Part shown: in pieces, positions 1 through 64,000 of the stretch
Layout of the letters: each line of letters opens with the position of its first letter
How positions within the stretch are numbered: position 1 is the stretch's first letter
NCBI GenBank assembly: GCA_029194725.1
Contig: JARFXQ010000002.1
Coordinates: forward strand, 186,001-250,000
Reading direction: 5' to 3'
Length of the DNA stretch: 64,000 bases
Origin: Nitrospira sp.
GTDB lineage: Bacteria; Nitrospirota; Nitrospiria; Nitrospirales; Nitrospiraceae
Notes under the pieces: generated by a model
Told to the model about the DNA's origin: nothing
The model's database searches: none
What the model saw: only the letters and a program-made list of their open reading frames with translations
Made by a program: the position numbers and the translations under genes

Positions 1-2580
1 AGTAAACCCTCGGCGAGCCGGTTCGAGTCCTATCGAGCCGGACGATTAGTCCCTTTCGTCGGCCGAGCGCATGAAACGGCACTGCTCTTGGATCGTTGGC
101 GCGAAGCGGTGGAGGGTGAAGGACAGGTTGTTCTGCTGTGCGGCGAGGCCGGCATCGGCAAATCGCGGCTGGTTCGATTTCTGCGAGACCGCCTTGCGGA
201 GGACCATTACGACGCGATCCAATTGCAGTGCTCCCCGCACCATATCAATACGGCGCTCTATCCGGTGATGACCTACCTGCGGCAGGCAGCGGGGCTGGCC
301 AATGAAGACAACGCATCCACGCAACTGCAGAAGCTTGACATTCTGATGGCCGACAGCGGACTCAACGATCGTGTCACGGTTGCCTTGCTCGCAGATCTGC
401 TTTCGATCCGAGGAGATGAGCAGAACCAGCTATTGAACCTGTCGCCCGACAAACGTAAGGACATGACCCTTGAAGCGCTTGTGCAGTACCTGCAGAGGCC
501 GGCAGATCGCTTGCCCATATTGATGATCGTGGAAGATGCTCATTGGCTCGATCCAACGACGCAGGATCTCATGGCGCGAATCATCGATCGGATTAGGCTG
601 ATGCGTGTGTTGTTGCTGGTCACCTTTCGGCCGGACTTCAGACCGGTTTGGGCCGATTATAGTCATGTGACGTTTCTGACGCTGAATCGGCTTCCGCGTC
701 GGCAGAGTGCCGAGCTGATTGCAACGATGACCGGTGGCAAAGTGCTTCCCCTGGAGGTGCAGCAGGCGATTCTGGCAAAGACCGACGGCGTACCGCTGTA
801 TATCGAAGAATTGACAAACAGTCTGCTTCAGACGGCAGTGCTGGCTGAGGGAACCGACTCATTCACCCTCAAAACTCCCCTAAAAGAAATGACCATTCCG
901 GATAGTCTTCAAGCCTTGTTCATGGAACGGGTGGATCGCTTGGGGTCGGTCAAGGAAATCGTTCAGATCGGAGCGGCAATCGGGCGGGAATTCACCTATG
1001 AACTGCTGCGGGCCACCGCCAACGTGACGGACGACCAACTCAACAGCGCCCTGGATGTGTTCGTCGCTTCCGGGCTCATCATACAAGAGGGTGAACGATC
1101 CCTTTCGCGATATCGGTTTAAGCATATGCTCGTCCAGGAAGCGGCCTACAACACGCTCCCCAAAAAATCTCGCCGACTCCTCCATGACCGCATTGCTAGA
1201 ACATTAGAAACAACCTTTCCCGAGCGCGCGCAGTTGGAACCGGAACTCTTGGCCTATCATTATGAACAAGCAGGATTGATAGACAAAGCCGTGGACTATT
1301 GGCGACTTGCGGCCCAAAGAGACGCGGCTCGGTCGGCCAATGTCGAAGCGTTGAACCATTTCAATAACGCGTTGACGTTGCTGAAGGATTTGCCCGTAGG
1401 TGCTGAGCGTGACGCATTGGAGTTGGATCTTCTCATCGCGCGCGGCGCTCCCTTGCTGACGTTACAAGGGTATGCCTCCGATGAAATCGAGCACAATTAT
1501 CTCAGAGCAAGAAGTCTCTCGCAGGAGAACCCTGGTTCCGAGCGATATTTTCTCTCGATGTGGGGATTATGGGTATTCCAGCTGGTCAGAGGGCCTCTCG
1601 CCAAGGCCTGCACTCTGGCCGACAGTCTCCTCTCGTGGGCAAACCATCAGCAAAACCCCGACCCGCTGATTCGAGCTCATGAAAGTGTGGGTTCGACCTA
1701 CTCCTTTCTTGGCCGGTTTGACGAGGCCAAGGGACATCTACGTAAAGCAAAGTCGCTGTATGATCCGGATCGACATCGCTCGCAAACGTTACCCTATACC
1801 CAAGACCCCGGCATCACCGCGAGAATCATGTTGGCGAGAACATTATGGGTATTGGGGGAGATTGATGAGGTCGAAACGCTGGTGACAGAGGCGATCGCCA
1901 TGGCAAGGGAACTGGAGCACCCGTACACGTTGGCATTTACCCTGGCGACCGCTTCTTGGGTCTATTCCATGCTCCATGACACGGATAGAACCTTAACCCT
2001 GACCGAAGAAGCAATCATGCTTTCGACCAAACACTCGTTTGAGGTGCCGTTAGCCTGGGCGATGTCCTTTCAAGGCTGGGCATTGGCCGAGCAGGGAAAG
2101 GAGACAGGCCTTGAAAGGTTGGCAGAAGGACTCTCGGTTGCACGGAGAGCCAAAGCCAGCCTCAACGACACCTATACCTTGGCGTTACTCGCAGAGAGTC
2201 ATTTGCGGAACCAACATATAGCGGAAGGCTTGGCCGCTATTCAGCAGGCACAGGAACTCGCTGTAACACAGGGAGAACTGTGCTGGCAGGCTGAACTGCT
2301 GCGGCTCAAAGGCGAGCTATTAGTCGCGCAATCCGACCCATCACTCGTTGCGGCAGAGCAGTGTTTTTCAGAAGCCGTACAGGTTGCTCGTGATCAGCAG
2401 GCACGAATGCTCGAACTCAGGGCCGCGACGAGCCTGGCAAGGCTCTTGCGCAAACTGAACAAACCAGATATTGCTAGACACACCTTGGATTCGATCTGCT
2501 CCAGGTTTAGTGAACAAGACAGCAATCCTGACTTAATGGAAGCTCAAAAACTCCTTGCTCAACTGGCCGTCGCTTCTTAA
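1..2580 (+). CDS. AAA-type ATPase with TPR-like C-terminus (5' end outside window)
   Basis: The reading frame is open from the first base, so the gene starts upstream of the window and 859 residues are visible. The first residues (FESYRAGRLVPFVGR) resemble the linker that follows a class III adenylate/guanylate cyclase domain in large signalling ATPases, so a cyclase domain probably lies just outside; this is an inference. A P-loop GEAGIGKS is at visible residues 48-55 and a Walker B-like LMIVEDAHWLD near residue 175. The C-terminal half is alpha-helical and alanine/leucine rich with TPR-like repeats. The role is probably ATP-dependent signal integration in the cytoplasm; the ligand is unknown. 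Confidence 0.8.
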   Translation, partial: SKPSASRFESYRAGRLVPFVGRAHETALLLDRWREAVEGEGQVVLLCGEAGIGKSRLVRFLRDRLAEDHYDAIQLQCSPHHINTALYPVMTYLRQAAGLANEDNASTQLQKLDILMADSGLNDRVTVALLADLLSIRGDEQNQLLNLSPDKRKDMTLEALVQYLQRPADRLPILMIVEDAHWLDPTTQDLMARIIDRIRLMRVLLLVTFRPDFRPVWADYSHVTFLTLNRLPRRQSAELIATMTGGKVLPLEVQQAILAKTDGVPLYIEELTNSLLQTAVLAEGTDSFTLKTPLKEMTIPDSLQALFMERVDRLGSVKEIVQIGAAIGREFTYELLRATANVTDDQLNSALDVFVASGLIIQEGERSLSRYRFKHMLVQEAAYNTLPKKSRRLLHDRIARTLETTFPERAQLEPELLAYHYEQAGLIDKAVDYWRLAAQRDAARSANVEALNHFNNALTLLKDLPVGAERDALELDLLIARGAPLLTLQGYASDEIEHNYLRARSLSQENPGSERYFLSMWGLWVFQLVRGPLAKACTLADSLLSWANHQQNPDPLIRAHESVGSTYSFLGRFDEAKGHLRKAKSLYDPDRHRSQTLPYTQDPGITARIMLARTLWVLGEIDEVETLVTEAIAMARELEHPYTLAFTLATASWVYSMLHDTDRTLTLTEEAIMLSTKHSFEVPLAWAMSFQGWALAEQGKETGLERLAEGLSVARRAKASLNDTYTLALLAESHLRNQHIAEGLAAIQQAQELAVTQGELCWQAELLRLKGELLVAQSDPSLVAAEQCFSEAVQVARDQQARMLELRAATSLARLLRKLNKPDIARHTLDSICSRFSEQDSNPDLMEAQKLLAQLAVAS

Positions 2581-2603
2581 CCCATGGCTGACCTATCCGG
2601 CTC

Positions 2604-3359
2604 ATGCGCCTGACGATTCTTGGTTCGGGGACCAATCTGCACCCCTCACGTGCTGCGGCTGGATATCTTGTGCGCACAGATCAACTCATTGTATTGGATT
2701 TCGGCCCTCGTACCTTGATGAATTTGATCAAAACCGGTGTGGATCGACACAGGATCACGCACATCCTATTCTCCCATTTTCACGCCGACCACTTTTCCGA
2801 TTTCATCACCTTTTTCTTCGACGCGGTTATTTATGCCAAGTACGGAGGGGGCCATCGCCCGGCGATGACCCTGATCGGCCCAAAAGGCACGATCCGTCTC
2901 TTCCAGTCGATCATGCGCAGTTTCCCCAGTTTTTCGCCGGCTCCGTTCCGAGTCGCCTTGAAAGAAGTCACCGCCAAACCCTTTACGATCGGCGATACCC
3001 GTATCGTTCCCAAACCGATGGTCCATGTTCCCGATCTCTCGTCCGTCGGCTATCGGATTGAGCACCGAGGCAAGACGATCGTGTACTCCGGAGATGTTCA
3101 ATATTGCGATGCGCTGGTTGCCCTTTGCAAAGATGCCGACCTTGCCGTGCTCGATTGCTCGTTTCCGGCCAATCGTCCAGGCGCCGCCCATCTGCACGCC
3201 GGACAGTGTGGTCAGGTAGCGACGGAGGCCGGTGTGGGACAGCTCGTGCTCTCTCACTTCTATCCGGTCGCGGATCGATACGACGTCAAAGCGCAAGCGG
3301 GGGAGCAGTATGGAGGGAAAATTTGGAAGGGAAAAGATCTATTGACGATCCCTGTCTAG
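2604..3359 (+). CDS. MBL-fold metallohydrolase, RNase Z-like
   Basis: A 251-residue metallo-beta-lactamase-fold protein. The metal-binding motif HFHADH is at residues 58-63, and a later SHFYPVADRYD segment near residue 216 resembles the distal His region of RNase Z/ElaC-like members. It has no signal peptide, so it is cytoplasmic. Such proteins use two metal ions for hydrolysis of phosphodiester or ester bonds; the substrate cannot be read from the sequence. It lies 23 bp after the AAA ATPase gene and may be co-transcribed with it. It converges on the SirB1-like gene with no spacer: its stop ends at 3359 and the other stop begins at 3360. No clear Shine-Dalgarno sequence precedes the chosen ATG. 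Confidence 0.85.
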   Translation: MRLTILGSGTNLHPSRAAAGYLVRTDQLIVLDFGPRTLMNLIKTGVDRHRITHILFSHFHADHFSDFITFFFDAVIYAKYGGGHRPAMTLIGPKGTIRLFQSIMRSFPSFSPAPFRVALKEVTAKPFTIGDTRIVPKPMVHVPDLSSVGYRIEHRGKTIVYSGDVQYCDALVALCKDADLAVLDCSFPANRPGAAHLHAGQCGQVATEAGVGQLVLSHFYPVADRYDVKAQAGEQYGGKIWKGKDLLTIPV

Positions 3360-4217
3360 CTAAAGCCCCTCCTCGCGAGGAGCCCCGCCGAGGATCTCGA
3401 TGAAGGTGGTCAGGCGGGTCGTTCGTCCGATGTCACCCGATTTGGAGTAAATGGCCAAGAGGTTCTTGATCATCCGAGACAGAATCGCTCGCACCGGACT
3501 TTTTTGCAAGTACTTATCTTCGAACCCGTATCCGGCCTCAGTCAGAAAACGGGCACAGTTTTTTTCAGTCAGCAAGGCCCCGCCGTTGAAGCAGTCGATG
3601 AAGATCTTGTACCGGTCGGACTCATACTTCACCAGGAAATGGCCCGGCATGCCGATACCGAACAGCGGGAGTGACAAACGCTGTCCGATAAAGAGATATA
3701 CCGCCGACAGGCTGATGGGGATGCCGACCCGCCGATCCATGACGCAGTTGAGGTAGCTGTTCTCAACTTCATAGTAATTCTTGGTGTTCCCCTTAAACCC
3801 TTGTTCAGCAAAGAGGTATCTATTGAGTGCGTTGACTGCTTCTTCCCCTGACGCTCGATGACCGATACGCGCCCGAACTTCATTTGCCATCCTATCGAGC
3901 TGTTCACGATACCGAGCGACGTCGAGTGTCGGATAGGCGTAGCGAGCGATCATAAAGGCGCCGGTTTCCAGGCACATGGCCCCGTCCGCACGTGCCGTTA
4001 GACTCGCCAGTTCATCTTCCAGCTTGCTTCCTCGGATTTCATCAAGGACCGACGCGATCCGATCGGCCATTTCCGGCTGTTCGATTTCAGCTTCTTGGAG
4101 AAGCGGGACAGCCGATGGGCCTATATCGATGAGTCTCCCGCTGATGGTACGGACGATTCGGTCATCCTCATCGGAGAGGAGGCGAATCAGGGCGCGAATC
4201 TGGTTTTCCGGGATCAT
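3360..4217 (-). CDS. SirB1 / transglutaminase-like core 2 family protein
   Basis: A 285-residue protein with an N-terminal helical segment of HEAT-like character (about residues 1-75) followed by a Transglut_core2 (SirB1/UPF0162) domain. The family segment runs from the YYEVENSYL region near 145 through DRRVGIPISLS and the GMPGHFLVKY segment near 195. The family is widespread and often annotated as a regulator, but its biochemical role is not established. The protein has no signal peptide. Its nearest upstream neighbour on the same strand starts at 4313, so it could be read through from the ABC operon, although a 95-bp gap separates them. Confidence 0.85.
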   Translation of the reverse strand: MIPENQIRALIRLLSDEDDRIVRTISGRLIDIGPSAVPLLQEAEIEQPEMADRIASVLDEIRGSKLEDELASLTARADGAMCLETGAFMIARYAYPTLDVARYREQLDRMANEVRARIGHRASGEEAVNALNRYLFAEQGFKGNTKNYYEVENSYLNCVMDRRVGIPISLSAVYLFIGQRLSLPLFGIGMPGHFLVKYESDRYKIFIDCFNGGALLTEKNCARFLTEAGYGFEDKYLQKSPVRAILSRMIKNLLAIYSKSGDIGRTTRLTTFIEILGGAPREEGL

Positions 4218-4312
4218 TCCCTACGGCTCCTCGTCGTTCACGGACTGACGTATGCCGGCGTTAAGGTCATGATCCGACGATTCCGCTGTCGGTCAAGCGG
4301 TCCATGGTGAGG

Positions 4313-5092
4313 TCACCCCATGGCTCGGCGGAAGGCCTTGGCTCCACCGTATAGACACAGTGCATCGAACACGAGCATGACCAAGACCACCATGCCTACG
4401 TGCGGCAAGGCTTCGGCCCAGCCGGACAGAATTAAAGGGCGCACCGCATCAATAGCCCAGGTCATCGGGTTGAATTGCGCCAGAAAACTCATCCAGCCCG
4501 GCATCGCCGTCAACGGAACCAATGCGGAGCTGAGAAAAATCATCGGCAGCGAAAGAAATCCCAACACGGAAAAGAAATCCCCGTGACTTTTCACGGAGAA
4601 TGCCATCGCCATAGAAATGGCCGTCAGGCCGACGCCGAACATCATCCCAATGAATAAGATCGTCGCCACCCCGAGAATACCCGTCGCTGGATACACGCCG
4701 AAGAGGTACGACACGCCGAGAATCACAAGGACCTGCATCGACGTAATGGCCATGACGAAGATAAAGCGGCTCAGGATGACGGAAGTTCGATGTATCGGCG
4801 TGGACATCAGGCGCTCAAGGAACCCGTTTTCCTTATCGAAGAGCAGATCGACGCCCCCGGCCAAACCGTTGTTCAGGACCGTCATGACGACGACACCGGC
4901 CGCGAGGAAGCTGATGTAGTTGGGCGCCTGCATGACCTGCGTGTCCGCGGCCCGCTGAAACAGGTTGCCGAAGAAGATGAGCCAGAACAGCATCGGCTGC
5001 ACCAAGGTAAACAGCATGCTGAATTTTTCTCGGCTCAGCCGCCGAACCCACCGCATCGTCAATGCATTGATTTCTTGCCAATAGTGCGCCAC
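4313..5092 (-). CDS. ABC-2 type transporter permease
   Basis: A 259-residue integral membrane protein with six hydrophobic stretches typical of ABC-2 permeases (DrrB/NodJ type). It includes the family-like segment NGFLERLMSTPIHR in the cytoplasmic loop. I chose the GTG at 5092 because AAGGA lies just upstream and the site follows the ATPase stop by 10 bp; an upstream in-frame ATG at 5167 would overlap the ATPase gene and adds a charged, non-conserved extension. It pairs with the ATPase encoded just upstream to form an exporter in the inner membrane. Related systems export drugs or polyketide- or lipid-like molecules; the substrate here is unknown. Confidence 0.9.
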   Translation of the reverse strand: MAHYWQEINALTMRWVRRLSREKFSMLFTLVQPMLFWLIFFGNLFQRAADTQVMQAPNYISFLAAGVVVMTVLNNGLAGGVDLLFDKENGFLERLMSTPIHRTSVILSRFIFVMAITSMQVLVILGVSYLFGVYPATGILGVATILFIGMMFGVGLTAISMAMAFSVKSHGDFFSVLGFLSLPMIFLSSALVPLTAMPGWMSFLAQFNPMTWAIDAVRPLILSGWAEALPHVGMVVLVMLVFDALCLYGGAKAFRRAMG

Positions 5093-5102
5093 GTGATTCC
5101 TT

Positions 5103-6074
5103 TTACTCCGACTCGACTTCGGGAGCCGATTCGGTGATGGCTCTTCCCGTATGCGCGATAAACACATCGTCCAAACGCGGACGGTTGTATTGAATAAACT
5201 CGATGTCGCACCCCAATCGATTGGCCGATTCGAGAATGGTGGGCAAGGCCTTTTCGGGCGATTCTACCCTGATATCCAGGCCCTTTGCGGTTGCCTTCAC
5301 GGTCTTGATCGCCGGACGGTCGATTAGGTCGGACTCCAGCAGCGGGATTCGGTTCGCCTCCTTCAGAGTGAGGGCCACGATATCCCCTCCGAGGGCGATC
5401 TTGAGCTCAGCCGGGGAGCCCAGCGTTTTGATCTTCCCTCCGTCGATAATGGCGAGCCGATCGCAGAGCCGATCAGCCTCATCCAGATAGTTCGTCGTCA
5501 TCACGACCGTCATCCCACGGGCTTTGAGCATGCGGACATATTCCCAAATCCGGAGACGGCTTTGGACGTCGAGGCCGAGGGTGGGCTCATCGAGGAACAA
5601 AATTTTGGGGTCCGGCAGCAACCCACAGGCAATGTCGAGCTTGCGCTTCATGCCTCCGGAATAGGTCTTGGCAGGCCGGTCCGCATGGGCTTCCAGCTCG
5701 ACCAATTTGAGCAGCTCGCCGATGCGTTTAGCCGCCTCTTCTTTCGTAAGATGATAGAGCGCACCAAGCAGTTGGAGGTGTTCGCGCCCGGTCAGAAACC
5801 GGTCGATCGCTCGTTCTTGAGGCACGTATCCGATCACAGTCCGCACCTGATCCGCCTCGCGCACTGAGTCGTAGCCCATGATGGTCGCCCTGCCCGATGT
5901 CGGATGGAGCAACGTGATGAGCGTGCGAAGCGTGGTGCTCTTGCCCGCGCCGTTCGGCCCCAGCAGACCAAAAATTTCCCCGGCATAGACCTGGAACGAG
6001 AGGTCATCGACGGCTTTATGGCTGTCATACGACTTGCAAAGACGACTGACGTCGATTGCGATGGTCCGATCCAT
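5103..6074 (-). CDS. ABC transporter ATP-binding protein, DrrA-like
   Basis: A 323-residue nucleotide-binding subunit. It has Walker A GPNGAGKST near residue 41, the signature YSGGMKRKLDIA near 143, Walker B ILFLDEPTLGLD near 160 and a C-terminal DUF4162-like domain that ends in a PRLDDVFIAHTGR segment typical of the daunorubicin-resistance subfamily. It starts 5 bp after the Lon-N gene stop (AGGAG just upstream of the ATG) and is followed after 10 bp by the permease, so the three genes form one operon. It hydrolyses ATP to drive export by the partner permease. Confidence 0.95.
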   Translation of the reverse strand: MDRTIAIDVSRLCKSYDSHKAVDDLSFQVYAGEIFGLLGPNGAGKSTTLRTLITLLHPTSGRATIMGYDSVREADQVRTVIGYVPQERAIDRFLTGREHLQLLGALYHLTKEEAAKRIGELLKLVELEAHADRPAKTYSGGMKRKLDIACGLLPDPKILFLDEPTLGLDVQSRLRIWEYVRMLKARGMTVVMTTNYLDEADRLCDRLAIIDGGKIKTLGSPAELKIALGGDIVALTLKEANRIPLLESDLIDRPAIKTVKATAKGLDIRVESPEKALPTILESANRLGCDIEFIQYNRPRLDDVFIAHTGRAITESAPEVESE

Positions 6075-6079
6075 TACTC

Positions 6080-6763
6080 CTAGCCCTTCGTGTCGGGATG
6101 TTCGTGCAGCATGAATTGAACCAAATCGTTCAATCGACGAGCCCGTTGGTGGAGTCCGTCCGCTTCCAGTAGGAATTGTTTCTCCAGGGGGGTGCAGTCC
6201 AGGTAGGTAGAGAGGGTGTTGACCAAGACTTCGTCGCTGACATCATCACGAAAAAACCCTTGCCACGCCGCGCTATCCTCTCTCGCCTGAAGGTATCGCC
6301 CGAGCATGTCGATCAATGCGCGTCGAACGCCGTTGGTCAGCCCCTCGTCGGAGCGCATGGGCGTGATGCGAACCGTCGCTTCGCGATATGGCTTGTCGAA
6401 ATGTTCCTCGGAAATTTCGCACCGTTCGAGTCCTTGCAGTAAAATGTTGGAGCGACCGTCCGGCAAGGGTTGCACACTCACGATCCGTCCGATACAGAGC
6501 GAGGGATAGATCGCCGGATTCTCATAGTAGTCCGGCTCCCATCCTTCTTTAAGGAGAGCCATGGCAATACATTGACCGCCCATCGTCACATCGGCGACCA
6601 TCCGTCGATATCGGGGTTCAAAAATGTGGAGCGGTAGGTACGTTTTGGGAAAAAAGACGACGTTGGGTAATGGGAACACCGGAAGACGACTGGGAATCGG
6701 AAAAGGTTGGGCATGCTTGGACGCACTCCGCTCCGCCGGCTCCCGCTCACGATCAGTCTGCAT
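6080..6763 (-). CDS. Lon N-terminal (LON substrate-binding) domain protein
   Basis: A 227-residue protein made of a stand-alone LON/PUA-like domain. The family hallmark LPVFPLPNVVFFPKTYLPLH is at about residues 27-46, followed by IFEPRYRRM and, later, GRIVSVQPLPDGRSNILLQG. It lacks the AAA+ and protease domains of Lon. Such proteins are common and possibly bind unfolded protein or peptides; the exact role is unknown. It is the first gene of an apparent operon with a DrrAB-like exporter. The ATG has only a weak Shine-Dalgarno sequence. Confidence 0.88.
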   Translation of the reverse strand: MQTDREREPAERSASKHAQPFPIPSRLPVFPLPNVVFFPKTYLPLHIFEPRYRRMVADVTMGGQCIAMALLKEGWEPDYYENPAIYPSLCIGRIVSVQPLPDGRSNILLQGLERCEISEEHFDKPYREATVRITPMRSDEGLTNGVRRALIDMLGRYLQAREDSAAWQGFFRDDVSDEVLVNTLSTYLDCTPLEKQFLLEADGLHQRARRLNDLVQFMLHEHPDTKG

Positions 6764-6858
6764 GGCTCACGATAGCTGAGACTTGTGAAAATTGTCAACG
6801 GCGTGCACGGATCGCCGAGCCACAATGAAATGCAAAACGTCGCTCTGAGACCATCGAT

Positions 6859-6888
6859 TTGTTCACTCTCGAGCCCACATGATATAAA
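6859..6888 (+). promoter_or_regulatory. Candidate sigma70 promoter for the CrtC/AttH-like gene
   Basis: TATAAA at 6883-6888 is preceded, with an 18-bp spacer, by TTGTTC at 6859-6864. It sits 28-57 bp upstream of the secreted hydrolase-like gene, in the divergent gap to the Lon-N gene. The -35 match is only partial, so this is tentative. Confidence 0.35.
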
Positions 6889-6915
6889 CAGCCTACGAAA
6901 TGGGGCTCTACTCCG

Positions 6916-8070
6916 ATGCTGTGGTTAACCCATAAAATGAGGCGGATGGTGCACGCTGTTCGGGTAGTTATTCCAATCGTAGCTCTCCTGGCCTACGACC
7001 TCAGTTGGGTATCCGGAGCCACCCCATCTTCGCCTCCGTTTCAGTTTGCAACCGCCGGTTATCGGTTCAATTTTCCTCGAGACCACGGGTCTCACCCGAC
7101 CTATCGAACCGAGTGGTGGTACTACACGGGACATCTGCAGTCGAAAAACGGCCGGTCGTTCGGCTTTGAGTTGACCTTCTTCCGTCGAGCCGTCCCACCC
7201 GACGAAATCAAAACCCTGCCGTCGAAATGGTCGATTAACCAGCTGTATCTGGCCCATTTCGCCGTGACCGACATCACCGGGAAGCGATTTCATTTCTCAG
7301 AAAAGTTGAGCCGTGAAGGGTTGGGGAAGGCCGGGACCGACGAGTCGCGGCTCCACGTCTGGATTGATGATTGGCGCGCGGAAGCATCGACGGAACCATC
7401 CGCGTCACATATCTTGGTGGCCCACGACGAGACGCATACTCTCGGCCTTACACTTAAACCGGCCAAGCCTCTCGTCGCTCACGGTGCGGCAGGTATCAGT
7501 CGAAAGGGAAAAGATGTAGGCCAAGCCTCTCACTACTATTCGTTCACCAGACTCGCGACAAGCGGAAAGCTCACGATCGATGGTGAGTCATTCGATGTGA
7601 CCGGCATCAGCTGGATGGACCATGAATTCGGATCAGCCGATCTGGGGGCGGATCAAGTCGGATGGGACTGGTTCAGTATCCAGTTGGAGGACGACACCGA
7701 ATTCATGCTGTACCGAATGCGTCGGAAAGATGGGTCGTCTGATCTGGCTTCGAGCGGGACAGCCGTGTCTCCGGATGGAAGCACTCGACATCTGGAACTG
7801 ACGGACTTTCAGATCGAATCGACTGGAACTTGGACCAGCACCGAAAGCAAGGCCACGTATCCTAGCCGATGGCGGCTGACGTTTCGGTCGCTCGATCTGG
7901 CGCTGGATGTCACTCCGCTGCTCGCGGATCAGGAACTACGCACCTCACGTAGCAGCAAGGTCTCCTATTGGGAAGGAGCAGTGGCGGTAACAGGCACCAA
8001 ACAAGGTCGGCCTATCAAAGGCCAGGGGTATGTGGAGCTGACCGGCTACGCCGAGCGTCTCAAGATGTAG
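6916..8070 (+). CDS. CrtC/AttH-like predicted secreted protein (lipocalin-like)
   Basis: A 384-residue protein with an N-terminal hydrophobic signal segment (about residues 14-35 from the first ATG) ending near VSGA. The mature part starts with the family-typical FPRDHGSHPTYRTEWWYYTG (about residues 56-75) and has a later WMDHEFG segment. These features mark the AttH / carotenoid 1,2-hydratase-like superfamily (COG5621), a double lipocalin fold. CrtC members hydrate carotenoid double bonds, while many others lack a known function. Exported to the periplasm or outer membrane. A second in-frame ATG at 6937 would give a cleaner signal peptide and may be the true start. No carotenoid genes are nearby, so hydratase activity is not implied. 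Confidence 0.85.
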   Translation: MLWLTHKMRRMVHAVRVVIPIVALLAYDLSWVSGATPSSPPFQFATAGYRFNFPRDHGSHPTYRTEWWYYTGHLQSKNGRSFGFELTFFRRAVPPDEIKTLPSKWSINQLYLAHFAVTDITGKRFHFSEKLSREGLGKAGTDESRLHVWIDDWRAEASTEPSASHILVAHDETHTLGLTLKPAKPLVAHGAAGISRKGKDVGQASHYYSFTRLATSGKLTIDGESFDVTGISWMDHEFGSADLGADQVGWDWFSIQLEDDTEFMLYRMRRKDGSSDLASSGTAVSPDGSTRHLELTDFQIESTGTWTSTESKATYPSRWRLTFRSLDLALDVTPLLADQELRTSRSSKVSYWEGAVAVTGTKQGRPIKGQGYVELTGYAERLKM

Positions 8071-8207
8071 GGGAAAGCCGGGGTTAGCCTGCAGTTGTGC
8101 GACCTGATCATCCGGCCAAACGACCATGCGACCAACCCGACAGTCCCGAGCCAAAGCATGATGGCCTGGAGAGACCTTATGAAATCAGACACCTCACCAG
8201 CCACAGG

Positions 8208-8546
8208 TCAATGCTTCCCTTTGTCCTTGTGTTCCTTGCCCTTGTCTTCCACATCGATGATGACGCCGGAATCCGCATCGATATGCACTTCCTTAATCAT
8301 CTTGTCGTCCGTCACGATTTCGACCTCCCACACCGTCTTGTCATGTTTCTTTTCCAGCTCAGCTTCGATGACGTGGCCCGGCACCTTTTCGGACGCCGTC
8401 TTGATCGCCTGATCAATCGGGACCTTCGCCTCCTCCGCCATTTCAATCTTAGACTTGTGCTTCTCTCCTTTCTTATCGGCGATCGCAGTCCCGCCCAAGG
8501 CCAAGACGATTCCCGCTGCCAATGCCGCCACAACGATCTGTCTCAT
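8208..8546 (-). CDS. PepSY-domain secreted protein
   Basis: A 112-residue protein from ATG 8546, which is preceded by a strong AAAGGAG. A signal peptide (MRQIVVAALAAGIVLALGG) is followed by a PepSY domain, including IDQAIKTASEKVPG and the end VHIDADSGVIIDVEDKG. The C-terminus is very rich in Lys, Glu and His (KGKEHKDKGKH). The first, longer ATG at 8636 has no ribosome binding site and adds a non-signal extension. PepSY domains occur as periplasmic inhibitors or sensors of peptidases and redox states; the partner is unknown. Confidence 0.9.
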   Translation of the reverse strand: MRQIVVAALAAGIVLALGGTAIADKKGEKHKSKIEMAEEAKVPIDQAIKTASEKVPGHVIEAELEKKHDKTVWEVEIVTDDKMIKEVHIDADSGVIIDVEDKGKEHKDKGKH

Positions 8547-9062
8547 GATGTCTCCTTTGTTATGTGAAGTAAAACGATCGGATGAACGGGTGGAGCATCC
8601 AACCTCGTCCAGTGTGAGCTTGACTACTGCGATCATTGTGCCACGAACTGGTCGGCGCGAATGCTCACATCAAGTGGTTGATTCTGTGACCCGAGCCTGC
8701 GCTGACTAGATATTCTTGTAGCCAAAGTCTACATCGAGGTCCTTCGCTTCGGGGCGAGATGCTACAGATGCCTGTTGGTTAGGAGAATGAGAGCAAGATC
8801 ACCTGACACCTCATTGAGGTGGAGATAAGATCGTTAAGGGTTCCTAGATGAAAGTCGGGTTAATCGGCAGTCGTTTGCCCTCATGTCACGCGCGCAAACC
8901 TTCCTGCGCAGACTGCGGACCACGAACGGCATTGAACCTTGTTTCGTGAAGGTGCAGAATAGAGACCATCTCGGATTCAGAAGGCGCTGTCGTTTCCGTC
9001 CGAGCCGTTCAAGGTCAACGTCGTTGAGCCCATCCAGCGGACAGTGCGTGAGCAGCGTCCGC
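8547..9062. other. 516-bp non-coding gap
   Basis: No convincing gene was found between the PepSY gene and the tryptophan dioxygenase gene. A perfect 6-bp hairpin (CACCTC-ATT-GAGGTG) lies at 8807-8821 without a following T tract. The in-frame extension of the dioxygenase ORF back to 8883 is Arg/Ser-rich and unlike the family. The promoter of kynA should lie here but I could not fix one. Confidence 0.5.
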
Positions 9063-9938
9063 ATGTACCCCGATCGCAGCATGAGTTTTGAGCCGCCATC
9101 TTCGCAAGCCGACCGACAGTTGACGTACGACGAATACCTTCGGATTCGCGAACTGTTGTGTCTGCAATCTCCCCTCTCCTCGCCGATCGCCCATGACGAA
9201 TTGCTTTTTATCATCACTCATCAGACCTACGAACTATGGTTCAAATTGTTATTACACGAACTGGATGCAGTTGTGGTGAATCTACAGGCCACGACACGAC
9301 GGCCTGGTTCGCGAGACGAGGTATATGAGGCAGCTCGCTTGTTAAGGCGGTGCACCGAGATCGCCAGACTCCTGGTCGAACAATTCACCGTCCTGGAAAC
9401 AATGTTGCCGACGCACTTTCTGGCCTTTCGCGATCGGCTACGGCCCGCAAGCGGGTTTCAGTCCGAACAGTTTCGCGAGCTTGAGTTTCTCTGCGGTCTC
9501 AAGGATAAGCGGATGTTGGACCTGCACGAGCCAGCCCCGGAGCTGTTCGCCGCGCTTCAGCGGCGGCTGCAGGAGCCGTCCCTCCGCGATGTACTTTTTG
9601 AAGCGCTGGCGGCGATGGAAGCGGCCCCTCCGATGTCCCAAGACGCCACGGAGAGCGAGCGTTTTCGGATCCGGGCTCAGATGATCGTCGCGGTGTATCG
9701 CAAGGAGAGGGAGCACCGCGATTGGATTGACGTCTGTGAACGATTGACGGAGTTCGATGAGCTGCTCGTCGCCTGGCGCCTGCGACACATCCAAATGGTG
9801 GAACGGACCATCGGGATGAGCCGGGGGACCGGCGGCAGCAGCGGCGCATCCTATCTCAGAGCGACCTTGGATAAGAAGTTTTTCCCTGAACTGTGGGAAG
9901 CCCGGTCCCTCATGTGTGAAGCCCGGCATGGATCGTGA
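9063..9938 (+). CDS. kynA: Tryptophan 2,3-dioxygenase
   Basis: A heme dioxygenase that opens the indole ring of L-tryptophan to N-formylkynurenine. Family motifs are clear: LTYDEYLRI near the N-terminus, HDELLFIITHQTYELWFK, and the C-terminal block HIQMVERTIGMSRGTGGSSG whose first His is the expected heme ligand and whose GTGGSS loop contacts substrate. From ATG 9063 the protein has 291 residues; ATG 9081 would give 285, both close to family length. Neither start has a good Shine-Dalgarno sequence. Its stop overlaps the GTG of the next gene, so the two are translationally coupled. Confidence 0.95.
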   Translation: MYPDRSMSFEPPSSQADRQLTYDEYLRIRELLCLQSPLSSPIAHDELLFIITHQTYELWFKLLLHELDAVVVNLQATTRRPGSRDEVYEAARLLRRCTEIARLLVEQFTVLETMLPTHFLAFRDRLRPASGFQSEQFRELEFLCGLKDKRMLDLHEPAPELFAALQRRLQEPSLRDVLFEALAAMEAAPPMSQDATESERFRIRAQMIVAVYRKEREHRDWIDVCERLTEFDELLVAWRLRHIQMVERTIGMSRGTGGSSGASYLRATLDKKFFPELWEARSLMCEARHGS

Positions 9939-11134
9939 CGACAATGGATGAGTTGCTCTCGTACCGGAAGGATTTCCCCATCCTTGACCGGACCATCTAC
10001 ATGATCAGTCACTCGTTGGGTGCGATGCCGGCTCGCGTCTACGACCGCCTGCGCGAGTTTGCCGATCTCTGGGCCACGCGCGGCATCCGGGCATGGGCTG
10101 AGGGCTGGTGGGAAATGCCGGTGAGCACCGGCGACAAGGTCGCCCGCATCATTGGGGCCGATCCAGGGACCGTGGTGATGCACCAGAACGTGTCCGTCTG
10201 TCAGTCGCTCATTGCCTCCTGCTTTGATCTGACCCAGAAGCGCAACAAAGTGGTCTACGAAGCTTTGAATTTCCCTTCCGTGATGTATGTCTATGAGGCG
10301 CATGTCCGCGCCGCCGGAGCACGTCTTGTAGTAGTTCCCAGCAATGACGGCCTGACCATCGATACGGAGCGTCTGCTGGACGCCATTGATGAGGAGACGG
10401 TCCTGGTGCCGATCTCGCACGTGCTGTTCAAGAGCGGGTACATTCAGGATGTCGAGGCCGTCGTTCAGAAGGCCCATTCGGTGGGCGCGAAGGTTGTGTT
10501 GGACGTCTACCAGTCGGCGGGGACTGTGCCTTTTAACGTCAAGGTTCTCGATGTCGATTTTGTGGTGGGCGGGTCCGTTAAATGGCTCTGCGGCGGTCCC
10601 GGCGCCGGATTCCTCTACGTGCATCCGACGCTGCACCACAGTCTGGAGCCGAAGCTGACCGGGTGGATGGCGCACCGAGAACCCTTTGCCTTTGAGCCAG
10701 GCCCCATCACCTATTCTCCCGACATCCACCGCTTTCTCCATGGATCGCCAGGCATCCCGGCATTGTATGCGGCGGAAAGCGGCTACGAGACCATCCTTGC
10801 GGCCGGCGTCGAGAAGATTCGGTCAAAATCGATCCGGCAGACCTCCCGGTTGGTCGAGTTGGCGGATCAGTATGGATGGCAGGTGAGGTCACCGAGGGAT
10901 AGGGCCAAGCGCGGCGGCATGGTCGCCATCGATGTCCCCTATGCGGCTGCTGTCGTGCGTGAGCTGGCTCGCCGCGACATCCTAGTGGACTTTCGGCCCG
11001 GCGTCGGCATTCGAATCGCGCCGCACTTCTATACCGCCGATGACGAGATCGATGCCACGATGCAGGCCATCCACTCCATCCTCGAGACCAAGGCCTATGA
11101 GCCCTACCTCTCAGCGGGCGGCGCACAATTCTAG
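9935..11134 (+). CDS. kynU: Kynureninase-like PLP enzyme (class V aminotransferase fold)
   Basis: A 399-residue PLP-dependent enzyme whose best family match by motif is kynureninase, which cleaves kynurenine to anthranilate and alanine. The PLP-lysine block GGSVKWLCGGPGAGFLYVHP is near residue 215. An NFPS segment and a SAGTVPF segment are also in family order. Two signatures depart from ordinary KynU: GNSLG near the N-terminus is replaced by SHSLG, and the DLxHSAGA block reads DVYQSAGT. The start is GTG 9935, giving a 4-bp GTGA overlap with kynA; ATG 9944 is an alternative. Coupling to kynA supports a role in tryptophan breakdown. No kynurenine formamidase is in the window. Confidence 0.82.
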   Translation: MTTMDELLSYRKDFPILDRTIYMISHSLGAMPARVYDRLREFADLWATRGIRAWAEGWWEMPVSTGDKVARIIGADPGTVVMHQNVSVCQSLIASCFDLTQKRNKVVYEALNFPSVMYVYEAHVRAAGARLVVVPSNDGLTIDTERLLDAIDEETVLVPISHVLFKSGYIQDVEAVVQKAHSVGAKVVLDVYQSAGTVPFNVKVLDVDFVVGGSVKWLCGGPGAGFLYVHPTLHHSLEPKLTGWMAHREPFAFEPGPITYSPDIHRFLHGSPGIPALYAAESGYETILAAGVEKIRSKSIRQTSRLVELADQYGWQVRSPRDRAKRGGMVAIDVPYAAAVVRELARRDILVDFRPGVGIRIAPHFYTADDEIDATMQAIHSILETKAYEPYLSAGGAQF

Positions 11135-11306
11135 TAGAATGCGGAAACCTCCGTTTCGAGCGTGACCATGTCTACGAAAAGATTTCCGGCACCTTTGCTA
11201 CCTTCGAACGTCGCATCAAATCAAGTGGGCTTCCACCCCGGCTCGGCCGACTTGCACAACAGTGATGCTATGATTATCGTCTCTGCCGTGTCTGCATGAG
11301 GAGCTT

Positions 11307-11786
11307 ATGTCACCAGATCACAACCGCCGCCCGCCATTTCCACCGTTCACTCAGGAAACGGCTGCTCAGAAGGTACGTATGGCAGAGGATGCTTGGAACA
11401 CACGCAACCCCGAGGCTGTGTCGTTGGCCTACACAGTCGATAGCGTATGGCGAAACCGTTCGGAATTCCTGATCGGCCGGGAGGCAATCGTTCGGTTCTT
11501 AATGCGCAAGTGGAGCCAAGAGCTGGACTACCGCTTAATCAAGGAACTCTGGGCACACCAAGATAGCCGCATCGCCGTACGTTTCGCCTACGAATGGCAC
11601 GACCCCTCGGGAAACTGGTTCCGATCTTACGGTAATGAAAACTGGGAGTTCGATGGAAACGGCCTCATGCGTCGGCGAATCGCGAGCATCAACGACCTTC
11701 CAATCAAAGAATCGGATCGGAAGTACCACTGGCCGCTAGGTAGACGACCAGATGATCACGCCTCCCTGTCCGACTTTGGCTTTTAG
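11307..11786 (+). CDS. SnoaL/NTF2-like protein, DUF1348 family
   Basis: A 159-residue protein with a cone-shaped NTF2-like fold. The block [20 protein letters not shown] and the later [32 protein letters not shown] and the tail [16 protein letters not shown] are typical of DUF1348. There is no signal peptide. The start is well supported by GAGGAG five bases before the ATG. It stands 172 bp after the kynureninase-like gene and is probably transcribed separately. Members of the family are small enzymes or ligand-binding proteins; no reaction can be assigned. Confidence 0.85.
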
Positions 11787-11884
11787 GAGCGCCTGGAGTA
11801 TCAGCTGGGTCGCCAAGGACGTGAGAAAGCTACGCTGCCCCTATTCTATGCGGGTTTCATTCGTGTTGTTGCCTTAGTTGCCGA

Positions 11885-12688
11885 CTACTGAGTAACGATG
11901 ACCTCAACCCGACGATTCTTGGCTCGTCCCTCTGCCGTTTTGTTGCTGGCGACCGGGTTGCCCTCGCCGTAACCGGCTGCGGACAGGTCGCTGGTGAGTC
12001 CGCCGTCCCGCAAAGCTTGAACCGCGCTATTCGCACGGGCTTCCGACAGCTCTTTGTTCGTCGGATACTTCTGTTTCAACGCGCCGCCTATCGGCTGATT
12101 GTCAGTATGACCGCCAACTGCCACTTTGTACTGGGGATACTCGCTTAAGATCGCTCCCACCTGCTTAAGTGCGTCGACTCCCGCTGGCTTGACCTGAGCT
12201 TCGCCTGAGCCGAAGAGGTAGCCGGAAGCCAGGTTGATCAGAAGACGCTCGCTGTTTAAATCCACCGTGATATCACCCTTGCTGATCTCAGGACGAAGGG
12301 CTCGGAGCAATCCACGCTCCGCCTGTTTCAATTTTTCTGTTTCTTGGGAGAGGTCTCCGCGAAGGCCCGAGAGTTCTTTGTCACGGTCGGCAAGTTGGTT
12401 TTCCAGATCAGCCACACGCTGGTTGGCGGCTGTGAGTTCCGCAACGAGCCTCTCCCTCTCCGCTCCACCCGCCTGAGCGGCCGCAAGGAGGATGGGCATT
12501 TCCTTCGATGGATCGGGTGCCGCTGCCTTAACCACCGATGGACACCCACTCTTTTGATGATAGCCGTACCATCGGTCGGTGCACACTTGCGACTGCTTGA
12601 TGTACGGATCAGGATGTTTGATGGATGAAGAACAGCCCATCAGGACAACTAACCCTGTCATGACCACAGTCGTCTTAAACGCTCGCAT
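11885..12688 (-). CDS. OmpA-family peptidoglycan-binding lipoprotein
   Basis: A 267-residue outer-membrane lipoprotein. The signal peptide ends in a lipobox VVLMGC, so Cys 19 is probably lipidated. A coiled-coil region follows at about residues 85-135 (ELTAANQRVADLENQLADRD), then a C-terminal OmpA domain (about 150-267) with GHTDNQPIGG, LSEARANSAVQALR, GYGEGNPVASNKTAEGR and KNRRVEV. The OmpA domain binds peptidoglycan non-covalently. Two ATGs each have a strong ribosome site: 12715 (AGGAGG) and 12688 (AAGGAG). I chose 12688 because it gives a normal-length lipoprotein signal; the longer form would add nine residues. Confidence 0.92.
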   Translation of the reverse strand: MRAFKTTVVMTGLVVLMGCSSSIKHPDPYIKQSQVCTDRWYGYHQKSGCPSVVKAAAPDPSKEMPILLAAAQAGGAERERLVAELTAANQRVADLENQLADRDKELSGLRGDLSQETEKLKQAERGLLRALRPEISKGDITVDLNSERLLINLASGYLFGSGEAQVKPAGVDALKQVGAILSEYPQYKVAVGGHTDNQPIGGALKQKYPTNKELSEARANSAVQALRDGGLTSDLSAAGYGEGNPVASNKTAEGRAKNRRVEVIVTQ

Positions 12689-12959
12689 GATGATCTCCTT
12701 CTCCGTAGGATGCATGGTATATACCTCCTAACCTTCATGCCCTGGTTATCACCGTCGTATTATCCCTGGTTCTGCAGTCGCAAGACAAGGTGCCTCGAAA
12801 TGCGGTAGCATCCAGCGGAACGATTCTGTACAACCGGCAAGACCGGGGTTCACCGTATGCAACGGTGGCGCGGTTCGGCGTTAGGATTTCAAGTCATGGA
12901 GTATCCAGCTGTTCCTTATACTCGCTTTCTTGCTGGACTGGCTACTGGGAAATACGGGA

Positions 12960-13382
12960 TTATTGACGACCCTTCAGCAGATCGCGGATCTCCATCAACA
13001 ATTTCTCCTCGTTGGTCGGCGCCGGCGGAGCAGACGGTGGGGGTGGAGGGGCTGCATTCTTGAATCTGTTGACTTGCTTGACCAGAATGAAAATGACGAA
13101 CGCGATAATAAGAAAGTCAAACACGCTTTGCAGAAAGACCCCGTAATTGAGGGTCGGAGCCCCAGCGGCTTTCGCCGCCACCAAAGACGGGTGGGAGGTA
13201 TCGGATAAATTGATGAACAGGCTTGAAAAATCCACCTTGCCCATCAACAGGCCAAGCGGAGGCATGAGCACGTCGCTGACGAGCGACGAGACGATTTTTC
13301 CGAAGGCTCCGCCGATGATGACCCCGATCGCCATATCCAGGACGTTGCCCTTCATGGCGAATTCTTTGAACTCTTTCAACAT
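12960..13382 (-). CDS. mscL: Large-conductance mechanosensitive channel
   Basis: A 140-residue MscL protein. The N-terminus [20 protein letters not shown] contains the family helix and is followed by TM1 ([22 protein letters not shown]), a periplasmic loop and TM2 ([19 protein letters not shown]). The C-terminus carries a proline-rich linker and a final amphipathic helix ([13 protein letters not shown]). The ATG at 13382 has GAGGAGG upstream. It forms a homopentameric inner-membrane valve that opens on hypo-osmotic shock. An MscS gene lies 1.3 kb upstream on the same strand. Confidence 0.97.
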
Positions 13383-13429
13383 GGTCTTCCTCCTCTGAGA
13401 ACGCGGGTTAGTACGATACCACAAACATG

Positions 13430-14545
13430 CTATCGCTTGCGGGTGGTGTCAAAGGCATAGCCGAAGGTGAGGAAATACATATTGTCGGTCGTGACCGTGC
13501 CAGGAGCCGGTCGACTATTGTAGCGTGTGGTCACTTGAAATCCGGTCGTCAGCCCTCCCCACATCTTGAAGCGAACGCTGTTATTCATGGTTAAATAAAA
13601 GTCGGACAAGTCTTGGAGGGACGGAAACATTTCGATGTCGTGGTGGAGCGTCACGAGTTCGTTGAACAATGACCAATCGAATTTCGTGGCTACCCGAGCG
13701 CGGAAACTCGTCTGGTCCGGAATCGTGCGGAAATTTTCATTGAAATACCCCGGACCGGCTTCCGCATAGAACATCATATCTTTGAATGCTCCGCTGAAGT
13801 CGCCCTTTTCAATCCATTGGTAACCAGGACCGCTCGCGAGAGCGGTACGTAATCTGAGATCTTGGAATTCATCGGTCTCGAAATAAGCCGACGAGAACCA
13901 ATAGAGCCGTTTCGTGAGGAAGTAGTCCAGCTTGATCGTGGCTCGAGCATTGCGAGCGGTGACGCTCCCGTCCTGGGCTCCGTACACATAGCGACCAAGC
14001 AGGGTCAGTCGGAGCTGTTCACTCCTGGCCACGAAGTCCCCCACGAGGCTCGCCGTGGTAAGATGCGCGTTTCCCACCACTTGTGTATAGGCAGCGTTTA
14101 AATTTCCAACGTAGATGACCGGCGGTTGAATGATCGGATTCACCTTGGTCACCGTATCCATCGGCACCGTTATGATCTCTCCGCTCGGCCCGGCTTTCAG
14201 CCTCAACTCTCCCGGTTCGCCCTCTTCGACCGTCCCGACCAGCATGGTCCCTTCCTTTAAGTGGAAGGGAAGAGGATGAGAGACAGCGAGCTTGCTTACT
14301 TCGGCCCACTTGACCTTGATGACCTCGGCAGCCAGCGCATTCTTGATCTGTAACACCCCATCCATCATCTCTATCACCTCGCCATAGATGATGCTGCCGT
14401 CTTTCAACGTGACAACATCCAGCGGCGAAATCGCAGTCGGTGATACCACAGCCGGCGTGATCGGGGCCGGTCCATCATCGGCAAAAACCGAATTCGCCAC
14501 CATGGTCAGCATGAGGAGTGCAATCAGCAGCACGGACTGCTGCAT
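13430..14545 (-). CDS. DUF481-type outer-membrane beta-barrel protein
   Basis: A 371-residue exported protein with a signal peptide ending near NSVFA. The N-terminal third holds two small beta-domains of the kind '[13 protein letters not shown]' and '[18 protein letters not shown]', each around 50 residues. From about residue 145 the alternating pattern with many aromatic residues ([11 protein letters not shown] through the final [10 protein letters not shown]) fits a DUF481 barrel. It is located in the outer membrane. Function is unknown; family members have been called YdiY-like and salt- or acid-induced. It sits between the two mechanosensitive channel genes. Confidence 0.88.
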
Positions 14546-14666
14546 TTCTTCTCCTTCTTCATATACTGACTTACCTGGAGCTCTTCCAACCTAGACATAC
14601 ACCTTGTTTGCGCACGGCAGTGCAACGCTCTCAACCTCCTCACTGCCTTGTTGTGTGTTTAGCGAG

Positions 14667-15497
14667 CTACGACATCGACGGCTTCGGCGGCTGATGATCG
14701 TTGACCATACGGACGGTAAGGCTTGCGGAGGGTAACGCGATCCCCTGTTCTTGAAAGCGTTGGAGGATTAATTTGTTCAAGTCTCCTTGCGTCGAGCTGT
14801 AATCCACCACGGCCGTCCATGGCTCTATTGCAATAGCCACAGCCAGGGACGAGTCCCCGAGAGACGCCACTCCCACCGAGGGAACCGGATCTTTCATGAC
14901 CGATGGGTGCCGATTGAGGACATCTCGAACCTGAGCAAGTGCCAGATCAAGATTCGCGTTTGGCGACACGGGAACGGTCAAATGCATCTGACGGATTGTT
15001 CCAAAGTTATGCAAAATCTCTCCCACGATTTTTCTGTTCGGGATGATGACGCGAGATCGATCTGCGTGCATCAGTGTCGTGGTGAAGAGGTCGATGACTA
15101 CGACATCCCCGTGGACGCCGAGCAACGAAATATGTTCGCCGACCTTATACGGCTTGCTGAAGATGATCGAAAGCCCGGCCATCACGTTACTCAACACCCC
15201 CTGCAGGGCCAATCCGATCCCCACTCCGGCGACTCCGACGCCGGCGATCAGGGGGGCGATGGGCACGCCGAGGGTCTGCAGGGCAATCATCGCTGTAAAG
15301 AGGATCACTACTACTTTGACGACGCGAACCAGGAGCAGGCGCACCGGCGGATCAAGGTTCTGCCGTTCGAGTGCCTGTTGTGCAAAATTCCCGGCTCCGC
15401 GAGACGCCATGACACCGGCGATGAAGATGCCGATGGCGACCGCCGCTTGCAGTCCATATTGCACGGCATATTGAGTAAGGGTATCAACCACAGTCAT
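14667..15497 (-). CDS. Small-conductance mechanosensitive channel, MscS family
   Basis: A 276-residue MscS with three transmembrane helices (about residues 15-33, 57-77 and the pore helix 83-112, rich in Gly and Ala: IAGVGVAGVGIGLALQGVLS), then the beta domain (FSKPYKVGEHISLLGVHGDV) and an alpha/beta C-terminal domain. It is a homoheptameric inner-membrane channel releasing solutes at high membrane tension. The neighbours mscL, OmpA lipoprotein and DUF481 barrel suggest an envelope/osmotic module, although promoters between them are not resolved. Confidence 0.95.
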   Translation of the reverse strand: MTVVDTLTQYAVQYGLQAAVAIGIFIAGVMASRGAGNFAQQALERQNLDPPVRLLLVRVVKVVVILFTAMIALQTLGVPIAPLIAGVGVAGVGIGLALQGVLSNVMAGLSIIFSKPYKVGEHISLLGVHGDVVVIDLFTTTLMHADRSRVIIPNRKIVGEILHNFGTIRQMHLTVPVSPNANLDLALAQVRDVLNRHPSVMKDPVPSVGVASLGDSSLAVAIAIEPWTAVVDYSSTQGDLNKLILQRFQEQGIALPSASLTVRMVNDHQPPKPSMS

Positions 15498-15589
15498 AGG
15501 GGTAGCCTCCTCTAGTGGCGCACATCTATCGATACGTTGATGCCTCTGAATAACACGAGAACGTGGTGGTGGGCTTTACCAACAGGCTG

Positions 15590-17239
15590 CTATCGTCCGA
15601 AGAGTCCTTTGAGAAGTTCTTCTCCTTCTTTTTTCAAGTCTTCTGATTTTGTTGTGCCTTTGAACAATCCACCGACAGCTTCTTCCACCTTCTTCTTCAC
15701 CTGCTGCTGAACCTTACCAGTCACGCCTGTTAGGTCAACTCCATACGACGAAGCCTGCGTGGTGCCGGAAATCGTCAGCGGAAGCCTCACTCGGCCATCT
15801 TTCATCGCAATTTTGACGACCGGTGCAGCCTCGGCTATCTTCCGGCTCATTTCCTCTGACAAGGTGAGATTCACGAGGAGATTCAACCGCTGATCGAATC
15901 CGACGGTGCCGCCGCCGGTAGCCTGAAAGTCATGGCTGTCCATCAACAGCCGCTGCACGTTGATCATTCCCTGTTTGATGGCAAGATCCGTTTCAATCGT
16001 CGAAAACACCGTCGCCTTGGCATTGTCGAGCGAAATGCCGGCAATTTTGAGTGCCGAGACTGCCTCCTGGAGTAGGTTCACCCCCTCGATCTTCCCATCC
16101 TTGACCGCCAGATGCCCGATTCCTTCCAACGTTTTTGTCAGGTCCGGCATGGAGAATCCCTTGCCTTGCAGCGACAGATCGGCGCCGGCTGTCCCACTGA
16201 CTGAGATCGGTGTCTCGGCGACCACACTGAGCGCCGGACCGAGCTGCACTCCTTGAACCGCGACGCCGCCCTTGAACGGTGGCGCATCGGACCCAGCGAT
16301 CAGTTTGCCCTGCCCCTTCACTTGACCATCGAACAGTTGGAACGACAAGGTCTTCAGGGTGACCCCTTGCCCCTTCACTTCCGCCGCCATCTGGAATTTC
16401 TTGATGTCGACCGGTTGTTTCAGGGGGAGCGAGACCGGAAGGTTGGCAGTATTGATCACCGGCGAAGTGATGTAGATGTTGGCGTCGTTCCCGGCGGCAT
16501 TTCCTGTAATGGTAAAGTCCGTCTTTCCCACACCAAGCTCGAAAGTGATCGCGTCGATGTCCATCGTCTCGGTCAGCGGACCAAATGATCCGTCGAGTTT
16601 CACCGGTAGATTGAACGGCTGCACCAGCGAACTGAAGTGTAGACTTGGGGTTCGTCTGAGCCGAACGTCCTGAAGGAGCAACTCCATATCTTGCAACACA
16701 TACTCTGTCGGCTTGGCGGCCGACAGATCGCGATAGGTCAATTTCCCGCCGTCGATGGAGACTCGATCCACGGCCAACAGCCCGAGGATTTTGAGCGGAC
16801 CCTCCGTCGATGGAATCGGAGCGCGCGACGGCTTCTCCGGTACTGCCACGCCTTTGCGACCGATCGTGGAGGCGTTCAAGACTCCGTTTGCGTTCTTAAT
16901 GACCGTAATGACCGGTTGGTGAAGCGTGATTTCCTCCACCTCAACTTTGCCGCTCAGCAACGGCATCAGCTTCACGCCGACATCCAGAGAAGCGAGCGAG
17001 GCAAAGGGAGCTGAGCCGAAGGACGGATCATCCAGCACCGCGAATCCCGCCACGCGTGCGCCGATCCTCGGCCAGATGGTCAAGCGAATATCCTGTAGCT
17101 GAACCTTGCGGTTGAGGGCATCTTCGATGAGCGGTTTGTACTGGGCTTGATACTTATTGAGATCGACGAAAAACGGAAGGGCGAGCACAAGGCCGACGAG
17201 CAGGACCAGTAAGACGAGCAGCCCTATCAGAATCTTCAT
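15590..17239 (-). CDS. AsmA family protein
   Basis: A 549-residue protein with one N-terminal transmembrane helix (ILIGLLVLLVLLVGLVLALP) and an AsmA domain that begins FFVDLNKYQAQYKPLIEDAL and continues with ILTIWPRIGARV-like and LASLDVGVKLMPLLSGKVEV segments. The C-terminal region contains the AsmA repeat KTLEGIGHLAVKDGKIEGVN. AsmA-like proteins are inner-membrane anchored, extend into the periplasm and are linked to outer-membrane biogenesis and phospholipid transport. The tail is rich in Lys and Glu. The start at 17239 is the only sensible one. Confidence 0.93.
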   Translation of the reverse strand: MKILIGLLVLLVLLVGLVLALPFFVDLNKYQAQYKPLIEDALNRKVQLQDIRLTIWPRIGARVAGFAVLDDPSFGSAPFASLASLDVGVKLMPLLSGKVEVEEITLHQPVITVIKNANGVLNASTIGRKGVAVPEKPSRAPIPSTEGPLKILGLLAVDRVSIDGGKLTYRDLSAAKPTEYVLQDMELLLQDVRLRRTPSLHFSSLVQPFNLPVKLDGSFGPLTETMDIDAITFELGVGKTDFTITGNAAGNDANIYITSPVINTANLPVSLPLKQPVDIKKFQMAAEVKGQGVTLKTLSFQLFDGQVKGQGKLIAGSDAPPFKGGVAVQGVQLGPALSVVAETPISVSGTAGADLSLQGKGFSMPDLTKTLEGIGHLAVKDGKIEGVNLLQEAVSALKIAGISLDNAKATVFSTIETDLAIKQGMINVQRLLMDSHDFQATGGGTVGFDQRLNLLVNLTLSEEMSRKIAEAAPVVKIAMKDGRVRLPLTISGTTQASSYGVDLTGVTGKVQQQVKKKVEEAVGGLFKGTTKSEDLKKEGEELLKGLFGR

Positions 17240-17356
17240 CTCGATCGCCCTCCGGGTGAAAAAGTGAGTATATAAGTGAGGTCTAGATGAGTCAAACGAA
17301 CAGCACCGCAGGCCGGCCGTGGCAAGGTTATTCTATCAAAGCTATTAACGCCGAAA

Positions 17357-17641
17357 TTACTGATGGGAATATTTGCGAAAGAATTCCACGATGGCTGATT
17401 TGTCGATCTGTCCCTGAGTCGTCTTCAAGACGAGCGATTCAAAGGTCGATTCATCTGCGTCCAACGTAAGCCCATTGAGCTTCAAAACACGAATGTGGCC
17501 ATTGCGCTCACAGAGAAGTGTGGTATTTGCTGAGTATAGACAGGTGTCGGTGGAGTCGTCATTTGGCATGCCATGTGACGACAGGGTCGTCACATGCAAT
17601 CCACGAGCGTTTGACAAATCTCCGGGGCGAAGCCTACTCAT
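17357..17641 (-). CDS. Hypothetical protein, 94 residues
   Basis: I do not recognise this ORF. It has a purine-rich GGAAGGGCGGAG just before the ATG, a plausible ribosome site. The sequence has two Cys and a C-terminal LKLNGLTLDADESTFESLVL segment that looks like a compact alpha/beta fold; an alternative start is Met 25. It lies between the AsmA gene and the VapBC pair on the same strand. No function can be given, and it may be a remnant. Confidence 0.45.
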   Translation of the reverse strand: MSRLRPGDLSNARGLHVTTLSSHGMPNDDSTDTCLYSANTTLLCERNGHIRVLKLNGLTLDADESTFESLVLKTTQGQIDKSAIVEFFRKYSHQ

Positions 17642-17755
17642 AGCTCCGCCCTTCCTCAGACGAGCCCGCCGACGCGATTCTTACCATCACGGCGTTCATC
17701 GGTGTGATCAAAGACACAACATTCTGGACTATGACTTACGACGCGTGGTGTCCCG

Positions 17756-18154
17756 TCACACCCAATTTTCCAGTCGTAGACCGGGGATCTGTCGAAACTC
17801 TTTGAGGTTGTTGCTGACGAGTCGAACGCCAAGGCTCAGCGCATGGGCTGCGATGAGCATGTCCATTGAACCGATCGGGGTTCCCTTTGCTTCAAGCTGC
17901 CCACGTAACCGACCATATGACCAAGCCGCAGCTTGGTCATATGCGGCGATCTCAAGCAGGGCCAGAAACTGCTCAAGCGCGTGACGGTTCTTGGATGCAT
18001 GGCGGCTTTTGCTGACTCCATAGGCCAACTCGGCCACCGTGATACTGGAAACACCGATCTCTCCGACCGGTTGCGACAGGAAGCGTTGGATGACTGTAGG
18101 AGGCTGTTGCTTGATGAGATAGATACAGATGTTGGTATCCAGCATCACCTTCAT
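17756..18154 (-). CDS. vapC: PIN-domain ribonuclease toxin VapC
   Basis: A 132-residue PIN-domain protein. The acidic residues of the active site are visible: Asp in MLDTNICIYLIK, Glu in VAELAYGV, Asp in GSMDMLIAAHAL, and VSNNLKEF where the last position is Asn instead of Asp, as in many VapCs. It is a Mg-dependent endoribonuclease, often cutting initiator tRNA or 23S rRNA loops. Its ATG overlaps the antitoxin stop by 4 bp (ATGA), so translation is coupled as in type II toxin-antitoxin operons. Confidence 0.95.
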   Translation of the reverse strand: MKVMLDTNICIYLIKQQPPTVIQRFLSQPVGEIGVSSITVAELAYGVSKSRHASKNRHALEQFLALLEIAAYDQAAAWSYGRLRGQLEAKGTPIGSMDMLIAAHALSLGVRLVSNNLKEFRQIPGLRLENWV

Positions 18155-18396
18155 GCGAAGGAAGACTTTCGTTTCTGAAGCGGCGGCTGACGCCTTCCCT
18201 CTTCCATGAAGTCATCAGTGAACATAGCCAAACTGTCTGTGAGCGACTGCCACGTCTGCTTCTTTGGACGAATGACGAGCGTATTGCCGCGGCGTTGAAT
18301 CTCGACCTCGTCGCCCTCCAGCTGAAATTCACGGGGGATTCTGACGGCCTGGCTGTTGCCGCTCATAAAGAGCTTCGTTTTCTTCCGTGTTGCCAC
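18151..18396 (-). CDS. vapB: VapB-type antitoxin (AbrB/SpoVT fold)
   Basis: An 81-residue antitoxin. An N-terminal swapped-hairpin DNA-binding domain carries KLFMSGNSQAVRIPREF and GDEVEIQRRGNTLVIRPK. The C-terminal part (WQSLTDSLAMFTDDFMEEGR) is the expected VapC-neutralising tail. The start is GTG 18396 with GAGAGG upstream. It blocks VapC and, as a complex, probably represses its own promoter through the palindrome at 18418-18443. Confidence 0.93.
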   Translation of the reverse strand: MATRKKTKLFMSGNSQAVRIPREFQLEGDEVEIQRRGNTLVIRPKKQTWQSLTDSLAMFTDDFMEEGRRQPPLQKRKSSFA

Positions 18397-18727
18397 CGTA
18401 AGCCTCTCTTAAACGCGAATGTATATACTGAATGATATACATTGGTGCGTCATCTGTCAATGGAGAGAGAGAAGGAACAGCGCATTCGTACCACCAGGCG
18501 ATGTGGAAGCACAGCCCATTGGTATGGTACGCGCCAGCAACGCCAACCTGGCCTTCGATCGACCCGTAGAATTACTGGATTCAACGATCGCGAATGAGCG
18601 GTGGAAAGAGCTACCCTCCGCAAACTGCTCTGCTGATGGCATGCACGAAGCACGAGCAGACCCCGCTAGGTTTTCCCATGGTGTATGTACTGAATCGTTC
18701 TTCGACCCAGGCGTAATAGAGTGCACC
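18397..18727. other. 331-bp gap between VapB and the phosphotransferase gene
   Basis: The first 50 bp hold the vapBC promoter/operator. The rest (18450-18727) contains no gene I can support; ORFs seen on either strand look like chance frames and do not match a known family. Confidence 0.4.
18418..18443 (-). promoter_or_regulatory. vapBC operator/promoter palindrome
   Basis: A perfect inverted repeat, AATGTATAT at 18418-18426 and ATATACATT at 18435-18443, with an 8-bp spacer. It lies 22-47 bp upstream of the vapB GTG. The AT-rich arms contain TATAT, so the site overlaps the likely -10. This is the usual place and shape of an AbrB-type antitoxin operator, and autoregulation is inferred. Confidence 0.7.
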
Positions 18728-19483
18728 TCACGTGAGCGCCCGTTCAAACACCGTTCGATTGAGCTGGGTGTAAGCGCTTTCACGTTCTGTCCAATCGATC
18801 CGTCCCTGGATTTCCTCCGGCGATGTCGGAACAGTTTGGTTCTCGACCGCCAAAAAGGTGCTCCAGAAATGTATATTCTTCTCTTGCTGCTTGATGATCG
18901 CGTCAAAGATCCTCCTGCGACCGTAGGCTGCCAGTCGATACGCATCTGACAATAGGCGGACTTGCTCGGCTTGGAAAGTAACAGGCCCACGTTCAGGTCT
19001 CGATGAGACACACCACGTCCATGCCATATATCCGATATCTTCCAGCGGATCTCCGGGCGCAGCCATATCAAAGTCTATAAAAGCGTGAGGCCTCCCCCCT
19101 TGAAATACCACATTGTTTGGGCCCGGATCGTGATGACACACAACTTGCCCTGGTTCCACGAGTTGGCTGTCAGCGGTTGCTGCGTGGAAGCGTTGCAACA
19201 ACTGTCCTGCACACCGGATTTGGTCATTCTCGAACCGCTGAAAGGCGGTAGGCACCCAACCAGGGATAAAGCTCAAGATATCGCGATTGTACTCATCACA
19301 GCCAAGATATCGAGGTGTGCCGTCGAAACCGATATTTGCAAGATGTGCAAGAAGCCGTGCTGTAAAAGGAGATGAAGACGTAACCGGACGTCGAACGGTA
19401 TCGCCGATACGAAGAACACCTGCCGTGAGCCGTCCACCTAACAGTATCTCTTCTTCGGCGTTCTCACCCGCAGGATGCATCAT
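18728..19483 (-). CDS. Aminoglycoside phosphotransferase-fold kinase (APH family)
   Basis: A 251-residue protein with the APH signature: the catalytic loop VVCHHDPGPNNVVF near residues 114-127 and the metal-binding HAFIDFDMAAPGDPLEDIGY near 134-153. The N-terminal lobe is short and carries GDTVRRPVTSSSPFTARLL. The family phosphorylates small molecules (aminoglycosides, choline, homoserine, fructosamine); the target here is unknown and antibiotic resistance should not be assumed. The ATG has only a weak ribosome site. It is followed downstream by the vapBC promoter region. Confidence 0.88.
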   Translation of the reverse strand: MMHPAGENAEEEILLGGRLTAGVLRIGDTVRRPVTSSSPFTARLLAHLANIGFDGTPRYLGCDEYNRDILSFIPGWVPTAFQRFENDQIRCAGQLLQRFHAATADSQLVEPGQVVCHHDPGPNNVVFQGGRPHAFIDFDMAAPGDPLEDIGYMAWTWCVSSRPERGPVTFQAEQVRLLSDAYRLAAYGRRRIFDAIIKQQEKNIHFWSTFLAVENQTVPTSPEEIQGRIDWTERESAYTQLNRTVFERALT

Positions 19484-19558
19484 GTTGATTCACGATCACC
19501 ACTATAAACCTCACAGCACACGTACGACGCGATTGGGACAATAATGGGCTACCTATGC

Positions 19559-19732
19559 ATGATCCTAAAAACGGCAATTGACGCTCACGTTCACGCATAA
19601 GGTACGGAATCAAGTGGTTCTTTAACTGCTCCGCAGTTCACCAAAATCGTGAATTCATCAATAGCATCAAATTGTTGGACAATGCAGCGATCGCTCGTTT
19701 GCACCTGCCTCAACTGCCGTTTTTAGGATGAT
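19559..19732. mobile_element. MITE-like element, 174 bp, with near-identical terminal inverted repeats
   Basis: The left end (19559-19581) and the reverse complement of the right end (19710-19732) match at 21 of 23 positions; the core is ATCCTAAAAACGGCA followed by A or G and TTGA. The interior of about 128 bp encodes nothing. This architecture fits a non-autonomous miniature transposable element or an internally deleted IS. No target-site duplication is obvious. It sits in a 482-bp gene-free gap (19484-19965) whose remaining parts show nothing but the hairpin at 19904-19933. Confidence 0.65.
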
Positions 19733-19903
19733 AGAAATGGCACCAAGAATTTGCTACTCGAAAGGTACATTCCTGATGACATGCATATCCGGTGTGCCGG
19801 TCTGAACGACACTCACTCGCCCTTCAAGCAGACGTACCGATCCAGCACGCCAATCCGTTTGCCCATCAACGCACTGAAGCACGCTCATCGTTGATGAAGT
19901 GCT

Positions 19904-19933
19904 TGAAGAGGCTTGCGTGAGCAAGCCCCTTCA
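19904..19933 (-). terminator. Hairpin downstream of the guanidine hydrolase gene
   Basis: A 13-bp stem with one mismatch (TGAAGAGGCTTGC pairing with GCAAGCCCCTTCA) and a GTGA loop, about 32 bp after the stop of the hydrolase gene. No T tract follows on the minus strand, so it may end the transcript only weakly or protect its 3' end. Confidence 0.45.
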
Positions 19934-19965
19934 GTAGCTTTTCGTCATCCCTTGATCAGTGTATC

Positions 19966-21114
19966 TCAGCGTTTCTTTCGGTTGACCAGGTTACCGGATC
20001 GAACCTGACAAGCCAGGACGTCGCAGATGACGCGCGTGGCCATGAGGCTGGTAATCTCCGCCGCGTCGTAGGGCGGCGAGCACTCGACGATTTCCATTCC
20101 GGCCAGCGGCTTCGTGTCCGCGATGATCTGGAGAAACTTCAGCACTTCACGCGGGAGAAAGCCCCCCGGCTCCGGCCAGCCGGTGCCTGGCACGAAGGCG
20201 GCATCCAAGCAATCGACGTCGAAGCTCAACCACACAGCATCCACACCATCAAACGCCACCTCGAGCGCCTGCTTCGCAGCATTCTCAATGCCCATTTCCA
20301 CACAGTCGGTCACGGTCATGATCGTGGTTTGACGTTCACGGCCTGACTTCACGCCTGGTCTGGGCGCTTGCCAGCCGCCGATGCCGATCTGCACGAGATT
20401 TTTCGCCGGTACGTTGGGGATATTCGTCGCGTGAAACCAGGGCGTGGTATGCATGCGCTCATCGAGATCGGTCTCCTGTGTGTCCACATGCCGGTCGAAG
20501 TGGAGGATGCCGAGCTTCTTGCCGTTCATATTCTGAGCCACGCCCCGGACCGTCGCAAAGCCTAATGAATGGTCTCCGCCGAGGACCACGGGAAACGCGC
20601 CGCTGGCATAGACATGCCCCACGCCCTTGCTGACTTGATCGAAGGTCTTTTCGATGTTGCCGGGAATGGTAAATACGTCGCCGACATCGCAGATGGACAC
20701 GGATTCCCGCAGATCGACACCGAGCTCGAAGCTGTAGGTGCCGTACAGCGCGGAGATCTTGCGAATCCCTTGGGGGCCAAATCGAGTGCCGGAGCGATAG
20801 GTGGTCCCGCCATCGAACGGCGCGCCGAGAATGGCCACATCGTATTGACCGCACTTGCGGACATCCTCGACATACGGAGCCTTGATGAAGGTGTTGATGC
20901 CGGCGAAGTGCGGCAGTTCCCCACGGCTGAATGTCGGGATGCGGCGGTCCTTGATGGAATCGGCGCCCTGCAGGCCCAATTCAAGGCCACGGGCGACTTC
21001 TTCTTCATATTTCGTCGTCGGTAACAGCGCCTCCGCTTCCACCGCATACTTCGCCTCCGGGCCATATTTGTCATGCAGCGGAACCTTGCCTTGGTATTTC
21101 CCCTTTTTCGTCAC
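19966..21114 (-). CDS. gdmH: Ureohydrolase, probable Ni-dependent guanidine hydrolase
   Basis: A 382-residue arginase/agmatinase-fold enzyme. Metal-binding motifs are GGDHS near residue 182, HFDRHVDTQ near 207 and SFDVDCLDAAFVPGTGWPEP near 300. It has an N-terminal extension of about 85 residues before the common fold (YDVAILGAPFDGGTTYRSG), making it longer than typical agmatinases (about 300) and like known guanidine hydrolases such as cyanobacterial GdmH (about 390). The usual DAHxD reads DRHVD, an Arg for Ala change. The start is GTG 21114 with AAAGGAG. It is second in an operon behind a guanidine-I riboswitch, which is the main reason to prefer guanidine (to urea and ammonium) as substrate over agmatine or arginine. 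Confidence 0.87.
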   Translation of the reverse strand: MTKKGKYQGKVPLHDKYGPEAKYAVEAEALLPTTKYEEEVARGLELGLQGADSIKDRRIPTFSRGELPHFAGINTFIKAPYVEDVRKCGQYDVAILGAPFDGGTTYRSGTRFGPQGIRKISALYGTYSFELGVDLRESVSICDVGDVFTIPGNIEKTFDQVSKGVGHVYASGAFPVVLGGDHSLGFATVRGVAQNMNGKKLGILHFDRHVDTQETDLDERMHTTPWFHATNIPNVPAKNLVQIGIGGWQAPRPGVKSGRERQTTIMTVTDCVEMGIENAAKQALEVAFDGVDAVWLSFDVDCLDAAFVPGTGWPEPGGFLPREVLKFLQIIADTKPLAGMEIVECSPPYDAAEITSLMATRVICDVLACQVRSGNLVNRKKR

Positions 21115-21202
21115 GATGACTCCTTTCTGAGAGATGGATGAATGGATGACTCTGTTTGACCCCTCTTGTTACAACACGAAACGTAACGAATCAGCCGGCT
21201 TC

Positions 21203-22681
21203 TCACTCTTGAGTTGGTGCAGACTCCCCTGGACGCATCAATACGTCATCTCTTGTGGGTTTAACGATGAGAAGGTAGAGCGTGGTCACTCCCAAGATGC
21301 TTCCAAGAACCAGCGGGACGGCCCAGAGTTGCCACCAAGGCGCGTCGGGCGAAGTTGCGTAGGGGCGTGGCCAGGCGATATTGACGAATTCAAACACCGA
21401 CCACAGAAACGCCGCTGTATTGATCAGCAAGCCCCAGGCCCCCAGCTTCAGTTGTCCTAATGACGGGTCCCACCGACCGGTAAGCCTGGTGTAGAGTCCA
21501 ACACCGGTGGTCATCGCAAACATGGCGTACAACCCACCCGTGCCGAACGCCAGCACCGTGGCGACCGCTTCATCATTGAGCCCGAAGAGCAATCCAAGCG
21601 TGGCCAGCAGCACCGTAAACAGCACGGCATTATGCGGCGCGCCGGCCTTGGTGACCCGGCTGAGAACGTTCGGCATACTTCCTTCGCGAGCCATGGAAAA
21701 CACAATACGGGATGTGTACTGGACCATGGACGACCCGCAAGCAAGGAACGCGACCATGACAATCGTCAGAAAGGGAGTTTCCGCCCAGGTTCCCAAGTTG
21801 TTGACGATTACAGGCGTGACAGGATCGGAGGCGGCGCTTGTATGGACCAAGGTGTCGCGGTTAAAGCTCAGGGTGAGGGCGGCGGAGTTGAAGAGCACCA
21901 CGCTTCCCACCATGCAGAGCGAGAAAAAGATCGCGCGCGGCACCATCCCCTTGGGCTCGTGTGTTTCTTCAGCGATGGTCGAGCAGGCGTCGAAGCCGAT
22001 GAAGGCCCAACCAGAAATGGCAAGCGCCGCCAGAAACGCCGCGGTTTGACTGGGTGCGGTTCCGGTCCCGAGATGGGCGAACAGTTCGGAGAATTCATGC
22101 TGTCGAAAGAAAAAGAACAGCAACAGCGCGACCCCGAACGAACCGACGATTTCCGCATAGACGCCCAGGGAAATCAGGACCTTAAAGACCGCGACATGGA
22201 CCAGGTTGAGGATGGTGCAGATCAGCATAAACACCGCGCCCCAGATCACGAGGGTGACGCCAGTTCCACTTCCTGAGCCGAAGAAGATCGCCAACCAAAT
22301 CCCACCCGTGTAGGCGGTCGTGGTGAGCATTGCAATCGTGGAGCTGACATAGATGGCTCCGGCATAGGTGCCGGTAACATTGCCTCCAAGCTGTCTAGCC
22401 CATTTGTACGCGCCGCCCGCGATCGGAATCTGCGAGGACAGTTCCGCGTACACAGTCGCCACCAGTAGCTGCATCACCAGACAGAGGGCCAACGCTGGGA
22501 ACCAACCACCGCCTGCGACCACCGTCTGGACGCCGATAATGGCGTACAGTCCGGCCACCGGTGAGACGGTGGCGAACCCGATGGTGAGGCTGTTCCAGAG
22601 ACTGAGGCTGCGATTGAGGGTCTCGGGAGGATTTATAGTGGAAGCAGGAAAAACCGTATCCGGACTTTCTTTCATTACCAT
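21203..22681 (-). CDS. APC-family permease, probable guanidine(-compound) importer
   Basis: A permease of about 490 residues with some 12 hydrophobic helices of the amino acid/polyamine/organocation superfamily. Family features are the unwound first helix SLTIGFATVSPVAGLYAI, the IPIAGGAYKWARQLGG segment near residue 87, and GWAFIGFDACSTIAEETHEP near 240. Two starts are possible, ATG 22681 or ATG 22675; the second overlaps the TAA of the 25-codon leader ORF (TAATG), indicating translational coupling. The reading frame stays open to 22795, but that extension crosses the leader and riboswitch 3' region and is not expected to be translated. It is first in the operon with the ureohydrolase, 88 bp downstream. 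Confidence 0.87.
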   Translation of the reverse strand: MVMKESPDTVFPASTINPPETLNRSLSLWNSLTIGFATVSPVAGLYAIIGVQTVVAGGGWFPALALCLVMQLLVATVYAELSSQIPIAGGAYKWARQLGGNVTGTYAGAIYVSSTIAMLTTTAYTGGIWLAIFFGSGSGTGVTLVIWGAVFMLICTILNLVHVAVFKVLISLGVYAEIVGSFGVALLLFFFFRQHEFSELFAHLGTGTAPSQTAAFLAALAISGWAFIGFDACSTIAEETHEPKGMVPRAIFFSLCMVGSVVLFNSAALTLSFNRDTLVHTSAASDPVTPVIVNNLGTWAETPFLTIVMVAFLACGSSMVQYTSRIVFSMAREGSMPNVLSRVTKAGAPHNAVLFTVLLATLGLLFGLNDEAVATVLAFGTGGLYAMFAMTTGVGLYTRLTGRWDPSLGQLKLGAWGLLINTAAFLWSVFEFVNIAWPRPYATSPDAPWWQLWAVPLVLGSILGVTTLYLLIVKPTRDDVLMRPGESAPTQE

Positions 22682-22752
22682 GACAGACCACTCTGACGTG
22701 GTAGCAGATCTGACCGATCCGGTACAGAAGGAACTATGGAATGGAGATGCAT
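22675..22752 (-). CDS. 25-codon leader ORF between riboswitch and permease
   Basis: ATG 22752 is preceded by a perfect AGGAGG (22765-22760) with 7-bp spacing, the best ribosome site in the operon. It opens a frame of 25 codons starting MHLHSIVPSV and ending QSGLSW, with TAA at 22677-22675 overlapping the permease ATG as TAATG. It is out of frame with the permease (+1 relative). It could be a leader peptide that couples translation, or the true permease N-terminus cut off by a single-base frameshift in the genome or the assembly. It contains no attenuator-like run of one amino acid. Confidence 0.6.
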   Translation of the reverse strand: MHLHSIVPSVPDRSDLLPRQSGLSW

Positions 22753-22792
22753 AACGAAGCCTCCTGTTGGAAGGACTAACTTCCCAAAAGGC

Positions 22793-22810
22793 CATGTACC
22801 TCAGTACATG
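22793..22810 (-). promoter_or_regulatory. Hairpin in the riboswitch expression platform
   Basis: A perfect 7-bp stem CATGTAC / GTACATG with a 4-base loop lies directly 3' of the aptamer and upstream of the leader-ORF ribosome site. There is no T tract, so control of translation is more likely than termination. Confidence 0.5.
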
Positions 22811-22910
22811 ATCTCCCGGGCTTTTATCCCTCCGTGGAGCCTCGTTATGCGAGGCCGGAAACTCTTGGACCAGACACTCCCCCTGAAGGCAGCCGGAACC
22901 CTAGTTTCCC
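22811..22910 (-). promoter_or_regulatory. Guanidine-I (ykkC) riboswitch aptamer
   Basis: On the minus strand the conserved ykkC elements appear in order: CTAGGGTTCCG (22904-22894), CTGGTCC followed by AAGAG (22873-22862), a variable GC-rich hairpin (GGCCTCGCATAACGAGGCT), then CACGG and GGGATAAAAGCCCGGGAGA (22830-22812). These are the hallmark positions of the guanidine-I class. The aptamer begins about 15 bases after the predicted transcription start and is followed by the leader ORF, permease and ureohydrolase, all on the same strand. Free guanidinium should turn the operon on. Confidence 0.95.
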
Positions 22911-22931
22911 TTTTGGAACGATTTTGTCAGG

Positions 22932-22960
22932 ATCCTATTGTCTCGCCATGCCAAAGTCAA
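22932..22960 (-). promoter_or_regulatory. Sigma70 promoter of the guanidine operon
   Basis: TTGACT (-35, plus-strand 22960-22955) and TAGGAT (-10, 22937-22932) are separated by exactly 17 bp. The predicted start near 22925 falls just before the aptamer, which supports the assignment. Confidence 0.7.
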
Positions 22961-23042
22961 GCTTGTAAAAGCACTCGCCGCTCGGGAACGGCCTATCAGT
23001 GCGGGGACATCACCACTCTACAGAGGACGGAACAGGAATGAC

Positions 23043-23058
23043 GCGGGGCTCGCCCTGC
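23043..23058 (-). terminator. Weak hairpin after the MidA-type gene
   Basis: GCAGGGC-GA-GCCCCGC forms a short GC stem with one mismatch, 20 bp after the stop of the methyltransferase gene; the following bases are only moderately T-rich. It may separate this gene from the guanidine operon promoter. Confidence 0.25.
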
Positions 23059-23077
23059 TTCCTTTCAAACCGCGAGG

Positions 23078-24547
23078 TCACCGGCAGAAGAAGTGACAGT
23101 ATTCGACGGGGCTGGGCGGGGCACTGAGTGCCATACTAATGGCATCGCTCTCGTAGCCGATCGCTTCTAAGTCTTTTTGCGCCCGGGCAAGTTCTTCTTC
23201 GGTCAGGTAGGCCACAGTGTCAGGAACGCCATTGTCTTTCAGGGAGCGCAGAATGGCATTCGACGTCTCTCTTTCTTCAGGCGGCGTGTTGGCGTTGAGG
23301 GGGAAATCTATCCGGCGACGATAGGAACTTTCGAACGTCTCATTCAACGCTTTAATGGTCTTCAGGACGAGTCTGTCCTGTTCCCAGGGCTGGAGCTTTG
23401 GTCCTGCGGTCGAGTGGGTCGCCAACAGGTCCATGAGCGTAATCACATTGGTATTCAACGACCGCCCGACGAATTCCCGCTGCGACTCGACCGTCATCTG
23501 CTTCAGCCCCAGCTGCTTGGCCACGGCCTGAATCAATGCAAAGTTGACCATGAAGCTATATTGGCCTCCAAACTGGCCGTAACAGGGTTTCTCGGGATCG
23601 TTCAAAACCTTCATGTCGGCCGTCCCGGCATCGAAGGCACTGAACCCGATTGCGTCGGGAGCCAGGAGACGCTTCGCTTCTTTCAACGTTGCGAAGGCAC
23701 CGACGTTCACCGGCACTAAGACATCTTGGTCGATGGACTGCAGAAATTCCGCAATCGTTTTCCGATAGGACACGTCTTTCCATTCAATTGTGCGGTATTC
23801 TCTTTCCCAGACCAATCCATCGAGAAAGGGAGGGAAAGTCTTGAGCGTGGCAAGATTCTTCTCCTGAAACGCCCGGACGAACGCCGACCAATCCTGAATC
23901 GTGGCATGGAGCGATTCGCTGAGGTTGGGACGGAGATATTCTTCTTCGACTTCGCCCCCATGTTTCACCAACAATTTCGTCGGAAGATCGTTCCACAGCT
24001 CATTACAGAAGATTCGATCGATGGTCGCCTCGGCCACGCCGGCCACATGTTCGATCGAACCGCAATGGCTGTCCACACGATCCCGATGAACCGCCAGATC
24101 CGGATGTGCCAAAGCCCTGTCCAACACCAGCTGTTCCCAGTCGACCATAACGTACCGAACCCGTCGATAAATCGTGTTCTGCCTATCGAGGGTCTTGAGA
24201 TGGCTGAGGAAACAGACGGCGAGATTCCCGTTCCCGGGCCCAAGCTCCAGAATCGTGAGGCGAGACTCGCTGGACAAGCGTGACTGGCGGGACAATTCCG
24301 AGGAGCCCGTCGAAGCCGTCTCGCCTTTCCCGCGTTTCACGCCCGTCTCGCGCTTCGTGACACGCTCGAAATAATCGGCCGCCAGCGCATGGGCGAGACG
24401 GAAGTCCGCGGACGCAAAGGTCTGGTAATAGGATCGAAGGTTGTCTCCCCGCAGCCCATAGAAGAGCTGGTTGAGATGAGCCTGCCACTGATCAAGCGGC
24501 TTGTATTCACCGATCAGCTGTGGAAGGGCGTCCGCATCTTGCAGCAT
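23078..24547 (-). CDS. SAM-dependent methyltransferase, MidA/NDUFAF7-like (COG1565)
   Basis: A protein of 489 residues from ATG 24547 (GAGAG upstream); the frame is open to 24634. A Rossmann SAM-binding motif LTILELGPGNGNLA lies near residue 98, followed by the family segment YVMVDWEQLVLDRALAHPDL and CNELWNDLPTKLLV. These order like MidA, whose mitochondrial member symmetrically dimethylates an arginine of NDUFS2 in complex I. The role in bacteria is less certain. The C-terminal 130 residues are not typical of the family. It has no signal peptide. Confidence 0.8.
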   Translation of the reverse strand: MLQDADALPQLIGEYKPLDQWQAHLNQLFYGLRGDNLRSYYQTFASADFRLAHALAADYFERVTKRETGVKRGKGETASTGSSELSRQSRLSSESRLTILELGPGNGNLAVCFLSHLKTLDRQNTIYRRVRYVMVDWEQLVLDRALAHPDLAVHRDRVDSHCGSIEHVAGVAEATIDRIFCNELWNDLPTKLLVKHGGEVEEEYLRPNLSESLHATIQDWSAFVRAFQEKNLATLKTFPPFLDGLVWEREYRTIEWKDVSYRKTIAEFLQSIDQDVLVPVNVGAFATLKEAKRLLAPDAIGFSAFDAGTADMKVLNDPEKPCYGQFGGQYSFMVNFALIQAVAKQLGLKQMTVESQREFVGRSLNTNVITLMDLLATHSTAGPKLQPWEQDRLVLKTIKALNETFESSYRRRIDFPLNANTPPEERETSNAILRSLKDNGVPDTVAYLTEEELARAQKDLEAIGYESDAISMALSAPPSPVEYCHFFCR

Positions 24548-24704
24548 ACTCTCACAATCACTGGTAATGGATTGGCGAATAGACCATGGTGGGCGAAATC
24601 CTAGCAGAAGCCCGGAAAACGCCGCAATGGGCAACTTGCTCGATCGTTTGCCATGGTTTGATGGTTTATTGACAGGGTCGCCTCAAGAGGTGTAGCAGAC
24701 AGTC

Positions 24705-25265
24705 ATGATGAACAAGGTTCTCCGTCTGGCAACTGTGATAACTGGGGCTTTCCTGTGGTATCACACTGCTGTAGCTGAAGATCTGCCCCTCACCGAAGAC
24801 GTACCGATCTCCGAGTTCCAAAACCGGACAGAGGACACGAGGGCTTACGATTTCGATGCGCCCCCGCAGGGCATGTTTCGTTCCATCGCTTTGGCGGAAG
24901 ATTTTGAGGAGCGGCTTGGATTTCAGCGCACGCACGAAATCGTGCCGGTCAAACCCACCGAACGGTTCGCTCCGGACACTCCGGCTATTTTTATCGTGTT
25001 CTCGCTCCATCAACACTATCAAGGCTTCAAGGTCTTCGCCCGTTGCAGGCCCGAGAAAGTAGCCGACGTCGCACTCGAGACCATCGTCAGCGAAGACGCC
25101 ATGCACATCGCCTTGGAAGATGACAGCGGGTACCTCAAACTGTCTCCCCCAAAGGGTGGTTGGAAGCCCGGTCAATATAGAATCGAGATTCATGTGGGTG
25201 AGCAGATCAACGAGACGAGCTTGATGGGCACGATGCGTTTCACCATCGTGACGCCCGGCAAATAG
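24705..25265 (+). CDS. Secreted hypothetical protein
   Basis: A 186-residue protein that I do not recognise. It has a signal peptide ending near HTAVA, followed by an acidic region (EDLPLTEDVPISEFQNRTED) and a beta-rich domain of about 130 residues ending LMGTMRFTIV. The segment GGWKPGQYRIEIHVGEQINE looks like the last strands of an immunoglobulin-like fold, as in periplasmic proteins that present ligands. It is divergent from the MidA-type gene; TTGACA at 24671 could be a -35 but the -10 is poor. Function unknown. Confidence 0.7.
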   Translation: MMNKVLRLATVITGAFLWYHTAVAEDLPLTEDVPISEFQNRTEDTRAYDFDAPPQGMFRSIALAEDFEERLGFQRTHEIVPVKPTERFAPDTPAIFIVFSLHQHYQGFKVFARCRPEKVADVALETIVSEDAMHIALEDDSGYLKLSPPKGGWKPGQYRIEIHVGEQINETSLMGTMRFTIVTPGK

Positions 25266-25397
25266 TTCGGCCTGCTCGTCAGGAAGCTGGGGACGAACGG
25301 GCGATCTCCTGCTCGATGCTCAATGGCAAGAGCGACCATGCCGGCCAGTCCTCGCAGAGTGGCAACGGAGAGCTGGCATAGTTATTCGAACGAACTA

Positions 25398-25403
25398 TAT
25401 AAT
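25398..25403 (+). promoter_or_regulatory. Perfect -10 box upstream of the sigma54 activator gene
   Basis: TATAAT lies 33 bp upstream of the ATG, with a small inverted repeat TTCGAACGAA overlapping its upstream side (25386-25395). The -35 region is not conserved, which would fit an activated promoter. Confidence 0.4.
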
Positions 25404-25435
25404 GGCCGGGTTTCCACTCTCGGGAGAACCTGCCA

Positions 25436-27499
25436 ATGGTTCCGCCTGATGCTCTGAACGAACAGTACCGCGCCCTCCTGGAAGTTTCCGAATCCATTGC
25501 AGCACACCAGGACCTACCTGAGTTATTCCACGACCTTGCCCAACGGCTCCCCCGAGTACTCCAGTTCTCCTCCTTGGTTGTGGGGCTGCATGACCCGATC
25601 AAGAATGTGATGCGCCTGCACCTGCTGGAAGACCCGCGGCCGATACCTGTTCCGCTGGGCCTTGAGTTTCCCGTCGAACACTCGCCCGGCGGGTGGGTGT
25701 GGCAACATCAGCAGCCTCTTGTCTGCGCCGATCTTGAGCAAGAAACCCGATTCCCCAGGGTGATGCCGATGATTCGCCAGGCGGGGATCCGGTCACTGTG
25801 CGTCGTCCCTCTCACAACAGTGCGCGAGCGGCTGGGTGCCATGGGTGTTGGAAGCTTGGAAGACCATCACTATGAGCAGGCCGAGATCGACTTCCTGCAA
25901 CAGGTCGCCAGACAAGTGGCCGTGGCGGTTGAAAACACGCTGAACTTCGAGCGAGCGCGCCAAGCCGAACAGGTGGTGAAGCGTCAGCTCGAACACGAAC
26001 GTCTGATGTTGGAAATCAACAATGCCGTCGTCTCTCATCTCAGCCTCCGCGACCTCCTCAAAGCGATCTCCCTCAGCCTGCGTCGAGTCATTCCCCACGA
26101 TGCGGCCCTGTTGACACTTCACGAGCCAGGGAGCAATCAACTTCGCCTTCACGCCTTGGATTTGCAAATGTTCGGCACAGTTCCCTTTGAGGAGGGTGTT
26201 CTCATCTCGCTACACGACACACCCGAGGGACAAGCCATTGCGTCACGCCAACCAGTGTTGGTGTGTCCCATTGTTGATCCCACGCGATTCTCTTCCTCTT
26301 GGGTCCGGCACGCGGTCGAGAATGGCGTCAGGTCGGGATGTGCGGTTCCTCTGATCACGCACGACCGTACTGTTGGGGCATTGAGCGTAGTGAGCTTGCG
26401 GGAAAACGCGTTCGGTGAGGCAGACGCACGGCTGCTCAGCCAGTGCGCTAAACAAATCGCCATTGCGGTTGAGAACGTACTTGCTTATCAGGAAATCGCA
26501 ACCCTAAAGGACAAGCTAGATAAAGAAAAGCTCTACCTGGAAGACCAAATCCGGAGTGAATTGAACTTCGAGGAGATCATCGGGGAGAGTCCTGCGATCA
26601 AACAGGTGCTGAAACAAGTGGGCATCGTCGCACCCACCGACTCCACGGTGTTGATTCTTGGTGAGACAGGTACCGGGAAAGAACTCCTCGCCCGTGCCAT
26701 CCACGACCGAAGTAAGCGACGAGAACGGACCTTCGTCAAGCTTAATTGCGCGGCGATTCCCACCGGACTGCTCGAGAGTGAGCTTTTCGGACATGAACGA
26801 GGAGCGTTTACAGGGGCGATTGCGACCAAAGTGGGGCGGTTCGAGCTGGCAGATGGAGGTACGCTCTTCCTCGACGAGGTGGGCGACATTCCCCTTGAAT
26901 TGCAGTCGAAGTTGCTTCGTGTATTGCAGGAACAGGAGTTTGAGCGGCTCGGCAGCACAAGAACCATCAAGGTCAACGTTCGCCTGCTCGCTGCCACGAA
27001 CCGGAATCTTCTGAAGATGGTAGAGGAGAAACAGTTCCGCGACGATCTTTACTATCGGCTCAACGTTTTTCCTATCAGGAGCCCATCGCTTCGAGATCGA
27101 GCCGGGGATATTCCGCTCCTCGTCCGCTACTTTACGCAGCGGTTGGCTCGTCGGATGGAAAAGCGAATCGAACGAATCCCGTCAGAGGCCATGGATGCCC
27201 TGTGCCGATATCCATGGCCTGGCAACGTGCGAGAACTGGAGAATTTCATCGAGCGTGCCGTAATTCTCTCTCAAGGGACCAAGTTGAGCGTTCCTCTCGG
27301 TGAACTGAAAACCACGGTACGGAATGGGCCTCAACCAGTGATAACTCTCCAAGCGGCGGAGCGCGACCACATCCTGAGCGCGCTCGAAAAAACCAATTGG
27401 GTCATCGCCGGTCCTTCCGGAGCTGCAACTCTCCTCGGAATGAAACGCTCCACCCTGCAATCAAGGATGGCCAAGCTCGGAATCTCTCGTCGGTCCTAG
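25436..27499 (+). CDS. GAF-GAF-AAA+-HTH sigma54-dependent transcriptional activator
   Basis: A 687-residue enhancer-binding protein of FhlA type. Two GAF domains span about residues 12-170 and 195-360, followed by a short coiled linker. The AAA+ domain (about 385-620) shows GETGTGKE, the sigma54-contact loop GAFTGA, the Walker B region GGTLFLDEVGDIP and the R-finger segment. The C-terminal Fis-type HTH reads AATLLGMKRSTLQSRMAKLG. It activates sigma54-RNA polymerase with ATP. The GAF ligand is unknown. Its genes of control are not certain, but the palindrome right after its stop (27501-27532) and the co-directional genes that follow are candidates. Confidence 0.96.
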   Translation: MVPPDALNEQYRALLEVSESIAAHQDLPELFHDLAQRLPRVLQFSSLVVGLHDPIKNVMRLHLLEDPRPIPVPLGLEFPVEHSPGGWVWQHQQPLVCADLEQETRFPRVMPMIRQAGIRSLCVVPLTTVRERLGAMGVGSLEDHHYEQAEIDFLQQVARQVAVAVENTLNFERARQAEQVVKRQLEHERLMLEINNAVVSHLSLRDLLKAISLSLRRVIPHDAALLTLHEPGSNQLRLHALDLQMFGTVPFEEGVLISLHDTPEGQAIASRQPVLVCPIVDPTRFSSSWVRHAVENGVRSGCAVPLITHDRTVGALSVVSLRENAFGEADARLLSQCAKQIAIAVENVLAYQEIATLKDKLDKEKLYLEDQIRSELNFEEIIGESPAIKQVLKQVGIVAPTDSTVLILGETGTGKELLARAIHDRSKRRERTFVKLNCAAIPTGLLESELFGHERGAFTGAIATKVGRFELADGGTLFLDEVGDIPLELQSKLLRVLQEQEFERLGSTRTIKVNVRLLAATNRNLLKMVEEKQFRDDLYYRLNVFPIRSPSLRDRAGDIPLLVRYFTQRLARRMEKRIERIPSEAMDALCRYPWPGNVRELENFIERAVILSQGTKLSVPLGELKTTVRNGPQPVITLQAAERDHILSALEKTNWVIAGPSGAATLLGMKRSTLQSRMAKLGISRRS

Positions 27500-27500
27500 T

Positions 27501-27532
27501 GCCGATATTTCGGTAATTACCGACATCTCGGC
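27501..27532. repeat. Imperfect palindrome with a perfect 14-bp core
   Basis: GCCGATATTTCGGT and ACCGACATCTCGGC pair at 12 of 14 positions around AATT; the centre TCGGTAATTACCGA is fully self-complementary. It begins two bases after the stop of the sigma54 activator gene and has no T tract. It could be a binding site for that activator or a weak terminator. Confidence 0.5.
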
Positions 27533-27761
27533 GCTTCGGTCTTCGGCATGACAACTCCTTCCCCTCTGTCCGCTCGTTGAAAGACCCACATATTTCATGC
27601 TGGTTCAATAATTTATGAAGTAGCCATGGGAGCTCTGTGTTGCTGGAACGCCTCGTGCTCTAACCCTCTGACAAGGACGACAGGGCGCCCAGAAAACTTG
27701 AGGGCAGCTTATCTACCCTAAATGAATGAAGTGTCAACAGCACGAATGTAAGGAGATGCCC

Positions 27762-28748
27762 ATGGACCTGAAGATACCGAATCACGAACAAGCCTATTGG
27801 GGATTACGTGCTATGAAAACTGTTGCCATGGCTGATGGGGCGCTCGATGCGTCCGAGCGTCACATGCTTGAATCCATCCAGCAGATCTTCGGCACGACAC
27901 ATGATCTTGAGGCGCTTGCTCTCATCACGCCGGCGGAACTAGCCCGTGCGTTTCCCGATCCGCAGCTCAGGAAGCAGCTCGTGCAAGGGTTAGTCGTCAT
28001 GACGCTCATCGACGGGACAACCGGTTCAACAGAAGCAGACCTCGTTGAACAGTTTGCGGAAACGCTGGAGGTCCATGCTCCCGAGGTGAAGAACCTGCGG
28101 CACGTGCTGAACAGGCAGATCGTTCAATTGCGCCTCGATTTGGTGCGCCGGTTCTGGTTGCGGCCCAAGGTTGAGGAGATCTGGAACAAAGAAGGAATCA
28201 GGGGGCTCTACAAGTTTGTCCGCGGGATGATGGGACGATATGAGAACAAGGAGTTGGCAGCCCGCCACCAAGCTCTGGAACATTGTCCGTCTGGCTCTTT
28301 GGGTCGTTCTCTTTGGGAATACTGGCATGCGAATGGGTTCGCATTTCCCGGACAGAAGGGCGGTGCACCCGAGCAAATCCTATTCCATGATTGTGCCCAT
28401 GTTTTGTCCGGCTATGGAACGGCTCCGGATGGAGAAGTCCAGGTCGCGTGCTTCAGCGCCGGCTTCCAACGTCGCGAGCCGTGGATCTTTGTCTTCTTCG
28501 TCCTGTTGCAATTTCACGTAGGCATCCGCATGACGCCCATCACCCAGGCACGAACAGGAATATTCGATCCGTTGAAGGCCATGATCGCCATCCGCCGAGG
28601 GGCTGCGATGAACGTTGGTCTGAACGACGGCTGGGATTATTGGCCGGTCATGGGTGAGCAGGTCGAGGAGCTCCGGCGTCGGTACAACATTCTGCCGGTC
28701 GAAGCATTCCTGCCTACGAAGCAGGAGACGATCGGGGCCGTGGCTTAA
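27762..28748 (+). CDS. TerB-like / Coq4-like fusion protein
   Basis: A protein of 328 residues from ATG 27762, with AAGGAG upstream. The first 130 residues form a TerB-like helical domain (HEQAYWGLRAMKTVAMADGALDAS at the start). The C-terminal 150 residues contain the histidine block FHDCAHVLSGYGTAPDGEV, which resembles the HDxxHxxxGY metal-binding motif of Coq4, followed by helices. Coq4 acts in quinone biosynthesis. No other quinone gene is visible here, so the function is an inference from the motif and could be different. The gene follows the sigma54 activator by 262 bp. Confidence 0.65.
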   Translation: MDLKIPNHEQAYWGLRAMKTVAMADGALDASERHMLESIQQIFGTTHDLEALALITPAELARAFPDPQLRKQLVQGLVVMTLIDGTTGSTEADLVEQFAETLEVHAPEVKNLRHVLNRQIVQLRLDLVRRFWLRPKVEEIWNKEGIRGLYKFVRGMMGRYENKELAARHQALEHCPSGSLGRSLWEYWHANGFAFPGQKGGAPEQILFHDCAHVLSGYGTAPDGEVQVACFSAGFQRREPWIFVFFVLLQFHVGIRMTPITQARTGIFDPLKAMIAIRRGAAMNVGLNDGWDYWPVMGEQVEELRRRYNILPVEAFLPTKQETIGAVA

Positions 28749-28814
28749 ACGAAACACTGTGCGTAGGAATCACTCATCGTCCTATGACCTCGTGAATCCA
28801 CGGAGGAGACGATA

Positions 28815-29981
28815 ATGACGTCAAGAAATCGTTACGCAACATCGTGGGAAAGCTTTTGGAGTTCTACGACCGGGACCGTTGGTGAAGTGTTTTGGGATGC
28901 CGATCCGATCCATGCATCTCAACAAGACCTTTTACTGTTCCATGAGTATTTCGACCCACGACTCCCTTTGATCGATCTGGGATGTGGGAACGGAACGCAA
29001 ACACGCTTTTTGGCCGATCATTTCACGACGGTGATTGGCACCGAGATTGCGCCTGCAGCAGTTGAGTTAGCCGGGAAGCTCAATGGCGCAGTCAATATCA
29101 GGTATCGGCTCCTCGATATGCTGCATCCTGATAACGCGCAACGCCTTCACGATGACATCGGTGATGCCAACCTCTACATGAGGGCAGTGTTACATCAACT
29201 GTTGCCAGTAGATCATGCGACAGCCGTTGAGAGTATCGAACGACTCCTGGGGGCAACGGGAACGTTGTACTTGATCGAGCTGTCATCCTCTGCGGAACCC
29301 TACTTCGCCCGACTGATCCAACAGTATGGGCCGCCTCCTGGGCTCAGCCGAGTGTTCCAGCACCAGATTACACCGGGTATGCTGCATGAAAATTCCCTGG
29401 AATCGTTGTTCCCACCGGATCGATTCACACTTCTTGGCACCGGTCCGAGTCATATCCGCACGGTCCACACTCTCCCGACTGGCAACGTGGTGGAGGTGCC
29501 GGCTTTCTATGCCATCCTTCGGCGGCAGGAAGGCAGGGTTTGTGAGACCCGAGTGAACAAACAGGGAATGGCCATTGGTCATGAAAAAGAACGATTCATA
29601 GATCCCCCTGGTCCATTACATGTCGTCGCGAAGCTTGTCATGGCTATGAATGCCTGTGACTTGGAGTCGGCCTTGACGTTGTTCGAGTCAGGTGCTTCGT
29701 TCGTCATGAAACCCGGTGTTGTTGTAAATGGGATCGTCGGTATACGTGAGGCATTAGAAGGCTTGATGGCGTTGAAGCCGACGTTAACCATTGAAGCGCA
29801 GCAGATCGTACAGGCGGGTGATGTGGCGCAGTACTGTGCGCGCTGGAGCATGAAGGGAATCGATCCGACGGGAACTACCGTGCAACTCGGTGGGCGATCC
29901 TCCAGCATCCTGCGGCGTCAACCCGATGGACGGTGGCTCTTTTTAGTAGATAACCCGTGGGGGACGGACATCGTCCAATAG
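28815..29981 (+). CDS. SAM methyltransferase fused to a SnoaL-like domain
   Basis: A 388-residue protein. The first 240 residues form a class I methyltransferase with the motif LIDLGCGNGTQT near residue 56 and the acidic TVIGTEIAP near 75. The last 120 residues (MAMNACDLESALTLFESGASFVMKP-type start, ending WLFLVDNPWG) look like an NTF2/SnoaL cone domain with the common C-terminal signature DGRWLFLVDNPW. The ATG is preceded by GGAGGAG. The combination is uncommon. The substrate is not known. The gene is 66 bp after the TerB/Coq4-like gene and probably in the same transcript. Confidence 0.8.
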   Translation: MTSRNRYATSWESFWSSTTGTVGEVFWDADPIHASQQDLLLFHEYFDPRLPLIDLGCGNGTQTRFLADHFTTVIGTEIAPAAVELAGKLNGAVNIRYRLLDMLHPDNAQRLHDDIGDANLYMRAVLHQLLPVDHATAVESIERLLGATGTLYLIELSSSAEPYFARLIQQYGPPPGLSRVFQHQITPGMLHENSLESLFPPDRFTLLGTGPSHIRTVHTLPTGNVVEVPAFYAILRRQEGRVCETRVNKQGMAIGHEKERFIDPPGPLHVVAKLVMAMNACDLESALTLFESGASFVMKPGVVVNGIVGIREALEGLMALKPTLTIEAQQIVQAGDVAQYCARWSMKGIDPTGTTVQLGGRSSSILRRQPDGRWLFLVDNPWGTDIVQ

Positions 29982-30032
29982 CTCAGCCTAAACGTATGGC
30001 CCAACAAATCAGTCGAACCGAAAGGAGACGTT

Positions 30033-30569
30033 ATGAAGATCATTTATTGCTTCCTCACCATGATGGGCTTGGTCGTTGGTCTTATTGAGGCAGATGTTTC
30101 CCTAGCTTCGGCGAAGACTCTTGAGGCTGGGTATGCGAGTACGAGCTGGATGGGCAGCGGAGAGGTTCGCGATCTCCCGGATGGAGGACAGGTGATCAAC
30201 GCTATCGTCAAAGGCGTGATGATTGTCCGCCATTCGAATGGGGCGGTTGGTGGGATCGTTCACACGGCTCAGCTTGAGTGTCCGATTCGAGTCACCCTCA
30301 GTGCCCAGGATAGCCATAGAACCTACCTCGGCCTTTGCACAGTTCTCGCCCATGAAGGTAAGGATGTTGGCTACGCCGAATGGAAGTGCGACGGAGATCA
30401 TCTCGAATGCGAAGGTACATTTACGTTTACAGGCGGAGCCGGCGGATTCAATGGAATCTCGGGAACAACACCGTTTTTCAGCCGGATTGTCTTCGAGAAG
30501 TTGGAAGCACAACATGCTCGAGCCGTGGGCTATGCCTACTGGCCCAACCTTACAGTGACGTTGCCTTGA
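30033..30569 (+). CDS. Secreted beta-rich hypothetical protein
   Basis: A 178-residue protein with AAAGGAG six bases before the ATG. It has an N-terminal signal segment (IIYCFLTMMGLVVGLIEADV) and a later beta-strand-rich domain with two Cys pairs (CPIRVTLSAQ and LCTVLAHEG; CDGDHLEC). The GGAGGFNGISG loop and repeated beta-strands resemble small dirigent/allene-oxide-cyclase-like barrels, but the likeness is too weak to name. Likely exported. It is the last gene of the run that begins with the TerB/Coq4-like gene. Confidence 0.65.
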   Translation: MKIIYCFLTMMGLVVGLIEADVSLASAKTLEAGYASTSWMGSGEVRDLPDGGQVINAIVKGVMIVRHSNGAVGGIVHTAQLECPIRVTLSAQDSHRTYLGLCTVLAHEGKDVGYAEWKCDGDHLECEGTFTFTGGAGGFNGISGTTPFFSRIVFEKLEAQHARAVGYAYWPNLTVTLP

Positions 30570-30888
30570 GGGATCCCCACGTTGAACACGAGACCACAGG
30601 CAAGCCATGGGGAAGAGTCGCTGCAGGCTACCATTGAGATGGAGCAAATCTGATCAACCTATGACCAGGTTGTTTCTGGCATATACCGATAGTCAGTCTC
30701 TCTCCGGAAATACTAAGGAGCTGGCCCACTTCTCCTCGTCCGGAGGGAGACATGACTGGAGTGATGCGTATGGTCGCACGGAGTCCAATCCGCAACTACT
30801 CCGTGTCGTTTGACCCTCTCTTCACCTTCCGTTAGAATGCGCCGTTTCATATTGTAACTTTTGGCTGTTGTCGGAGTTTTTGCTTACC
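30570..30888. other. 319-bp gap before the glycosyltransferase operon
   Basis: I see no gene here. A good promoter at 30810-30838 is the only structure; small ORFs in the first 240 bp look like chance frames. Confidence 0.5.
30810..30838 (+). promoter_or_regulatory. Sigma70 promoter of the glycosyltransferase operon
   Basis: TTGACC (30810-30815) and TAGAAT (30833-30838) are spaced by 17 bp; five of six bases match the consensus in each. The expected start near 30845 leaves a leader of about 45 bases before the GT2 gene. Confidence 0.7.
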
Positions 30889-31641
30889 ATGACGCCGTCA
30901 TCCAGTCTGTGGGCCTCTGTCATCATCCCCATCAAGGATGAACGAGAAAACCTCTCCCCGCTCATGGCAAGCCTGCTGAAAGTTATGGATTCGCACGAGC
31001 AATCACGCTCGCGTCCTTACGAAATTCTCTTTGTAGACGATGGGAGCAGCGACGGCAGCAGCGACGAGCTGGACCGATTGGCACGTGAACATTCCAACGT
31101 GCGGGTCTTCCACTTCGACCGAAATTACGGCAAGACCTGCGCCCTTGAAGCCGGTTTTCATCAGTCTTCCGGTGAGATCATCATCCAGATCGACGGCGAT
31201 CTCCAGCAAGACAGCGAAGATATTTTGAAGCTGCTCCCCTATACGGCCTCACACGACGTGGTTTGTGGGTGGAGGCAGCAACGGCAGGACGGCCTAGTGA
31301 GGAAATTCTCCTCATTAATCGCCAACTGCATACGGAACATCTTCACGCATGACGGCATACACGACACGGCATGCCCGCTCAAGATTTTCCGACGGCCTGT
31401 ACTGGAGCGTATCCGACTCTTTGAGGGGATGCATCGCTTCTTTCCCGCTCTGGCTTTGATGCATGGATTTACCGTGACGGAGGTGCCGGTCAGGCATTAT
31501 CCACGCATCCATGGACTGTCCAAGTACGGGATGGGCAACCGCCTGTTCAAATCACTCTATGATCTGATCGCGGTTCGGTGGATGCAGGATCGCGTGTTGC
31601 TCTACAAATTCCGTGACAGCGACGTGAGCCGGGATTCGTGA
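30889..31641 (+). CDS. Family 2 glycosyltransferase (dolichyl-phosphate-sugar type)
   Basis: A cytoplasmic or membrane-associated GT-A enzyme of 250 residues from ATG 30889 (a TTG at 30868 would add seven). Key motifs are VIIPIKDERENL near residue 12, LFVDDGSSDGSSDELDRL and the metal-binding QIDGDLQQD near 105. It probably transfers a sugar from a nucleotide donor to a polyprenyl phosphate, as DPM1/ArnC-like enzymes do. With LAB_N and a GT39 protein downstream it forms a lipid-sugar modification operon. The coding frame ends just inside the left 7-mer array. Confidence 0.92.
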   Translation: MTPSSSLWASVIIPIKDERENLSPLMASLLKVMDSHEQSRSRPYEILFVDDGSSDGSSDELDRLAREHSNVRVFHFDRNYGKTCALEAGFHQSSGEIIIQIDGDLQQDSEDILKLLPYTASHDVVCGWRQQRQDGLVRKFSSLIANCIRNIFTHDGIHDTACPLKIFRRPVLERIRLFEGMHRFFPALALMHGFTVTEVPVRHYPRIHGLSKYGMGNRLFKSLYDLIAVRWMQDRVLLYKFRDSDVSRDS

Positions 31642-31672
31642 TAAGTGATCTGTGATGGGTGATGAGTGAGCG
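31638..31672 (+). repeat. Left 7-mer array flanking the four-helix-bundle gene
   Basis: Five 7-base units of the form GTGATNN follow one another: GTGATAA, GTGATCT, GTGATGG, GTGATGA, GTGAGCG. The GTG start codon of the four-helix-bundle gene (31666) is the first triplet of the fifth unit, and the GT2 stop lies in the first. They face the inverted CCATCAC units at 32027-32054. Confidence 0.75.
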
Positions 31673-32070
31673 GAAACACCGTAACCACACATAAGGATCT
31701 CGATGTTTGGAAGAAATCTATGAATCTCGCGACGGACATTTGCTCATTGACTTCTCGGTTTCCCAAAGGAGAGGTCTACGGACTCACATCGCAGATGCGA
31801 CGCTCTGCCGTCTCTATCCCTAGTAATATTGCGGAAGGCGCTGCACGGCATTCAAGGAAAAAATTTATTCAATTCCTTCACGTTGCGTCAGGTTCGGTTG
31901 CCGAACTGGAAACCCAACTCATTCTCGCCTCCCGAATGGGATTTCTTCCCACAAACTCCGCCATATCCCAAATCGAAGAAATCAGAAAACTGCTGCTTGG
32001 GTTACTCCGCTCGCTAAAGAAGCAACCCATCACCCATCACCCATCACCCATCACATCCTCAACCGCATGA
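31666..32070 (+). CDS. Four-helix bundle protein (23S rRNA IVS-type)
   Basis: A 134-residue protein of the four-helix-bundle family (TIGR02436). It starts with HKDLDVWKKSMNLATDI, then GLTSQMRRSAVSIPSNIAEG and GSVAELETQLILASRMGFL, which are family hallmarks. The C-terminal 20 residues are encoded by the right 7-mer array and read as proline/serine/histidine repeats (THHPSPIT). It is known from ORFs inside 23S rRNA intervening sequences and genome insertions; its molecular function is not known. It sits inside a glycosyltransferase operon and its stop overlaps the next ATG by 4 bp, so the insertion appears to have kept the operon translatable. Confidence 0.9.
   Translation: MSGNTVTTHKDLDVWKKSMNLATDICSLTSRFPKGEVYGLTSQMRRSAVSIPSNIAEGAARHSRKKFIQFLHVASGSVAELETQLILASRMGFLPTNSAISQIEEIRKLLLGLLRSLKKQPITHHPSPITSSTA
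32027..32054 (+). repeat. Right 7-mer array flanking the four-helix-bundle gene
   Basis: Four exact tandem units of CCATCAC (equivalently CCCATCA at 32026-32053). This is the reverse complement of the GTGATGG-type units at 31638-31672. In RNA the two arrays could form a stem of about 28 bp with about five mismatches that encloses the gene. Confidence 0.8.
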
Positions 32071-32357
32071 GCACCGAAACCATCTGGATTGGTATCGGTT
32101 TCTTCGGCCAAGGGCTCTTTTTTGGTCGTTGGTTGATTCAGTGGATCGCATCCGAGCGGAGCGCCGAAAGCCGTGTGCCCATTGCCTTTTGGTACATGAG
32201 TCTCATCGGAGGGCTGATCACGCTCAGCTACGCGATCTATCGAATGGACCCTGTGTTTATTTCAGGACAAGGCCTCGGAACGGTCGTGTATCTGCGCAAT
32301 CTGATCCTCATTCACCGCTCGGATCAAACCAAAAACCAAGCTCGGCCGGCAGCATGA
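32067..32357 (+). CDS. LAB_N domain membrane protein (lipid-A-disaccharide synthase N-terminal-like)
   Basis: A 96-residue membrane protein. The segment FGQGLFFGRWLIQWIASERS followed by VPIAFWYMSLIGGLITLSYA is the LAB_N pattern, with three predicted helices. It ends YLRNLILIH. The family is found as a separate protein or fused to LpxB. It is usually next to GT2 and GT39 genes of lipid modification, where it may act as a membrane partner. The ATG overlaps the four-helix stop and its stop overlaps the GT39 ATG (both ATGA). Confidence 0.92.
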   Translation: MSTETIWIGIGFFGQGLFFGRWLIQWIASERSAESRVPIAFWYMSLIGGLITLSYAIYRMDPVFISGQGLGTVVYLRNLILIHRSDQTKNQARPAA

Positions 32358-34177
32358 GCGGCTGGGAAACCAACGGCCATACCGGGGCTTCCATCACGCG
32401 CGAGCAACAGCCACATCCAGCCATGGATCGTCCCCCATCGCAACCAATACAGCTGCTGCTCCTTCTGCTTCTGTCCTGCCTGCTTTTTTTCCTGAATCTC
32501 GGGAGCATGGGCCTGACGGATCGTGACGAAGGCCGCAACGCCGAAGCCGGGCGAGAAATGTTCGCCTCGGGTGACCTAGTCACTCCCACCTTCAATGGAG
32601 AGCTGCGCGTCGCCAAACCGGTCTTCGTGTATTGGCTGATGACGCTGTCGTACCATCTGTTCGGCGTGAACGAGTTTGCGGCACGGGCACCCTCTGCTCT
32701 GTTCGGGGTGGCATTGATCCTGATGCACTACCTGTTTCTTTCCCGACTGCGCGGCTCGACTGCCGGGCTGTTCGGCGCTTTGATGTTGTTGCTGAACATC
32801 GAGATCCTGGCGCTGGGACGCATGGCAATCACCGATAGCGTCCTGATCTTTTTTACCACCTTGTCACTCTACGGATTTTGGCTCGGGATCCACGAACAAG
32901 GCCGAGGGCGCCATTGGATCTGGGCATTTTATGGCGGTATGGCCTTGGCGACCTTAACGAAAGGGCCTGTAGGATTCGCCGTTCCTCTGGTCACGGCTCT
33001 CCTGTACCTCGCTGCCAGCCGACAGTGGTTGGTGTTTTGGGAGAGAGGCGCGCCCATCGCCGGCACGTTGCTCTTTCTCATGCTCGCAGGGCCTTGGTAC
33101 GCTGCCATGTTCATTGTTCACGGAGACGCGTATTCTTCCCAAGCGAAGGTCCATACGGTGGGGCGATTCCTAGCTCCCATGGAGGGACATGGCGGCGGCT
33201 GGTGGTTCTATTTCCCCGTCCTGCTGCTTGGTTTTTACCCTTGGAGCGCCTTCCTACCGGTAGGGTTGTTTCAAGCCTATCAGAGCTGGCGAGCATCTCG
33301 CGTGATGGTGAGCCACCAAGACGAATCACGTGAATCGTGGAAGCCATCAGGCTCCGGCGATGAGTTGGAATGGTTCGCGGGGCTGTGGATCATTGGGGTG
33401 TTCATCTTTTTTAGTCTTTCATCCACTCGCCTCCCCCACTATATCGGTCCCTTGTTTCCGGCCTGTGCTCTTTTGGCTGCTTCGTATTGGGCTCGAGGGT
33501 TAACAGATTCTTCGACAGGGGGCCTGCGCGGGTCGATCCACTTCATGATGGGGATCGGCTATCTCGTAGCGATCGGGCTCGCAAGCGCCCCTTCTCTTTT
33601 CAGCAAATTCTCGGGGAAGATGGTCAAAGAGTTTCCGCTCGCCCCTCAATTCGATCTAGGCATCGGTCCCTATGTCGGCGCAGCGATCGTCGTAGTCTCG
33701 ATGGGGCTGATCGGGTATTTCGGGTTGAACGACAGCAGACGCGGCATCGCCTTCGGGGTGGCCGGCGGCGCGCTGGCGAGTGTTTTCCTTGTTGCAATTC
33801 TGACGGTCATTCCTGGATTCAACCGATACGCGATTGCGCCGCCGCAAGAATTGGCCTACGCAGCGGGGTTGAACCTGAATCCCACCGACCAACTGATCGC
33901 ATTCAGTTCGACCAGACCGTCCATCGCCTTCTACGCGAGGCGAACGGTGACCTTTATCCCAGCCGGAGAAATCGACCGACTGCGTACGGCTCTGGGCCAA
34001 GGAGGCCGGACGATGATCCTCCTACCGGAATACTCTCAAGATGCCCTGCCGAAGGAAGCCGCTGACTTTCAACCGATTCTCAAGCGATACGGCTACGTCT
34101 TGTTGGGCAATCAACAGATGGTTCCTCAGAGTCCGGATACTGCTTCGCCAACCCCGTCCAAGACCTTTGGTCACTAA
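32354..34177 (+). CDS. GT39/ArnT-like membrane glycosyltransferase
   Basis: A 607-residue protein with about 12 transmembrane helices. The key GT39 features are the acidic first-loop motif GLTDRDEGRNAEAGREM near residue 55 and later ELRVAKPVFVYWL. The start at ATG 32354 overlaps the LAB_N stop (ATGA) and is preferred over an out-of-family start upstream in the frame. It transfers a sugar from a polyprenyl phosphate to a periplasmic acceptor such as lipid A or a protein. Together with the GT2 and LAB_N genes it likely decorates the outer envelope. Confidence 0.9.
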   Translation: MSGWETNGHTGASITREQQPHPAMDRPPSQPIQLLLLLLLSCLLFFLNLGSMGLTDRDEGRNAEAGREMFASGDLVTPTFNGELRVAKPVFVYWLMTLSYHLFGVNEFAARAPSALFGVALILMHYLFLSRLRGSTAGLFGALMLLLNIEILALGRMAITDSVLIFFTTLSLYGFWLGIHEQGRGRHWIWAFYGGMALATLTKGPVGFAVPLVTALLYLAASRQWLVFWERGAPIAGTLLFLMLAGPWYAAMFIVHGDAYSSQAKVHTVGRFLAPMEGHGGGWWFYFPVLLLGFYPWSAFLPVGLFQAYQSWRASRVMVSHQDESRESWKPSGSGDELEWFAGLWIIGVFIFFSLSSTRLPHYIGPLFPACALLAASYWARGLTDSSTGGLRGSIHFMMGIGYLVAIGLASAPSLFSKFSGKMVKEFPLAPQFDLGIGPYVGAAIVVVSMGLIGYFGLNDSRRGIAFGVAGGALASVFLVAILTVIPGFNRYAIAPPQELAYAAGLNLNPTDQLIAFSSTRPSIAFYARRTVTFIPAGEIDRLRTALGQGGRTMILLPEYSQDALPKEAADFQPILKRYGYVLLGNQQMVPQSPDTASPTPSKTFGH

Positions 34178-34542
34178 CCTGAACCGCGGTTTCCTTCGCG
34201 AATTCTGTCCCGAGGATGATTGACGATTGCGTCATTACTCCAACGGAATATCTGGCCAAGGAATCATTGTTCAGCTCCGCAAACCTGGCGTACGCTGGAC
34301 CGACCTTACCACGGCTGAAACACCGACGAGGGTGCCTAAACATCAAACGAAGCGGATGATGACATTGTGGCGTCCGTACTAGACAAATGATCCGTGCAGA
34401 CCATAAACTTCGGAATCAAAATGTTGTCCACGTCTGTCACTCGACGCCTCGTTTCAGCCAAGTCGAGGGACGTGGGTCTGTTCTTCTTACGCCCCTGATG
34501 GGTGTGCGGTTGGGCATCGGTGGCCCGGTGTAGGACGAGGTC
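34178..34542. other. 365-bp gap upstream of the MASE1 kinase gene
   Basis: The region holds no gene I can support. A minus-strand ORF at 34336-34662 overlaps the kinase gene, matches no known family and looks like a chance frame. No clear promoter or terminator was found. Confidence 0.45.
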
Positions 34543-36489
34543 GTGACGGAAACCCGCTCCACTGACGGATGGCTGCGGTGGTTGGCTTTGGTGGTGGCTC
34601 TTGCGGCCCTGTACGTCGTCACGACCCGACTGGGGCTGATGCTCGCCTTGCCGCCTGAACACAAGGCGACGGCGGTGTGGCCGCCTTCGGGTATCGCTTT
34701 GGCCGCTTTACTGTTGTTCGGCCATCGGATCTGGCTCGGCATCTGGCTGGGGGCGTTTCTGGCGAATTTCTGGGACGGCTTCACTGCGGCCAACCCGTTC
34801 CCACTGTCGGCTCACCTGTTCGTGTTGGGAGGCATCGCCACCGGCTCCACCCTCCAGGCTTTGGCGGGGAGCTTTCTCATCCGGCGCTGGACCGGCTCAG
34901 TTCGTCCTTTTCAACAAACCACTCACGCCTTCACGTTCGCAGGCGTGGCGATGCTCATGTGCCTGATCGCCTCTACCCTCGGCGCCGCCAGCCTATATGT
35001 GGGAGGATTCGCGCCAGCCAAGGCCATCCCCTTCATCTGGTGGACCTGGTGGCTGGGCGACATGACCGGCGTTCTCACGGTCGGGGTGTTCCTTCTGACG
35101 TGGAGCCGCCGGCCTTCAGTCGATTGGCACCCACGGCAATTGGCAGAAGCGGCGCTGTTGCTGCTGCTGTTGTCGACGCTCGCGTGCGTCATCTTTGGCA
35201 TCGTCTTGCCCATCACTGGTCTCCCCACTCCGCTGGCCTATCTGGTCGTTCCTTTTCTGGTGTGGGCCACCTTCCGCTTTGGCCTGCACGGAGCGGCGAC
35301 GGCCCTCGTTCTGGCGAGTGCCCTCGCCGTCGTCGGCACAGCTCAGGGCACCGGTCCGTTCGCCCAGCCGACCGTCGAAACGTCCTTGCTGCTCCTGCAA
35401 GTCTTCATGGGCGTCCTCAGCGTCACAGTGCTGGTGACGGCAGCGGTCCTCGCCGAGCGCCAAGGGGCAGAAGCCAAGGCCCGTCAATGGGAATCCGTCT
35501 TCAACAAGGCGAGTTGGGCGGTGGCCGTTACCGACTCCGCCGACAACAGGCTCAAAGCCGTGAACCCTGCCTTTGCCGCCATGCACGGCTTCACCGTCGA
35601 GGAACTGGTCGGCAGGCCGCTGGTCGACCTGTTCGCCTCGGAGAGCCGGACGGAGTTGCCCAGGCACATCCAGATCGCTCACCAGAGAGCTGACTACATG
35701 TACGAGTCGGTCCATGTCCGAAAGGACGGGACCAGCTTCCCTTGCTTGACGCATGCGACGACCTTGAAGGATGCCCACGGCAAGGCTCAGTTCCGTGCCT
35801 CCACATTCGAGGACATCACCGAGAAGAAGCAAAACGAGTCGTGGTTGAGCGCTTCGCTGAAGGAGAAGGAGATCCTGCTCAAGGAAATCCACCACCGGGT
35901 CAAGAACAACCTACAAATCGTGTCCACCTTGCTCGACCTCCAGTCCGACCACACGCAGGACCGGCAGGCGCTGGAGATGTTCAAAGAGAGCCGTGGGCGT
36001 GTGCGGTCGATGGCGCTCATCCACGAACGGCTTTACCGCTCGCCGGATTTGGCCCGTGTGAACTTCGCCGAGTATGTCCAGCAACTCGCCCAAGACCTGT
36101 ACTCCATCTACAAGGTATCGGATGACGACATCTCGCTGCACGTCGAGGTCGCCGTGTCGCCGCTGCCTCTCGACATGGCCGTCCCCTGCGGGTTGCTCCT
36201 GAACGAACTCCTCTCGAACTGCCTCAAGCACGGTTTCAAGGATGCCTCGCAGGGCTGGATCAGGGTGACATTGCACGACGAAGGCCTGAACAACGTCTTG
36301 ACCGTGGCCGATAACGGGATCGGCTTTCCACCAGACTTCGACTTCCGCCACACTACGTCCTTCGGGTTGCAGTTGGTGACAACCCTCGTCGAGCAACTGA
36401 AGGGCAAGATTGAACTGGGAAATAGCAGCGGGACGGTGGTCATCATCACCTTCCCCGGTCACGATAGATCGCAGGAGGAACCCACATGA
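34543..36489 (+). CDS. MASE1-PAS-HisKA_2 sensor histidine kinase
   Basis: A 648-residue membrane-bound kinase. About eight helices in the first 300 residues form a MASE1 domain (EHKATAVWPPSGIALAALLL near residue 35). A PAS domain follows (about 315-430: NPAFAAMHGFTVEELVGRPL). The HisKA_2 dimerisation block ILLKEIHHRVKNNLQIVSTL near 445 contains the phospho-acceptor His, and the HATPase has the N box LLNELLSNCLKHGF and the G box VADNGIGFPPDF. It starts at GTG 34543 and its TGA overlaps the next ATG (ATGA), so it is coupled to the hybrid kinase. The signal is unknown. Confidence 0.93.
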   Translation: MTETRSTDGWLRWLALVVALAALYVVTTRLGLMLALPPEHKATAVWPPSGIALAALLLFGHRIWLGIWLGAFLANFWDGFTAANPFPLSAHLFVLGGIATGSTLQALAGSFLIRRWTGSVRPFQQTTHAFTFAGVAMLMCLIASTLGAASLYVGGFAPAKAIPFIWWTWWLGDMTGVLTVGVFLLTWSRRPSVDWHPRQLAEAALLLLLLSTLACVIFGIVLPITGLPTPLAYLVVPFLVWATFRFGLHGAATALVLASALAVVGTAQGTGPFAQPTVETSLLLLQVFMGVLSVTVLVTAAVLAERQGAEAKARQWESVFNKASWAVAVTDSADNRLKAVNPAFAAMHGFTVEELVGRPLVDLFASESRTELPRHIQIAHQRADYMYESVHVRKDGTSFPCLTHATTLKDAHGKAQFRASTFEDITEKKQNESWLSASLKEKEILLKEIHHRVKNNLQIVSTLLDLQSDHTQDRQALEMFKESRGRVRSMALIHERLYRSPDLARVNFAEYVQQLAQDLYSIYKVSDDDISLHVEVAVSPLPLDMAVPCGLLLNELLSNCLKHGFKDASQGWIRVTLHDEGLNNVLTVADNGIGFPPDFDFRHTTSFGLQLVTTLVEQLKGKIELGNSSGTVVIITFPGHDRSQEEPT

Positions 36490-38399
36490 CCACGACCAAC
36501 ATTCTCGTCGTCGAGGACGAGCGGATCCTCGCCAAGGGCATCGAAAAACAGCTCAAGAGGTTGGGCTACGAAGTCGCTGGACTGGTTTCGTCCGGAGAAG
36601 AAGCCGTCAGGCAGGCGAAGGAACTTCGGCCGGACCTGATCCTCATGGACATCCATCTCGGTGCCGGCATGGACGGCGTGGAGGCGGCGAACCTGATCCG
36701 TACCAGGTTGGGCACCCCGATTGTGTTCCTGACGGCCCACTCCGACGAAGCCACCCTCCAGCGGGCCAAGGTCACGGAGCCCTCCGGCTTCATCCTTAAG
36801 CCCTACGAGGATAGGGACATCCAAACAGCCGTCGAGATCGGGCTGTACAAGTCCATGATGGATCGTCGGCTGCGGGAAAACGAGCAATGGCTTGCGGCCT
36901 CGCTCTCCAGCATCGCCGACGGCGTGATTGCCACGGATGGGGTCGGGCGGGTGCGGTTCATGAACCCGGTGGCTGAGCGGCTGACGGGGTGGACAGAGGC
37001 CGAGGCCCTGGGTAGAGACGTACTTGAGATTTTCCACATCGTCGAGGAAAAGACCCGTCAGCCCGTTCCGAACCCGGTTTTGGGCGCACTGGCAACGGGC
37101 TCTCCTGCTACTCTCTCTCAGAACACCATTCTGATCAGCAGGGCCGCGACGGAATACCTCCTCGACAATATTGCGGCCCCCATCCGGGACGTGAACGGCA
37201 GGATCGAGGGGGCGGTGCTGGTGTTCCGGGATGTCACGGAGCGCCGCCGACTAGAAGAGCATCTGCGGCAGGCGCAGAAGATGGAGGCCATCGGGCAGCT
37301 GGCTGGCGGCATCGCTCACGACTTCAACAACATCATGGCCGTTGTCATCTGGTTCGGCGAACTATTGCTCGCTGGCAACCAGCGCGCCAAACAGAGACAA
37401 GAACTGGCACGGAACATCCTCGAGGCCGGGAAGCAGGGCGTCATGCTCACCCGGCAGATCATGGCCTTCAGCCGCAAACAAATCCTCATGCCCTCTGTGT
37501 TGAGTCTGAACACCGTCTTGCGGGATATGGGACCGATGGTGAAGAGCCTCATCGGGAGCGGCATCGAGCTCGTGGTCGAGCTGGCCCCGGACCTTGCCCT
37601 CATCAAAGCCGATCCGTCACAGATCGGACAGGTGGTCTTGAACTTGGCGGCGAACGCCCATGACGCCATGCCGAAAGGCGGGAGACTGATCATTACCACT
37701 GCGAACGTCGAGTTGAGCGAACCGACGAACCAGCAGCATCCCGACGTGACACCGGGCCGATACGCTCTGCTGTCGGTTCACGACACCGGAAGCGGCATGT
37801 CTGATGATGTGCTGTCCCACATCTTCGAGCCGTTCTTCACGACAAAAGATGCCGGCAAAGGAACCGGCCTCGGCCTTGCCACGGTGTACGGGATCGTCAA
37901 ACAGGGCAGGGGCCACATCGACGTGTCGAGCAAAGTGGGGCAGGGAACCACGTTCCGGGTGTACCTGCCGGTGGTCGAGGAAGCGCCGACCAAGCCGAAC
38001 AGCCAGAGCATCCAGCTGACGTCGAAGGGCCACGAAACGATCCTGATCGTCGAGGACCATGATACGGTCAGGAATATGATCGCGATGCTCCTCCAGCAGC
38101 ACGGCTACAACGTGCTGGAGGCGTCGAACGGAGCGGAAGGGCTGGCGGTAACCGAGAACCACCGGGGACCGATCCATCTGGTGATCACAGACTTGGTGAT
38201 GCCGAAGTTGTCCGGGAGGGAGATGGCCAATCGGCTGACGGCGCTCAAGCCGGGGCTACGGGTGCTGTTTATTTCAGGATACACGGAGGATGTGGTGATT
38301 CAGCAGGGTGTGGAGTCATCCACAGTGGACTTCCTGCACAAGCCGTTCGACGTCACGGCCCTGACGCAAAAGGTGCGGGAGATACTGGACCGGGGCTAG
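36486..38399 (+). CDS. Hybrid kinase REC-PAS-HisKA-HATPase-REC
   Basis: A 637-residue cytoplasmic protein. An N-terminal receiver (residues 1-125) has the acidic pair in VVEDER, phospho-Asp in LILMDIHLG and the Lys in LKPYED. A PAS domain (about 140-260) is followed by HisKA with GGIAHDFNNIM near 280, HATPase with DTGSGMSDDVLSHIFEPFF and GTGLGLATVYGIV, and a second receiver (about 515-637; ITDLVMP and HKPFD). It can accept phosphate from the coupled MASE1 kinase, whose HisKA_2 partner receivers are of this N-terminal kind. The output is not in the window. Confidence 0.94.
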   Translation: MTTTNILVVEDERILAKGIEKQLKRLGYEVAGLVSSGEEAVRQAKELRPDLILMDIHLGAGMDGVEAANLIRTRLGTPIVFLTAHSDEATLQRAKVTEPSGFILKPYEDRDIQTAVEIGLYKSMMDRRLRENEQWLAASLSSIADGVIATDGVGRVRFMNPVAERLTGWTEAEALGRDVLEIFHIVEEKTRQPVPNPVLGALATGSPATLSQNTILISRAATEYLLDNIAAPIRDVNGRIEGAVLVFRDVTERRRLEEHLRQAQKMEAIGQLAGGIAHDFNNIMAVVIWFGELLLAGNQRAKQRQELARNILEAGKQGVMLTRQIMAFSRKQILMPSVLSLNTVLRDMGPMVKSLIGSGIELVVELAPDLALIKADPSQIGQVVLNLAANAHDAMPKGGRLIITTANVELSEPTNQQHPDVTPGRYALLSVHDTGSGMSDDVLSHIFEPFFTTKDAGKGTGLGLATVYGIVKQGRGHIDVSSKVGQGTTFRVYLPVVEEAPTKPNSQSIQLTSKGHETILIVEDHDTVRNMIAMLLQQHGYNVLEASNGAEGLAVTENHRGPIHLVITDLVMPKLSGREMANRLTALKPGLRVLFISGYTEDVVIQQGVESSTVDFLHKPFDVTALTQKVREILDRG

Positions 38400-38420
38400 C
38401 TCGGGCGCAAGGCTCAATGG

Positions 38421-39509
38421 TCACTGAAAGGGCAGCACTCCTCGTGCATCAACGAGAATCAAAATGGCAATGGCCAAGCCCGCAATGAGAGCACTTTCCC
38501 GCATCATGGACCAGCCAGGCGATTGCTCAGCCTGGTCGCCGTTCCGGCTTATCGCGTCGAGCCAAGCCGCCATGCAGGCAAATCCAACCGACGAGAGGAC
38601 GAGAGGTGAGGTTGTCATGGCAGCCAGGCCGTACGCGATCAACAGCGTGGAGGTATTCAAGTGCCGGCTCCCTCCTGTTCCTCCTCGACGAACCCAATGA
38701 GGTCGCCGAAGCCATAAGCCGCCCGCTACCGCCCAAGCCCCTAGCGTCAAGAAGAGGATGTCCACCGCTCCACCCTCCATTTGACGGGATAGGACCCAGA
38801 GCGAGGCAAACAGTGCCGACGTTCCCATCGCCGCATGTCGCAGCCCGTCCTGGATTGAAGTGCGCCACTGTCTTAATGAAGCCGTCGCGATGAAGCCGCT
38901 GAGGATACCAAGCACGGCCCCTCCGACCACATCAGTCAGAAAATGCGACCCTCGAAGAATACGACTGAGCGCGACGAAGAGCGCGATCGCGATACAGAGC
39001 GGTCCAAAAAAAGGAAATTGTCTAGCCAGCACCGTGGCGACGGCAAAACTCGCCGTGCTATGTCCCGATGGAAATGAGTCCAGCCCCGATGCCAAGGAAA
39101 GAGTCATCTGCCAGTCTCCCGAGTGGACGAACTTCGGTCGGGGCCTTCCGATGAGGTGTTTCAGTCCGTTGGCGAGTAATGCGGCGATTCCATGAGCGAT
39201 CAGCGACTGAATGGCGGCTGGCTTGATAGTCGGCTTTTCAAAAGCCCATGCGCCAAGGAGTAGCAAGGCACTCAAGGTTGCCAGCCGCCACCCTTCACCG
39301 ATCCAGTCTCCCGCATCGCTGGTGAACGCCATCCACGGAACGGTGAGCTGATCCCATGGTAGATGAACGGTCACCGAACGCACATACTTGGTGATCGGCA
39401 GATCAAACTGAGCTAGGCCGATAAAGCTGACGGCCACTGCGGCGCAGGAACAACCGACGACGGCGATCGACGTAAGCTTGTTGCGAGATGACTGTGGCGG
39501 GACACTCAT
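38421..39509 (-). CDS. PAP2-family membrane phosphatase
   Basis: A 362-residue membrane protein from ATG 39509. The PAP2 tripartite motif is present: KHLIGRPRP, SFPSGHSTASF and SRILRGSHFLTDVVGG, giving the expected Lys/Arg, Ser-Gly-His and Arg-His catalytic residues. It has about seven to nine hydrophobic segments; the C-terminal 150 residues are an extra membrane domain. It dephosphorylates a lipid such as undecaprenyl or phosphatidylglycerol phosphate on the outer face of the inner membrane. Convergent with the hybrid kinase, 21 bp between the two. Confidence 0.9.
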   Translation of the reverse strand: MSVPPQSSRNKLTSIAVVGCSCAAVAVSFIGLAQFDLPITKYVRSVTVHLPWDQLTVPWMAFTSDAGDWIGEGWRLATLSALLLLGAWAFEKPTIKPAAIQSLIAHGIAALLANGLKHLIGRPRPKFVHSGDWQMTLSLASGLDSFPSGHSTASFAVATVLARQFPFFGPLCIAIALFVALSRILRGSHFLTDVVGGAVLGILSGFIATASLRQWRTSIQDGLRHAAMGTSALFASLWVLSRQMEGGAVDILFLTLGAWAVAGGLWLRRPHWVRRGGTGGSRHLNTSTLLIAYGLAAMTTSPLVLSSVGFACMAAWLDAISRNGDQAEQSPGWSMMRESALIAGLAIAILILVDARGVLPFQ

Positions 39510-39584
39510 CAAGCCACGATCTGTAGCAACGCTTCCTGGATTTCCGAAACTGACCACCAATCGCTCATCGCTGATTACCGTGCC

Positions 39585-40712
39585 TTACGGCACCCAGTCA
39601 GCCAAGAACACGTTGAATTCCCCTGGCTCCTTTGCATTTCGATCCGATACCCAGACGAGCCGTTTACCGTCCGGAGAAAACATGGGGAAGCTGTTAAAGT
39701 GCCCTTCCATGGTGAGACGTTCTAATTCGGTTCCGTTATCACGCACCAGATACAGATGGAAACTGGGGCGTCCTCCTTCCCCTCTCGTTTCTATGTTGGA
39801 GGAGAAGATGATGCGTGTACCGTCGGGATGAAAATACGGAGAGAAATTCGACGCGCCGGTCGTTGTGACCTGTTTCTTATTTGACCCATCGGCATTCATG
39901 ACAAAAAGTTCAAGCTGACCTGGCTCGACCAGACGTTGTGCCAGCAACTCCTTGTATTTGGCCACTTCGGATGGATCGGTCGGATGGGCCGCCCGATAGA
40001 CGATTCTCTTGCTGTCCGGTGAAAAGAACGCTCCGCCGTCGTATCCGACATCGTCCGTCAGGCGACGCACGTTCGAGCCATCCAGATTCATCGTGTAGAG
40101 CTCAAGATCTCCATCTTTCACGGATGTCCAGACAATGGTCTTCCCATCAGGCGAGATCGTGGCCTCAGCATCATATCCCGGCGAGGCCGTCAGCCTCCGG
40201 ATGTCCTGTCCGTCAAGCTTCGCAGAGTAGACATCGTAATCGTCGAGCGCCCATCGATAGGCCCCATCACGTTTAGGTTTTGGCGGACAATCGGGCCCGG
40301 CCGCATGTGTAGAGGAGTAGAGCACCCGACTGTCACCGGGGAAAAAATAGCCGCACGTCGTTGCGCCTTTTCCAGTACTCACCAAGCGGACGGCCCCGCT
40401 TTCCACATCCATCACATACATTTGATAGCAGCCCAGGCCTGACTCGGCTGGTTTGCCCGCGGAGACCAGCGAATCCTTCATCCAGTTGTTCGTCGATTGC
40501 AAAATCAGCTTGGTCCCGTTGAACGAAAAATAGGCCTCCGCGTTCTGGCGACCAAACGTCAGCTGGCGGATATTGGCCAGATGCCGTTCCGTAGAATGTA
40601 CCGACGCCACAGGATCCTTCGGCTGATCAGCTGCCAGGGCAAACGGGGAGATACTCATCAACGCACAGAACCCCCACAGCCAAATGGCCGCGGTCTTAGC
40701 GGCTTTCATCAA
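39585..40712 (-). CDS. TolB-like PD40 beta-propeller, exported
   Basis: A 375-residue protein with a signal peptide ending near PFALA. The mature part consists of WD40-like PD40 repeats, such as AEATISPDGKTIVWTSVKDG and GAFFSPDSKRIVYRA, and the final MFSPDGKRLVWVSDR. These build a six-bladed propeller like that of TolB, which binds Pal and OmpA. Without the N-terminal TolB domain, a protease-associated or transport role is just as likely. It begins inside the end of the M1 peptidase gene (17-bp overlap), so the two are co-translated. Confidence 0.88.
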   Translation of the reverse strand: MMKAAKTAAIWLWGFCALMSISPFALAADQPKDPVASVHSTERHLANIRQLTFGRQNAEAYFSFNGTKLILQSTNNWMKDSLVSAGKPAESGLGCYQMYVMDVESGAVRLVSTGKGATTCGYFFPGDSRVLYSSTHAAGPDCPPKPKRDGAYRWALDDYDVYSAKLDGQDIRRLTASPGYDAEATISPDGKTIVWTSVKDGDLELYTMNLDGSNVRRLTDDVGYDGGAFFSPDSKRIVYRAAHPTDPSEVAKYKELLAQRLVEPGQLELFVMNADGSNKKQVTTTGASNFSPYFHPDGTRIIFSSNIETRGEGGRPSFHLYLVRDNGTELERLTMEGHFNSFPMFSPDGKRLVWVSDRNAKEPGEFNVFLADWVP

Positions 40713-42924
40713 GTCTTACCTCCTTCACATCCGGGGTACCTTGCCACACCTCGCGTTTCGTCACGGCCCCGTCTTGAAACACGAGGTAACTATGCCACCC
40801 ATAATAAAACAGGAAGCGCGAAGGCTTTTCGACTGCGCCTGAAGTCACACCATACAGAACCGTGATTATGCTGCCCGGCACATTCGCCCGATGGCAAGAG
40901 AAAAGCACAGCCAGCTTCGGCCCATCATACGCCTGACCATCGATCTGGAAACCTCGCTCTCCGAGTGCAACTCGGTCACCGCATGATTCCTGCGCCACTG
41001 ATTGAACCGCTTGTCGTTCGTCGGCTCCTGCCAGCACCAGGATCGATCCATCGTGGGGGAGGAGATTCTCTTTGAGAGCGATCACCATCGTTCTCTGTGA
41101 TCCCGTTTGTTCGTGATCAGCGATGCGAGACACAATCTGCTGCAACGGCGAAGCAGGGTCAGAAAAAGCCAAGACCACCGTCTTTTGTTGATCCGTCACA
41201 TAGCCGTTCAGCATGGGCGGCAGCTGATGCCTCGTCAGACGCCGAAAGGTCATCAGATCGGGATCAAGCTCTACCCGTAGCGGCTGATTGGGCAGGACGA
41301 ACTCGGCAACGCTTCCTTGCGAGAGGTTCAGCACAATCCACTTAGTCACCATCGTTTTCTGCGTCACGATGCGGATGGGGATCGTCATCCGAAATGGCTT
41401 CTCGATCTGGTCAATCTGAACCGTCAGCCGCCAAGTTTCTCCGTCGCCCTCTCCCTTCATACGACGAGCGTGAACATCGCCCAAGGATACAAGAGGAGCA
41501 CCGGGCTGTTCGACCCATTGCTCGAAAAACCACCGCAAGTTCTGACCGCTCTCTCGGGAAAAGACTTCCTCGATCGACCTCCAGTCCGCTGGGCGATTAC
41601 GATAGCTGCTGACGAAGGTCTTCAAGCCCCGCCAAAATGGTTCGTCTCCGATTTCTTGTCGGAGGAGGTGAAACACAAAGGCCGATTTGTGATAGCCGAT
41701 CGCATTATCCTTCTCGTCATGCTTCTGAAGAAACTGTGTAACTGCATAATCCGTTTCAGGCCTCACATAGAGATTGTACCCATCCAGCATCAGACGTCTT
41801 TGTTCGAAGGCTTGAGGAACATCCTGAATCAACTCGTGCCAGTAGTAATTTGCCAGGTAGGTCGTCAATCCTTCGACCCAGTTGCCGTGATCATCGCGAT
41901 TGAACACCGAATTACCGATCCAGGAATGGACGATCTCATGACCCAAGGCATAGGGTTGGACATAGTGTCGTTTGATGCTGCCGCTACCGAGGAGAGTGAA
42001 CGATGGCAGACCGAGGCCGCTCGGGAAAAAATTCTCGACCACCGCAAATTTCTCAAACGGATAGTCCCCCAATAATCTGACATACGCATCGAGGTATCCT
42101 GCCGCCGCCTCAAGATACTCCTCTGCCAAGCCCGCATTGTCGTGAAAGAAGTAGGTTTGAAGGTCAACCCGTTGTCCGGTCGGACCTTTCCATTCTCTCA
42201 CTTTGAACACAAACTTGTTGGCGACGAACGTGAATGCTTCAGACCGGTCCTGAACGACCCAGGTCGAGGAGACCTTTCCTGCATTCGTCGTCTCCGTTTC
42301 CTTCCGTCCTGATGAGATCGCGGTCCACTCCTGCGGGATCTGAGCAGTCACTCGATAGGTACTGAGCGAGCCGGCGATATCGGGGTACCATCGACTTTCA
42401 CCACTCAGGTACACGCCTTCTAAGCCGATGTGTCCCGCTGTCTCGCTGGGAGTGACGAACCGCAAGTGACGCGGCTCCTTCGGCGGTTCATTGATCTGGC
42501 CACGATAACTCATGACCACTGTCATCTTCCGGCCACGCTCTCTTGGAAGTGAGACTACGAGGTGCTGAACCGTGGCCTCAGGAGGACGCAGGCTCGTGAA
42601 TGGGACGACTTTGTCCGCGTTTCTTTGCCCGCCCTCGACCGATCGCGTTCGCATGGCGATGGACTCGACATGCAGGGTAGGTGCAAGGGTGAACGTGATC
42701 GAGGTGACCTGTGGATCAACCTCCAGTTCGATCTGATCGCTCGCCACCAATTCGTGCTCAGCGGGAATCAGTTCGACAGTGAGGTCATGGTGAACGAGTG
42801 TGGCATCTTCATTGAATGATGATGCCGAAGCGTCCCGAAGCAGGACGGAGGAGATTAAGAGAAAATTAATGAGGCAAAATTGAAGAACCAGTTTCCCTAT
42901 AGACATCAGGAAACTTTTTAACAC
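40696..42924 (-). CDS. Peptidase M1 family zinc metallopeptidase, exported
   Basis: A 742-residue protein with a signal segment (LVLQFCLINFLLISSVLL). The zinc site is HEIVH near residue 330, with the third ligand Glu 18 residues after its last His (GNWVEGLTTYL), the pattern seen in one M1 subfamily. The usual GAMEN exopeptidase motif is replaced by LPSFTLLGSG, so the enzyme may not be a classical aminopeptidase. The C-terminal domain is beta-rich. Start is GTG 42924, overlapping the end of the receiver protein gene by 7 bp; ATG 42906 is an alternative. Likely periplasmic or outer-membrane associated. Confidence 0.9.
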   Translation of the reverse strand: MLKSFLMSIGKLVLQFCLINFLLISSVLLRDASASSFNEDATLVHHDLTVELIPAEHELVASDQIELEVDPQVTSITFTLAPTLHVESIAMRTRSVEGGQRNADKVVPFTSLRPPEATVQHLVVSLPRERGRKMTVVMSYRGQINEPPKEPRHLRFVTPSETAGHIGLEGVYLSGESRWYPDIAGSLSTYRVTAQIPQEWTAISSGRKETETTNAGKVSSTWVVQDRSEAFTFVANKFVFKVREWKGPTGQRVDLQTYFFHDNAGLAEEYLEAAAGYLDAYVRLLGDYPFEKFAVVENFFPSGLGLPSFTLLGSGSIKRHYVQPYALGHEIVHSWIGNSVFNRDDHGNWVEGLTTYLANYYWHELIQDVPQAFEQRRLMLDGYNLYVRPETDYAVTQFLQKHDEKDNAIGYHKSAFVFHLLRQEIGDEPFWRGLKTFVSSYRNRPADWRSIEEVFSRESGQNLRWFFEQWVEQPGAPLVSLGDVHARRMKGEGDGETWRLTVQIDQIEKPFRMTIPIRIVTQKTMVTKWIVLNLSQGSVAEFVLPNQPLRVELDPDLMTFRRLTRHQLPPMLNGYVTDQQKTVVLAFSDPASPLQQIVSRIADHEQTGSQRTMVIALKENLLPHDGSILVLAGADERQAVQSVAQESCGDRVALGERGFQIDGQAYDGPKLAVLFSCHRANVPGSIITVLYGVTSGAVEKPSRFLFYYGWHSYLVFQDGAVTKREVWQGTPDVKEVRLDESR

Positions 42925-43703
42925 TCGCGGCAGACGAGTACAAGCTGGATCGCGGTCAGGAATCGCTCAAGGTCGACCGGTTTTATAAGAATCTCCTGAG
43001 GGCCTAGACTCCACGCTTCTTGAAGCAACTCCTCATTGTGACTTCCGGTCATGATGATGATACCACCCGAATAACCCTTGTCACGCAGGACGCGAAGCAC
43101 TTCGATCCCCGGCATTCCTGGCATGACCAGGTCGAGCACGATCGCATCGGGCGACATCTCTTCGACTATCCGCAGAGCCTCGTGACCATCTTTGACACCA
43201 AAGGCTCGATAACCGCGCAGACTGAGAAAACGGACCAAAAGGTCGCAGAGGAGAGGTTCGTCATCGATTATCAAGACAGATTCGTCGATCTGCTCGATGA
43301 CATTCCCGTTACCAAGGGTGGACTGTGCGGGCGTTGACGGCACAGGTAGTTTTGCGAGTCGACTAACGGCTTCGACGAGGACGTCCAGTGACAATCCTTT
43401 TCTGATAAAATCCGTGGCTCGTAGAGCGCGTGCTTGATTCTCCTGAAGTTCGGTTGCTCCTCCGCCCAGGATAATCACCGGCGCATGGGGGTCGATGGCG
43501 CGTATCTCCTTCAAAACCGTTAATCCGTCCATCTCTGGCATACGAAGATCGAGGAGGGTGACTCGGGGATTGTGTGCACGGAATAGATCAAGACCTTCTC
43601 GTCCACTGGTCGTCGAAATGACGTGGCACCCTTGTCGGGTAAATACACTCTGCAACAGATCGCAATTCATCTGATCGTCGTCCACTATCAACACTGTGAT
43701 CAT
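42918..43703 (-). CDS. Response-regulator protein with two receiver domains
   Basis: A 261-residue protein from ATG 43703 (GAGGAAGAG upstream). Two REC domains are joined by a 30-residue linker. The first (1-120) has VDDDQ and phospho-Asp in TLLDLRMPEMDG but the switch position that should be Thr/Ser reads ILGGG, so its switching may be impaired. The second (about 140-261) is complete: IDDEP, VLDLVMPGMPG, IMTGSHN and LIKPVD. There is no output domain, so it acts by protein contact. It is the first gene of an overlapping run with the M1 peptidase and the TolB-like propeller. Confidence 0.93.
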   Translation of the reverse strand: MITVLIVDDDQMNCDLLQSVFTRQGCHVISTTSGREGLDLFRAHNPRVTLLDLRMPEMDGLTVLKEIRAIDPHAPVIILGGGATELQENQARALRATDFIRKGLSLDVLVEAVSRLAKLPVPSTPAQSTLGNGNVIEQIDESVLIIDDEPLLCDLLVRFLSLRGYRAFGVKDGHEALRIVEEMSPDAIVLDLVMPGMPGIEVLRVLRDKGYSGGIIIMTGSHNEELLQEAWSLGPQEILIKPVDLERFLTAIQLVLVCREC

Positions 43704-43792
43704 CGTTATCAACTCTTCCTCAACCTGAAAACCGTACCCTGGGGAAAAAAGAATAGCACGAGACCGTGAACAATGAGAAGACAATGCGTGGT

Positions 43793-44734
43793 TTATGAGC
43801 GAGAAGTGGGCTGTCCGAACAGAGCCGCGACAAACGCCTCGGCATTGAAGTCCTGGAGGTCCTCGGCACCTTCTCCCACACCGATTAGGCGCAAGGGAAG
43901 TCTCAATTCTTCGGCAATCGCAACGACGATGCCCCCGCGCGCCGTCCCATCAAGCTTTGTCAAAGCAAGTCCAGTGACCCCCACTGCCTCGTGAAATTGA
44001 CGGGCCTGCGCCAGCGCGTTCTGTCCGACCGTGGCATCCAGGACCAACAGCACTTCATGTGGCGCACCGGGTAATTCCTGAGCGATCACCCGTTTGACTT
44101 TCCGCAGCTCGTCCATCAAATTGAACTTTGTGTGCAAGCGGCCTGCCGTATCAACTAGAACCAGGTCCACCATCCTGGCTTTGGCTGCAACGATGCCGTC
44201 GAAGGCCACTGCAGCCGGATCTGCACCGTGTCGTTGACGAACCACCTCTACTCCAACCCGATCCCCCCACATTTGAAGTTGTTCAATGGCGGCCGCGCGA
44301 AAGGTATCTCCTGCGACGAGAAGAGGTCGCCGTCCAGCCTGACTCATTCGCTGTGCAATTTTTGCGATGGTGGTTGTTTTTCCTACGCCGTTGACCCCGA
44401 CGACAAGGGTAACAAACGGTTTGGGGCTTTCATTGACCAGCCGTTCGATTGTAGGGCCTGACACGGTTTTCAGAATGCTATAGAGCGAACGACTTAAGAC
44501 ATTCTGAAGCCCTTCCGAAGTTTTTGCGTCCACGCCGCGCGTCTCTTCCCGGACCCGCTGCATCAAACGATTGACGGCGCAAGCACCAAGGTCAGCAGCG
44601 AGTAACGCCGCCTCCAGATCTTCAAGCAGTTCTTCGTCCGGTGTACGCCCGAGGAATTGATCCAAAGATTGCTGCACGACGTTGCGTGTTCTGCCTAGCC
44701 CTTCGCTCAGCCGTTGAAACCATCCCATCGTCAA
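43793..44734 (-). CDS. ftsY: Signal recognition particle receptor FtsY
   Basis: A 313-residue SRP GTPase with only a short N-terminal extension, not the long acidic A domain of E. coli. The helical N domain (about 1-100) is followed by the G domain: GVNGVGKTTTIAKIA (G1), DTFRAAAIEQL, VDTAGRLHTKFNLM (G3), TKLDGTARGG (G4) and GVGEGAEDLQDFN (the end). It binds SRP at the inner membrane during co-translational insertion. The ATG overlaps the ybeY stop by 4 bp (ATGA), so phoH-ybeY-ftsY is a coupled operon. Confidence 0.97.
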   Translation of the reverse strand: MTMGWFQRLSEGLGRTRNVVQQSLDQFLGRTPDEELLEDLEAALLAADLGACAVNRLMQRVREETRGVDAKTSEGLQNVLSRSLYSILKTVSGPTIERLVNESPKPFVTLVVGVNGVGKTTTIAKIAQRMSQAGRRPLLVAGDTFRAAAIEQLQMWGDRVGVEVVRQRHGADPAAVAFDGIVAAKARMVDLVLVDTAGRLHTKFNLMDELRKVKRVIAQELPGAPHEVLLVLDATVGQNALAQARQFHEAVGVTGLALTKLDGTARGGIVVAIAEELRLPLRLIGVGEGAEDLQDFNAEAFVAALFGQPTSRS

Positions 44735-45228
44735 TGACCTCTTGTTGCACGTCCATTACGATACATGACCATGCGAGGGACAGGAGAAATCAGATGGAGC
44801 AAGGTCCGTTCTCGACGCGACATTCTAGCCGCTTCTCGTGGATTACCTTCATGATCGTATCCGCAGAGATGGAGCACCCCGTGCACCAAGAGCATGGCCA
44901 GCTCATTGTCGATCGATCGTCCGGCTTCCTTTGCTTGGCGAATGGCGGTCGGTAACGAAATCACGACGTCACCAAGCATCTGAGTTGGAGGACTCGTACC
45001 TCGCGGGATAACGGCTTCTCGGATAGGGAAAGCCAGTACATCAGTAGTTCGGTCCTTCTTGCGGTATTCACAGTTCAGCCGTCGCATACGTCCATCTCCA
45101 ATCAATTCTAGGCTCAGTTCCGATCGAGACTCTCCGACTGCCGATAAGACACGTTCAGCTAGATAGGCCAGTGTGGTTTGTCGGACGATCAGCCGCGTGA
45201 GGCGTACGCGAAGATAGACAGCCATCAA
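44731..45228 (-). CDS. ybeY: rRNA maturation endoribonuclease YbeY
   Basis: A 165-residue zinc metalloprotein. The catalytic motif HGVLHLCGYDH (three His) is near residue 115, and TTDVLAFPI is near 62, as in the family. It is needed for 16S rRNA 3' processing and ribosome quality control. It overlaps phoH upstream and ftsY downstream by 4 bp each, the usual gene order for this family. Confidence 0.97.
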   Translation of the reverse strand: MMAVYLRVRLTRLIVRQTTLAYLAERVLSAVGESRSELSLELIGDGRMRRLNCEYRKKDRTTDVLAFPIREAVIPRGTSPPTQMLGDVVISLPTAIRQAKEAGRSIDNELAMLLVHGVLHLCGYDHEGNPREAARMSRRERTLLHLISPVPRMVMYRNGRATRGH

Positions 45229-46292
45229 TGAGAACTGCTGGATAGATCGGGCGTCGACGAGCCGGCAGTGGACGACTTTCGGGGGTTGGAGGATGGGCGT
45301 TGGTGAGAGGCGCCCTGACCTCGAGCATGTCGAGAGTAACCGCTATTTATGGGCTGATGGCGATCATAGGCCTTGATAATATCTTGAACCAGTCGATGTC
45401 GAACCACATCCTTTTCATCGAAGTACACGAACTCAATCCCCTCAACCTCTCGGAGAATGTCTTTCACCTGAATGAGGCCGGACACTCGATCACTCGGTAA
45501 ATCGACTTGCGTGATGTCGCCGGTAACGACAACTTTTGAATGGAACCCCAATCGGGTGAGAAACATTTTCATCTGCTCTGCTGTGGCATTTTGTGCTTCA
45601 TCTAGAATGACAAAGGAATCGTTGAGCGTCCTTCCGCGCATGAAAGCCAGGGGAGCAATTTCAATATCTCCCCGCTCGATTAAGCGATTCGCTCGTTCCA
45701 TGTCCATCATATCAAACAGTGCATCGTAAAGCGGCCGCAGATAAGGATTCACTTTCTCATATATATCACCAGGCAAGAAACCGAGTTTTTCCCCTGCCTC
45801 AACCGCCGGCCGAGCAAGAATTATCCGGCTTACCTCTTTGTTCAGTAGGGCACTGACGGCCATCGCCATAGCTAAATAGGTTTTCCCCGTTCCGGCCGGC
45901 CCGATCGCGATCACAATGTCATGCCGCTCAATCGCTTCGATGTAGGCCTTCTGTGTGGGCGACTTGGGACCAACGAACCGTTTTTTTGTGATGATCATTG
46001 CGGACTCGCCGAGCAGGTCCATAAGAGGAGCTTCGGGAGTTCGACGCAACGCGCTGAGCGCATGGGTGATATCTTCAGCTTGGAGGGATATTCCTTGGTT
46101 CGTCAGCGAGGCAAGTTCGACGAGGATGCGTTCTGCTTGACGGACAGCCTCGGGAAGGCCGTCCAGCGTAAGTTCCTCCCCACGCGCTGAGAGCCGGACT
46201 CCCAACTCGTCCTCGATCAACTTGAGATGTCGGTCATGGTGACCGAACAGAACAGCTGTATTGGTGCCTTCTCGTAGCTTGAGCTTACGCAC
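45225..46292 (-). CDS. phoH: PhoH-family ATPase (YbeZ)
   Basis: A 355-residue protein with a KH-like N-terminal domain (residues 1-100) and a P-loop ATPase. It has Walker A GPAGTGKTYLAM near residue 135, ILARPAVEAGEKLGFLPGD, and Walker B-like FVILDEAQNATAEQM near 220. It partners with YbeY. It probably starts at GTG 46292; a consensus AGGAGG lies 17 bases upstream, farther than usual. The C-terminal 30 residues are an unstructured Ser/Arg-rich tail. Confidence 0.95.
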   Translation of the reverse strand: MRKLKLREGTNTAVLFGHHDRHLKLIEDELGVRLSARGEELTLDGLPEAVRQAERILVELASLTNQGISLQAEDITHALSALRRTPEAPLMDLLGESAMIITKKRFVGPKSPTQKAYIEAIERHDIVIAIGPAGTGKTYLAMAMAVSALLNKEVSRIILARPAVEAGEKLGFLPGDIYEKVNPYLRPLYDALFDMMDMERANRLIERGDIEIAPLAFMRGRTLNDSFVILDEAQNATAEQMKMFLTRLGFHSKVVVTGDITQVDLPSDRVSGLIQVKDILREVEGIEFVYFDEKDVVRHRLVQDIIKAYDRHQPINSGYSRHARGQGASHQRPSSNPRKSSTAGSSTPDLSSSSH

Positions 46293-46328
46293 GAGCTTAG
46301 GGTGGTCTCCCTCCTACATCATGAAGAA

Positions 46329-46358
46329 ATTGTAACAGACTGGAAAAAGCAGACACAA
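46329..46358 (-). promoter_or_regulatory. Candidate promoter of phoH-ybeY-ftsY
   Basis: TACAAT (-10; plus-strand 46334-46329) is spaced 18 bp from TTGTGT (-35; 46358-46353). The predicted start near 46322 would give a short leader before the phoH start codon. Confidence 0.45.
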
Positions 46359-46383
46359 GTGGTTGCAACATTCGGAGGAGATT

Positions 46384-47442
46384 TCAGGTTCTTGACGGCT
46401 TAGGGGGACTTGTGCTGGTCAAAGTCAAATCGAATTCCTGTGTGGCCATACCACCATGCCCATCTTTGGCCGCCACTTTGACATGGAAGATCCCCTCTTG
46501 ATCGGACGGGATCCGCCATAGGATTTGGCCGGATGTTTCATTGATGCTCATTCCGGTCGGGGCGGCCTCCAGATAATAAATCACTCGGTCGCCATCCGGA
46601 TCCATAGCTTTCACAGTGTAGTCGAAATGGTCTTGCGAGTCTGAGATGGGAGGAATGGAGACGATCCTCGGAGCACTATTCCCCAAAACGAGTGGTTCAG
46701 ACTTCAAGGAATTCCCTGTAACGGCGGGAGCATGCGCTGTCACGTCAACCATAATTTTATCGTGAGCCACAAACCCAGTCGTATCGAGAAAGGACTCCTC
46801 TCCTTCTTTAACCACGGTTTCATTGCGATACCATTTGTAGGTCAAATCAACCCGATCATGGTCTGGATCGCTCGCTTCAACCGCAGCTTCAATCTTATCC
46901 CCGCTCCGTGCAGCCTGAGGTGTCAGTAAAACAGCCACCACCTTCGGAGAAGTATTCCCAACCTCGACGCTTTTCGCTCGATATGGGTGACCTTTATTAA
47001 CACCGTCTGTGGGGATAATTTCTACAAAAACCGACTGCCCACGTCTTAACATTTCAGCTGGCAAGGTAGCGTGGGTTTGTCCGGCAAGAGCGGTGTTATC
47101 CACATACCATTGATATAAGAATGACACCGTCTCTCGCTCAGGATCTTGTGCATTGACCTGAACGCCTACAGGCCCGGTCAACTGGATAGGCTCGTTAAGG
47201 ATCTTCGCAGAAGTAATGGTTGGAGGCTGGTTACCCTTAGCCGAAGTCGATCCATTGGCCGCACCTGGGGAAGAAGCTGTACAGGACATGCTGAAGACTA
47301 CTCCCCAGATGCCCAACGCCAGGAATAAATTGCGGGCAATGTTCATAGATAACGTGTGTAGGTCGATCGCTATCGATTCGTTGCACTCACGGGAGTCATG
47401 ACGACAATGTTTCACGCGCCTGATCTGTTTAAACATTCTCAT
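46384..47442 (-). CDS. Exported Ig/cadherin-like domain lipoprotein
   Basis: A 352-residue protein. AGGA seven bases upstream supports the start at 47442; an internal ATG (47346) would instead give a normal lipoprotein signal peptide with lipobox FSMSC. The mature part holds three or four repeats of about 80 residues that begin with NQPPTITSAKI, NTSPKVVAVLLTP and NSAPRIVSIPP and contain DPDGDRV or DPDHDRV; these are Ig-like/cadherin-like folds. It follows pilY1 by 9 bp and so is probably the last gene of the minor-pilin operon; it may act in adhesion or pilus anchoring. Confidence 0.8.
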   Translation of the reverse strand: MRMFKQIRRVKHCRHDSRECNESIAIDLHTLSMNIARNLFLALGIWGVVFSMSCTASSPGAANGSTSAKGNQPPTITSAKILNEPIQLTGPVGVQVNAQDPERETVSFLYQWYVDNTALAGQTHATLPAEMLRRGQSVFVEIIPTDGVNKGHPYRAKSVEVGNTSPKVVAVLLTPQAARSGDKIEAAVEASDPDHDRVDLTYKWYRNETVVKEGEESFLDTTGFVAHDKIMVDVTAHAPAVTGNSLKSEPLVLGNSAPRIVSIPPISDSQDHFDYTVKAMDPDGDRVIYYLEAAPTGMSINETSGQILWRIPSDQEGIFHVKVAAKDGHGGMATQEFDLTLTSTSPPKPSRT

Positions 47443-47451
47443 CGCGGCATC

Positions 47452-50400
47452 CTAGTCCCGTTGATGAACCCAGCTGAGAAACCTGCTATAGGTGTCGCCC
47501 TTGCCCGTATTCGTGCATACCGTGCTACTATTACTCATCTGCGAACACACCTTCGCTCCTGGGCCGGTCCCTCCACCGCCGCCTCCTTCGTAGCCAAAGT
47601 GGACTGATAAGGCGGAGGCCATACCAACCCCAAGCGAGACTTTTGTCGCCACATTGGTATTGCTGCCGGAGGTCGACGTTCCAATCACCGGGGACGTGGA
47701 GGCGGTTCCAGTTTTGTAGAAGAGCGCATAGAGATAGCTGGCTCCGTCCGACGCGCAGAAATCGGATGTCGGAGTGAAGGTTGGGAAGAAGACCGTCCCT
47801 CCAAACAGAGCCGGAATCACGACAGACCGTTCAGCTGAGTAGTTCGTGACGATGCCTCCATTCGTAACACTGACTGGACCTGGTAAGGTGACGCGCCAAC
47901 CATCTTTCGAGGCCACCAAGCCGACCATCGAGGTTGTTCCCGTTCCATTGAACGTTGTGACACCAGGATTGGTCGGATCAGTCACTTGATTCGTGGAACC
48001 ACTGCAAACGATGCAGACCACGGCGTTGGTAGCATCGACAAGGTCATTTGTCCAACAACTGAGCTGGTTGGACTGCGCACAGAATCCGTTCACCACCTTG
48101 TCTTTCATGCCGTACAAACGTTGGATAGCGTTATCCACCTTATCCGAATTGCCGATATATCGTCCCGTTCCAAAGAAGATCCACACTTGATTACTATCAT
48201 CGATCGTCCAGGTCGGAGCAGCAGTCACAGGCCCTATTTCAACTGTTCCAAGTAGAGGATCGTTCAAAGTATCGATCATTTCGGTTGGTACACGATTGCC
48301 CCCACTTGCTATCCCCCAGCTGATCGGCAAACATGGTGCTACGGCACAGCTCATCGTGAGACGATACATTTTCCCTCTCCAAGGCAGCGACCCATCGTGC
48401 AAGGTTCGTCCCGCATACACGACATCCGTCCTGAAGTCGAGATCCTTATCGGCCGAGATCAGGCCCGTCATGAAGGATCGTAGAATTCCTACAGGCATAC
48501 GGGTTACATTGATGTTGCCTGCGCCAGGTCCAGCAGCCAGATCCACCGTGTAGAGAGCAGCTGACTGAGTCGGCGGGGTTGGAAGGTCTCCTTGATAACT
48601 ATTGGGTCCAGACCCGAACACGACATACCACTTCTCATTGACCTTGCTCGTTATGGGATCACCCGTCGGATTCGTCCGAACAACGGTCGGAGTGCTGGTT
48701 GTCAGACCAAGGTCAATGTCGGAGAAGTTCCATAAGAGTTTAGGATCTGCTTCAGGATTGGTGATGTCGAGGACAAAGAACGCGCTATAGAACGTGCGCG
48801 GGACGCCACTGATAGTGGCCGTCATGGGAGGTGCACCGGAACCTACCGCACATCTTCCGCAGCTCCCACCCATGCGGAACCCGCCGATCAGAATCGTGCC
48901 CCATCCTCCTGGATGATCTGCATCCGGTGTGAAGATACGGACATCTGCCACAGTCGGCTTGAGATCGACATAATAGACGTGCGTATAGTCGGTCTTTGCC
49001 AGCCATTGCAGTTGAGGAAGCAATTGCATCGGAACAAATCCCCACAGCTCAGCTCCGAGATTTGGCCCGCTTGAGTTGTCAGTAGGACTCTTGGTGAACC
49101 ACCCATGCTCGACGGTTCCTGGGGTCGCAGGGTCATCGCCCCTGTGGTAGAACCCGCCGTTAAAGGCGTGGAGCATCCCATCATTCGCTCCCAGGTACAT
49201 CACCTGCCGCCTGTTCCTGTACTGCAGATAGTACGCATTATATGATGCGTCGCCGTATACCAGATCAAATCGAGCCCTCGGCGCAGCAACAATGGTCGGC
49301 GTGGAGTGAATCGCGTCACCGAGTTTCCAGACCTTGAACGTTCCGCTGCCGAGCGGCGACTCGATCATCCTGGTGCGCAACCCTGCCACCTCATCGCCCC
49401 GGATGAAATTGATGAGATTCATCGCATTACTGCTACCCGAACACACATCGCCCGGGTAGCGAAGATAGTCCCTCAAGGCGTTACAGTTCACCGTGCTAAA
49501 ATCGATCTGCTCAGTAGGATCCACGAGACCATTAATGTTTGAATCGACCCATGTGAGAATCTTGCGCGATGCGGAGGGAGTGTTCGCGAGTTCAGCACCG
49601 GCCTCCCAGATTGGCTTGATGTTCTTCAGGTCATCGCCGAGGATGGTCGGCGCGGGATTATCAGCGACACCGTCACCGTCGAGATCCACATACTTGTCCA
49701 CTAACACTTTTCTATAGGTTGGGCTGAGTGGATTATTGTCGTACCTCGTCGTAACGATCAGGTCGTTCTTATAATCGAGCACGCCGTCCTTTACGGTATC
49801 TTCTCTGAAGTTGCCGAACCCATCAACGAACAGGCCATGCGCATAGCCCGTCCACTTGACGTTCGCTCCACCTTGTCCGATGTCGCTAGTGAAGAAATAG
49901 GCCTGGTAGATCGACCCTTCACCCGTCGATGATGATGACAACACGGAGACCGACGTACCTGAGGCACTCTTTCTCAAGATGGCTGTGATTGTTGCCATCA
50001 GCCGATCTTGAAGATCGTTGACGTTCGAAGACTCGAAATAATTGTCCGGAATTCCATCGGTTCCAGGTGCGCCTGTTGCATTGATGACCTTGTCCCATTC
50101 CGAAACCAGGTCTGGGAGATTATTGTTGTTGCTATCCTCAAATCCACCGAGCTGAGCCGCGTGCATCAAAATTTCACGGCCCGCAATATTTCCAAAGGCA
50201 AAGAAGGTATAGACCGTCACATTTTGGAATCCCTGCAGGCAATGGCCGGTGACGTTCAATACGGGGATCAGGCCATCAGCCGTTCCATTGCAAGGCCGAA
50301 GGTCATTGGTATGCGCCCAATAGGCCACGTCATCAAGGTAGTGATTGCCGCTGTCTGCATAGTCGGTCTTGTGCTCACCTAACAAAAAAGGCGCCGTGGT

Positions 50401-51810
50401 TGACGGGTGAGCATTACAAGTCGTGTCCGTGGGAGCCGTGGGACTGCTCGTATCTGCATTCGTGCAGTGGACTCCATGTCGGCCATGGGCATAGTCCCGT
50501 ATCCCAGCCGGTATATTGGTGTCCTGAGTGGGAGCCCCATCGGTGACCAGAACGATGAAGGTCTTGCAACAGGCCACTTGTGTAGAAGTCGACGCCCACG
50601 CCGGCGTGTGGTTACTCCCAAAGAAATAAGGATCTCGCCCACAGGCGTTGGCGATATAACCGGAGGGGCAGACTTCCGTTCCTGTCAATGCCGAAATTTC
50701 TGAACCTCCGATCGAACCGACTCCATTGGCTTGAAACGACACCCCGTTGGAATTTCCTCCTGAAAAGCCAATGGGATAGACATAAGACCCCGGCAAGTAC
50801 GTAGAATTGATTTGGGCTACATATCGAATCGTTTCAAACAACGACTCGGAAAGAGGGGTCCATGTGGAGGGGAACGACTCCTGAACCGCATCGACCATGG
50901 CAGCTAAGTTGGTGTTGAACGTCTCTACTGCAGAACCTGAAAAGTCAATCGACTGGCGAGATCCGACACCCACCAACATGCGGGCGCCGTCGCCGGTCGG
51001 TTTAAATTCAAACAGGCCGAATCGGGCCGAGGCTCCGATTTGTTGGATGACCCCTGTCGGCTCGGTGCTGTACCCGATTTTGAGCCAATATTTTCTTTGA
51101 CTGTAGCCATCCCCGCAATTGCTGTCGAAAGTACTGTCATTATCAACACAAAAGTAGGCGGGACCTGTACCGATATAAAGTGTTCCTGGAGTACCACTGG
51201 TATCCGCCGCAGGAATTCTTCCGGCATAGGTATTGGCTCCGGCTCCGGCATTGTAATTCACGAGGGCAAGCTCGACATTCACTCCGGTTGCCTGTGCCCG
51301 GACAGTCTTCAACGCCGGAGTTCCACTTGTAGGGCAGGTACCATCCGCCGCCCGAGTCACGAAACAGTCACCGCCGATCATCGCTTTTTTCATCGCGTCG
51401 AATCGCCGAAATGTCGCCCAATTCAGGAAATTCCCATCCCACTCTGTGTTGCCGCAAGCTACTGCCAGCGTCGCTTTGACCGTCGCTGGCTCGAACCGTG
51501 CGTCAGCACCCGAGTCATAAGTGTAACAGCGCAACGTATCGAAATAGCCTGACCAACTGATCGTGTTGTTGAAGTCCAGATCGATTGGATCTCTACAGTC
51601 CCCATCATCGTTGTTATCGCATGCGAGTCCACTCATACTGCCGGAGTTATCAAGCAATAAGACGATGTTGGGCGCAACCTGGTCGCTGACGAAGGGAGGC
51701 ACCGCATAGTATTGGTCCATCGTCTGGGCCTCAGCCACCCCAGACAGCATAAGACAACCGATCAGCATTAGTATGGCGGTTCCACGAAGTGCAACATGCT
51801 CACCATTCAT
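47452..51810 (-). CDS. pilY1: Type IV pilus tip protein PilY1
   Basis: A 1,452-residue exported protein from ATG 51810, with GGGAGGG upstream and a signal peptide ending near SGVAEA. A VWA-like domain begins at NIVLLLDNSGSMSG with the MIDAS residues DxSxS. The C-terminal half is a PilC-type beta-propeller (about residues 850-1350) with YLGANDGMLHAFNGG. Several acidic loops (DLDGDGVAD, DSNINGLVD) look like calcium-binding sites of the kind that regulate pilus retraction in Pseudomonas. It closes the second minor-pilin cassette and is thought to sit at the pilus tip for adhesion and surface sensing. Confidence 0.95.
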   Translation of the reverse strand: MNGEHVALRGTAILMLIGCLMLSGVAEAQTMDQYYAVPPFVSDQVAPNIVLLLDNSGSMSGLACDNNDDGDCRDPIDLDFNNTISWSGYFDTLRCYTYDSGADARFEPATVKATLAVACGNTEWDGNFLNWATFRRFDAMKKAMIGGDCFVTRAADGTCPTSGTPALKTVRAQATGVNVELALVNYNAGAGANTYAGRIPAADTSGTPGTLYIGTGPAYFCVDNDSTFDSNCGDGYSQRKYWLKIGYSTEPTGVIQQIGASARFGLFEFKPTGDGARMLVGVGSRQSIDFSGSAVETFNTNLAAMVDAVQESFPSTWTPLSESLFETIRYVAQINSTYLPGSYVYPIGFSGGNSNGVSFQANGVGSIGGSEISALTGTEVCPSGYIANACGRDPYFFGSNHTPAWASTSTQVACCKTFIVLVTDGAPTQDTNIPAGIRDYAHGRHGVHCTNADTSSPTAPTDTTCNAHPSTTAPFLLGEHKTDYADSGNHYLDDVAYWAHTNDLRPCNGTADGLIPVLNVTGHCLQGFQNVTVYTFFAFGNIAGREILMHAAQLGGFEDSNNNNLPDLVSEWDKVINATGAPGTDGIPDNYFESSNVNDLQDRLMATITAILRKSASGTSVSVLSSSSTGEGSIYQAYFFTSDIGQGGANVKWTGYAHGLFVDGFGNFREDTVKDGVLDYKNDLIVTTRYDNNPLSPTYRKVLVDKYVDLDGDGVADNPAPTILGDDLKNIKPIWEAGAELANTPSASRKILTWVDSNINGLVDPTEQIDFSTVNCNALRDYLRYPGDVCSGSSNAMNLINFIRGDEVAGLRTRMIESPLGSGTFKVWKLGDAIHSTPTIVAAPRARFDLVYGDASYNAYYLQYRNRRQVMYLGANDGMLHAFNGGFYHRGDDPATPGTVEHGWFTKSPTDNSSGPNLGAELWGFVPMQLLPQLQWLAKTDYTHVYYVDLKPTVADVRIFTPDADHPGGWGTILIGGFRMGGSCGRCAVGSGAPPMTATISGVPRTFYSAFFVLDITNPEADPKLLWNFSDIDLGLTTSTPTVVRTNPTGDPITSKVNEKWYVVFGSGPNSYQGDLPTPPTQSAALYTVDLAAGPGAGNINVTRMPVGILRSFMTGLISADKDLDFRTDVVYAGRTLHDGSLPWRGKMYRLTMSCAVAPCLPISWGIASGGNRVPTEMIDTLNDPLLGTVEIGPVTAAPTWTIDDSNQVWIFFGTGRYIGNSDKVDNAIQRLYGMKDKVVNGFCAQSNQLSCWTNDLVDATNAVVCIVCSGSTNQVTDPTNPGVTTFNGTGTTSMVGLVASKDGWRVTLPGPVSVTNGGIVTNYSAERSVVIPALFGGTVFFPTFTPTSDFCASDGASYLYALFYKTGTASTSPVIGTSTSGSNTNVATKVSLGVGMASALSVHFGYEGGGGGGTGPGAKVCSQMSNSSTVCTNTGKGDTYSRFLSWVHQRD

Positions 51811-51871
51811 GGCACCCTCCCTCTTCTCCAACATCATCATGAATCTCTCGCAAGTGAGTTCCGCCGGAAGA

Positions 51872-52216
51872 CTATTCCGGCAAAAATAGAATCATCCGAT
51901 CAATCTTGTCTTTCGAATCCTTTTGAAGATGGAACTTCACCTCGATATCCATTCTGAGATAACTGGCGTTCAACTCGTCGCCATGGCGATCCAGGAGAAC
52001 CGCATCAGGGGTTAAGCTATAAGTCCTGTGGTCGATCTGAAAAGTGGTTTCATAGATACTCGTGATCATTCCGCTCTGATATCCGACCGTCAGCATAGGA
52101 GGCTGTTGATCCGCGCAAGTCGTCCCGGGAGCAAGCCCAACCATCGTCACAATTCCAAAGGCCACTGCATAGGCTGCCCCCTTGTTCCAAGCCTTCTTAA
52201 TACTTAGGGTGATCAT
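51872..52216 (-). CDS. Small secreted hypothetical protein in the pilin cassette
   Basis: A 114-residue protein from ATG 52216 with AGGAGG nine bases upstream. It has a signal peptide (about residues 11-35) and a beta-rich mature domain (TVGYQSGMITSIYETTFQIDHRTYSL). The extended frame up to 52285 overlaps the pilX-like gene. It lies between pilX and pilY1, so it is likely a small accessory of pilus assembly; I do not recognise the family. Confidence 0.7.
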   Translation of the reverse strand: MITLSIKKAWNKGAAYAVAFGIVTMVGLAPGTTCADQQPPMLTVGYQSGMITSIYETTFQIDHRTYSLTPDAVLLDRHGDELNASYLRMDIEVKFHLQKDSKDKIDRMILFLPE

Positions 52217-52263
52217 GACTCCTGGCCTCCTCTTTTCTGGCGCGTCTTGCTCATGGATACGGC

Positions 52264-52857
52264 CTATAAGAAACGTTGCAGACAACTATCACCGCTCTTG
52301 AGGCATTGATACACAGCTATGACGCGGCTCGTCGCGCCAGTCGCAGCATTCACAGCCTGACAGTCTATCCGGTAAACCATGTCCATCGCGGGAGTTTGTT
52401 CTTCAGTTGATCCACCAGCACGTTGCTTCCCAAATTGTAGGTCGATGTCACCATTCACAACATAATTGTTGACGTTCATGACAATGTTCGGAACAGCACC
52501 CGCTCCCCAGGCAACGTCCGGGCTGTTGCGAATAAAGTTGATCTCTTGCCCTAAGAAGCCTGCGTTGGAAGCAGGTACCGGGCCATTGGGAGCGATCAGC
52601 CAGGGCATGACCTGTCCATCGTCGATTGAATCTTTGATAACCTTGACCCCCATCCCTACACATGATTCAGCCGCGTCAGTCCCCTCTTCCACCATGCGCA
52701 TGGCTCCGGCCGTCGAATTTTCCAGACCGGTCATCGTCAGTGCTGCAACACCCAGCGCTCCGGCCATGAGCATGATCATCATGACCGTCATGAATGACAT
52801 CCCTTGTTCATCAAGCGTTCTCCGCCTCAGTCTCTCCAATCTACTTCCTGACTTCAT
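52264..52857 (-). CDS. pilX: PilX-like minor pseudopilin (second cassette)
   Basis: A 197-residue pseudopilin-like protein. The leader DEQGMSFMTVMMIMLMAGALG has the Gly cleavage site but lacks the usual Phe; the mature helix follows. The C-terminal domain has several Cys, which fits an intramolecular disulfide. It starts two bases after the pilW-like stop, in the canonical order fimT-pilV-pilW-pilX-pilY1. It is expected to prime pilus assembly. Confidence 0.82.
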   Translation of the reverse strand: MKSGSRLERLRRRTLDEQGMSFMTVMMIMLMAGALGVAALTMTGLENSTAGAMRMVEEGTDAAESCVGMGVKVIKDSIDDGQVMPWLIAPNGPVPASNAGFLGQEINFIRNSPDVAWGAGAVPNIVMNVNNYVVNGDIDLQFGKQRAGGSTEEQTPAMDMVYRIDCQAVNAATGATSRVIAVYQCLKSGDSCLQRFL

Positions 52858-52859
52858 CG

Positions 52860-54131
52860 TTAGTACCTCTGGTTTCTGAGTTCGACTGTCCTGGTTAGGA
52901 TTCGTCTCCTAAACTGTAGATAGGCTTGTTGCTGAGCCGGCGTGCTGTTATCGCCGAGAGTAAACACCCCATTCACATGATTATGATCGCTGATCGTGGG
53001 GATCGTATTAGTGTTTTGGACAAGGGTTGATATTCCTTCGCCCGTCCCTTGATCAGTCCTGGTTTGCCTCGCCACAATGCTGACCTGAACCATGCGGATC
53101 TTGTTTGTGGTCATCTTGCTACCAGGCGGTTGAAGGAACCAATTTACACCGGTGATACCGGACATAAAGTCTCCCTGATCGAATGAGTTGGATCCGTTCA
53201 TATCGTCAATCGCACCGTCTGGCTCACCCCCGTTAATGTTGACGTTACAGCCGTCGCACGCGTAGGCCAACTGTAGATCTTCTACTCCATCCATGACCGG
53301 CACGCAGGGATGAGGAAGGAGAGGATTCGGATTCGGGTTAGCACAATTGGGCGGAGTCCCTGGGAGAGGGACGCCAGGTGCTACTCCGCGGACCAAACAA
53401 GGGGCATTGCCCTGACAGAGATCGAGAGGATCAGGTGGAGGAATGACTTGATAGGTAATGCACTGGAGTAAATAGACTTGTGTGCCGTGGCCAAATGTCG
53501 ACGGATCTGGTATGGCTGGGTTCAGGTTCAATCCTGCGGGGGTTACTCCTCCCGGAGCAATTCGTGATCCGGCGACACCTCCAACCGAAACCGCCATTCC
53601 AGGCAATACAGCCGTTCCGCCAGGAATCACCGCTCCCATACCATTGACCGCGTTGTTCATCAAAGGGAGCGTGGCTATTGGTTGTTTCGCACCGCCGATC
53701 GTCCCAGGCGCAGCCGGAATGTTCAACTGCCACAGCGCCCCTACTGCACCAATCGAATTTGTCATCGGCACGACCATTGATATTGAATCCGGCCCGAGAT
53801 CGGGGCCGCCTGGAGTATTATCCGCCGGCACCAGGGCCGCGGGCATTCCGTTTACTATGCAGTTACCCACCGCTCCTGGCACCACCCCTCCCACCAGGCC
53901 CTGCATGCCGAAACCTGCGAGCTTTAAGTCGGCCGTGATCATATCGAGGCCGGTTCTCGCGGTCGCCTGAGTATTCACCACTTGATTGGTCATTCTGGTC
54001 GTCTTTTGAGTGACCGTGAGGGCCCCTAAGCCCGCCGCTACGATGGCCGTGGTCATCATGGTAGCAACCATAATCTCAGTGAGGGTAAACCCACGCTGGT
54101 CAAATATGGTTGAGTTTTGAGATGCGATCAT
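52860..54131 (-). CDS. pilW: PilW-like minor pseudopilin (second cassette)
   Basis: A 423-residue pseudopilin. The prepilin site is RG|FTLTEIMVATMMTTAIVA, near residues 13-30, with the required Glu at mature position 5. The extended globular domain is Pro/Gly/Asn-rich and includes an acidic loop (CDGCNVNINGGEPDGAIDDM). It is longer than typical PilW (about 270 to 330). It sits between pilV and pilX, 2 bp before the latter. Confidence 0.88.
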   Translation of the reverse strand: MIASQNSTIFDQRGFTLTEIMVATMMTTAIVAAGLGALTVTQKTTRMTNQVVNTQATARTGLDMITADLKLAGFGMQGLVGGVVPGAVGNCIVNGMPAALVPADNTPGGPDLGPDSISMVVPMTNSIGAVGALWQLNIPAAPGTIGGAKQPIATLPLMNNAVNGMGAVIPGGTAVLPGMAVSVGGVAGSRIAPGGVTPAGLNLNPAIPDPSTFGHGTQVYLLQCITYQVIPPPDPLDLCQGNAPCLVRGVAPGVPLPGTPPNCANPNPNPLLPHPCVPVMDGVEDLQLAYACDGCNVNINGGEPDGAIDDMNGSNSFDQGDFMSGITGVNWFLQPPGSKMTTNKIRMVQVSIVARQTRTDQGTGEGISTLVQNTNTIPTISDHNHVNGVFTLGDNSTPAQQQAYLQFRRRILTRTVELRNQRY

Positions 54132-54164
54132 GAATCCACCTGTCTTGTCCTTTGGCTGTCCATG

Positions 54165-54680
54165 TCATTCAGCGACGAGAGTTGTCTGAAAGCCTACAGT
54201 CCTGAGCCGTTGGCCTGCGCCGCGATCATTCCACTGCACCTGCACAAGCACTTGCATCGCTCCTAGTGATGGATTGGCCGGAACGCCGTTAGTAACTTGG
54301 ATCGTTCCTTGTACGTTGGTCAGGTTTGATGCCAGAACCAAGGTACGCCACTGTGTGCAATCGCCCTGAACGACTCGGATGATATTGAGAGGCGCCGGCT
54401 TGGTCACTCCGATTGGTGGCGGAGCCGGAACTGCTGCACAATTACCAGGCCCAAGTGTCTGAACATTGTGATAGGCCCAGGCATACTGTCGGTTGGCTTG
54501 AATGCGTTCCATCATGTCTGACGCGATGTTCGTGACAAGCGACAGATCATTGGCATCGACATTCTTGGTAAAGGCCATGCCTTGCATCGCCGCCATACCC
54601 ATCACACCGATACCCAAAATCGCGGCCGATACTAAGACTTCCACCAAGGTAAAGCCTTTTTCATCCCTGGCCTTCATCAC
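54165..54680 (-). CDS. pilV: PilV-like minor pseudopilin (second cassette)
   Basis: A 171-residue type IV pseudopilin with the prepilin peptidase site KG|FTLVEVLVSAAILGIGVMG and Glu at mature position 5. The start is ATG 54680. It begins 17 bp after the stop of the fimT-like gene and precedes pilW by 33 bp. It should be processed by the PilD encoded at 61165-61950. Confidence 0.9.
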   Translation of the reverse strand: MMKARDEKGFTLVEVLVSAAILGIGVMGMAAMQGMAFTKNVDANDLSLVTNIASDMMERIQANRQYAWAYHNVQTLGPGNCAAVPAPPPIGVTKPAPLNIIRVVQGDCTQWRTLVLASNLTNVQGTIQVTNGVPANPSLGAMQVLVQVQWNDRGAGQRLRTVGFQTTLVAE

Positions 54681-54696
54681 ATTGTCCTCTTTCTCC

Positions 54697-55206
54697 CTAC
54701 TGATTCCGAATGCAAGGATCGATTTGCTGGTTGCACCAGGTGACTTTTCCAGACGGCGCCAACGAGATCGAATAGATCAAAGTAGGGTCTCGGACGCTTT
54801 GCAGCTGAATCGTTATCGGCGCGAGAGGGATCGTACTCAGTCCTCTTGGCGTGAATCCGATTGGTGTAGCCGGCAGCGGCAAAACAAAGTTCACGTTGAG
54901 CGGCAAGGTTTCGACACCCAGAGGGGCTGTGAATGTGACTTGACTCTGGGATCCCAGCACATTGGTGGGTGTCGCCACGATCATTGCGTTGCGGCTGATA
55001 GCCGCCGACCGAGCAAACACGAATCGGTTATACAAACTAGTGGTCGCCTGGTAGAGTTCGTGGCGGGCATACATCATCGTGAAGTTTGGAATGGCTAGTC
55101 CCGCTGCAATCCCAATGATGGCCACGACAATCATGATCTCCAGCAACGTGAATCCCCGCTGGTCGTTCTTGAATCGTCTCGCTATTATCGGTCGTTGACA
55201 CAGCAT
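54697..55206 (-). CDS. fimT: FimT/GspH-like pseudopilin (second cassette)
   Basis: A 169-residue protein from ATG 55206 with AGGAAAGG upstream. The prepilin site is RG|FTLLEIMIVVAIIGIAAG with Glu at mature position 5. It ends in a small GspH-like domain. An upstream TTG at 55242 would add twelve residues. It is the first gene of the second cassette, which runs down to the Ig-like lipoprotein at 46384. The divergent gap to the pilZ gene holds the likely promoter. Confidence 0.88.
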   Translation of the reverse strand: MLCQRPIIARRFKNDQRGFTLLEIMIVVAIIGIAAGLAIPNFTMMYARHELYQATTSLYNRFVFARSAAISRNAMIVATPTNVLGSQSQVTFTAPLGVETLPLNVNFVLPLPATPIGFTPRGLSTIPLAPITIQLQSVRDPTLIYSISLAPSGKVTWCNQQIDPCIRNQ

Positions 55207-55395
55207 GGCCTTTCCTGATCGAGCAAGGGGCATGCCGTTCAAGATAGGGCGTTCTTTCTGCGTAACCTTTTGATTGTATGGTGTTCAGCGTCGTTTGAGG
55301 CAAGACAAACTTGGCCATTTTTCGAGAGAAGGAACGCCAATTGTCGTCGATATTGCCGTACTGTTTCGTACAGCAGAATGGCTATGGTGGATTAG

Positions 55396-55466
55396 GTGTC
55401 CTAGGGTGAGTGTCCTAGACGACGGGGAGTCAGAACAACAGGTGTAGGATCGGGTAGTATTTACCC
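55396..55466. promoter_or_regulatory. Repeats in the divergent fimT / PilZ gap
   Basis: The 245-bp gap between the fimT-like gene (minus) and the PilZ gene (plus) contains GTGTCCTAG twice (55396-55404 and 55410-55418, 14 bp apart) and a short inverted repeat GGGTA-GTATT-TACCC at 55452-55466, 22 bp before the PilZ ATG. These may be regulator-binding sites. Confidence 0.4.
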
Positions 55467-55487
55467 TGCATAGGTGAAAGGAATCGT

Positions 55488-55808
55488 ATGAAACAAGAGT
55501 CTCGCAAAATCCAACGGTTCGCCGTCCAGCTTCCTTGCAAATTTGGGAGCAATCAGGACAAGTTGAACGGAATTGTCCTAAACCTTTCGGCACAGGGATG
55601 TGCCATGCTGGCGGAGCAACTTCCGTCCAAATCGACCTACGTTTCGCTGGAGATCGATCTCTTGAACGGCGAAGCTCCGGCCGACATTGAGCTGGCTGGA
55701 GTTCGCTGGATATCCGGACAACGATGTGGGCTGGAATTTATCCGCGTCTCACCCGAAATGTTGACGCGCTTGCAGGCTTTCGCTTTGCTGCTGGAGAAGG
55801 CGTCTTAA
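55488..55808 (+). CDS. PilZ-domain c-di-GMP-binding protein
   Basis: A 106-residue, single-domain PilZ protein with AAGGA upstream of its ATG. The c-di-GMP signature is present: RxxxR as RKIQR at residues 6-10 and NLSAQG near 32. The rest is beta-barrel. It likely binds cyclic di-GMP and adjusts pilus assembly. It is encoded between the two minor-pilin cassettes and ends 8 bp from the convergent PilB gene. Confidence 0.92.
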   Translation: MKQESRKIQRFAVQLPCKFGSNQDKLNGIVLNLSAQGCAMLAEQLPSKSTYVSLEIDLLNGEAPADIELAGVRWISGQRCGLEFIRVSPEMLTRLQAFALLLEKAS

Positions 55809-55816
55809 CCTGAGCC

Positions 55817-57643
55817 TCACTTTATCGCCACAGCCCGGACTTGCCGATACGTCGTCAGACCTTTCAGGACTTTCTGGATACCATTCTGCAACAAGGTGAC
55901 CATTCCATCCCGCATCGCCACGCTAAGTATTTCGGCTGTCCTCGCTCTGGCTTGGATCAGATTCTTAATCTCCTCTGATCCAACTAGGAGTTCGTGCAGC
56001 GCCACCCTTCCCTTGAACCCACTGTGATTGCAGGCGTCACAACCTCTTCCACGATAGAGAGCCAAATCGTCGGTGTAGGTAACTCCGAGCTTCTCCCAAT
56101 ATCGCGCTCCGTAGCCTTGCACCAGCTCGTCATATTCCTGTTGAGTCGGGTGGTAGCTCTCTTTGCAATGGAGACAAATGCGTTTGCAGAGCCGCATGGC
56201 GAGTATGCCCAGCATTGCGTCGGCAAAATTAAACGAGTCGCACCCCATGTCCAGTAAGCGAGTGATTGTTTCCACCGCGCTGTTCGTATGGAGCGTGCTC
56301 ATCACCAGATGACCGGTGAGCGAAGCTTCTATTGCAATATCCGCCGTTTCTTTGTCGCGCATTTCCCCGATCATGATCACGTCCGGATCGGCCCGAAGGA
56401 ACGCGCGCATCGCTGCGGCAAAGGTAAAACCAATTTTCGAATGGACCTGAACCTGTCTCAAACCTTCTTGTGTGATCTCGATGGGGTCCTCTGCAGTCCA
56501 AATCTTGCGCTCGTCTGTGTTGATGTGCTTCATTACGGCGTGCAGGGTGGTGGTTTTCCCTGAGCCAGTCGGACCGACACAAAGGAATATGCCATGCGGA
56601 CGTTCGGACAATTCTTTAACCATTTGTAGAACGTCTTGGGAAAAGTCCATGGCCTCTAAAGGCATGGTTTCCTTTGCCGTTAGGAGGCGCAGGACCACAT
56701 CTTCGTTGTTCCCTGCCGTAGGCAATGTAGCGACGCGCAATTCGATTTCACGATCTTTCGTCAATTTGTAGCGGATTTTGCCGTCCTGAGGCTTCCGTCG
56801 CTCAGCGATATCGAGGTTGGCCATGATCTTCAATCGCGAAACAATGGCGCGCCGATAGACTGCGGGAATACGCATATAGGTAAAACAGCTCCCATCGACA
56901 CGGAACCGTACTGCCGTCTCCTTGCGATCCGAATAGGGCTCGATATGGACATCCGAGGCGCTTAATCGATATGCCTCGGCAATCACCTGGTTCGCGAGGC
57001 GCACGATGGCCGAATCGTTTTCATCGATCTCTCCCGACTCGGCGTCCCCATTCCGTTCGAGGCCCGCTTCATCGACGAGTTCTCCGAGAATCTCGGTTAT
57101 CGATCCCCCGTTGACCTGCCCTGTTGCGACAAGCAGATATTGCTCGATATCCCGCCGAAGCCCGACGGAAAATCGTATCGTCGTCCCAGGGAAGGCACGC
57201 CGTATATCGAGGCCCTTCTCCAGATCGTGCGGATCATTGATGACAATATCGAGGATCGTCCCCTGTCGTTTCAACGGAATCCAGGCACTCTTTCTGAGAT
57301 AATCGAAACTGAGATTCTTCAAAAGCTCCGGGTCGATGACAGTTCGCTCATCATAAGAGATGTAGGGGCATTGGTAAAACTCGCTGAGCGCCGACCCGAG
57401 TGCGGACTTCGGCACGCGATACTTATCGAGCAAGAGGGTTTCTAGATCAATTTCCCGTGACAGAGATTCTTCTATTGCCGCATCGAGGTCACTCTGTTTG
57501 ATAAGGCCGCGATAGGCGATGCAGTCTAGGAGACTGCGTCCCATCGTCATCTTGCGAGGTTGTTTGGCCATCGACGACTTTTTCAGACTGGCTACCGAGA
57601 GGATCTGTCGTTTGTGATTCCGTTCAAGGTCTTGCGCGATCAT
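55817..57643 (-). CDS. pilB: Type IV pilus extension ATPase PilB (GspE family)
   Basis: A 608-residue hexameric assembly ATPase. The N1 domain (about 25-170) is followed by the catalytic domain: Walker A GPTGSGKTTTLHAVM near residue 358, the Asp box EDPIEITQEGLRQVQV, Walker B IMIGEMRDKETADIA and the His box HLVMSTLHTNSA. The tetracysteine zinc motif (CLHCKES and CDACNHSG) is near 490 and 535. It powers pilus extension in the cytoplasm. It is at the end of the first minor-pilin cassette. Confidence 0.96.
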   Translation of the reverse strand: MIAQDLERNHKRQILSVASLKKSSMAKQPRKMTMGRSLLDCIAYRGLIKQSDLDAAIEESLSREIDLETLLLDKYRVPKSALGSALSEFYQCPYISYDERTVIDPELLKNLSFDYLRKSAWIPLKRQGTILDIVINDPHDLEKGLDIRRAFPGTTIRFSVGLRRDIEQYLLVATGQVNGGSITEILGELVDEAGLERNGDAESGEIDENDSAIVRLANQVIAEAYRLSASDVHIEPYSDRKETAVRFRVDGSCFTYMRIPAVYRRAIVSRLKIMANLDIAERRKPQDGKIRYKLTKDREIELRVATLPTAGNNEDVVLRLLTAKETMPLEAMDFSQDVLQMVKELSERPHGIFLCVGPTGSGKTTTLHAVMKHINTDERKIWTAEDPIEITQEGLRQVQVHSKIGFTFAAAMRAFLRADPDVIMIGEMRDKETADIAIEASLTGHLVMSTLHTNSAVETITRLLDMGCDSFNFADAMLGILAMRLCKRICLHCKESYHPTQQEYDELVQGYGARYWEKLGVTYTDDLALYRGRGCDACNHSGFKGRVALHELLVGSEEIKNLIQARARTAEILSVAMRDGMVTLLQNGIQKVLKGLTTYRQVRAVAIK

Positions 57644-57725
57644 TCTATCCCATCCTTTCTCATCGACAATAGGAAGTTGTTTTTAGGTGGCAGTTTTTCT
57701 CACACGTTCAATCTTCGACTATGGT

Positions 57726-59198
57726 TCAATATCGCGTCAGCCAGGTGCCAGGGGCACCATAGACCACGGGCAATCCACGATATAGTCCTCGACTGAGATC
57801 GTGGTCATACCACACCTCCAATCTGCCTGCTGAACCGCCCGAGGTGATGGTCCCACCCGCTGCCACTGCTCCATATAACCTGACTCGTCCGGCTACCGTA
57901 ATATCCCCACTTGCGTGAAGTACTCCATTGAAATGCATGCCCGCAAGTTGAACGGGAAGCCGGCCGATATCTTTATCCGGGTCTATGGGTGAAGGACTAA
58001 GTACCCGGATCGACTGTCCTGCTCCACTGGGAGGTGCGAGCACAACGTGGCCTTGCACTACCGCCATGCCTTCAAAGTACGGAACCTGCAATTTGACAAC
58101 CCCGAGATTGTCTGGACGAGGAGCCGTCTGATCGAGCGTGTCGACGAATATCAGACCAAGCTGATCGCCGCTTCCTTCTGACCGAAATACCTCGTCGGCG
58201 GAGACTCCACGCCCTGGTTCTACGATACCTTGTGGATACAGAAGACCTGCTTGATCAATTGCGAAGTACCGGCCGAATTGTATTGCTACACGCTTTATGT
58301 CTTCATAGGGCCACTGATCGAGGCGAATCCCCGGAATCGGATTCTGGACCATGTGAAGGTTGGCGGGGAAACTGGGAGTCTGTCCCGCAGATGCCTGTGT
58401 AACTTGAACCGTTCCACCTATCCATCCTTCCATCCATCGATCTTCGGGTTGCGCCATTTCCTCATAGGCCTGCCCGGTTACCGGAACAAGCGCACTCCTC
58501 AGCGGGATCTCATCCACCTGTGTGAGGACCAGATCACCTCCCACTTTTAATTCACCCCAATGAACAGAGAGCGGGGATTCGCTTCCTGGCTGGAACCGGC
58601 CAAGATGCTGACCCACTTGCACAGCCGCTCGTAATGGCGGCAACTCCAGAGCGCCCAATTGCATGAGTATCGATTGCCTGACTGGGGGATTGGCATTGGT
58701 GGCAACCGTCGCGTCGATTGTGCACAGGAGACCCGGCTTGGACGGCGCGTAGACTTTGAGCTCTTCCACCTGCCCTAGATGTGTCAATGTTCGAAACATG
58801 CCGGTCTCTGGATCATTCAATAGTCGGTTGTGTGAGGGATTGCCAGCCTGTAACTGTAGATCCGGCTGCTCCGCCGTACCGACGAATTGCGAGCGACCGG
58901 ACGGATCGAAAAACGATGGTGCTCCGTCTTTATCACGATTTCGTTTTTCGTGAAGAAGCGAAAACTGAGATACCCCCGCAGTTGTCTCGGGGCTGTGAAA
59001 CCAGGCCACTACCAATTCGCCCGCCGCATCGGCCAGCTGCTGGGCAACCACCGACTGGCCAGCTAGCCCAGCACTGACGATCTCTTGTCCAGCCAGATTG
59101 AGAAGTGTCGCGCCCAGCAACGATAGAATGAGAGCGACAACCATGGCTCCCAGAAGTGCAATTCCCTGTTGACGATCATCGACATTGAAATACAACAT
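57726..59198 (-). CDS. Large PilX-like pseudopilin-associated protein (first cassette)
   Basis: A 490-residue protein with AGGAG seven bases before the ATG. The N-terminal helix QQGIALLGAMVVALILSLLG resembles that of PilX. It has no clear prepilin Glu. The very large C-terminal domain (about 440 residues) has beta-repeat character, ending GDITVAGRVRLYGAVAAGGT. The gene stands where pilX would be, between the pilW-like gene and pilB, so it is probably the PilX equivalent of this cassette. Its size is unusual. Confidence 0.72.
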   Translation of the reverse strand: MLYFNVDDRQQGIALLGAMVVALILSLLGATLLNLAGQEIVSAGLAGQSVVAQQLADAAGELVVAWFHSPETTAGVSQFSLLHEKRNRDKDGAPSFFDPSGRSQFVGTAEQPDLQLQAGNPSHNRLLNDPETGMFRTLTHLGQVEELKVYAPSKPGLLCTIDATVATNANPPVRQSILMQLGALELPPLRAAVQVGQHLGRFQPGSESPLSVHWGELKVGGDLVLTQVDEIPLRSALVPVTGQAYEEMAQPEDRWMEGWIGGTVQVTQASAGQTPSFPANLHMVQNPIPGIRLDQWPYEDIKRVAIQFGRYFAIDQAGLLYPQGIVEPGRGVSADEVFRSEGSGDQLGLIFVDTLDQTAPRPDNLGVVKLQVPYFEGMAVVQGHVVLAPPSGAGQSIRVLSPSPIDPDKDIGRLPVQLAGMHFNGVLHASGDITVAGRVRLYGAVAAGGTITSGGSAGRLEVWYDHDLSRGLYRGLPVVYGAPGTWLTRY

Positions 59199-59208
59199 AT
59201 CTTTGCTC

Positions 59209-59967
59209 CTATGATCGAAGGCTTACCTCCCGCATCATTCTATGCGGGACATGATTCGCCTCGATTTCAATCACGACTCGCCTCACGTGTGAGGGCTGCT
59301 GCGTCGCATGACCATGCTCGTCCCAATACGAAAAATGTAGGTTTTCCAGGCCCTCGATGAGAGTATTCGCTCCTCCATCGACCATCCGCATCAGCCTCAT
59401 CGTTCCGTCATCCTCTCGCTTGGTGTAGTAGCCCACCCGATTGCTCACTTCCACGGAGGCACCGGCGGGAAACGACAACGCTACCGGCTCAGTTAAGGTC
59501 AGCTGATACCGTTGCCCTGAACGGGAAAGTTGATGTGATTCACAGGCTTGGTGCCCACAAATGATGACGGTCTTCCCCTCGCTCCATCCACTGCCATCCT
59601 GTACCGCGATAACTGATTGGCCCGGCGCAACCACACCGGTAGTTACCGTTTGATGGGCGCTGATATTGGCATGAAACTGAACTCCGTCCGGCGTGGCGGT
59701 GATGATCGAATCAGGTCCCGCTAGTCGAACTTCTTGTTCGAATACCTCTAACCCCAGTCGAAGGTCTTGTTGATGTCTCAGATTATTTTGCTGTTTGCCC
59801 ACATGGGACTGCGCGACATTCAATGCATTCAACGTGGCTGCCAATACGATCGCTCCGACCGTCAAACTAACCACCACTTCGGCCAGACAAACACCGCGCT
59901 TGTCGAACATCACGTTGATCGATCTCGGGCGCTGCTCGTGAGATTTGACGATTTCCTTTTGGTTCAT
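59209..59967 (-). CDS. PilW-like minor pseudopilin (first cassette)
   Basis: A 252-residue pseudopilin. The prepilin site reads KRG|VCLAEVVVSLTVGAIV, so Phe at mature position 1 is replaced by Val and Cys follows, but Glu 5 is retained. The N-terminal leader of 26 residues is long. Its ATG overlaps the pilV-like stop by 4 bp (ATGA), as do the two genes before it. The gene product ends in a beta-rich domain (HVRRVVIEIEANHVPHR). Confidence 0.85.
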   Translation of the reverse strand: MNQKEIVKSHEQRPRSINVMFDKRGVCLAEVVVSLTVGAIVLAATLNALNVAQSHVGKQQNNLRHQQDLRLGLEVFEQEVRLAGPDSIITATPDGVQFHANISAHQTVTTGVVAPGQSVIAVQDGSGWSEGKTVIICGHQACESHQLSRSGQRYQLTLTEPVALSFPAGASVEVSNRVGYYTKREDDGTMRLMRMVDGGANTLIEGLENLHFSYWDEHGHATQQPSHVRRVVIEIEANHVPHRMMREVSLRS

Positions 59968-60449
59968 CGTTGCCCCACAAAGTTGGGATTGGTTCGAATG
60001 GTCGCCACCTGTACTTCTCGCTTGTTCCCGTTGAGGCCGGCATAGGATGCGACCGATCGAATCGTCACCATAGCGGCCGAGCTCAGCGGTCCTGGGCGTT
60101 CTGTTTCAATCATCCACACGACTGCCACTCCGTCACGTTCATACCTGGCTGTGTAGATCCCATCACCCGCAGTTGTGTCGGAACCCTGACCGTCATCGGC
60201 CATGAACGTTTCCGGGGTGCCATCGTGATCGAGATCATCTTCCAGAAGGGACTGCCAACGAACGGACCGCTTGGCTTCTAACCTAGCCTGAGCCAACTCG
60301 ATGGCCTTACTGGTTAAGGCTCCCTGCCGTACGTGCCTAGACGAAACCTCCACTGCAGTGAGAGTACCCATCAGGGCCACTCCTGAAATCACCATGGCCA
60401 CCATCACTTCGATCAGACTGAAGCCATCATTTTTCATCGTTCGACTCAT
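59964..60449 (-). CDS. PilV-like minor pseudopilin (first cassette)
   Basis: A 161-residue pseudopilin with the site DG|FSLIEVMVAMVISGVALMG and Glu 5. The globular part is short. It overlaps both the fimT-like gene upstream and the pilW-like gene downstream by 4 bp. This confirms a tightly coupled fimT-pilV-pilW unit. Confidence 0.88.
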   Translation of the reverse strand: MSRTMKNDGFSLIEVMVAMVISGVALMGTLTAVEVSSRHVRQGALTSKAIELAQARLEAKRSVRWQSLLEDDLDHDGTPETFMADDGQGSDTTAGDGIYTARYERDGVAVVWMIETERPGPLSSAAMVTIRSVASYAGLNGNKREVQVATIRTNPNFVGQR

Positions 60450-60889
60450 AGAATCGATACCCGACCCGTGATGCTCACGGTGAGCCTCTGGGTCTGCCCT
60501 TGTGAGTTGTGAAGTTGAATCGTCGTGGCACTGGCCGAGCGTCCGCTTGGATGGAAGAGGATCTCCGGCCCTGCGCTTGGCTCCTCAACGACAATCCCTT
60601 TTCCCGCATAGTGATACGCATGATGCGTAGTGGCATTGTTGATGAACTCAGTGGTAAGGACCTGCTGCTCCAGGTCGACGACGATTCGAACCCGATCCCG
60701 ATAGGTCATCGCCAGCTGCCGTGCACTACGCAGTTCCGAGGCGAGTTCCTCGGTCGTGCAACGAAGCTGATTGCGCATGTTGAGGACCGAATAGTTGGGA
60801 GCCACCATTGCGGCGACCATCCCTATGATGGCCACGACCACCATGAGCTCCGTCAATGTTTTACCTTCCTGCTTCATATCCTTACTCAT
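60446..60889 (-). CDS. FimT/GspH-like pseudopilin (first cassette)
   Basis: A 147-residue pseudopilin. The cleavage site reads EG|KTLTELMVVVAIIGMVAAM: Lys instead of Phe at mature position 1, with Glu 5 kept. It is the first gene of the first cassette. The 275-bp gap upstream carries a sigma54-like promoter sequence and tandem direct repeats. Confidence 0.85.
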   Translation of the reverse strand: MSKDMKQEGKTLTELMVVVAIIGMVAAMVAPNYSVLNMRNQLRCTTEELASELRSARQLAMTYRDRVRIVVDLEQQVLTTEFINNATTHHAYHYAGKGIVVEEPSAGPEILFHPSGRSASATTIQLHNSQGQTQRLTVSITGRVSIL

Positions 60890-60920
60890 TGTCTCGTGCG
60901 GATTAGCTAGTCCGACGCTA

Positions 60921-60937
60921 TGTCAAGACTCGTGCCA
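60921..60937 (-). promoter_or_regulatory. Candidate sigma54 promoter of the first minor-pilin cassette
   Basis: On the minus strand the sequence TGGCACG-AGTC-TTGACA lies about 32 bp upstream of the fimT-like ATG. It matches the sigma54 consensus (TGGCACG, N4, TTGCA) except that the -12 GC reads GA. The same bases also contain TTGACA, a perfect sigma70 -35 hexamer, so the assignment is open. Confidence 0.45.
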
Positions 60938-61100
60938 CTCATCATTGAATCATTTGCGGATTGTGCGCTTACCGAATCACTGTTGAATGGAGGCCCCTAA
61001 GTCATTGAAGCGACGAAGCCAAAATGAAGCGGATCCGGCATGACCTCAGATGTATGTTGCCCATCAGGCATGAGAGCAAAACAGATGGCAGTAGTACCTC

Positions 61101-61133
61101 AAGAGATACAGTTGCTTACTGAAGAGATACAGT
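61101..61133. repeat. Tandem direct repeats, 21-bp period
   Basis: AAGAGATACAGT occurs at 61101-61112 and again at 61122-61133. The centres are 21 bp apart, two helical turns, so a dimeric regulator could bind both on one face. They lie about 170 bp upstream of the sigma54-like promoter for the first pilin cassette and 32 bp past the pilD stop. Confidence 0.5.
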
Positions 61134-61164
61134 ACGAAAGGGTGGGAATCGGCCAGGAGAGCCG

Positions 61165-61950
61165 TTATCCGGCCAGGATCCCTTGATACCAATCAAGGAT
61201 AGATTGACCAAAGAAGAGTGCCAGCAGTGCACCGCAAACCAGAAACGGCCCGAAGGGAATGTAATCCTCACGTTTGATTACCCGTGCGGCAATAAGGGTA
61301 ACCCCCACGAGTGACCCCAGGAACGACCCTACCATGATGGTCATCAGCGCAGGCTTCCATCCCAGAAACGCCCCTATCATCGCCAGGAGCTTAATGTCTC
61401 CCCCACCCATCCCCTCCCTACCAAAAAGATAGGGGCTGGCCCAGGCCAGAAGCCACAGGATCCCCCCCCCGACGAGAATCCCCAGCATGCCTCCCAAGAA
61501 GCCGAGAGGTAAGACGGTAGTGGCGCAGACGAGGCCTACAATGATCCCTGGAAACGTCACGACATTGGGGATGATCTTATGAGAAAGATCGGTCCCGGCT
61601 ACTACGAGGAGGGCTGAATAGAGCAGGCCGTACACCACAGCGACCCAGCTTGGGCCGAAGAACCAGACGAGCCCTACATAACCAGAGGCATTCAGGATCT
61701 CGACCAAGGGATAGCGAAAGGGAATGCGCACCGCACAGTGCCTGCAGCGTCCAGCCAATGCAAAGTAGCTCAGAATGGGAATGTTATCGTACCAGGTAAT
61801 GGAATGAGAGCATCTCGGGCAATGGGAGCCTGGCCAGGCGATCGACTCCTGCCGTGGCAAGCGGTGGATACAGACATTGAGAAAGCTACCGATGAGGGCG
61901 CCGAAAAGACCGGCAATCGGCAGCCACAATAGAATCTTGCTCTCATGCAT
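61165..61950 (-). CDS. pilD: Prepilin peptidase / N-methyltransferase PilD
   Basis: A 261-residue membrane protein with eight helices. The zinc-binding cytoplasmic loop has HCPRCSHSITWYDNIP and CRHC near residues 42 and 70. The catalytic aspartates are in GTDLSHKIIPN near 120 and GGGDIKLLAMIGA near 183. It cleaves the leader peptide of type IV pilins and methylates the new N-terminus. It would process the six clear pseudopilins of the window. The gene is divergent from the LuxR-type regulator. Confidence 0.97.
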   Translation of the reverse strand: MHESKILLWLPIAGLFGALIGSFLNVCIHRLPRQESIAWPGSHCPRCSHSITWYDNIPILSYFALAGRCRHCAVRIPFRYPLVEILNASGYVGLVWFFGPSWVAVVYGLLYSALLVVAGTDLSHKIIPNVVTFPGIIVGLVCATTVLPLGFLGGMLGILVGGGILWLLAWASPYLFGREGMGGGDIKLLAMIGAFLGWKPALMTIMVGSFLGSLVGVTLIAARVIKREDYIPFGPFLVCGALLALFFGQSILDWYQGILAG

Positions 61951-62063
61951 AATTGCTCAGAGTCATTACCCTACCTAGCAACCCTACTAGGGCCGAAGTC
62001 CCGCATTTACTTTCTCGCACAATCCCTTCATAATGACCTAGTGAGTTATACGATTCACCCCGA

Positions 62064-62085
62064 GTATACCTGAAACGTATACCTG
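62064..62085 (+). promoter_or_regulatory. Direct repeat upstream of the LuxR-type regulator gene
   Basis: GTATACCTG is present at 62064-62072 and 62077-62085, a 13-bp period, ending 20 bp before the regulator's ATG. The GTATAC half is itself palindromic. This looks like an operator, possibly for self-regulation. Confidence 0.5.
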
Positions 62086-62105
62086 TTAAAGGAGAACTGA
62101 ACATC

Positions 62106-62384
62106 ATGGCCAAAGCAATTGGGAAGCCACGACCTCGGAAATCTTTAGCCGATCTTGAACCTCCTCCGCGCACAAAACGGCCTGAGTCGCTTACTTCACG
62201 CGAGCAGGAAATTTTGGAGTTGATCTGGGCTGGATTTAAGAACAAGGAAATCGGTCACCGGTTGAAGATCAGCGTCAAAACCGTAGAAGCACACCGCGCC
62301 AATATGATGAAAAAAATGCGAGTGTCGAATACGGCTCAACTGCTGAAAACGGCCATCCAGGGTGGCACGCTGAAGGTCAGGTAA
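62106..62384 (+). CDS. LuxR/NarL-type HTH transcriptional regulator (single domain)
   Basis: A 92-residue protein with only a basic N-terminal tail and a LuxR HTH (about residues 27-85): LTSREQEILELIWAGFKNKE, IGHRLKISVKTVEAHRANMM. It lacks a receiver or ligand domain, so activity is likely set by abundance or partner proteins. GGAG lies 11 bp before the ATG. It is divergent from pilD and 3'-overlaps rlmB by 8 bp. A link to pilus control is an inference from position. Confidence 0.88.
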   Translation: MAKAIGKPRPRKSLADLEPPPRTKRPESLTSREQEILELIWAGFKNKEIGHRLKISVKTVEAHRANMMKKMRVSNTAQLLKTAIQGGTLKVR

Positions 62385-63153
62385 CGTCATCCCAGGTCGG
62401 ACGGCGCTGACGAACCGCCTCAAACAGGACTATTGCGGCAGCAGCCGACACATTCAGCGATTGGATCTGGCCCCGCAGAGGAATCCGGACGCGATCATCG
62501 CAATGTTGCAGGACGCCGGGCCTGATTCCCGTTCCTTCCCCCCCCAGAACCAGCCCGACCGCTTCTCGTAGGTCGATGTCCGTATATACTTTATTCGCTG
62601 ACGGCGTCACCGCGTAGAGCCACACTCCGGCCGCTTTCAACGACTCGATCGATCTGCTCAGGTTTGTCACGCGCGCAACGGGAATATGGTCGATGGCGCC
62701 GGCCGAGGCTTTGGCGACCACGGACGTAAGTCCGGCGGCCCGTCGTTCGGGGACGAATACTCCGTGGGCACCAGCCCCCTCCGCCGTGCGCAGCACGGCG
62801 CCGAGATTGTGTGGATCTTCGACTCCGTCCAAGACTACCAAGAGTGGCGCTTCTTGCCTTTCAGCAGCTCGAGCGAGGATCGACTCCTCCGTCTGATAGG
62901 CCTTTGCTGCGATAAAGGCCACAACCCCTTGGTGCTTGCCGCCGGGAACCAGCCGGTCCAAGGAGGTCAGAGGCTGAACATGAATCGGAACACCTCGTGA
63001 TCGAGCCAGCTGCACCAGATCGATGAACTGTTTGTCGGTTCGAATAACCAGCACTCGTTGTAAGGGTCTGTTTCCGGCTTTCAGCGCTTCCCGTACGGCA
63101 TGGAGGCCGTAGAGAACCTCCTGAGCATCAGCGCTTCCAGCGGGTCGTGCCAT
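62377..63153 (-). CDS. rlmB: 23S rRNA 2'-O-ribose methyltransferase RlmB (SpoU family)
   Basis: A 258-residue SpoU enzyme. The N-terminal substrate-binding domain starts YGLHAVREALKAG, and the C-terminal knot carries LDGVEDPHNLGAVLRTAEGAG (motif 1 region), LVLGGEGTGIRPGVLQHCD (motif 2) and IPLRGQIQSLNVSAAAAIVLF (motif 3). It methylates G2251 of 23S rRNA. Its start lies 26 bp inside the end of cysS, a common gene order in bacteria. Confidence 0.95.
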   Translation of the reverse strand: MARPAGSADAQEVLYGLHAVREALKAGNRPLQRVLVIRTDKQFIDLVQLARSRGVPIHVQPLTSLDRLVPGGKHQGVVAFIAAKAYQTEESILARAAERQEAPLLVVLDGVEDPHNLGAVLRTAEGAGAHGVFVPERRAAGLTSVVAKASAGAIDHIPVARVTNLSRSIESLKAAGVWLYAVTPSANKVYTDIDLREAVGLVLGGEGTGIRPGVLQHCDDRVRIPLRGQIQSLNVSAAAAIVLFEAVRQRRPTWDDVT

Positions 63154-64000
63154 CTGGCTTGTCCTCTAGCGCGATGCCCAAAGACTTTAGTTCAGCACGA
63201 ATGTTGTCAGCTCTTTTGAAGTCTCTTTTCTTCTTTGCCTCGATGCGTTCAGCCACTTTTCCGTCGATGTCCGCCTCCGTCATTTGTTTTGCTGCTATTA
63301 CGGTTGGTGGAAAGGTTTCAAGATCCGAATGAGCGGGCTTTGATACAATGCGAACGTTGAAATCCCACCGATCTAGTTGAAACAATCCCAACACGGCGCC
63401 GAGGGAACCAAATGCCCGGCGCGCGGTCTGTCTGTCTTCTGTAGAAAGACCGACTCCCAAGAATTTGTTCATATTGCTCCGCAAACCCTGCAAGGCGGCA
63501 ATTGCAGCGGGAGTATTGAGATCGTTATCCATTGCCTGGACGAACGATGCCCTGGCCCGCTCGATCACAGCCGTGAGAGGGTCGCCATCGCCTCCTCCCG
63601 TTTTGCCCGGCTCGTTCAACCGGTTGAAAAGATCATAAAATCCGTTCAAGGCATTCTTGGCTTCCTTGATTGCCTGGTCTGAAAAATCAAGCGGCCCATG
63701 GTAATGTGTTGAAAGGAGAAAGTATCGAAGGATTTCACCTGTAACCTCTTCCGACCATTCCGACTTCTCAAAGATCTCCCGGATTGTGAAAAAGTTTCCG
63801 AGCGACTTGGACATCTTCTCTTTGTTGATCTGGACGAACCCGTTGTGGACCCAATAGCGCGCAAATTCTTTTCCTGTCGCCCCGCATGATTGGGCAATCT
63901 CGTTTTCATGATGCGGGAAGATCAGATCCATCCCGCCGCCATGGATGTCGAATGTTTCACCGAGGTGCCGGATCGACATGGCTGAACACTCGATATGCCA
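63128..64000 (-). CDS. cysS: Cysteinyl-tRNA synthetase (5' end outside window)
   Basis: The frame is open to the right edge of the window, so only the C-terminal 290 residues are visible. WHIECSAMSIRHLGETFDIH followed by GGGMDLIFPHHENEIAQS is the zinc/HIGH-distal block of CysRS. The KMSKS motif appears as KMSKSLGNFFT near visible residue 62, and the DALR-type anticodon-binding domain follows. It charges tRNA-Cys in the cytoplasm. The gene shares a 26-bp overlap with rlmB and is likely co-transcribed with it. Confidence 0.97.
   Translation of the reverse strand, partial: WHIECSAMSIRHLGETFDIHGGGMDLIFPHHENEIAQSCGATGKEFARYWVHNGFVQINKEKMSKSLGNFFTIREIFEKSEWSEEVTGEILRYFLLSTHYHGPLDFSDQAIKEAKNALNGFYDLFNRLNEPGKTGGGDGDPLTAVIERARASFVQAMDNDLNTPAAIAALQGLRSNMNKFLGVGLSTEDRQTARRAFGSLGAVLGLFQLDRWDFNVRIVSKPAHSDLETFPPTVIAAKQMTEADIDGKVAERIEAKKKRDFKRADNIRAELKSLGIALEDKPDGTTRWKR

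Follow-up and report, generated by a model that had tools for sequence, protein, structure and literature searches.

A guanidine-I riboswitch, a permease and a guanidinase form one operon

The window, by which we mean the whole 64,000-nucleotide stretch of Nitrospira DNA that was analysed, carries on its minus strand a riboswitch aptamer followed by two genes. The aptamer (22811-22915) matches Rfam model RF00442 from end to end (positions 1-107 of 107) with 93.1 bits (gathering score 63, E 1.5e-15), and so the complete ykkC aptamer of a preliminary description, made by reading the sequence, passed the covariance-model check. By this match it is a guanidine-I riboswitch, predicted to bind guanidinium, and a search of the genome, 78.2% complete, gave no second RF00442 match. 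Downstream, also on the minus strand, lie an APC permease gene (21203-22681, 492 aa, start revised from 22795 as explained below) and, 88 nt after it, a ureohydrolase gene with a GTG start (19966-21114, 382 aa). The 382-residue ureohydrolase behind an APC permease had been read correctly, as the profile matches are to the Arginase family (PF00491, 257 bits) for the hydrolase and to AA_permease_2 (PF13520, 127 bits) for the permease. The latter adjoins the guanidine-I switch and is a predicted guanidine importer, a prediction that is also made in the literature.

The hydrolase groups with characterised guanidinases and not with agmatinases, as had been proposed, judging by scores, identity and signature residues. 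It scores 850.8 bits to 9fek and 572.2 bits to 7esr versus 178.6 bits to the next protein, and at 164.1 it stays below the agmatinase equivalog cut-off of 174.3. As many as 365 of its 382 residues (95.5%) are identical to the crystallised Nitrospira inopinata guanidinase 9FEK, for which hydrolysis of guanidine with Ni has been published, and all four signature residues named for that enzyme (the required Thr105, His222 and Trp313, together with Glu344; PMC11410670) are present under the same numbering. Generic databases do use “agmatinase” as a family label, but in view of this identity, of the four residues and of the published observation that the N. inopinata enzyme releases urea from agmatine to a very minor extent, an agmatinase-type enzyme with another main substrate is extremely improbable.

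The genome has amoA, amoC, HAO-type and urease genes, and is therefore that of a comammox Nitrospira; amoA lies on the same contig as the operon, which bears out the earlier idea of a nitrifier-like organism.

The operon type is known, while its leader is new

The triad of riboswitch, permease and guanidinase has already been published and tested in comammox bacteria (Nature 2024, PMC11410670), and therefore the finding as first noted is already known. The triads of N. inopinata and other comammox bacteria share with ours the aptamer class, gene order, strand and guild, as well as the nearly identical enzyme mentioned above. However, the main text of that paper never mentions an expression platform, leader, Shine, uORF or terminator. 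The features which are new here, and which we did not find in print, are a hairpin that would hide a start codon and a leader ORF.

A short leader ORF abuts the permease gene

Between the aptamer and the permease gene we found a 25-codon leader ORF, MHLHSIVPSVPDRSDLLPRQSGLSW (22675-22752, minus strand), that was absent from the preliminary description. Its AUG is preceded by a strong Shine-Dalgarno (SD) sequence, AGGAGG (22760-22765, minus strand), conserved in the alignment, its stop codon TAA lies just within the permease start, and 71 nt separate the leader AUG from the permease AUG. The permease itself had been given a start at 22795, and this part of the earlier reading had to be corrected. 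The ATG at 22795 sits within the hairpin that follows the aptamer, and at 17 of 46 scorable loci a stop in the permease frame separates this ATG from the permease, so that an ORF starting there is unlikely to be a gene. The start at 22681, on the other hand, aligns with the Met of both relatives whose N-termini are in the alignment, and it is likely the true start, giving 492 aa.

Length (about 25 codons) and position of the leader are conserved in comammox bacteria. At 38 of 46 scorable loci it ends between 12 nt after and 3 nt before an ATG or GTG in the permease frame, at the other 8 it is fused in frame to the permease, and at none is it neither fused nor abutting; one locus (G058) is without the leader start. 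The leader frame is free of stops in 37 of 37 distinct non-fused leaders, which the definition of this class partly builds in, while the other two frames contain stops in 26 and 8 of them. That the same AUG is the permease's own start at 8 comammox loci and at 14 loci of ammonia-oxidising Betaproteobacteria (AOB) shows that translation can begin at it. Protein-level selection on the leader was considered as well and found no support, as dN/dS among 22 distinct leaders was 0.63 in frame against 0.56 and 1.57 in the other frames.

A promoter had also been placed upstream of the aptamer. A promoter-like pair, TTGACT-17-TAGGAT (22932-22960, minus strand, 9/12), is present there, but the consensus scan that located it found one such pair where 1.3 were expected, which is not above chance. 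What speaks for a promoter is rather that 47 of 48 loci, the window's own included, have a TTGAC no more than 75 nt upstream of the aptamer core.

The aptamer is predicted to pair with the start region of the leader

The sequence following the aptamer is conserved and complementary to the aptamer's 3' half. According to folds and pair counts, the two would form a long hairpin, the OFF hairpin, whose 5' arm (22804-22850, minus strand) comprises the aptamer 3' half from the second hairpin onwards plus the start of the next hairpin, and whose 3' arm (22749-22799, minus strand) includes the SD and the start codon. Its energy here is -54.6 kcal/mol compared with -27.8 for shuffled tails (z -9.4). 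When shuffling is confined to the post-aptamer sequence, z lies between -3.9 and -11.1 at every one of the 47 comammox loci, and with the start codon fixed in the shuffles it averages -5.7 (weakest -3.3). The start codon is wholly paired to the aptamer half at 41 of 47 comammox, 13 of 28 AOB and 0 of 5 other guanidine-I loci, versus about 9% in shuffles.

Pair counts gave a more mixed picture. The helix across the SD and AUG is 95.2% paired, and four of its pairs differ in both partners; pairing falls to only 76.1% in the middle helix. Double-change cells number 6 versus 1.7 in shuffles, a value reached in 0 of 500 of them, although a register slid by -2 likewise yields 6. Neither the overall covariation score (0.078 versus 0.076 shuffled; 70/500) nor the number of pair types (178/500) exceeded shuffles. 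A swap test covered 75 loci with 25 distinct combinations of aptamer and start hexamers. Relatedness being ignored, own partners form 4.84 of 6 Watson-Crick pairs versus 4.36 for swapped ones (0/5000), and 5.32 versus 5.11 standard pairs (P 0.003). The signal is confined to the register given by the structure and is absent in four other registers; an earlier hexamer test, off by one in register, gave no signal. The partners seen are CAUAAC/GUUAUG, CAUGAC/GUCAUG, CAUGGC/GCCAUG and CAUAGC/GCUAUG, and the aptamer hexamer CACGAC goes with a GUG start (GUCGUG). In comammox bacteria and AOB alike, bases on the start side covary with those of the aptamer loop.

A competing stem, P0, is predicted for the ON state, in which CCAAAAGG (22909-22916, minus strand) would pair with CCUUUUGG (22784-22791). 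In the 47 comammox loci 95.7% of its cells pair, with 4 double-change cells versus 0.8 in shuffles; support for P0 is only moderate because the +1 register also pairs well (86.4%), and the -1 and +2 registers hold more double-change cells (7 and 8). Left unaided, RNAalifold favours the aptamer fold (with P0) and not the long hairpin. When the aptamer is masked in the fold, the AUG opens (mean unpaired 0.07 to 0.46). The SD is not freed under the same masking (0.31 to 0.19, more open in only 8 of 47), and thus its opening in the bound state is unsupported by this fold.

Guanidine may switch on translation of the leader and, through it, of the permease

Our favored explanation, which we regard as reasonably probable, is a translational ON switch acting on the short leader ORF and passing ribosomes to the permease in a comammox guanidine-use operon. 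As a guanidine-sensing RNA is predicted to hide the leader start, guanidine would likely switch on translation of the importer, and not just its transcription. Without guanidine, the aptamer 3' half (from 22850) would pair with the RNA that follows (to 22749) in one long hairpin, destroying the aptamer and burying the leader AUG and part of the SD. Guanidine would hold the aptamer together and P0 would sequester the invading strand, leaving the start region free. Ribosomes would then translate the leader's 25 codons, terminate at the permease start codon and reinitiate at this site; in some lineages the hidden AUG would be the permease's own start. Once imported, guanidine would yield urea and ammonium through the guanidinase, and urease would set the rest free, so supplying ammonia oxidation.

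It might instead be assumed that the riboswitch controls transcription, the post-aptamer RNA terminating it without guanidine and guanidine preventing termination. Guanidine-I is usually a transcriptional ON switch according to a 2025 review, and the Nature paper, which reports mRNA induction, speaks of the class as a transcriptional suppressor (PMC11410670). Moreover, CCUUUU directly follows the hairpin UCAUGUAC/GUACAUGG, one weak terminator-like site lies in the leader (22774-22760; the scan of 3.5 kb gave 8 in all, where 2.8 were expected), and at some Nitrosomonas loci 6-7 of 8 nucleotides downstream of the aptamer are U. Yet the intrinsic terminator that is usual, if not universal, for guanidine-I does not appear in the pattern of the 47 comammox loci, where any 8 nucleotides after the aptamer contain at most 5 U (exactly 5 at 6 loci, fewer at the other 41). 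At the end of the conserved long hairpin stands a start codon and no U-run, and changes on the start side covary with the aptamer loop, which a terminator would not need. The usual form is exemplified by a Pantoea guanidine-I locus, where a hairpin is followed by seven T; rhizobial loci do not clearly have this form. Control by termination thus seems rather unlikely to us. Permease and guanidinase mRNA was reported to rise with guanidine in sludge data (PMC11410670). Such a rise is expected of a transcription switch, while translation-dependent mRNA stability or Rho could give the same.

Even if the switch is translational, the leader could remain untranslated and the SD serve as a standby or loading site for the permease AUG some 70 nt downstream. 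For the SAM-II riboswitch of Sinorhizobium meliloti metA, PMC9373788 describes a riboswitch-controlled SD that is needed and a used start 74 nt downstream, close to the 71 nt here, and protein-level selection on our leader is not clear. That system differs, however, in its ligand (SAM), in being an OFF switch, and in having an in-frame second AUG with a terminator between. Given that the leader frame is stop-free where the other frames are not, and that the same AUG starts the permease at the comammox and AOB loci counted above, we consider an untranslated leader improbable. Conserved length and position would also suit a leader peptide acting as sensor or attenuator, but with a variable sequence, no clear coding constraint and no separate leader ORF at those same 8 comammox and 14 AOB loci, this is very hard to believe.

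The proposed translational switch on a relay ORF resembles several known systems in part. The guanidine-I riboswitches with terminators (PMC12186494) have the same aptamer, ligand class and ON logic, whereas the platform here is U-poor, ends in a start codon and is predicted to be translational. In guanidine-II and -III riboswitches, described in the same review, guanidine likewise frees a translation start, but the aptamers are different and ours is not a member. The ppe2 B12 riboswitch of Mycobacterium tuberculosis (PMC11260477) has a translated leader ORF that passes ribosomes to an overlapping gene by termination-reinitiation. That is an experimentally shown OFF switch for B12; the likeness here is in leader anatomy only, and we claim no relation. 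A relay-ORF design was unreported for any guanidine riboswitch in the literature searched.

Ammonia-oxidising Betaproteobacteria share part of the proposed design

The guanidine carboxylase operons of AOB (Nitrosospira, Nitrosomonas; PMC11410670) have the same riboswitch and permease type, and in many of them start-hiding complementarity like that of comammox bacteria is seen. They differ in using the published carboxylase pathway, with no guanidinase step, and at the majority of Nitrosomonas loci the AUG behind the SD belongs to the permease itself, with weaker pairing. Hairpin z in AOB averages -3.4 (weakest -1.4), compared with an average of -2.3 in five outgroup loci; the start codon is wholly unpaired with the aptamer at 7 of 28 AOB loci, up to 7 of 8 nucleotides following the aptamer are U at some Nitrosomonas loci, and by the same criterion only 5 of 15 AOB leaders end at the permease start. 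Each of the six outgroup loci on plasmids scores higher than the RF00442 threshold. On balance, we lean slightly towards the broader view that nitrifiers of two phyla share a translational form of guanidine-I, in which the aptamer loop pairs with the start codon and which was transferred with the permease, and that in comammox bacteria a relay ORF hands ribosomes to the permease.

Should the switch be translational, transcript levels on their own may underestimate the response to guanidine or give a wrong picture of it, and gene calls may misplace the start of the permease. Riboswitch biology would also gain a platform that pairs with a start codon and acts on translation, in a class that is usually transcriptional. 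Riboswitch platforms tend to drift in sequence, as one review passage has it; contrary to this rule, the comammox platform is conserved in sequence, and the pairing spans Nitrospirota and Betaproteobacteria.

The riboswitch occurs in ammonia-oxidising members of the family

Of the 175 genomes searched in the family, 49 carry RF00442, and 39 of these have amoA. We considered whether the other 10 might be canonical nitrite oxidisers with the full triad and rejected this idea, as 8 of them have a strong HAO-type cytochrome match and two (G086 and G104) a full-length amoC. Since all 10 thus carry one or the other, the missing amoA most likely reflects incomplete bins. A sample of the phylum gave RF00442 in 37 of 395 genomes, belonging to 2 of 169 genera, and all of these were already in the family set.

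The minus-strand unit is a guanidinase operon of a comammox Nitrospira

The preliminary description read the minus strand of the window as a complete guanidine-I aptamer ahead of an APC permease and a guanidine-hydrolysing ureohydrolase in a nitrifier-like organism, and these parts of the reading stand. In a covariance-model search the aptamer (22811-22915, minus) matches RF00442 over the full model length (93.1 bits, E 1.5e-15), being the single match in the 78.2%-complete host genome (3.6 Mb, 57 contigs, the window forming part of contig C52). Downstream, on the same strand, lie the permease (PF13520, ATG at 22681-22679) and, after a gap of 88 nt, the 382-aa ureohydrolase (PF00491, GTG start at 21114). 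The proposed upstream promoter, TTGACT-17-TAGGAT (22932-22960, minus), fared less well: as a pair taken alone it is not above chance, but 47 of 48 loci, that of the window among them, keep a TTGAC no more than 75 nt from the aptamer core. The operon is flanked on its own strand by a PF02636 methyltransferase (23078-24634, minus), immediately upstream of the proposed promoter, and by a protein of the APH family (18728-19483, minus) on the downstream side; no guanidine link was found for either of these neighbours in the window.

The hydrolase is of the guanidinase type, with 365 of 382 positions identical to chain 9fek. The second-best entry (572 bits) is 7esr/7oi1, titled 'Probable agmatinase 2', which we take to be cyanobacterial GdmH, and the best protein beyond these reaches 179 bits. 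9fek is the crystal structure named in the Data availability section of Palatinszky et al. 2024 (PMC11410670), and the hydrolase has all four signature residues listed for guanidinase in that paper, Thr105, His222, Trp313 and Glu344. As amoA lies on the window's contig (C52:68905-69612), and amoC, an HAO-type multi-haem cytochrome and urease alpha were also found in the genome, the host is, judged by the first three of these genes, a comammox Nitrospira. In genome G000, partial amoA and a partial multi-haem cytochrome stand at opposite ends of a 7-kb contig (C56:1-7228); this second, incomplete amo/hao region is probably an additional copy truncated at assembly.

The operon as initially described is correct, yet not new, since the riboswitch-permease-guanidinase arrangement has already been published (PMC11410670). 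That paper reports guanidine-I riboswitches in 56 of 83 comammox genomes, with the permease adjoining in all 56 and the guanidinase next in 46, as well as growth of N. inopinata on guanidine, activity and structure of the enzyme, and guanidine induction in sludge. Its main text contains none of the terms 'expression platform', 'leader', 'Shine', 'uORF' or 'terminator'. Among the titles and abstracts matched in searches of open-licence PMC papers, none concerned a translational guanidine-I platform or a leader ORF in nitrifiers, and an earlier mention of either is possible.

Riboswitch-bearing genomes of the family carry nitrification genes

Among 175 genomes of the family, RF00442 was found in 49 (48 over the cut-off), amoA in 61, guanidinase (E 1e-40 or better) in 65 and the permease in 67. 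Thirty-nine of the 49 riboswitch genomes have amoA; of the other ten, eight (G062, G073, G083, G084, G085, G105, G117, G128) have an HAO-type PF13447 match, each above 455 bits, and two (G086, G104) full-length amoC, and therefore no canonical nitrite oxidiser with the riboswitch was seen here. No amoC was found in G054 or G055, which lack both amoA and the riboswitch. Outside comammox, a 2025 study comparing Nitrospirales found the guanidinase in just two genomes, neither of which had the transporter or the riboswitch (PMC12342949).

Two genomes, of which one is in two contigs, have the guanidinase apart from riboswitch and permease: G116 (contig C1, 3601218-3602687 and 1149936-1151081) and G117 (on another contig). 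As each of them has one RF00442 match, neither guanidinase has a separate riboswitch. In genus g17 guanidinase occurs in twelve genomes, only one of which (G142) also has the riboswitch, and permease and guanidinase face each other in the examples G135 (C9:23792-26502), G144 (its C54) and G151 (its C52).

The RNA following the aptamer is conserved and predicted to enclose the start codon

From 52 RF00442 matches in the sample we took 51, leaving out a 39.5-bit fragment (G058:C16); both core motifs are present in 48, from 47 genomes (the matches of G077 and G080 and the second one in G142 were excluded). In 47 of these 48 comammox loci a Shine-Dalgarno sequence (SD) and ATG follow 54-60 nt past the aptamer core. 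The exception, G058 (C42:102096-103767), has the aptamer and upper hairpin without leader SD and start, its contig stopping right after the permease. The 47-locus alignment holds long invariant stretches well beyond the aptamer (much of GATCATGTAC..GTACATGGCC and the end of AGGAGGCTTCGTTATG), which is unusual because, according to a review, riboswitch platforms almost always drift (PMC7266159).

The aptamer 3' half together with the start of the hairpin after it (22804-22850, minus) and the RNA that follows (22749-22799) are predicted to fold into one long hairpin, which takes in the aptamer's second hairpin and conserved 3' strand and has the start codon where it closes. Its energy in the window is -54.6 kcal/mol, versus -27.8 with only the tail shuffled, and across all 47 comammox loci z is at most -3.9, or at most -3.3 with the start codon fixed. 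In the alignment of comammox loci the helix over SD and AUG is 95.2% paired, and four of its pairs differ at both of their bases; the upper helix is 98.3% paired, the middle one only 76.1%. The hairpin has six double-change cells versus 1.7 in shuffles (0/500), but its overall covariation score (70/500 as high) and pair types (178/500) are not above shuffles, and a register slid by -2 likewise gives six such cells, with 42.8% paired. RNAalifold alone prefers the aptamer with P0, a predicted ON-state stem, which would be expected under selection on both states; the long hairpin is thus not the consensus minimum.

We also compared six aptamer-loop bases with the hexamer whose last three bases are the start codon in 75 loci, 47 comammox and 28 from ammonia-oxidising Betaproteobacteria (AOB). 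At least five standard pairs form in 70 of 75, and all six in 46. Over 25 distinct combinations, own partners exceed swapped ones in Watson-Crick pairs (4.84 vs 4.36, 0/5000) and standard pairs (5.32 vs 5.11, P 0.003), by a statistic that ignores kinship among loci; the advantage is absent in four other registers tried. In Nitrosospira L144, a GUG start occurs together with loop CACGAC. Minimum-energy folding pairs the entire start codon with the aptamer half in 41/47 comammox, 13/28 AOB and 0/5 other guanidine-I loci, and none of it with that half in 7/28 AOB; mean hairpin z is -5.7, -3.4 and -2.3, respectively. The last group is a small control picked from plasmid hits, all above the RF00442 threshold and three being related rhizobia. 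In its Pantoea locus a hairpin precedes a run of seven T, and the rhizobial loci have no clear U-run.

A leader ORF ends at the permease start

The ORF that begins at the buried AUG is 23-30 codons long in non-fused comammox loci. Scoring was possible for 46 of 48 loci (all but G079, which abuts a contig end, and G058, which lacks the start): the leader ends at most 12 nt past, or 3 nt before, a permease-frame ATG/GTG in 38 and runs in frame into the permease in eight; in none does it end earlier. The window's leader stop, TAA (22677-22675, minus), lies one base past the permease ATG. Since the peptide is under no clear purifying selection (dN/dS 0.63 vs 0.56 and 1.57 in other frames), we read the leader as a ribosome relay rather than a working peptide; such a relay was shown for the leader ORF of ppe2 in M. 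tuberculosis (PMC11260477), and we propose it likewise here.

A translational ON switch is proposed

We infer a translational ON switch, including its states, ligand dependence and coupling. When guanidine is absent, the post-aptamer RNA would invade the aptamer and mask the leader start. When it is present, the aptamer would stay intact, P0 (22909-22916 with 22784-22791) may sequester the invading strand, CCUUUUGG, and ribosomes would start at the leader and move on to the permease. What the analysis shows directly is the anatomy, the conservation and the covariation. With the aptamer masked, the AUG is predicted to open (mean unpaired 0.07 to 0.46) but the SD to stay closed (0.31 to 0.19), which counts against the model, as does the fact that the P0 register is not unique. 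The published guanidine-induced mRNA (PMC11410670) also counts against it, since a switch acting on transcription would fit that result. Import of guanidine by the permease is likewise predicted, and the switch may act on the guanidinase, whose GTG is preceded by an SD of its own (GAAAGGAG).

The switch is shared with ammonia-oxidising Betaproteobacteria

A contig scan with four comammox permeases gave 151 relatives, the best 80 of which were taken as loci. Thirty-two of these carry titles naming Nitrosospira, Nitrosomonas, Nitrosovibrio or the like; this count leaves out L120, which has a Nitrosospira title but whose contig agrees with C12 of comammox genome G124 in length and in the position of the permease. 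The 32 permeases (within L134-L174) are 69-79% identical to the window's over the best segment. RF00442 is above threshold in all 23 AOB loci scanned, and absent from nine of ten scanned Nitrospira-type loci of the same scan. Twenty-nine of the 32 have the SD-start and three lack the core motif; on the L147 contig no aptamer is left. The SD-start opens the permease directly in 14 of 29 and a leader ORF of 14-123 aa in 15, of which five end at the permease start by the comammox criterion. Post-aptamer U content varies among these loci, and the richest, two from Nitrosomonas, reach 7 U in 8. Given the permease identity and a switch common to Nitrospirota and Betaproteobacteria, yet present in only 2 of 169 genera of the phylum sample, switch and permease were likely transferred as a unit between the two groups.

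A Rubrobacter indicoceani plasmid (L190, 1416-3025) carries a guanidine-I aptamer (75.7 bits) upstream of a protein of the agmatinase family and a sodium:solute symporter; this may be a further guanidinase operon, in which the importer would belong to a third type.
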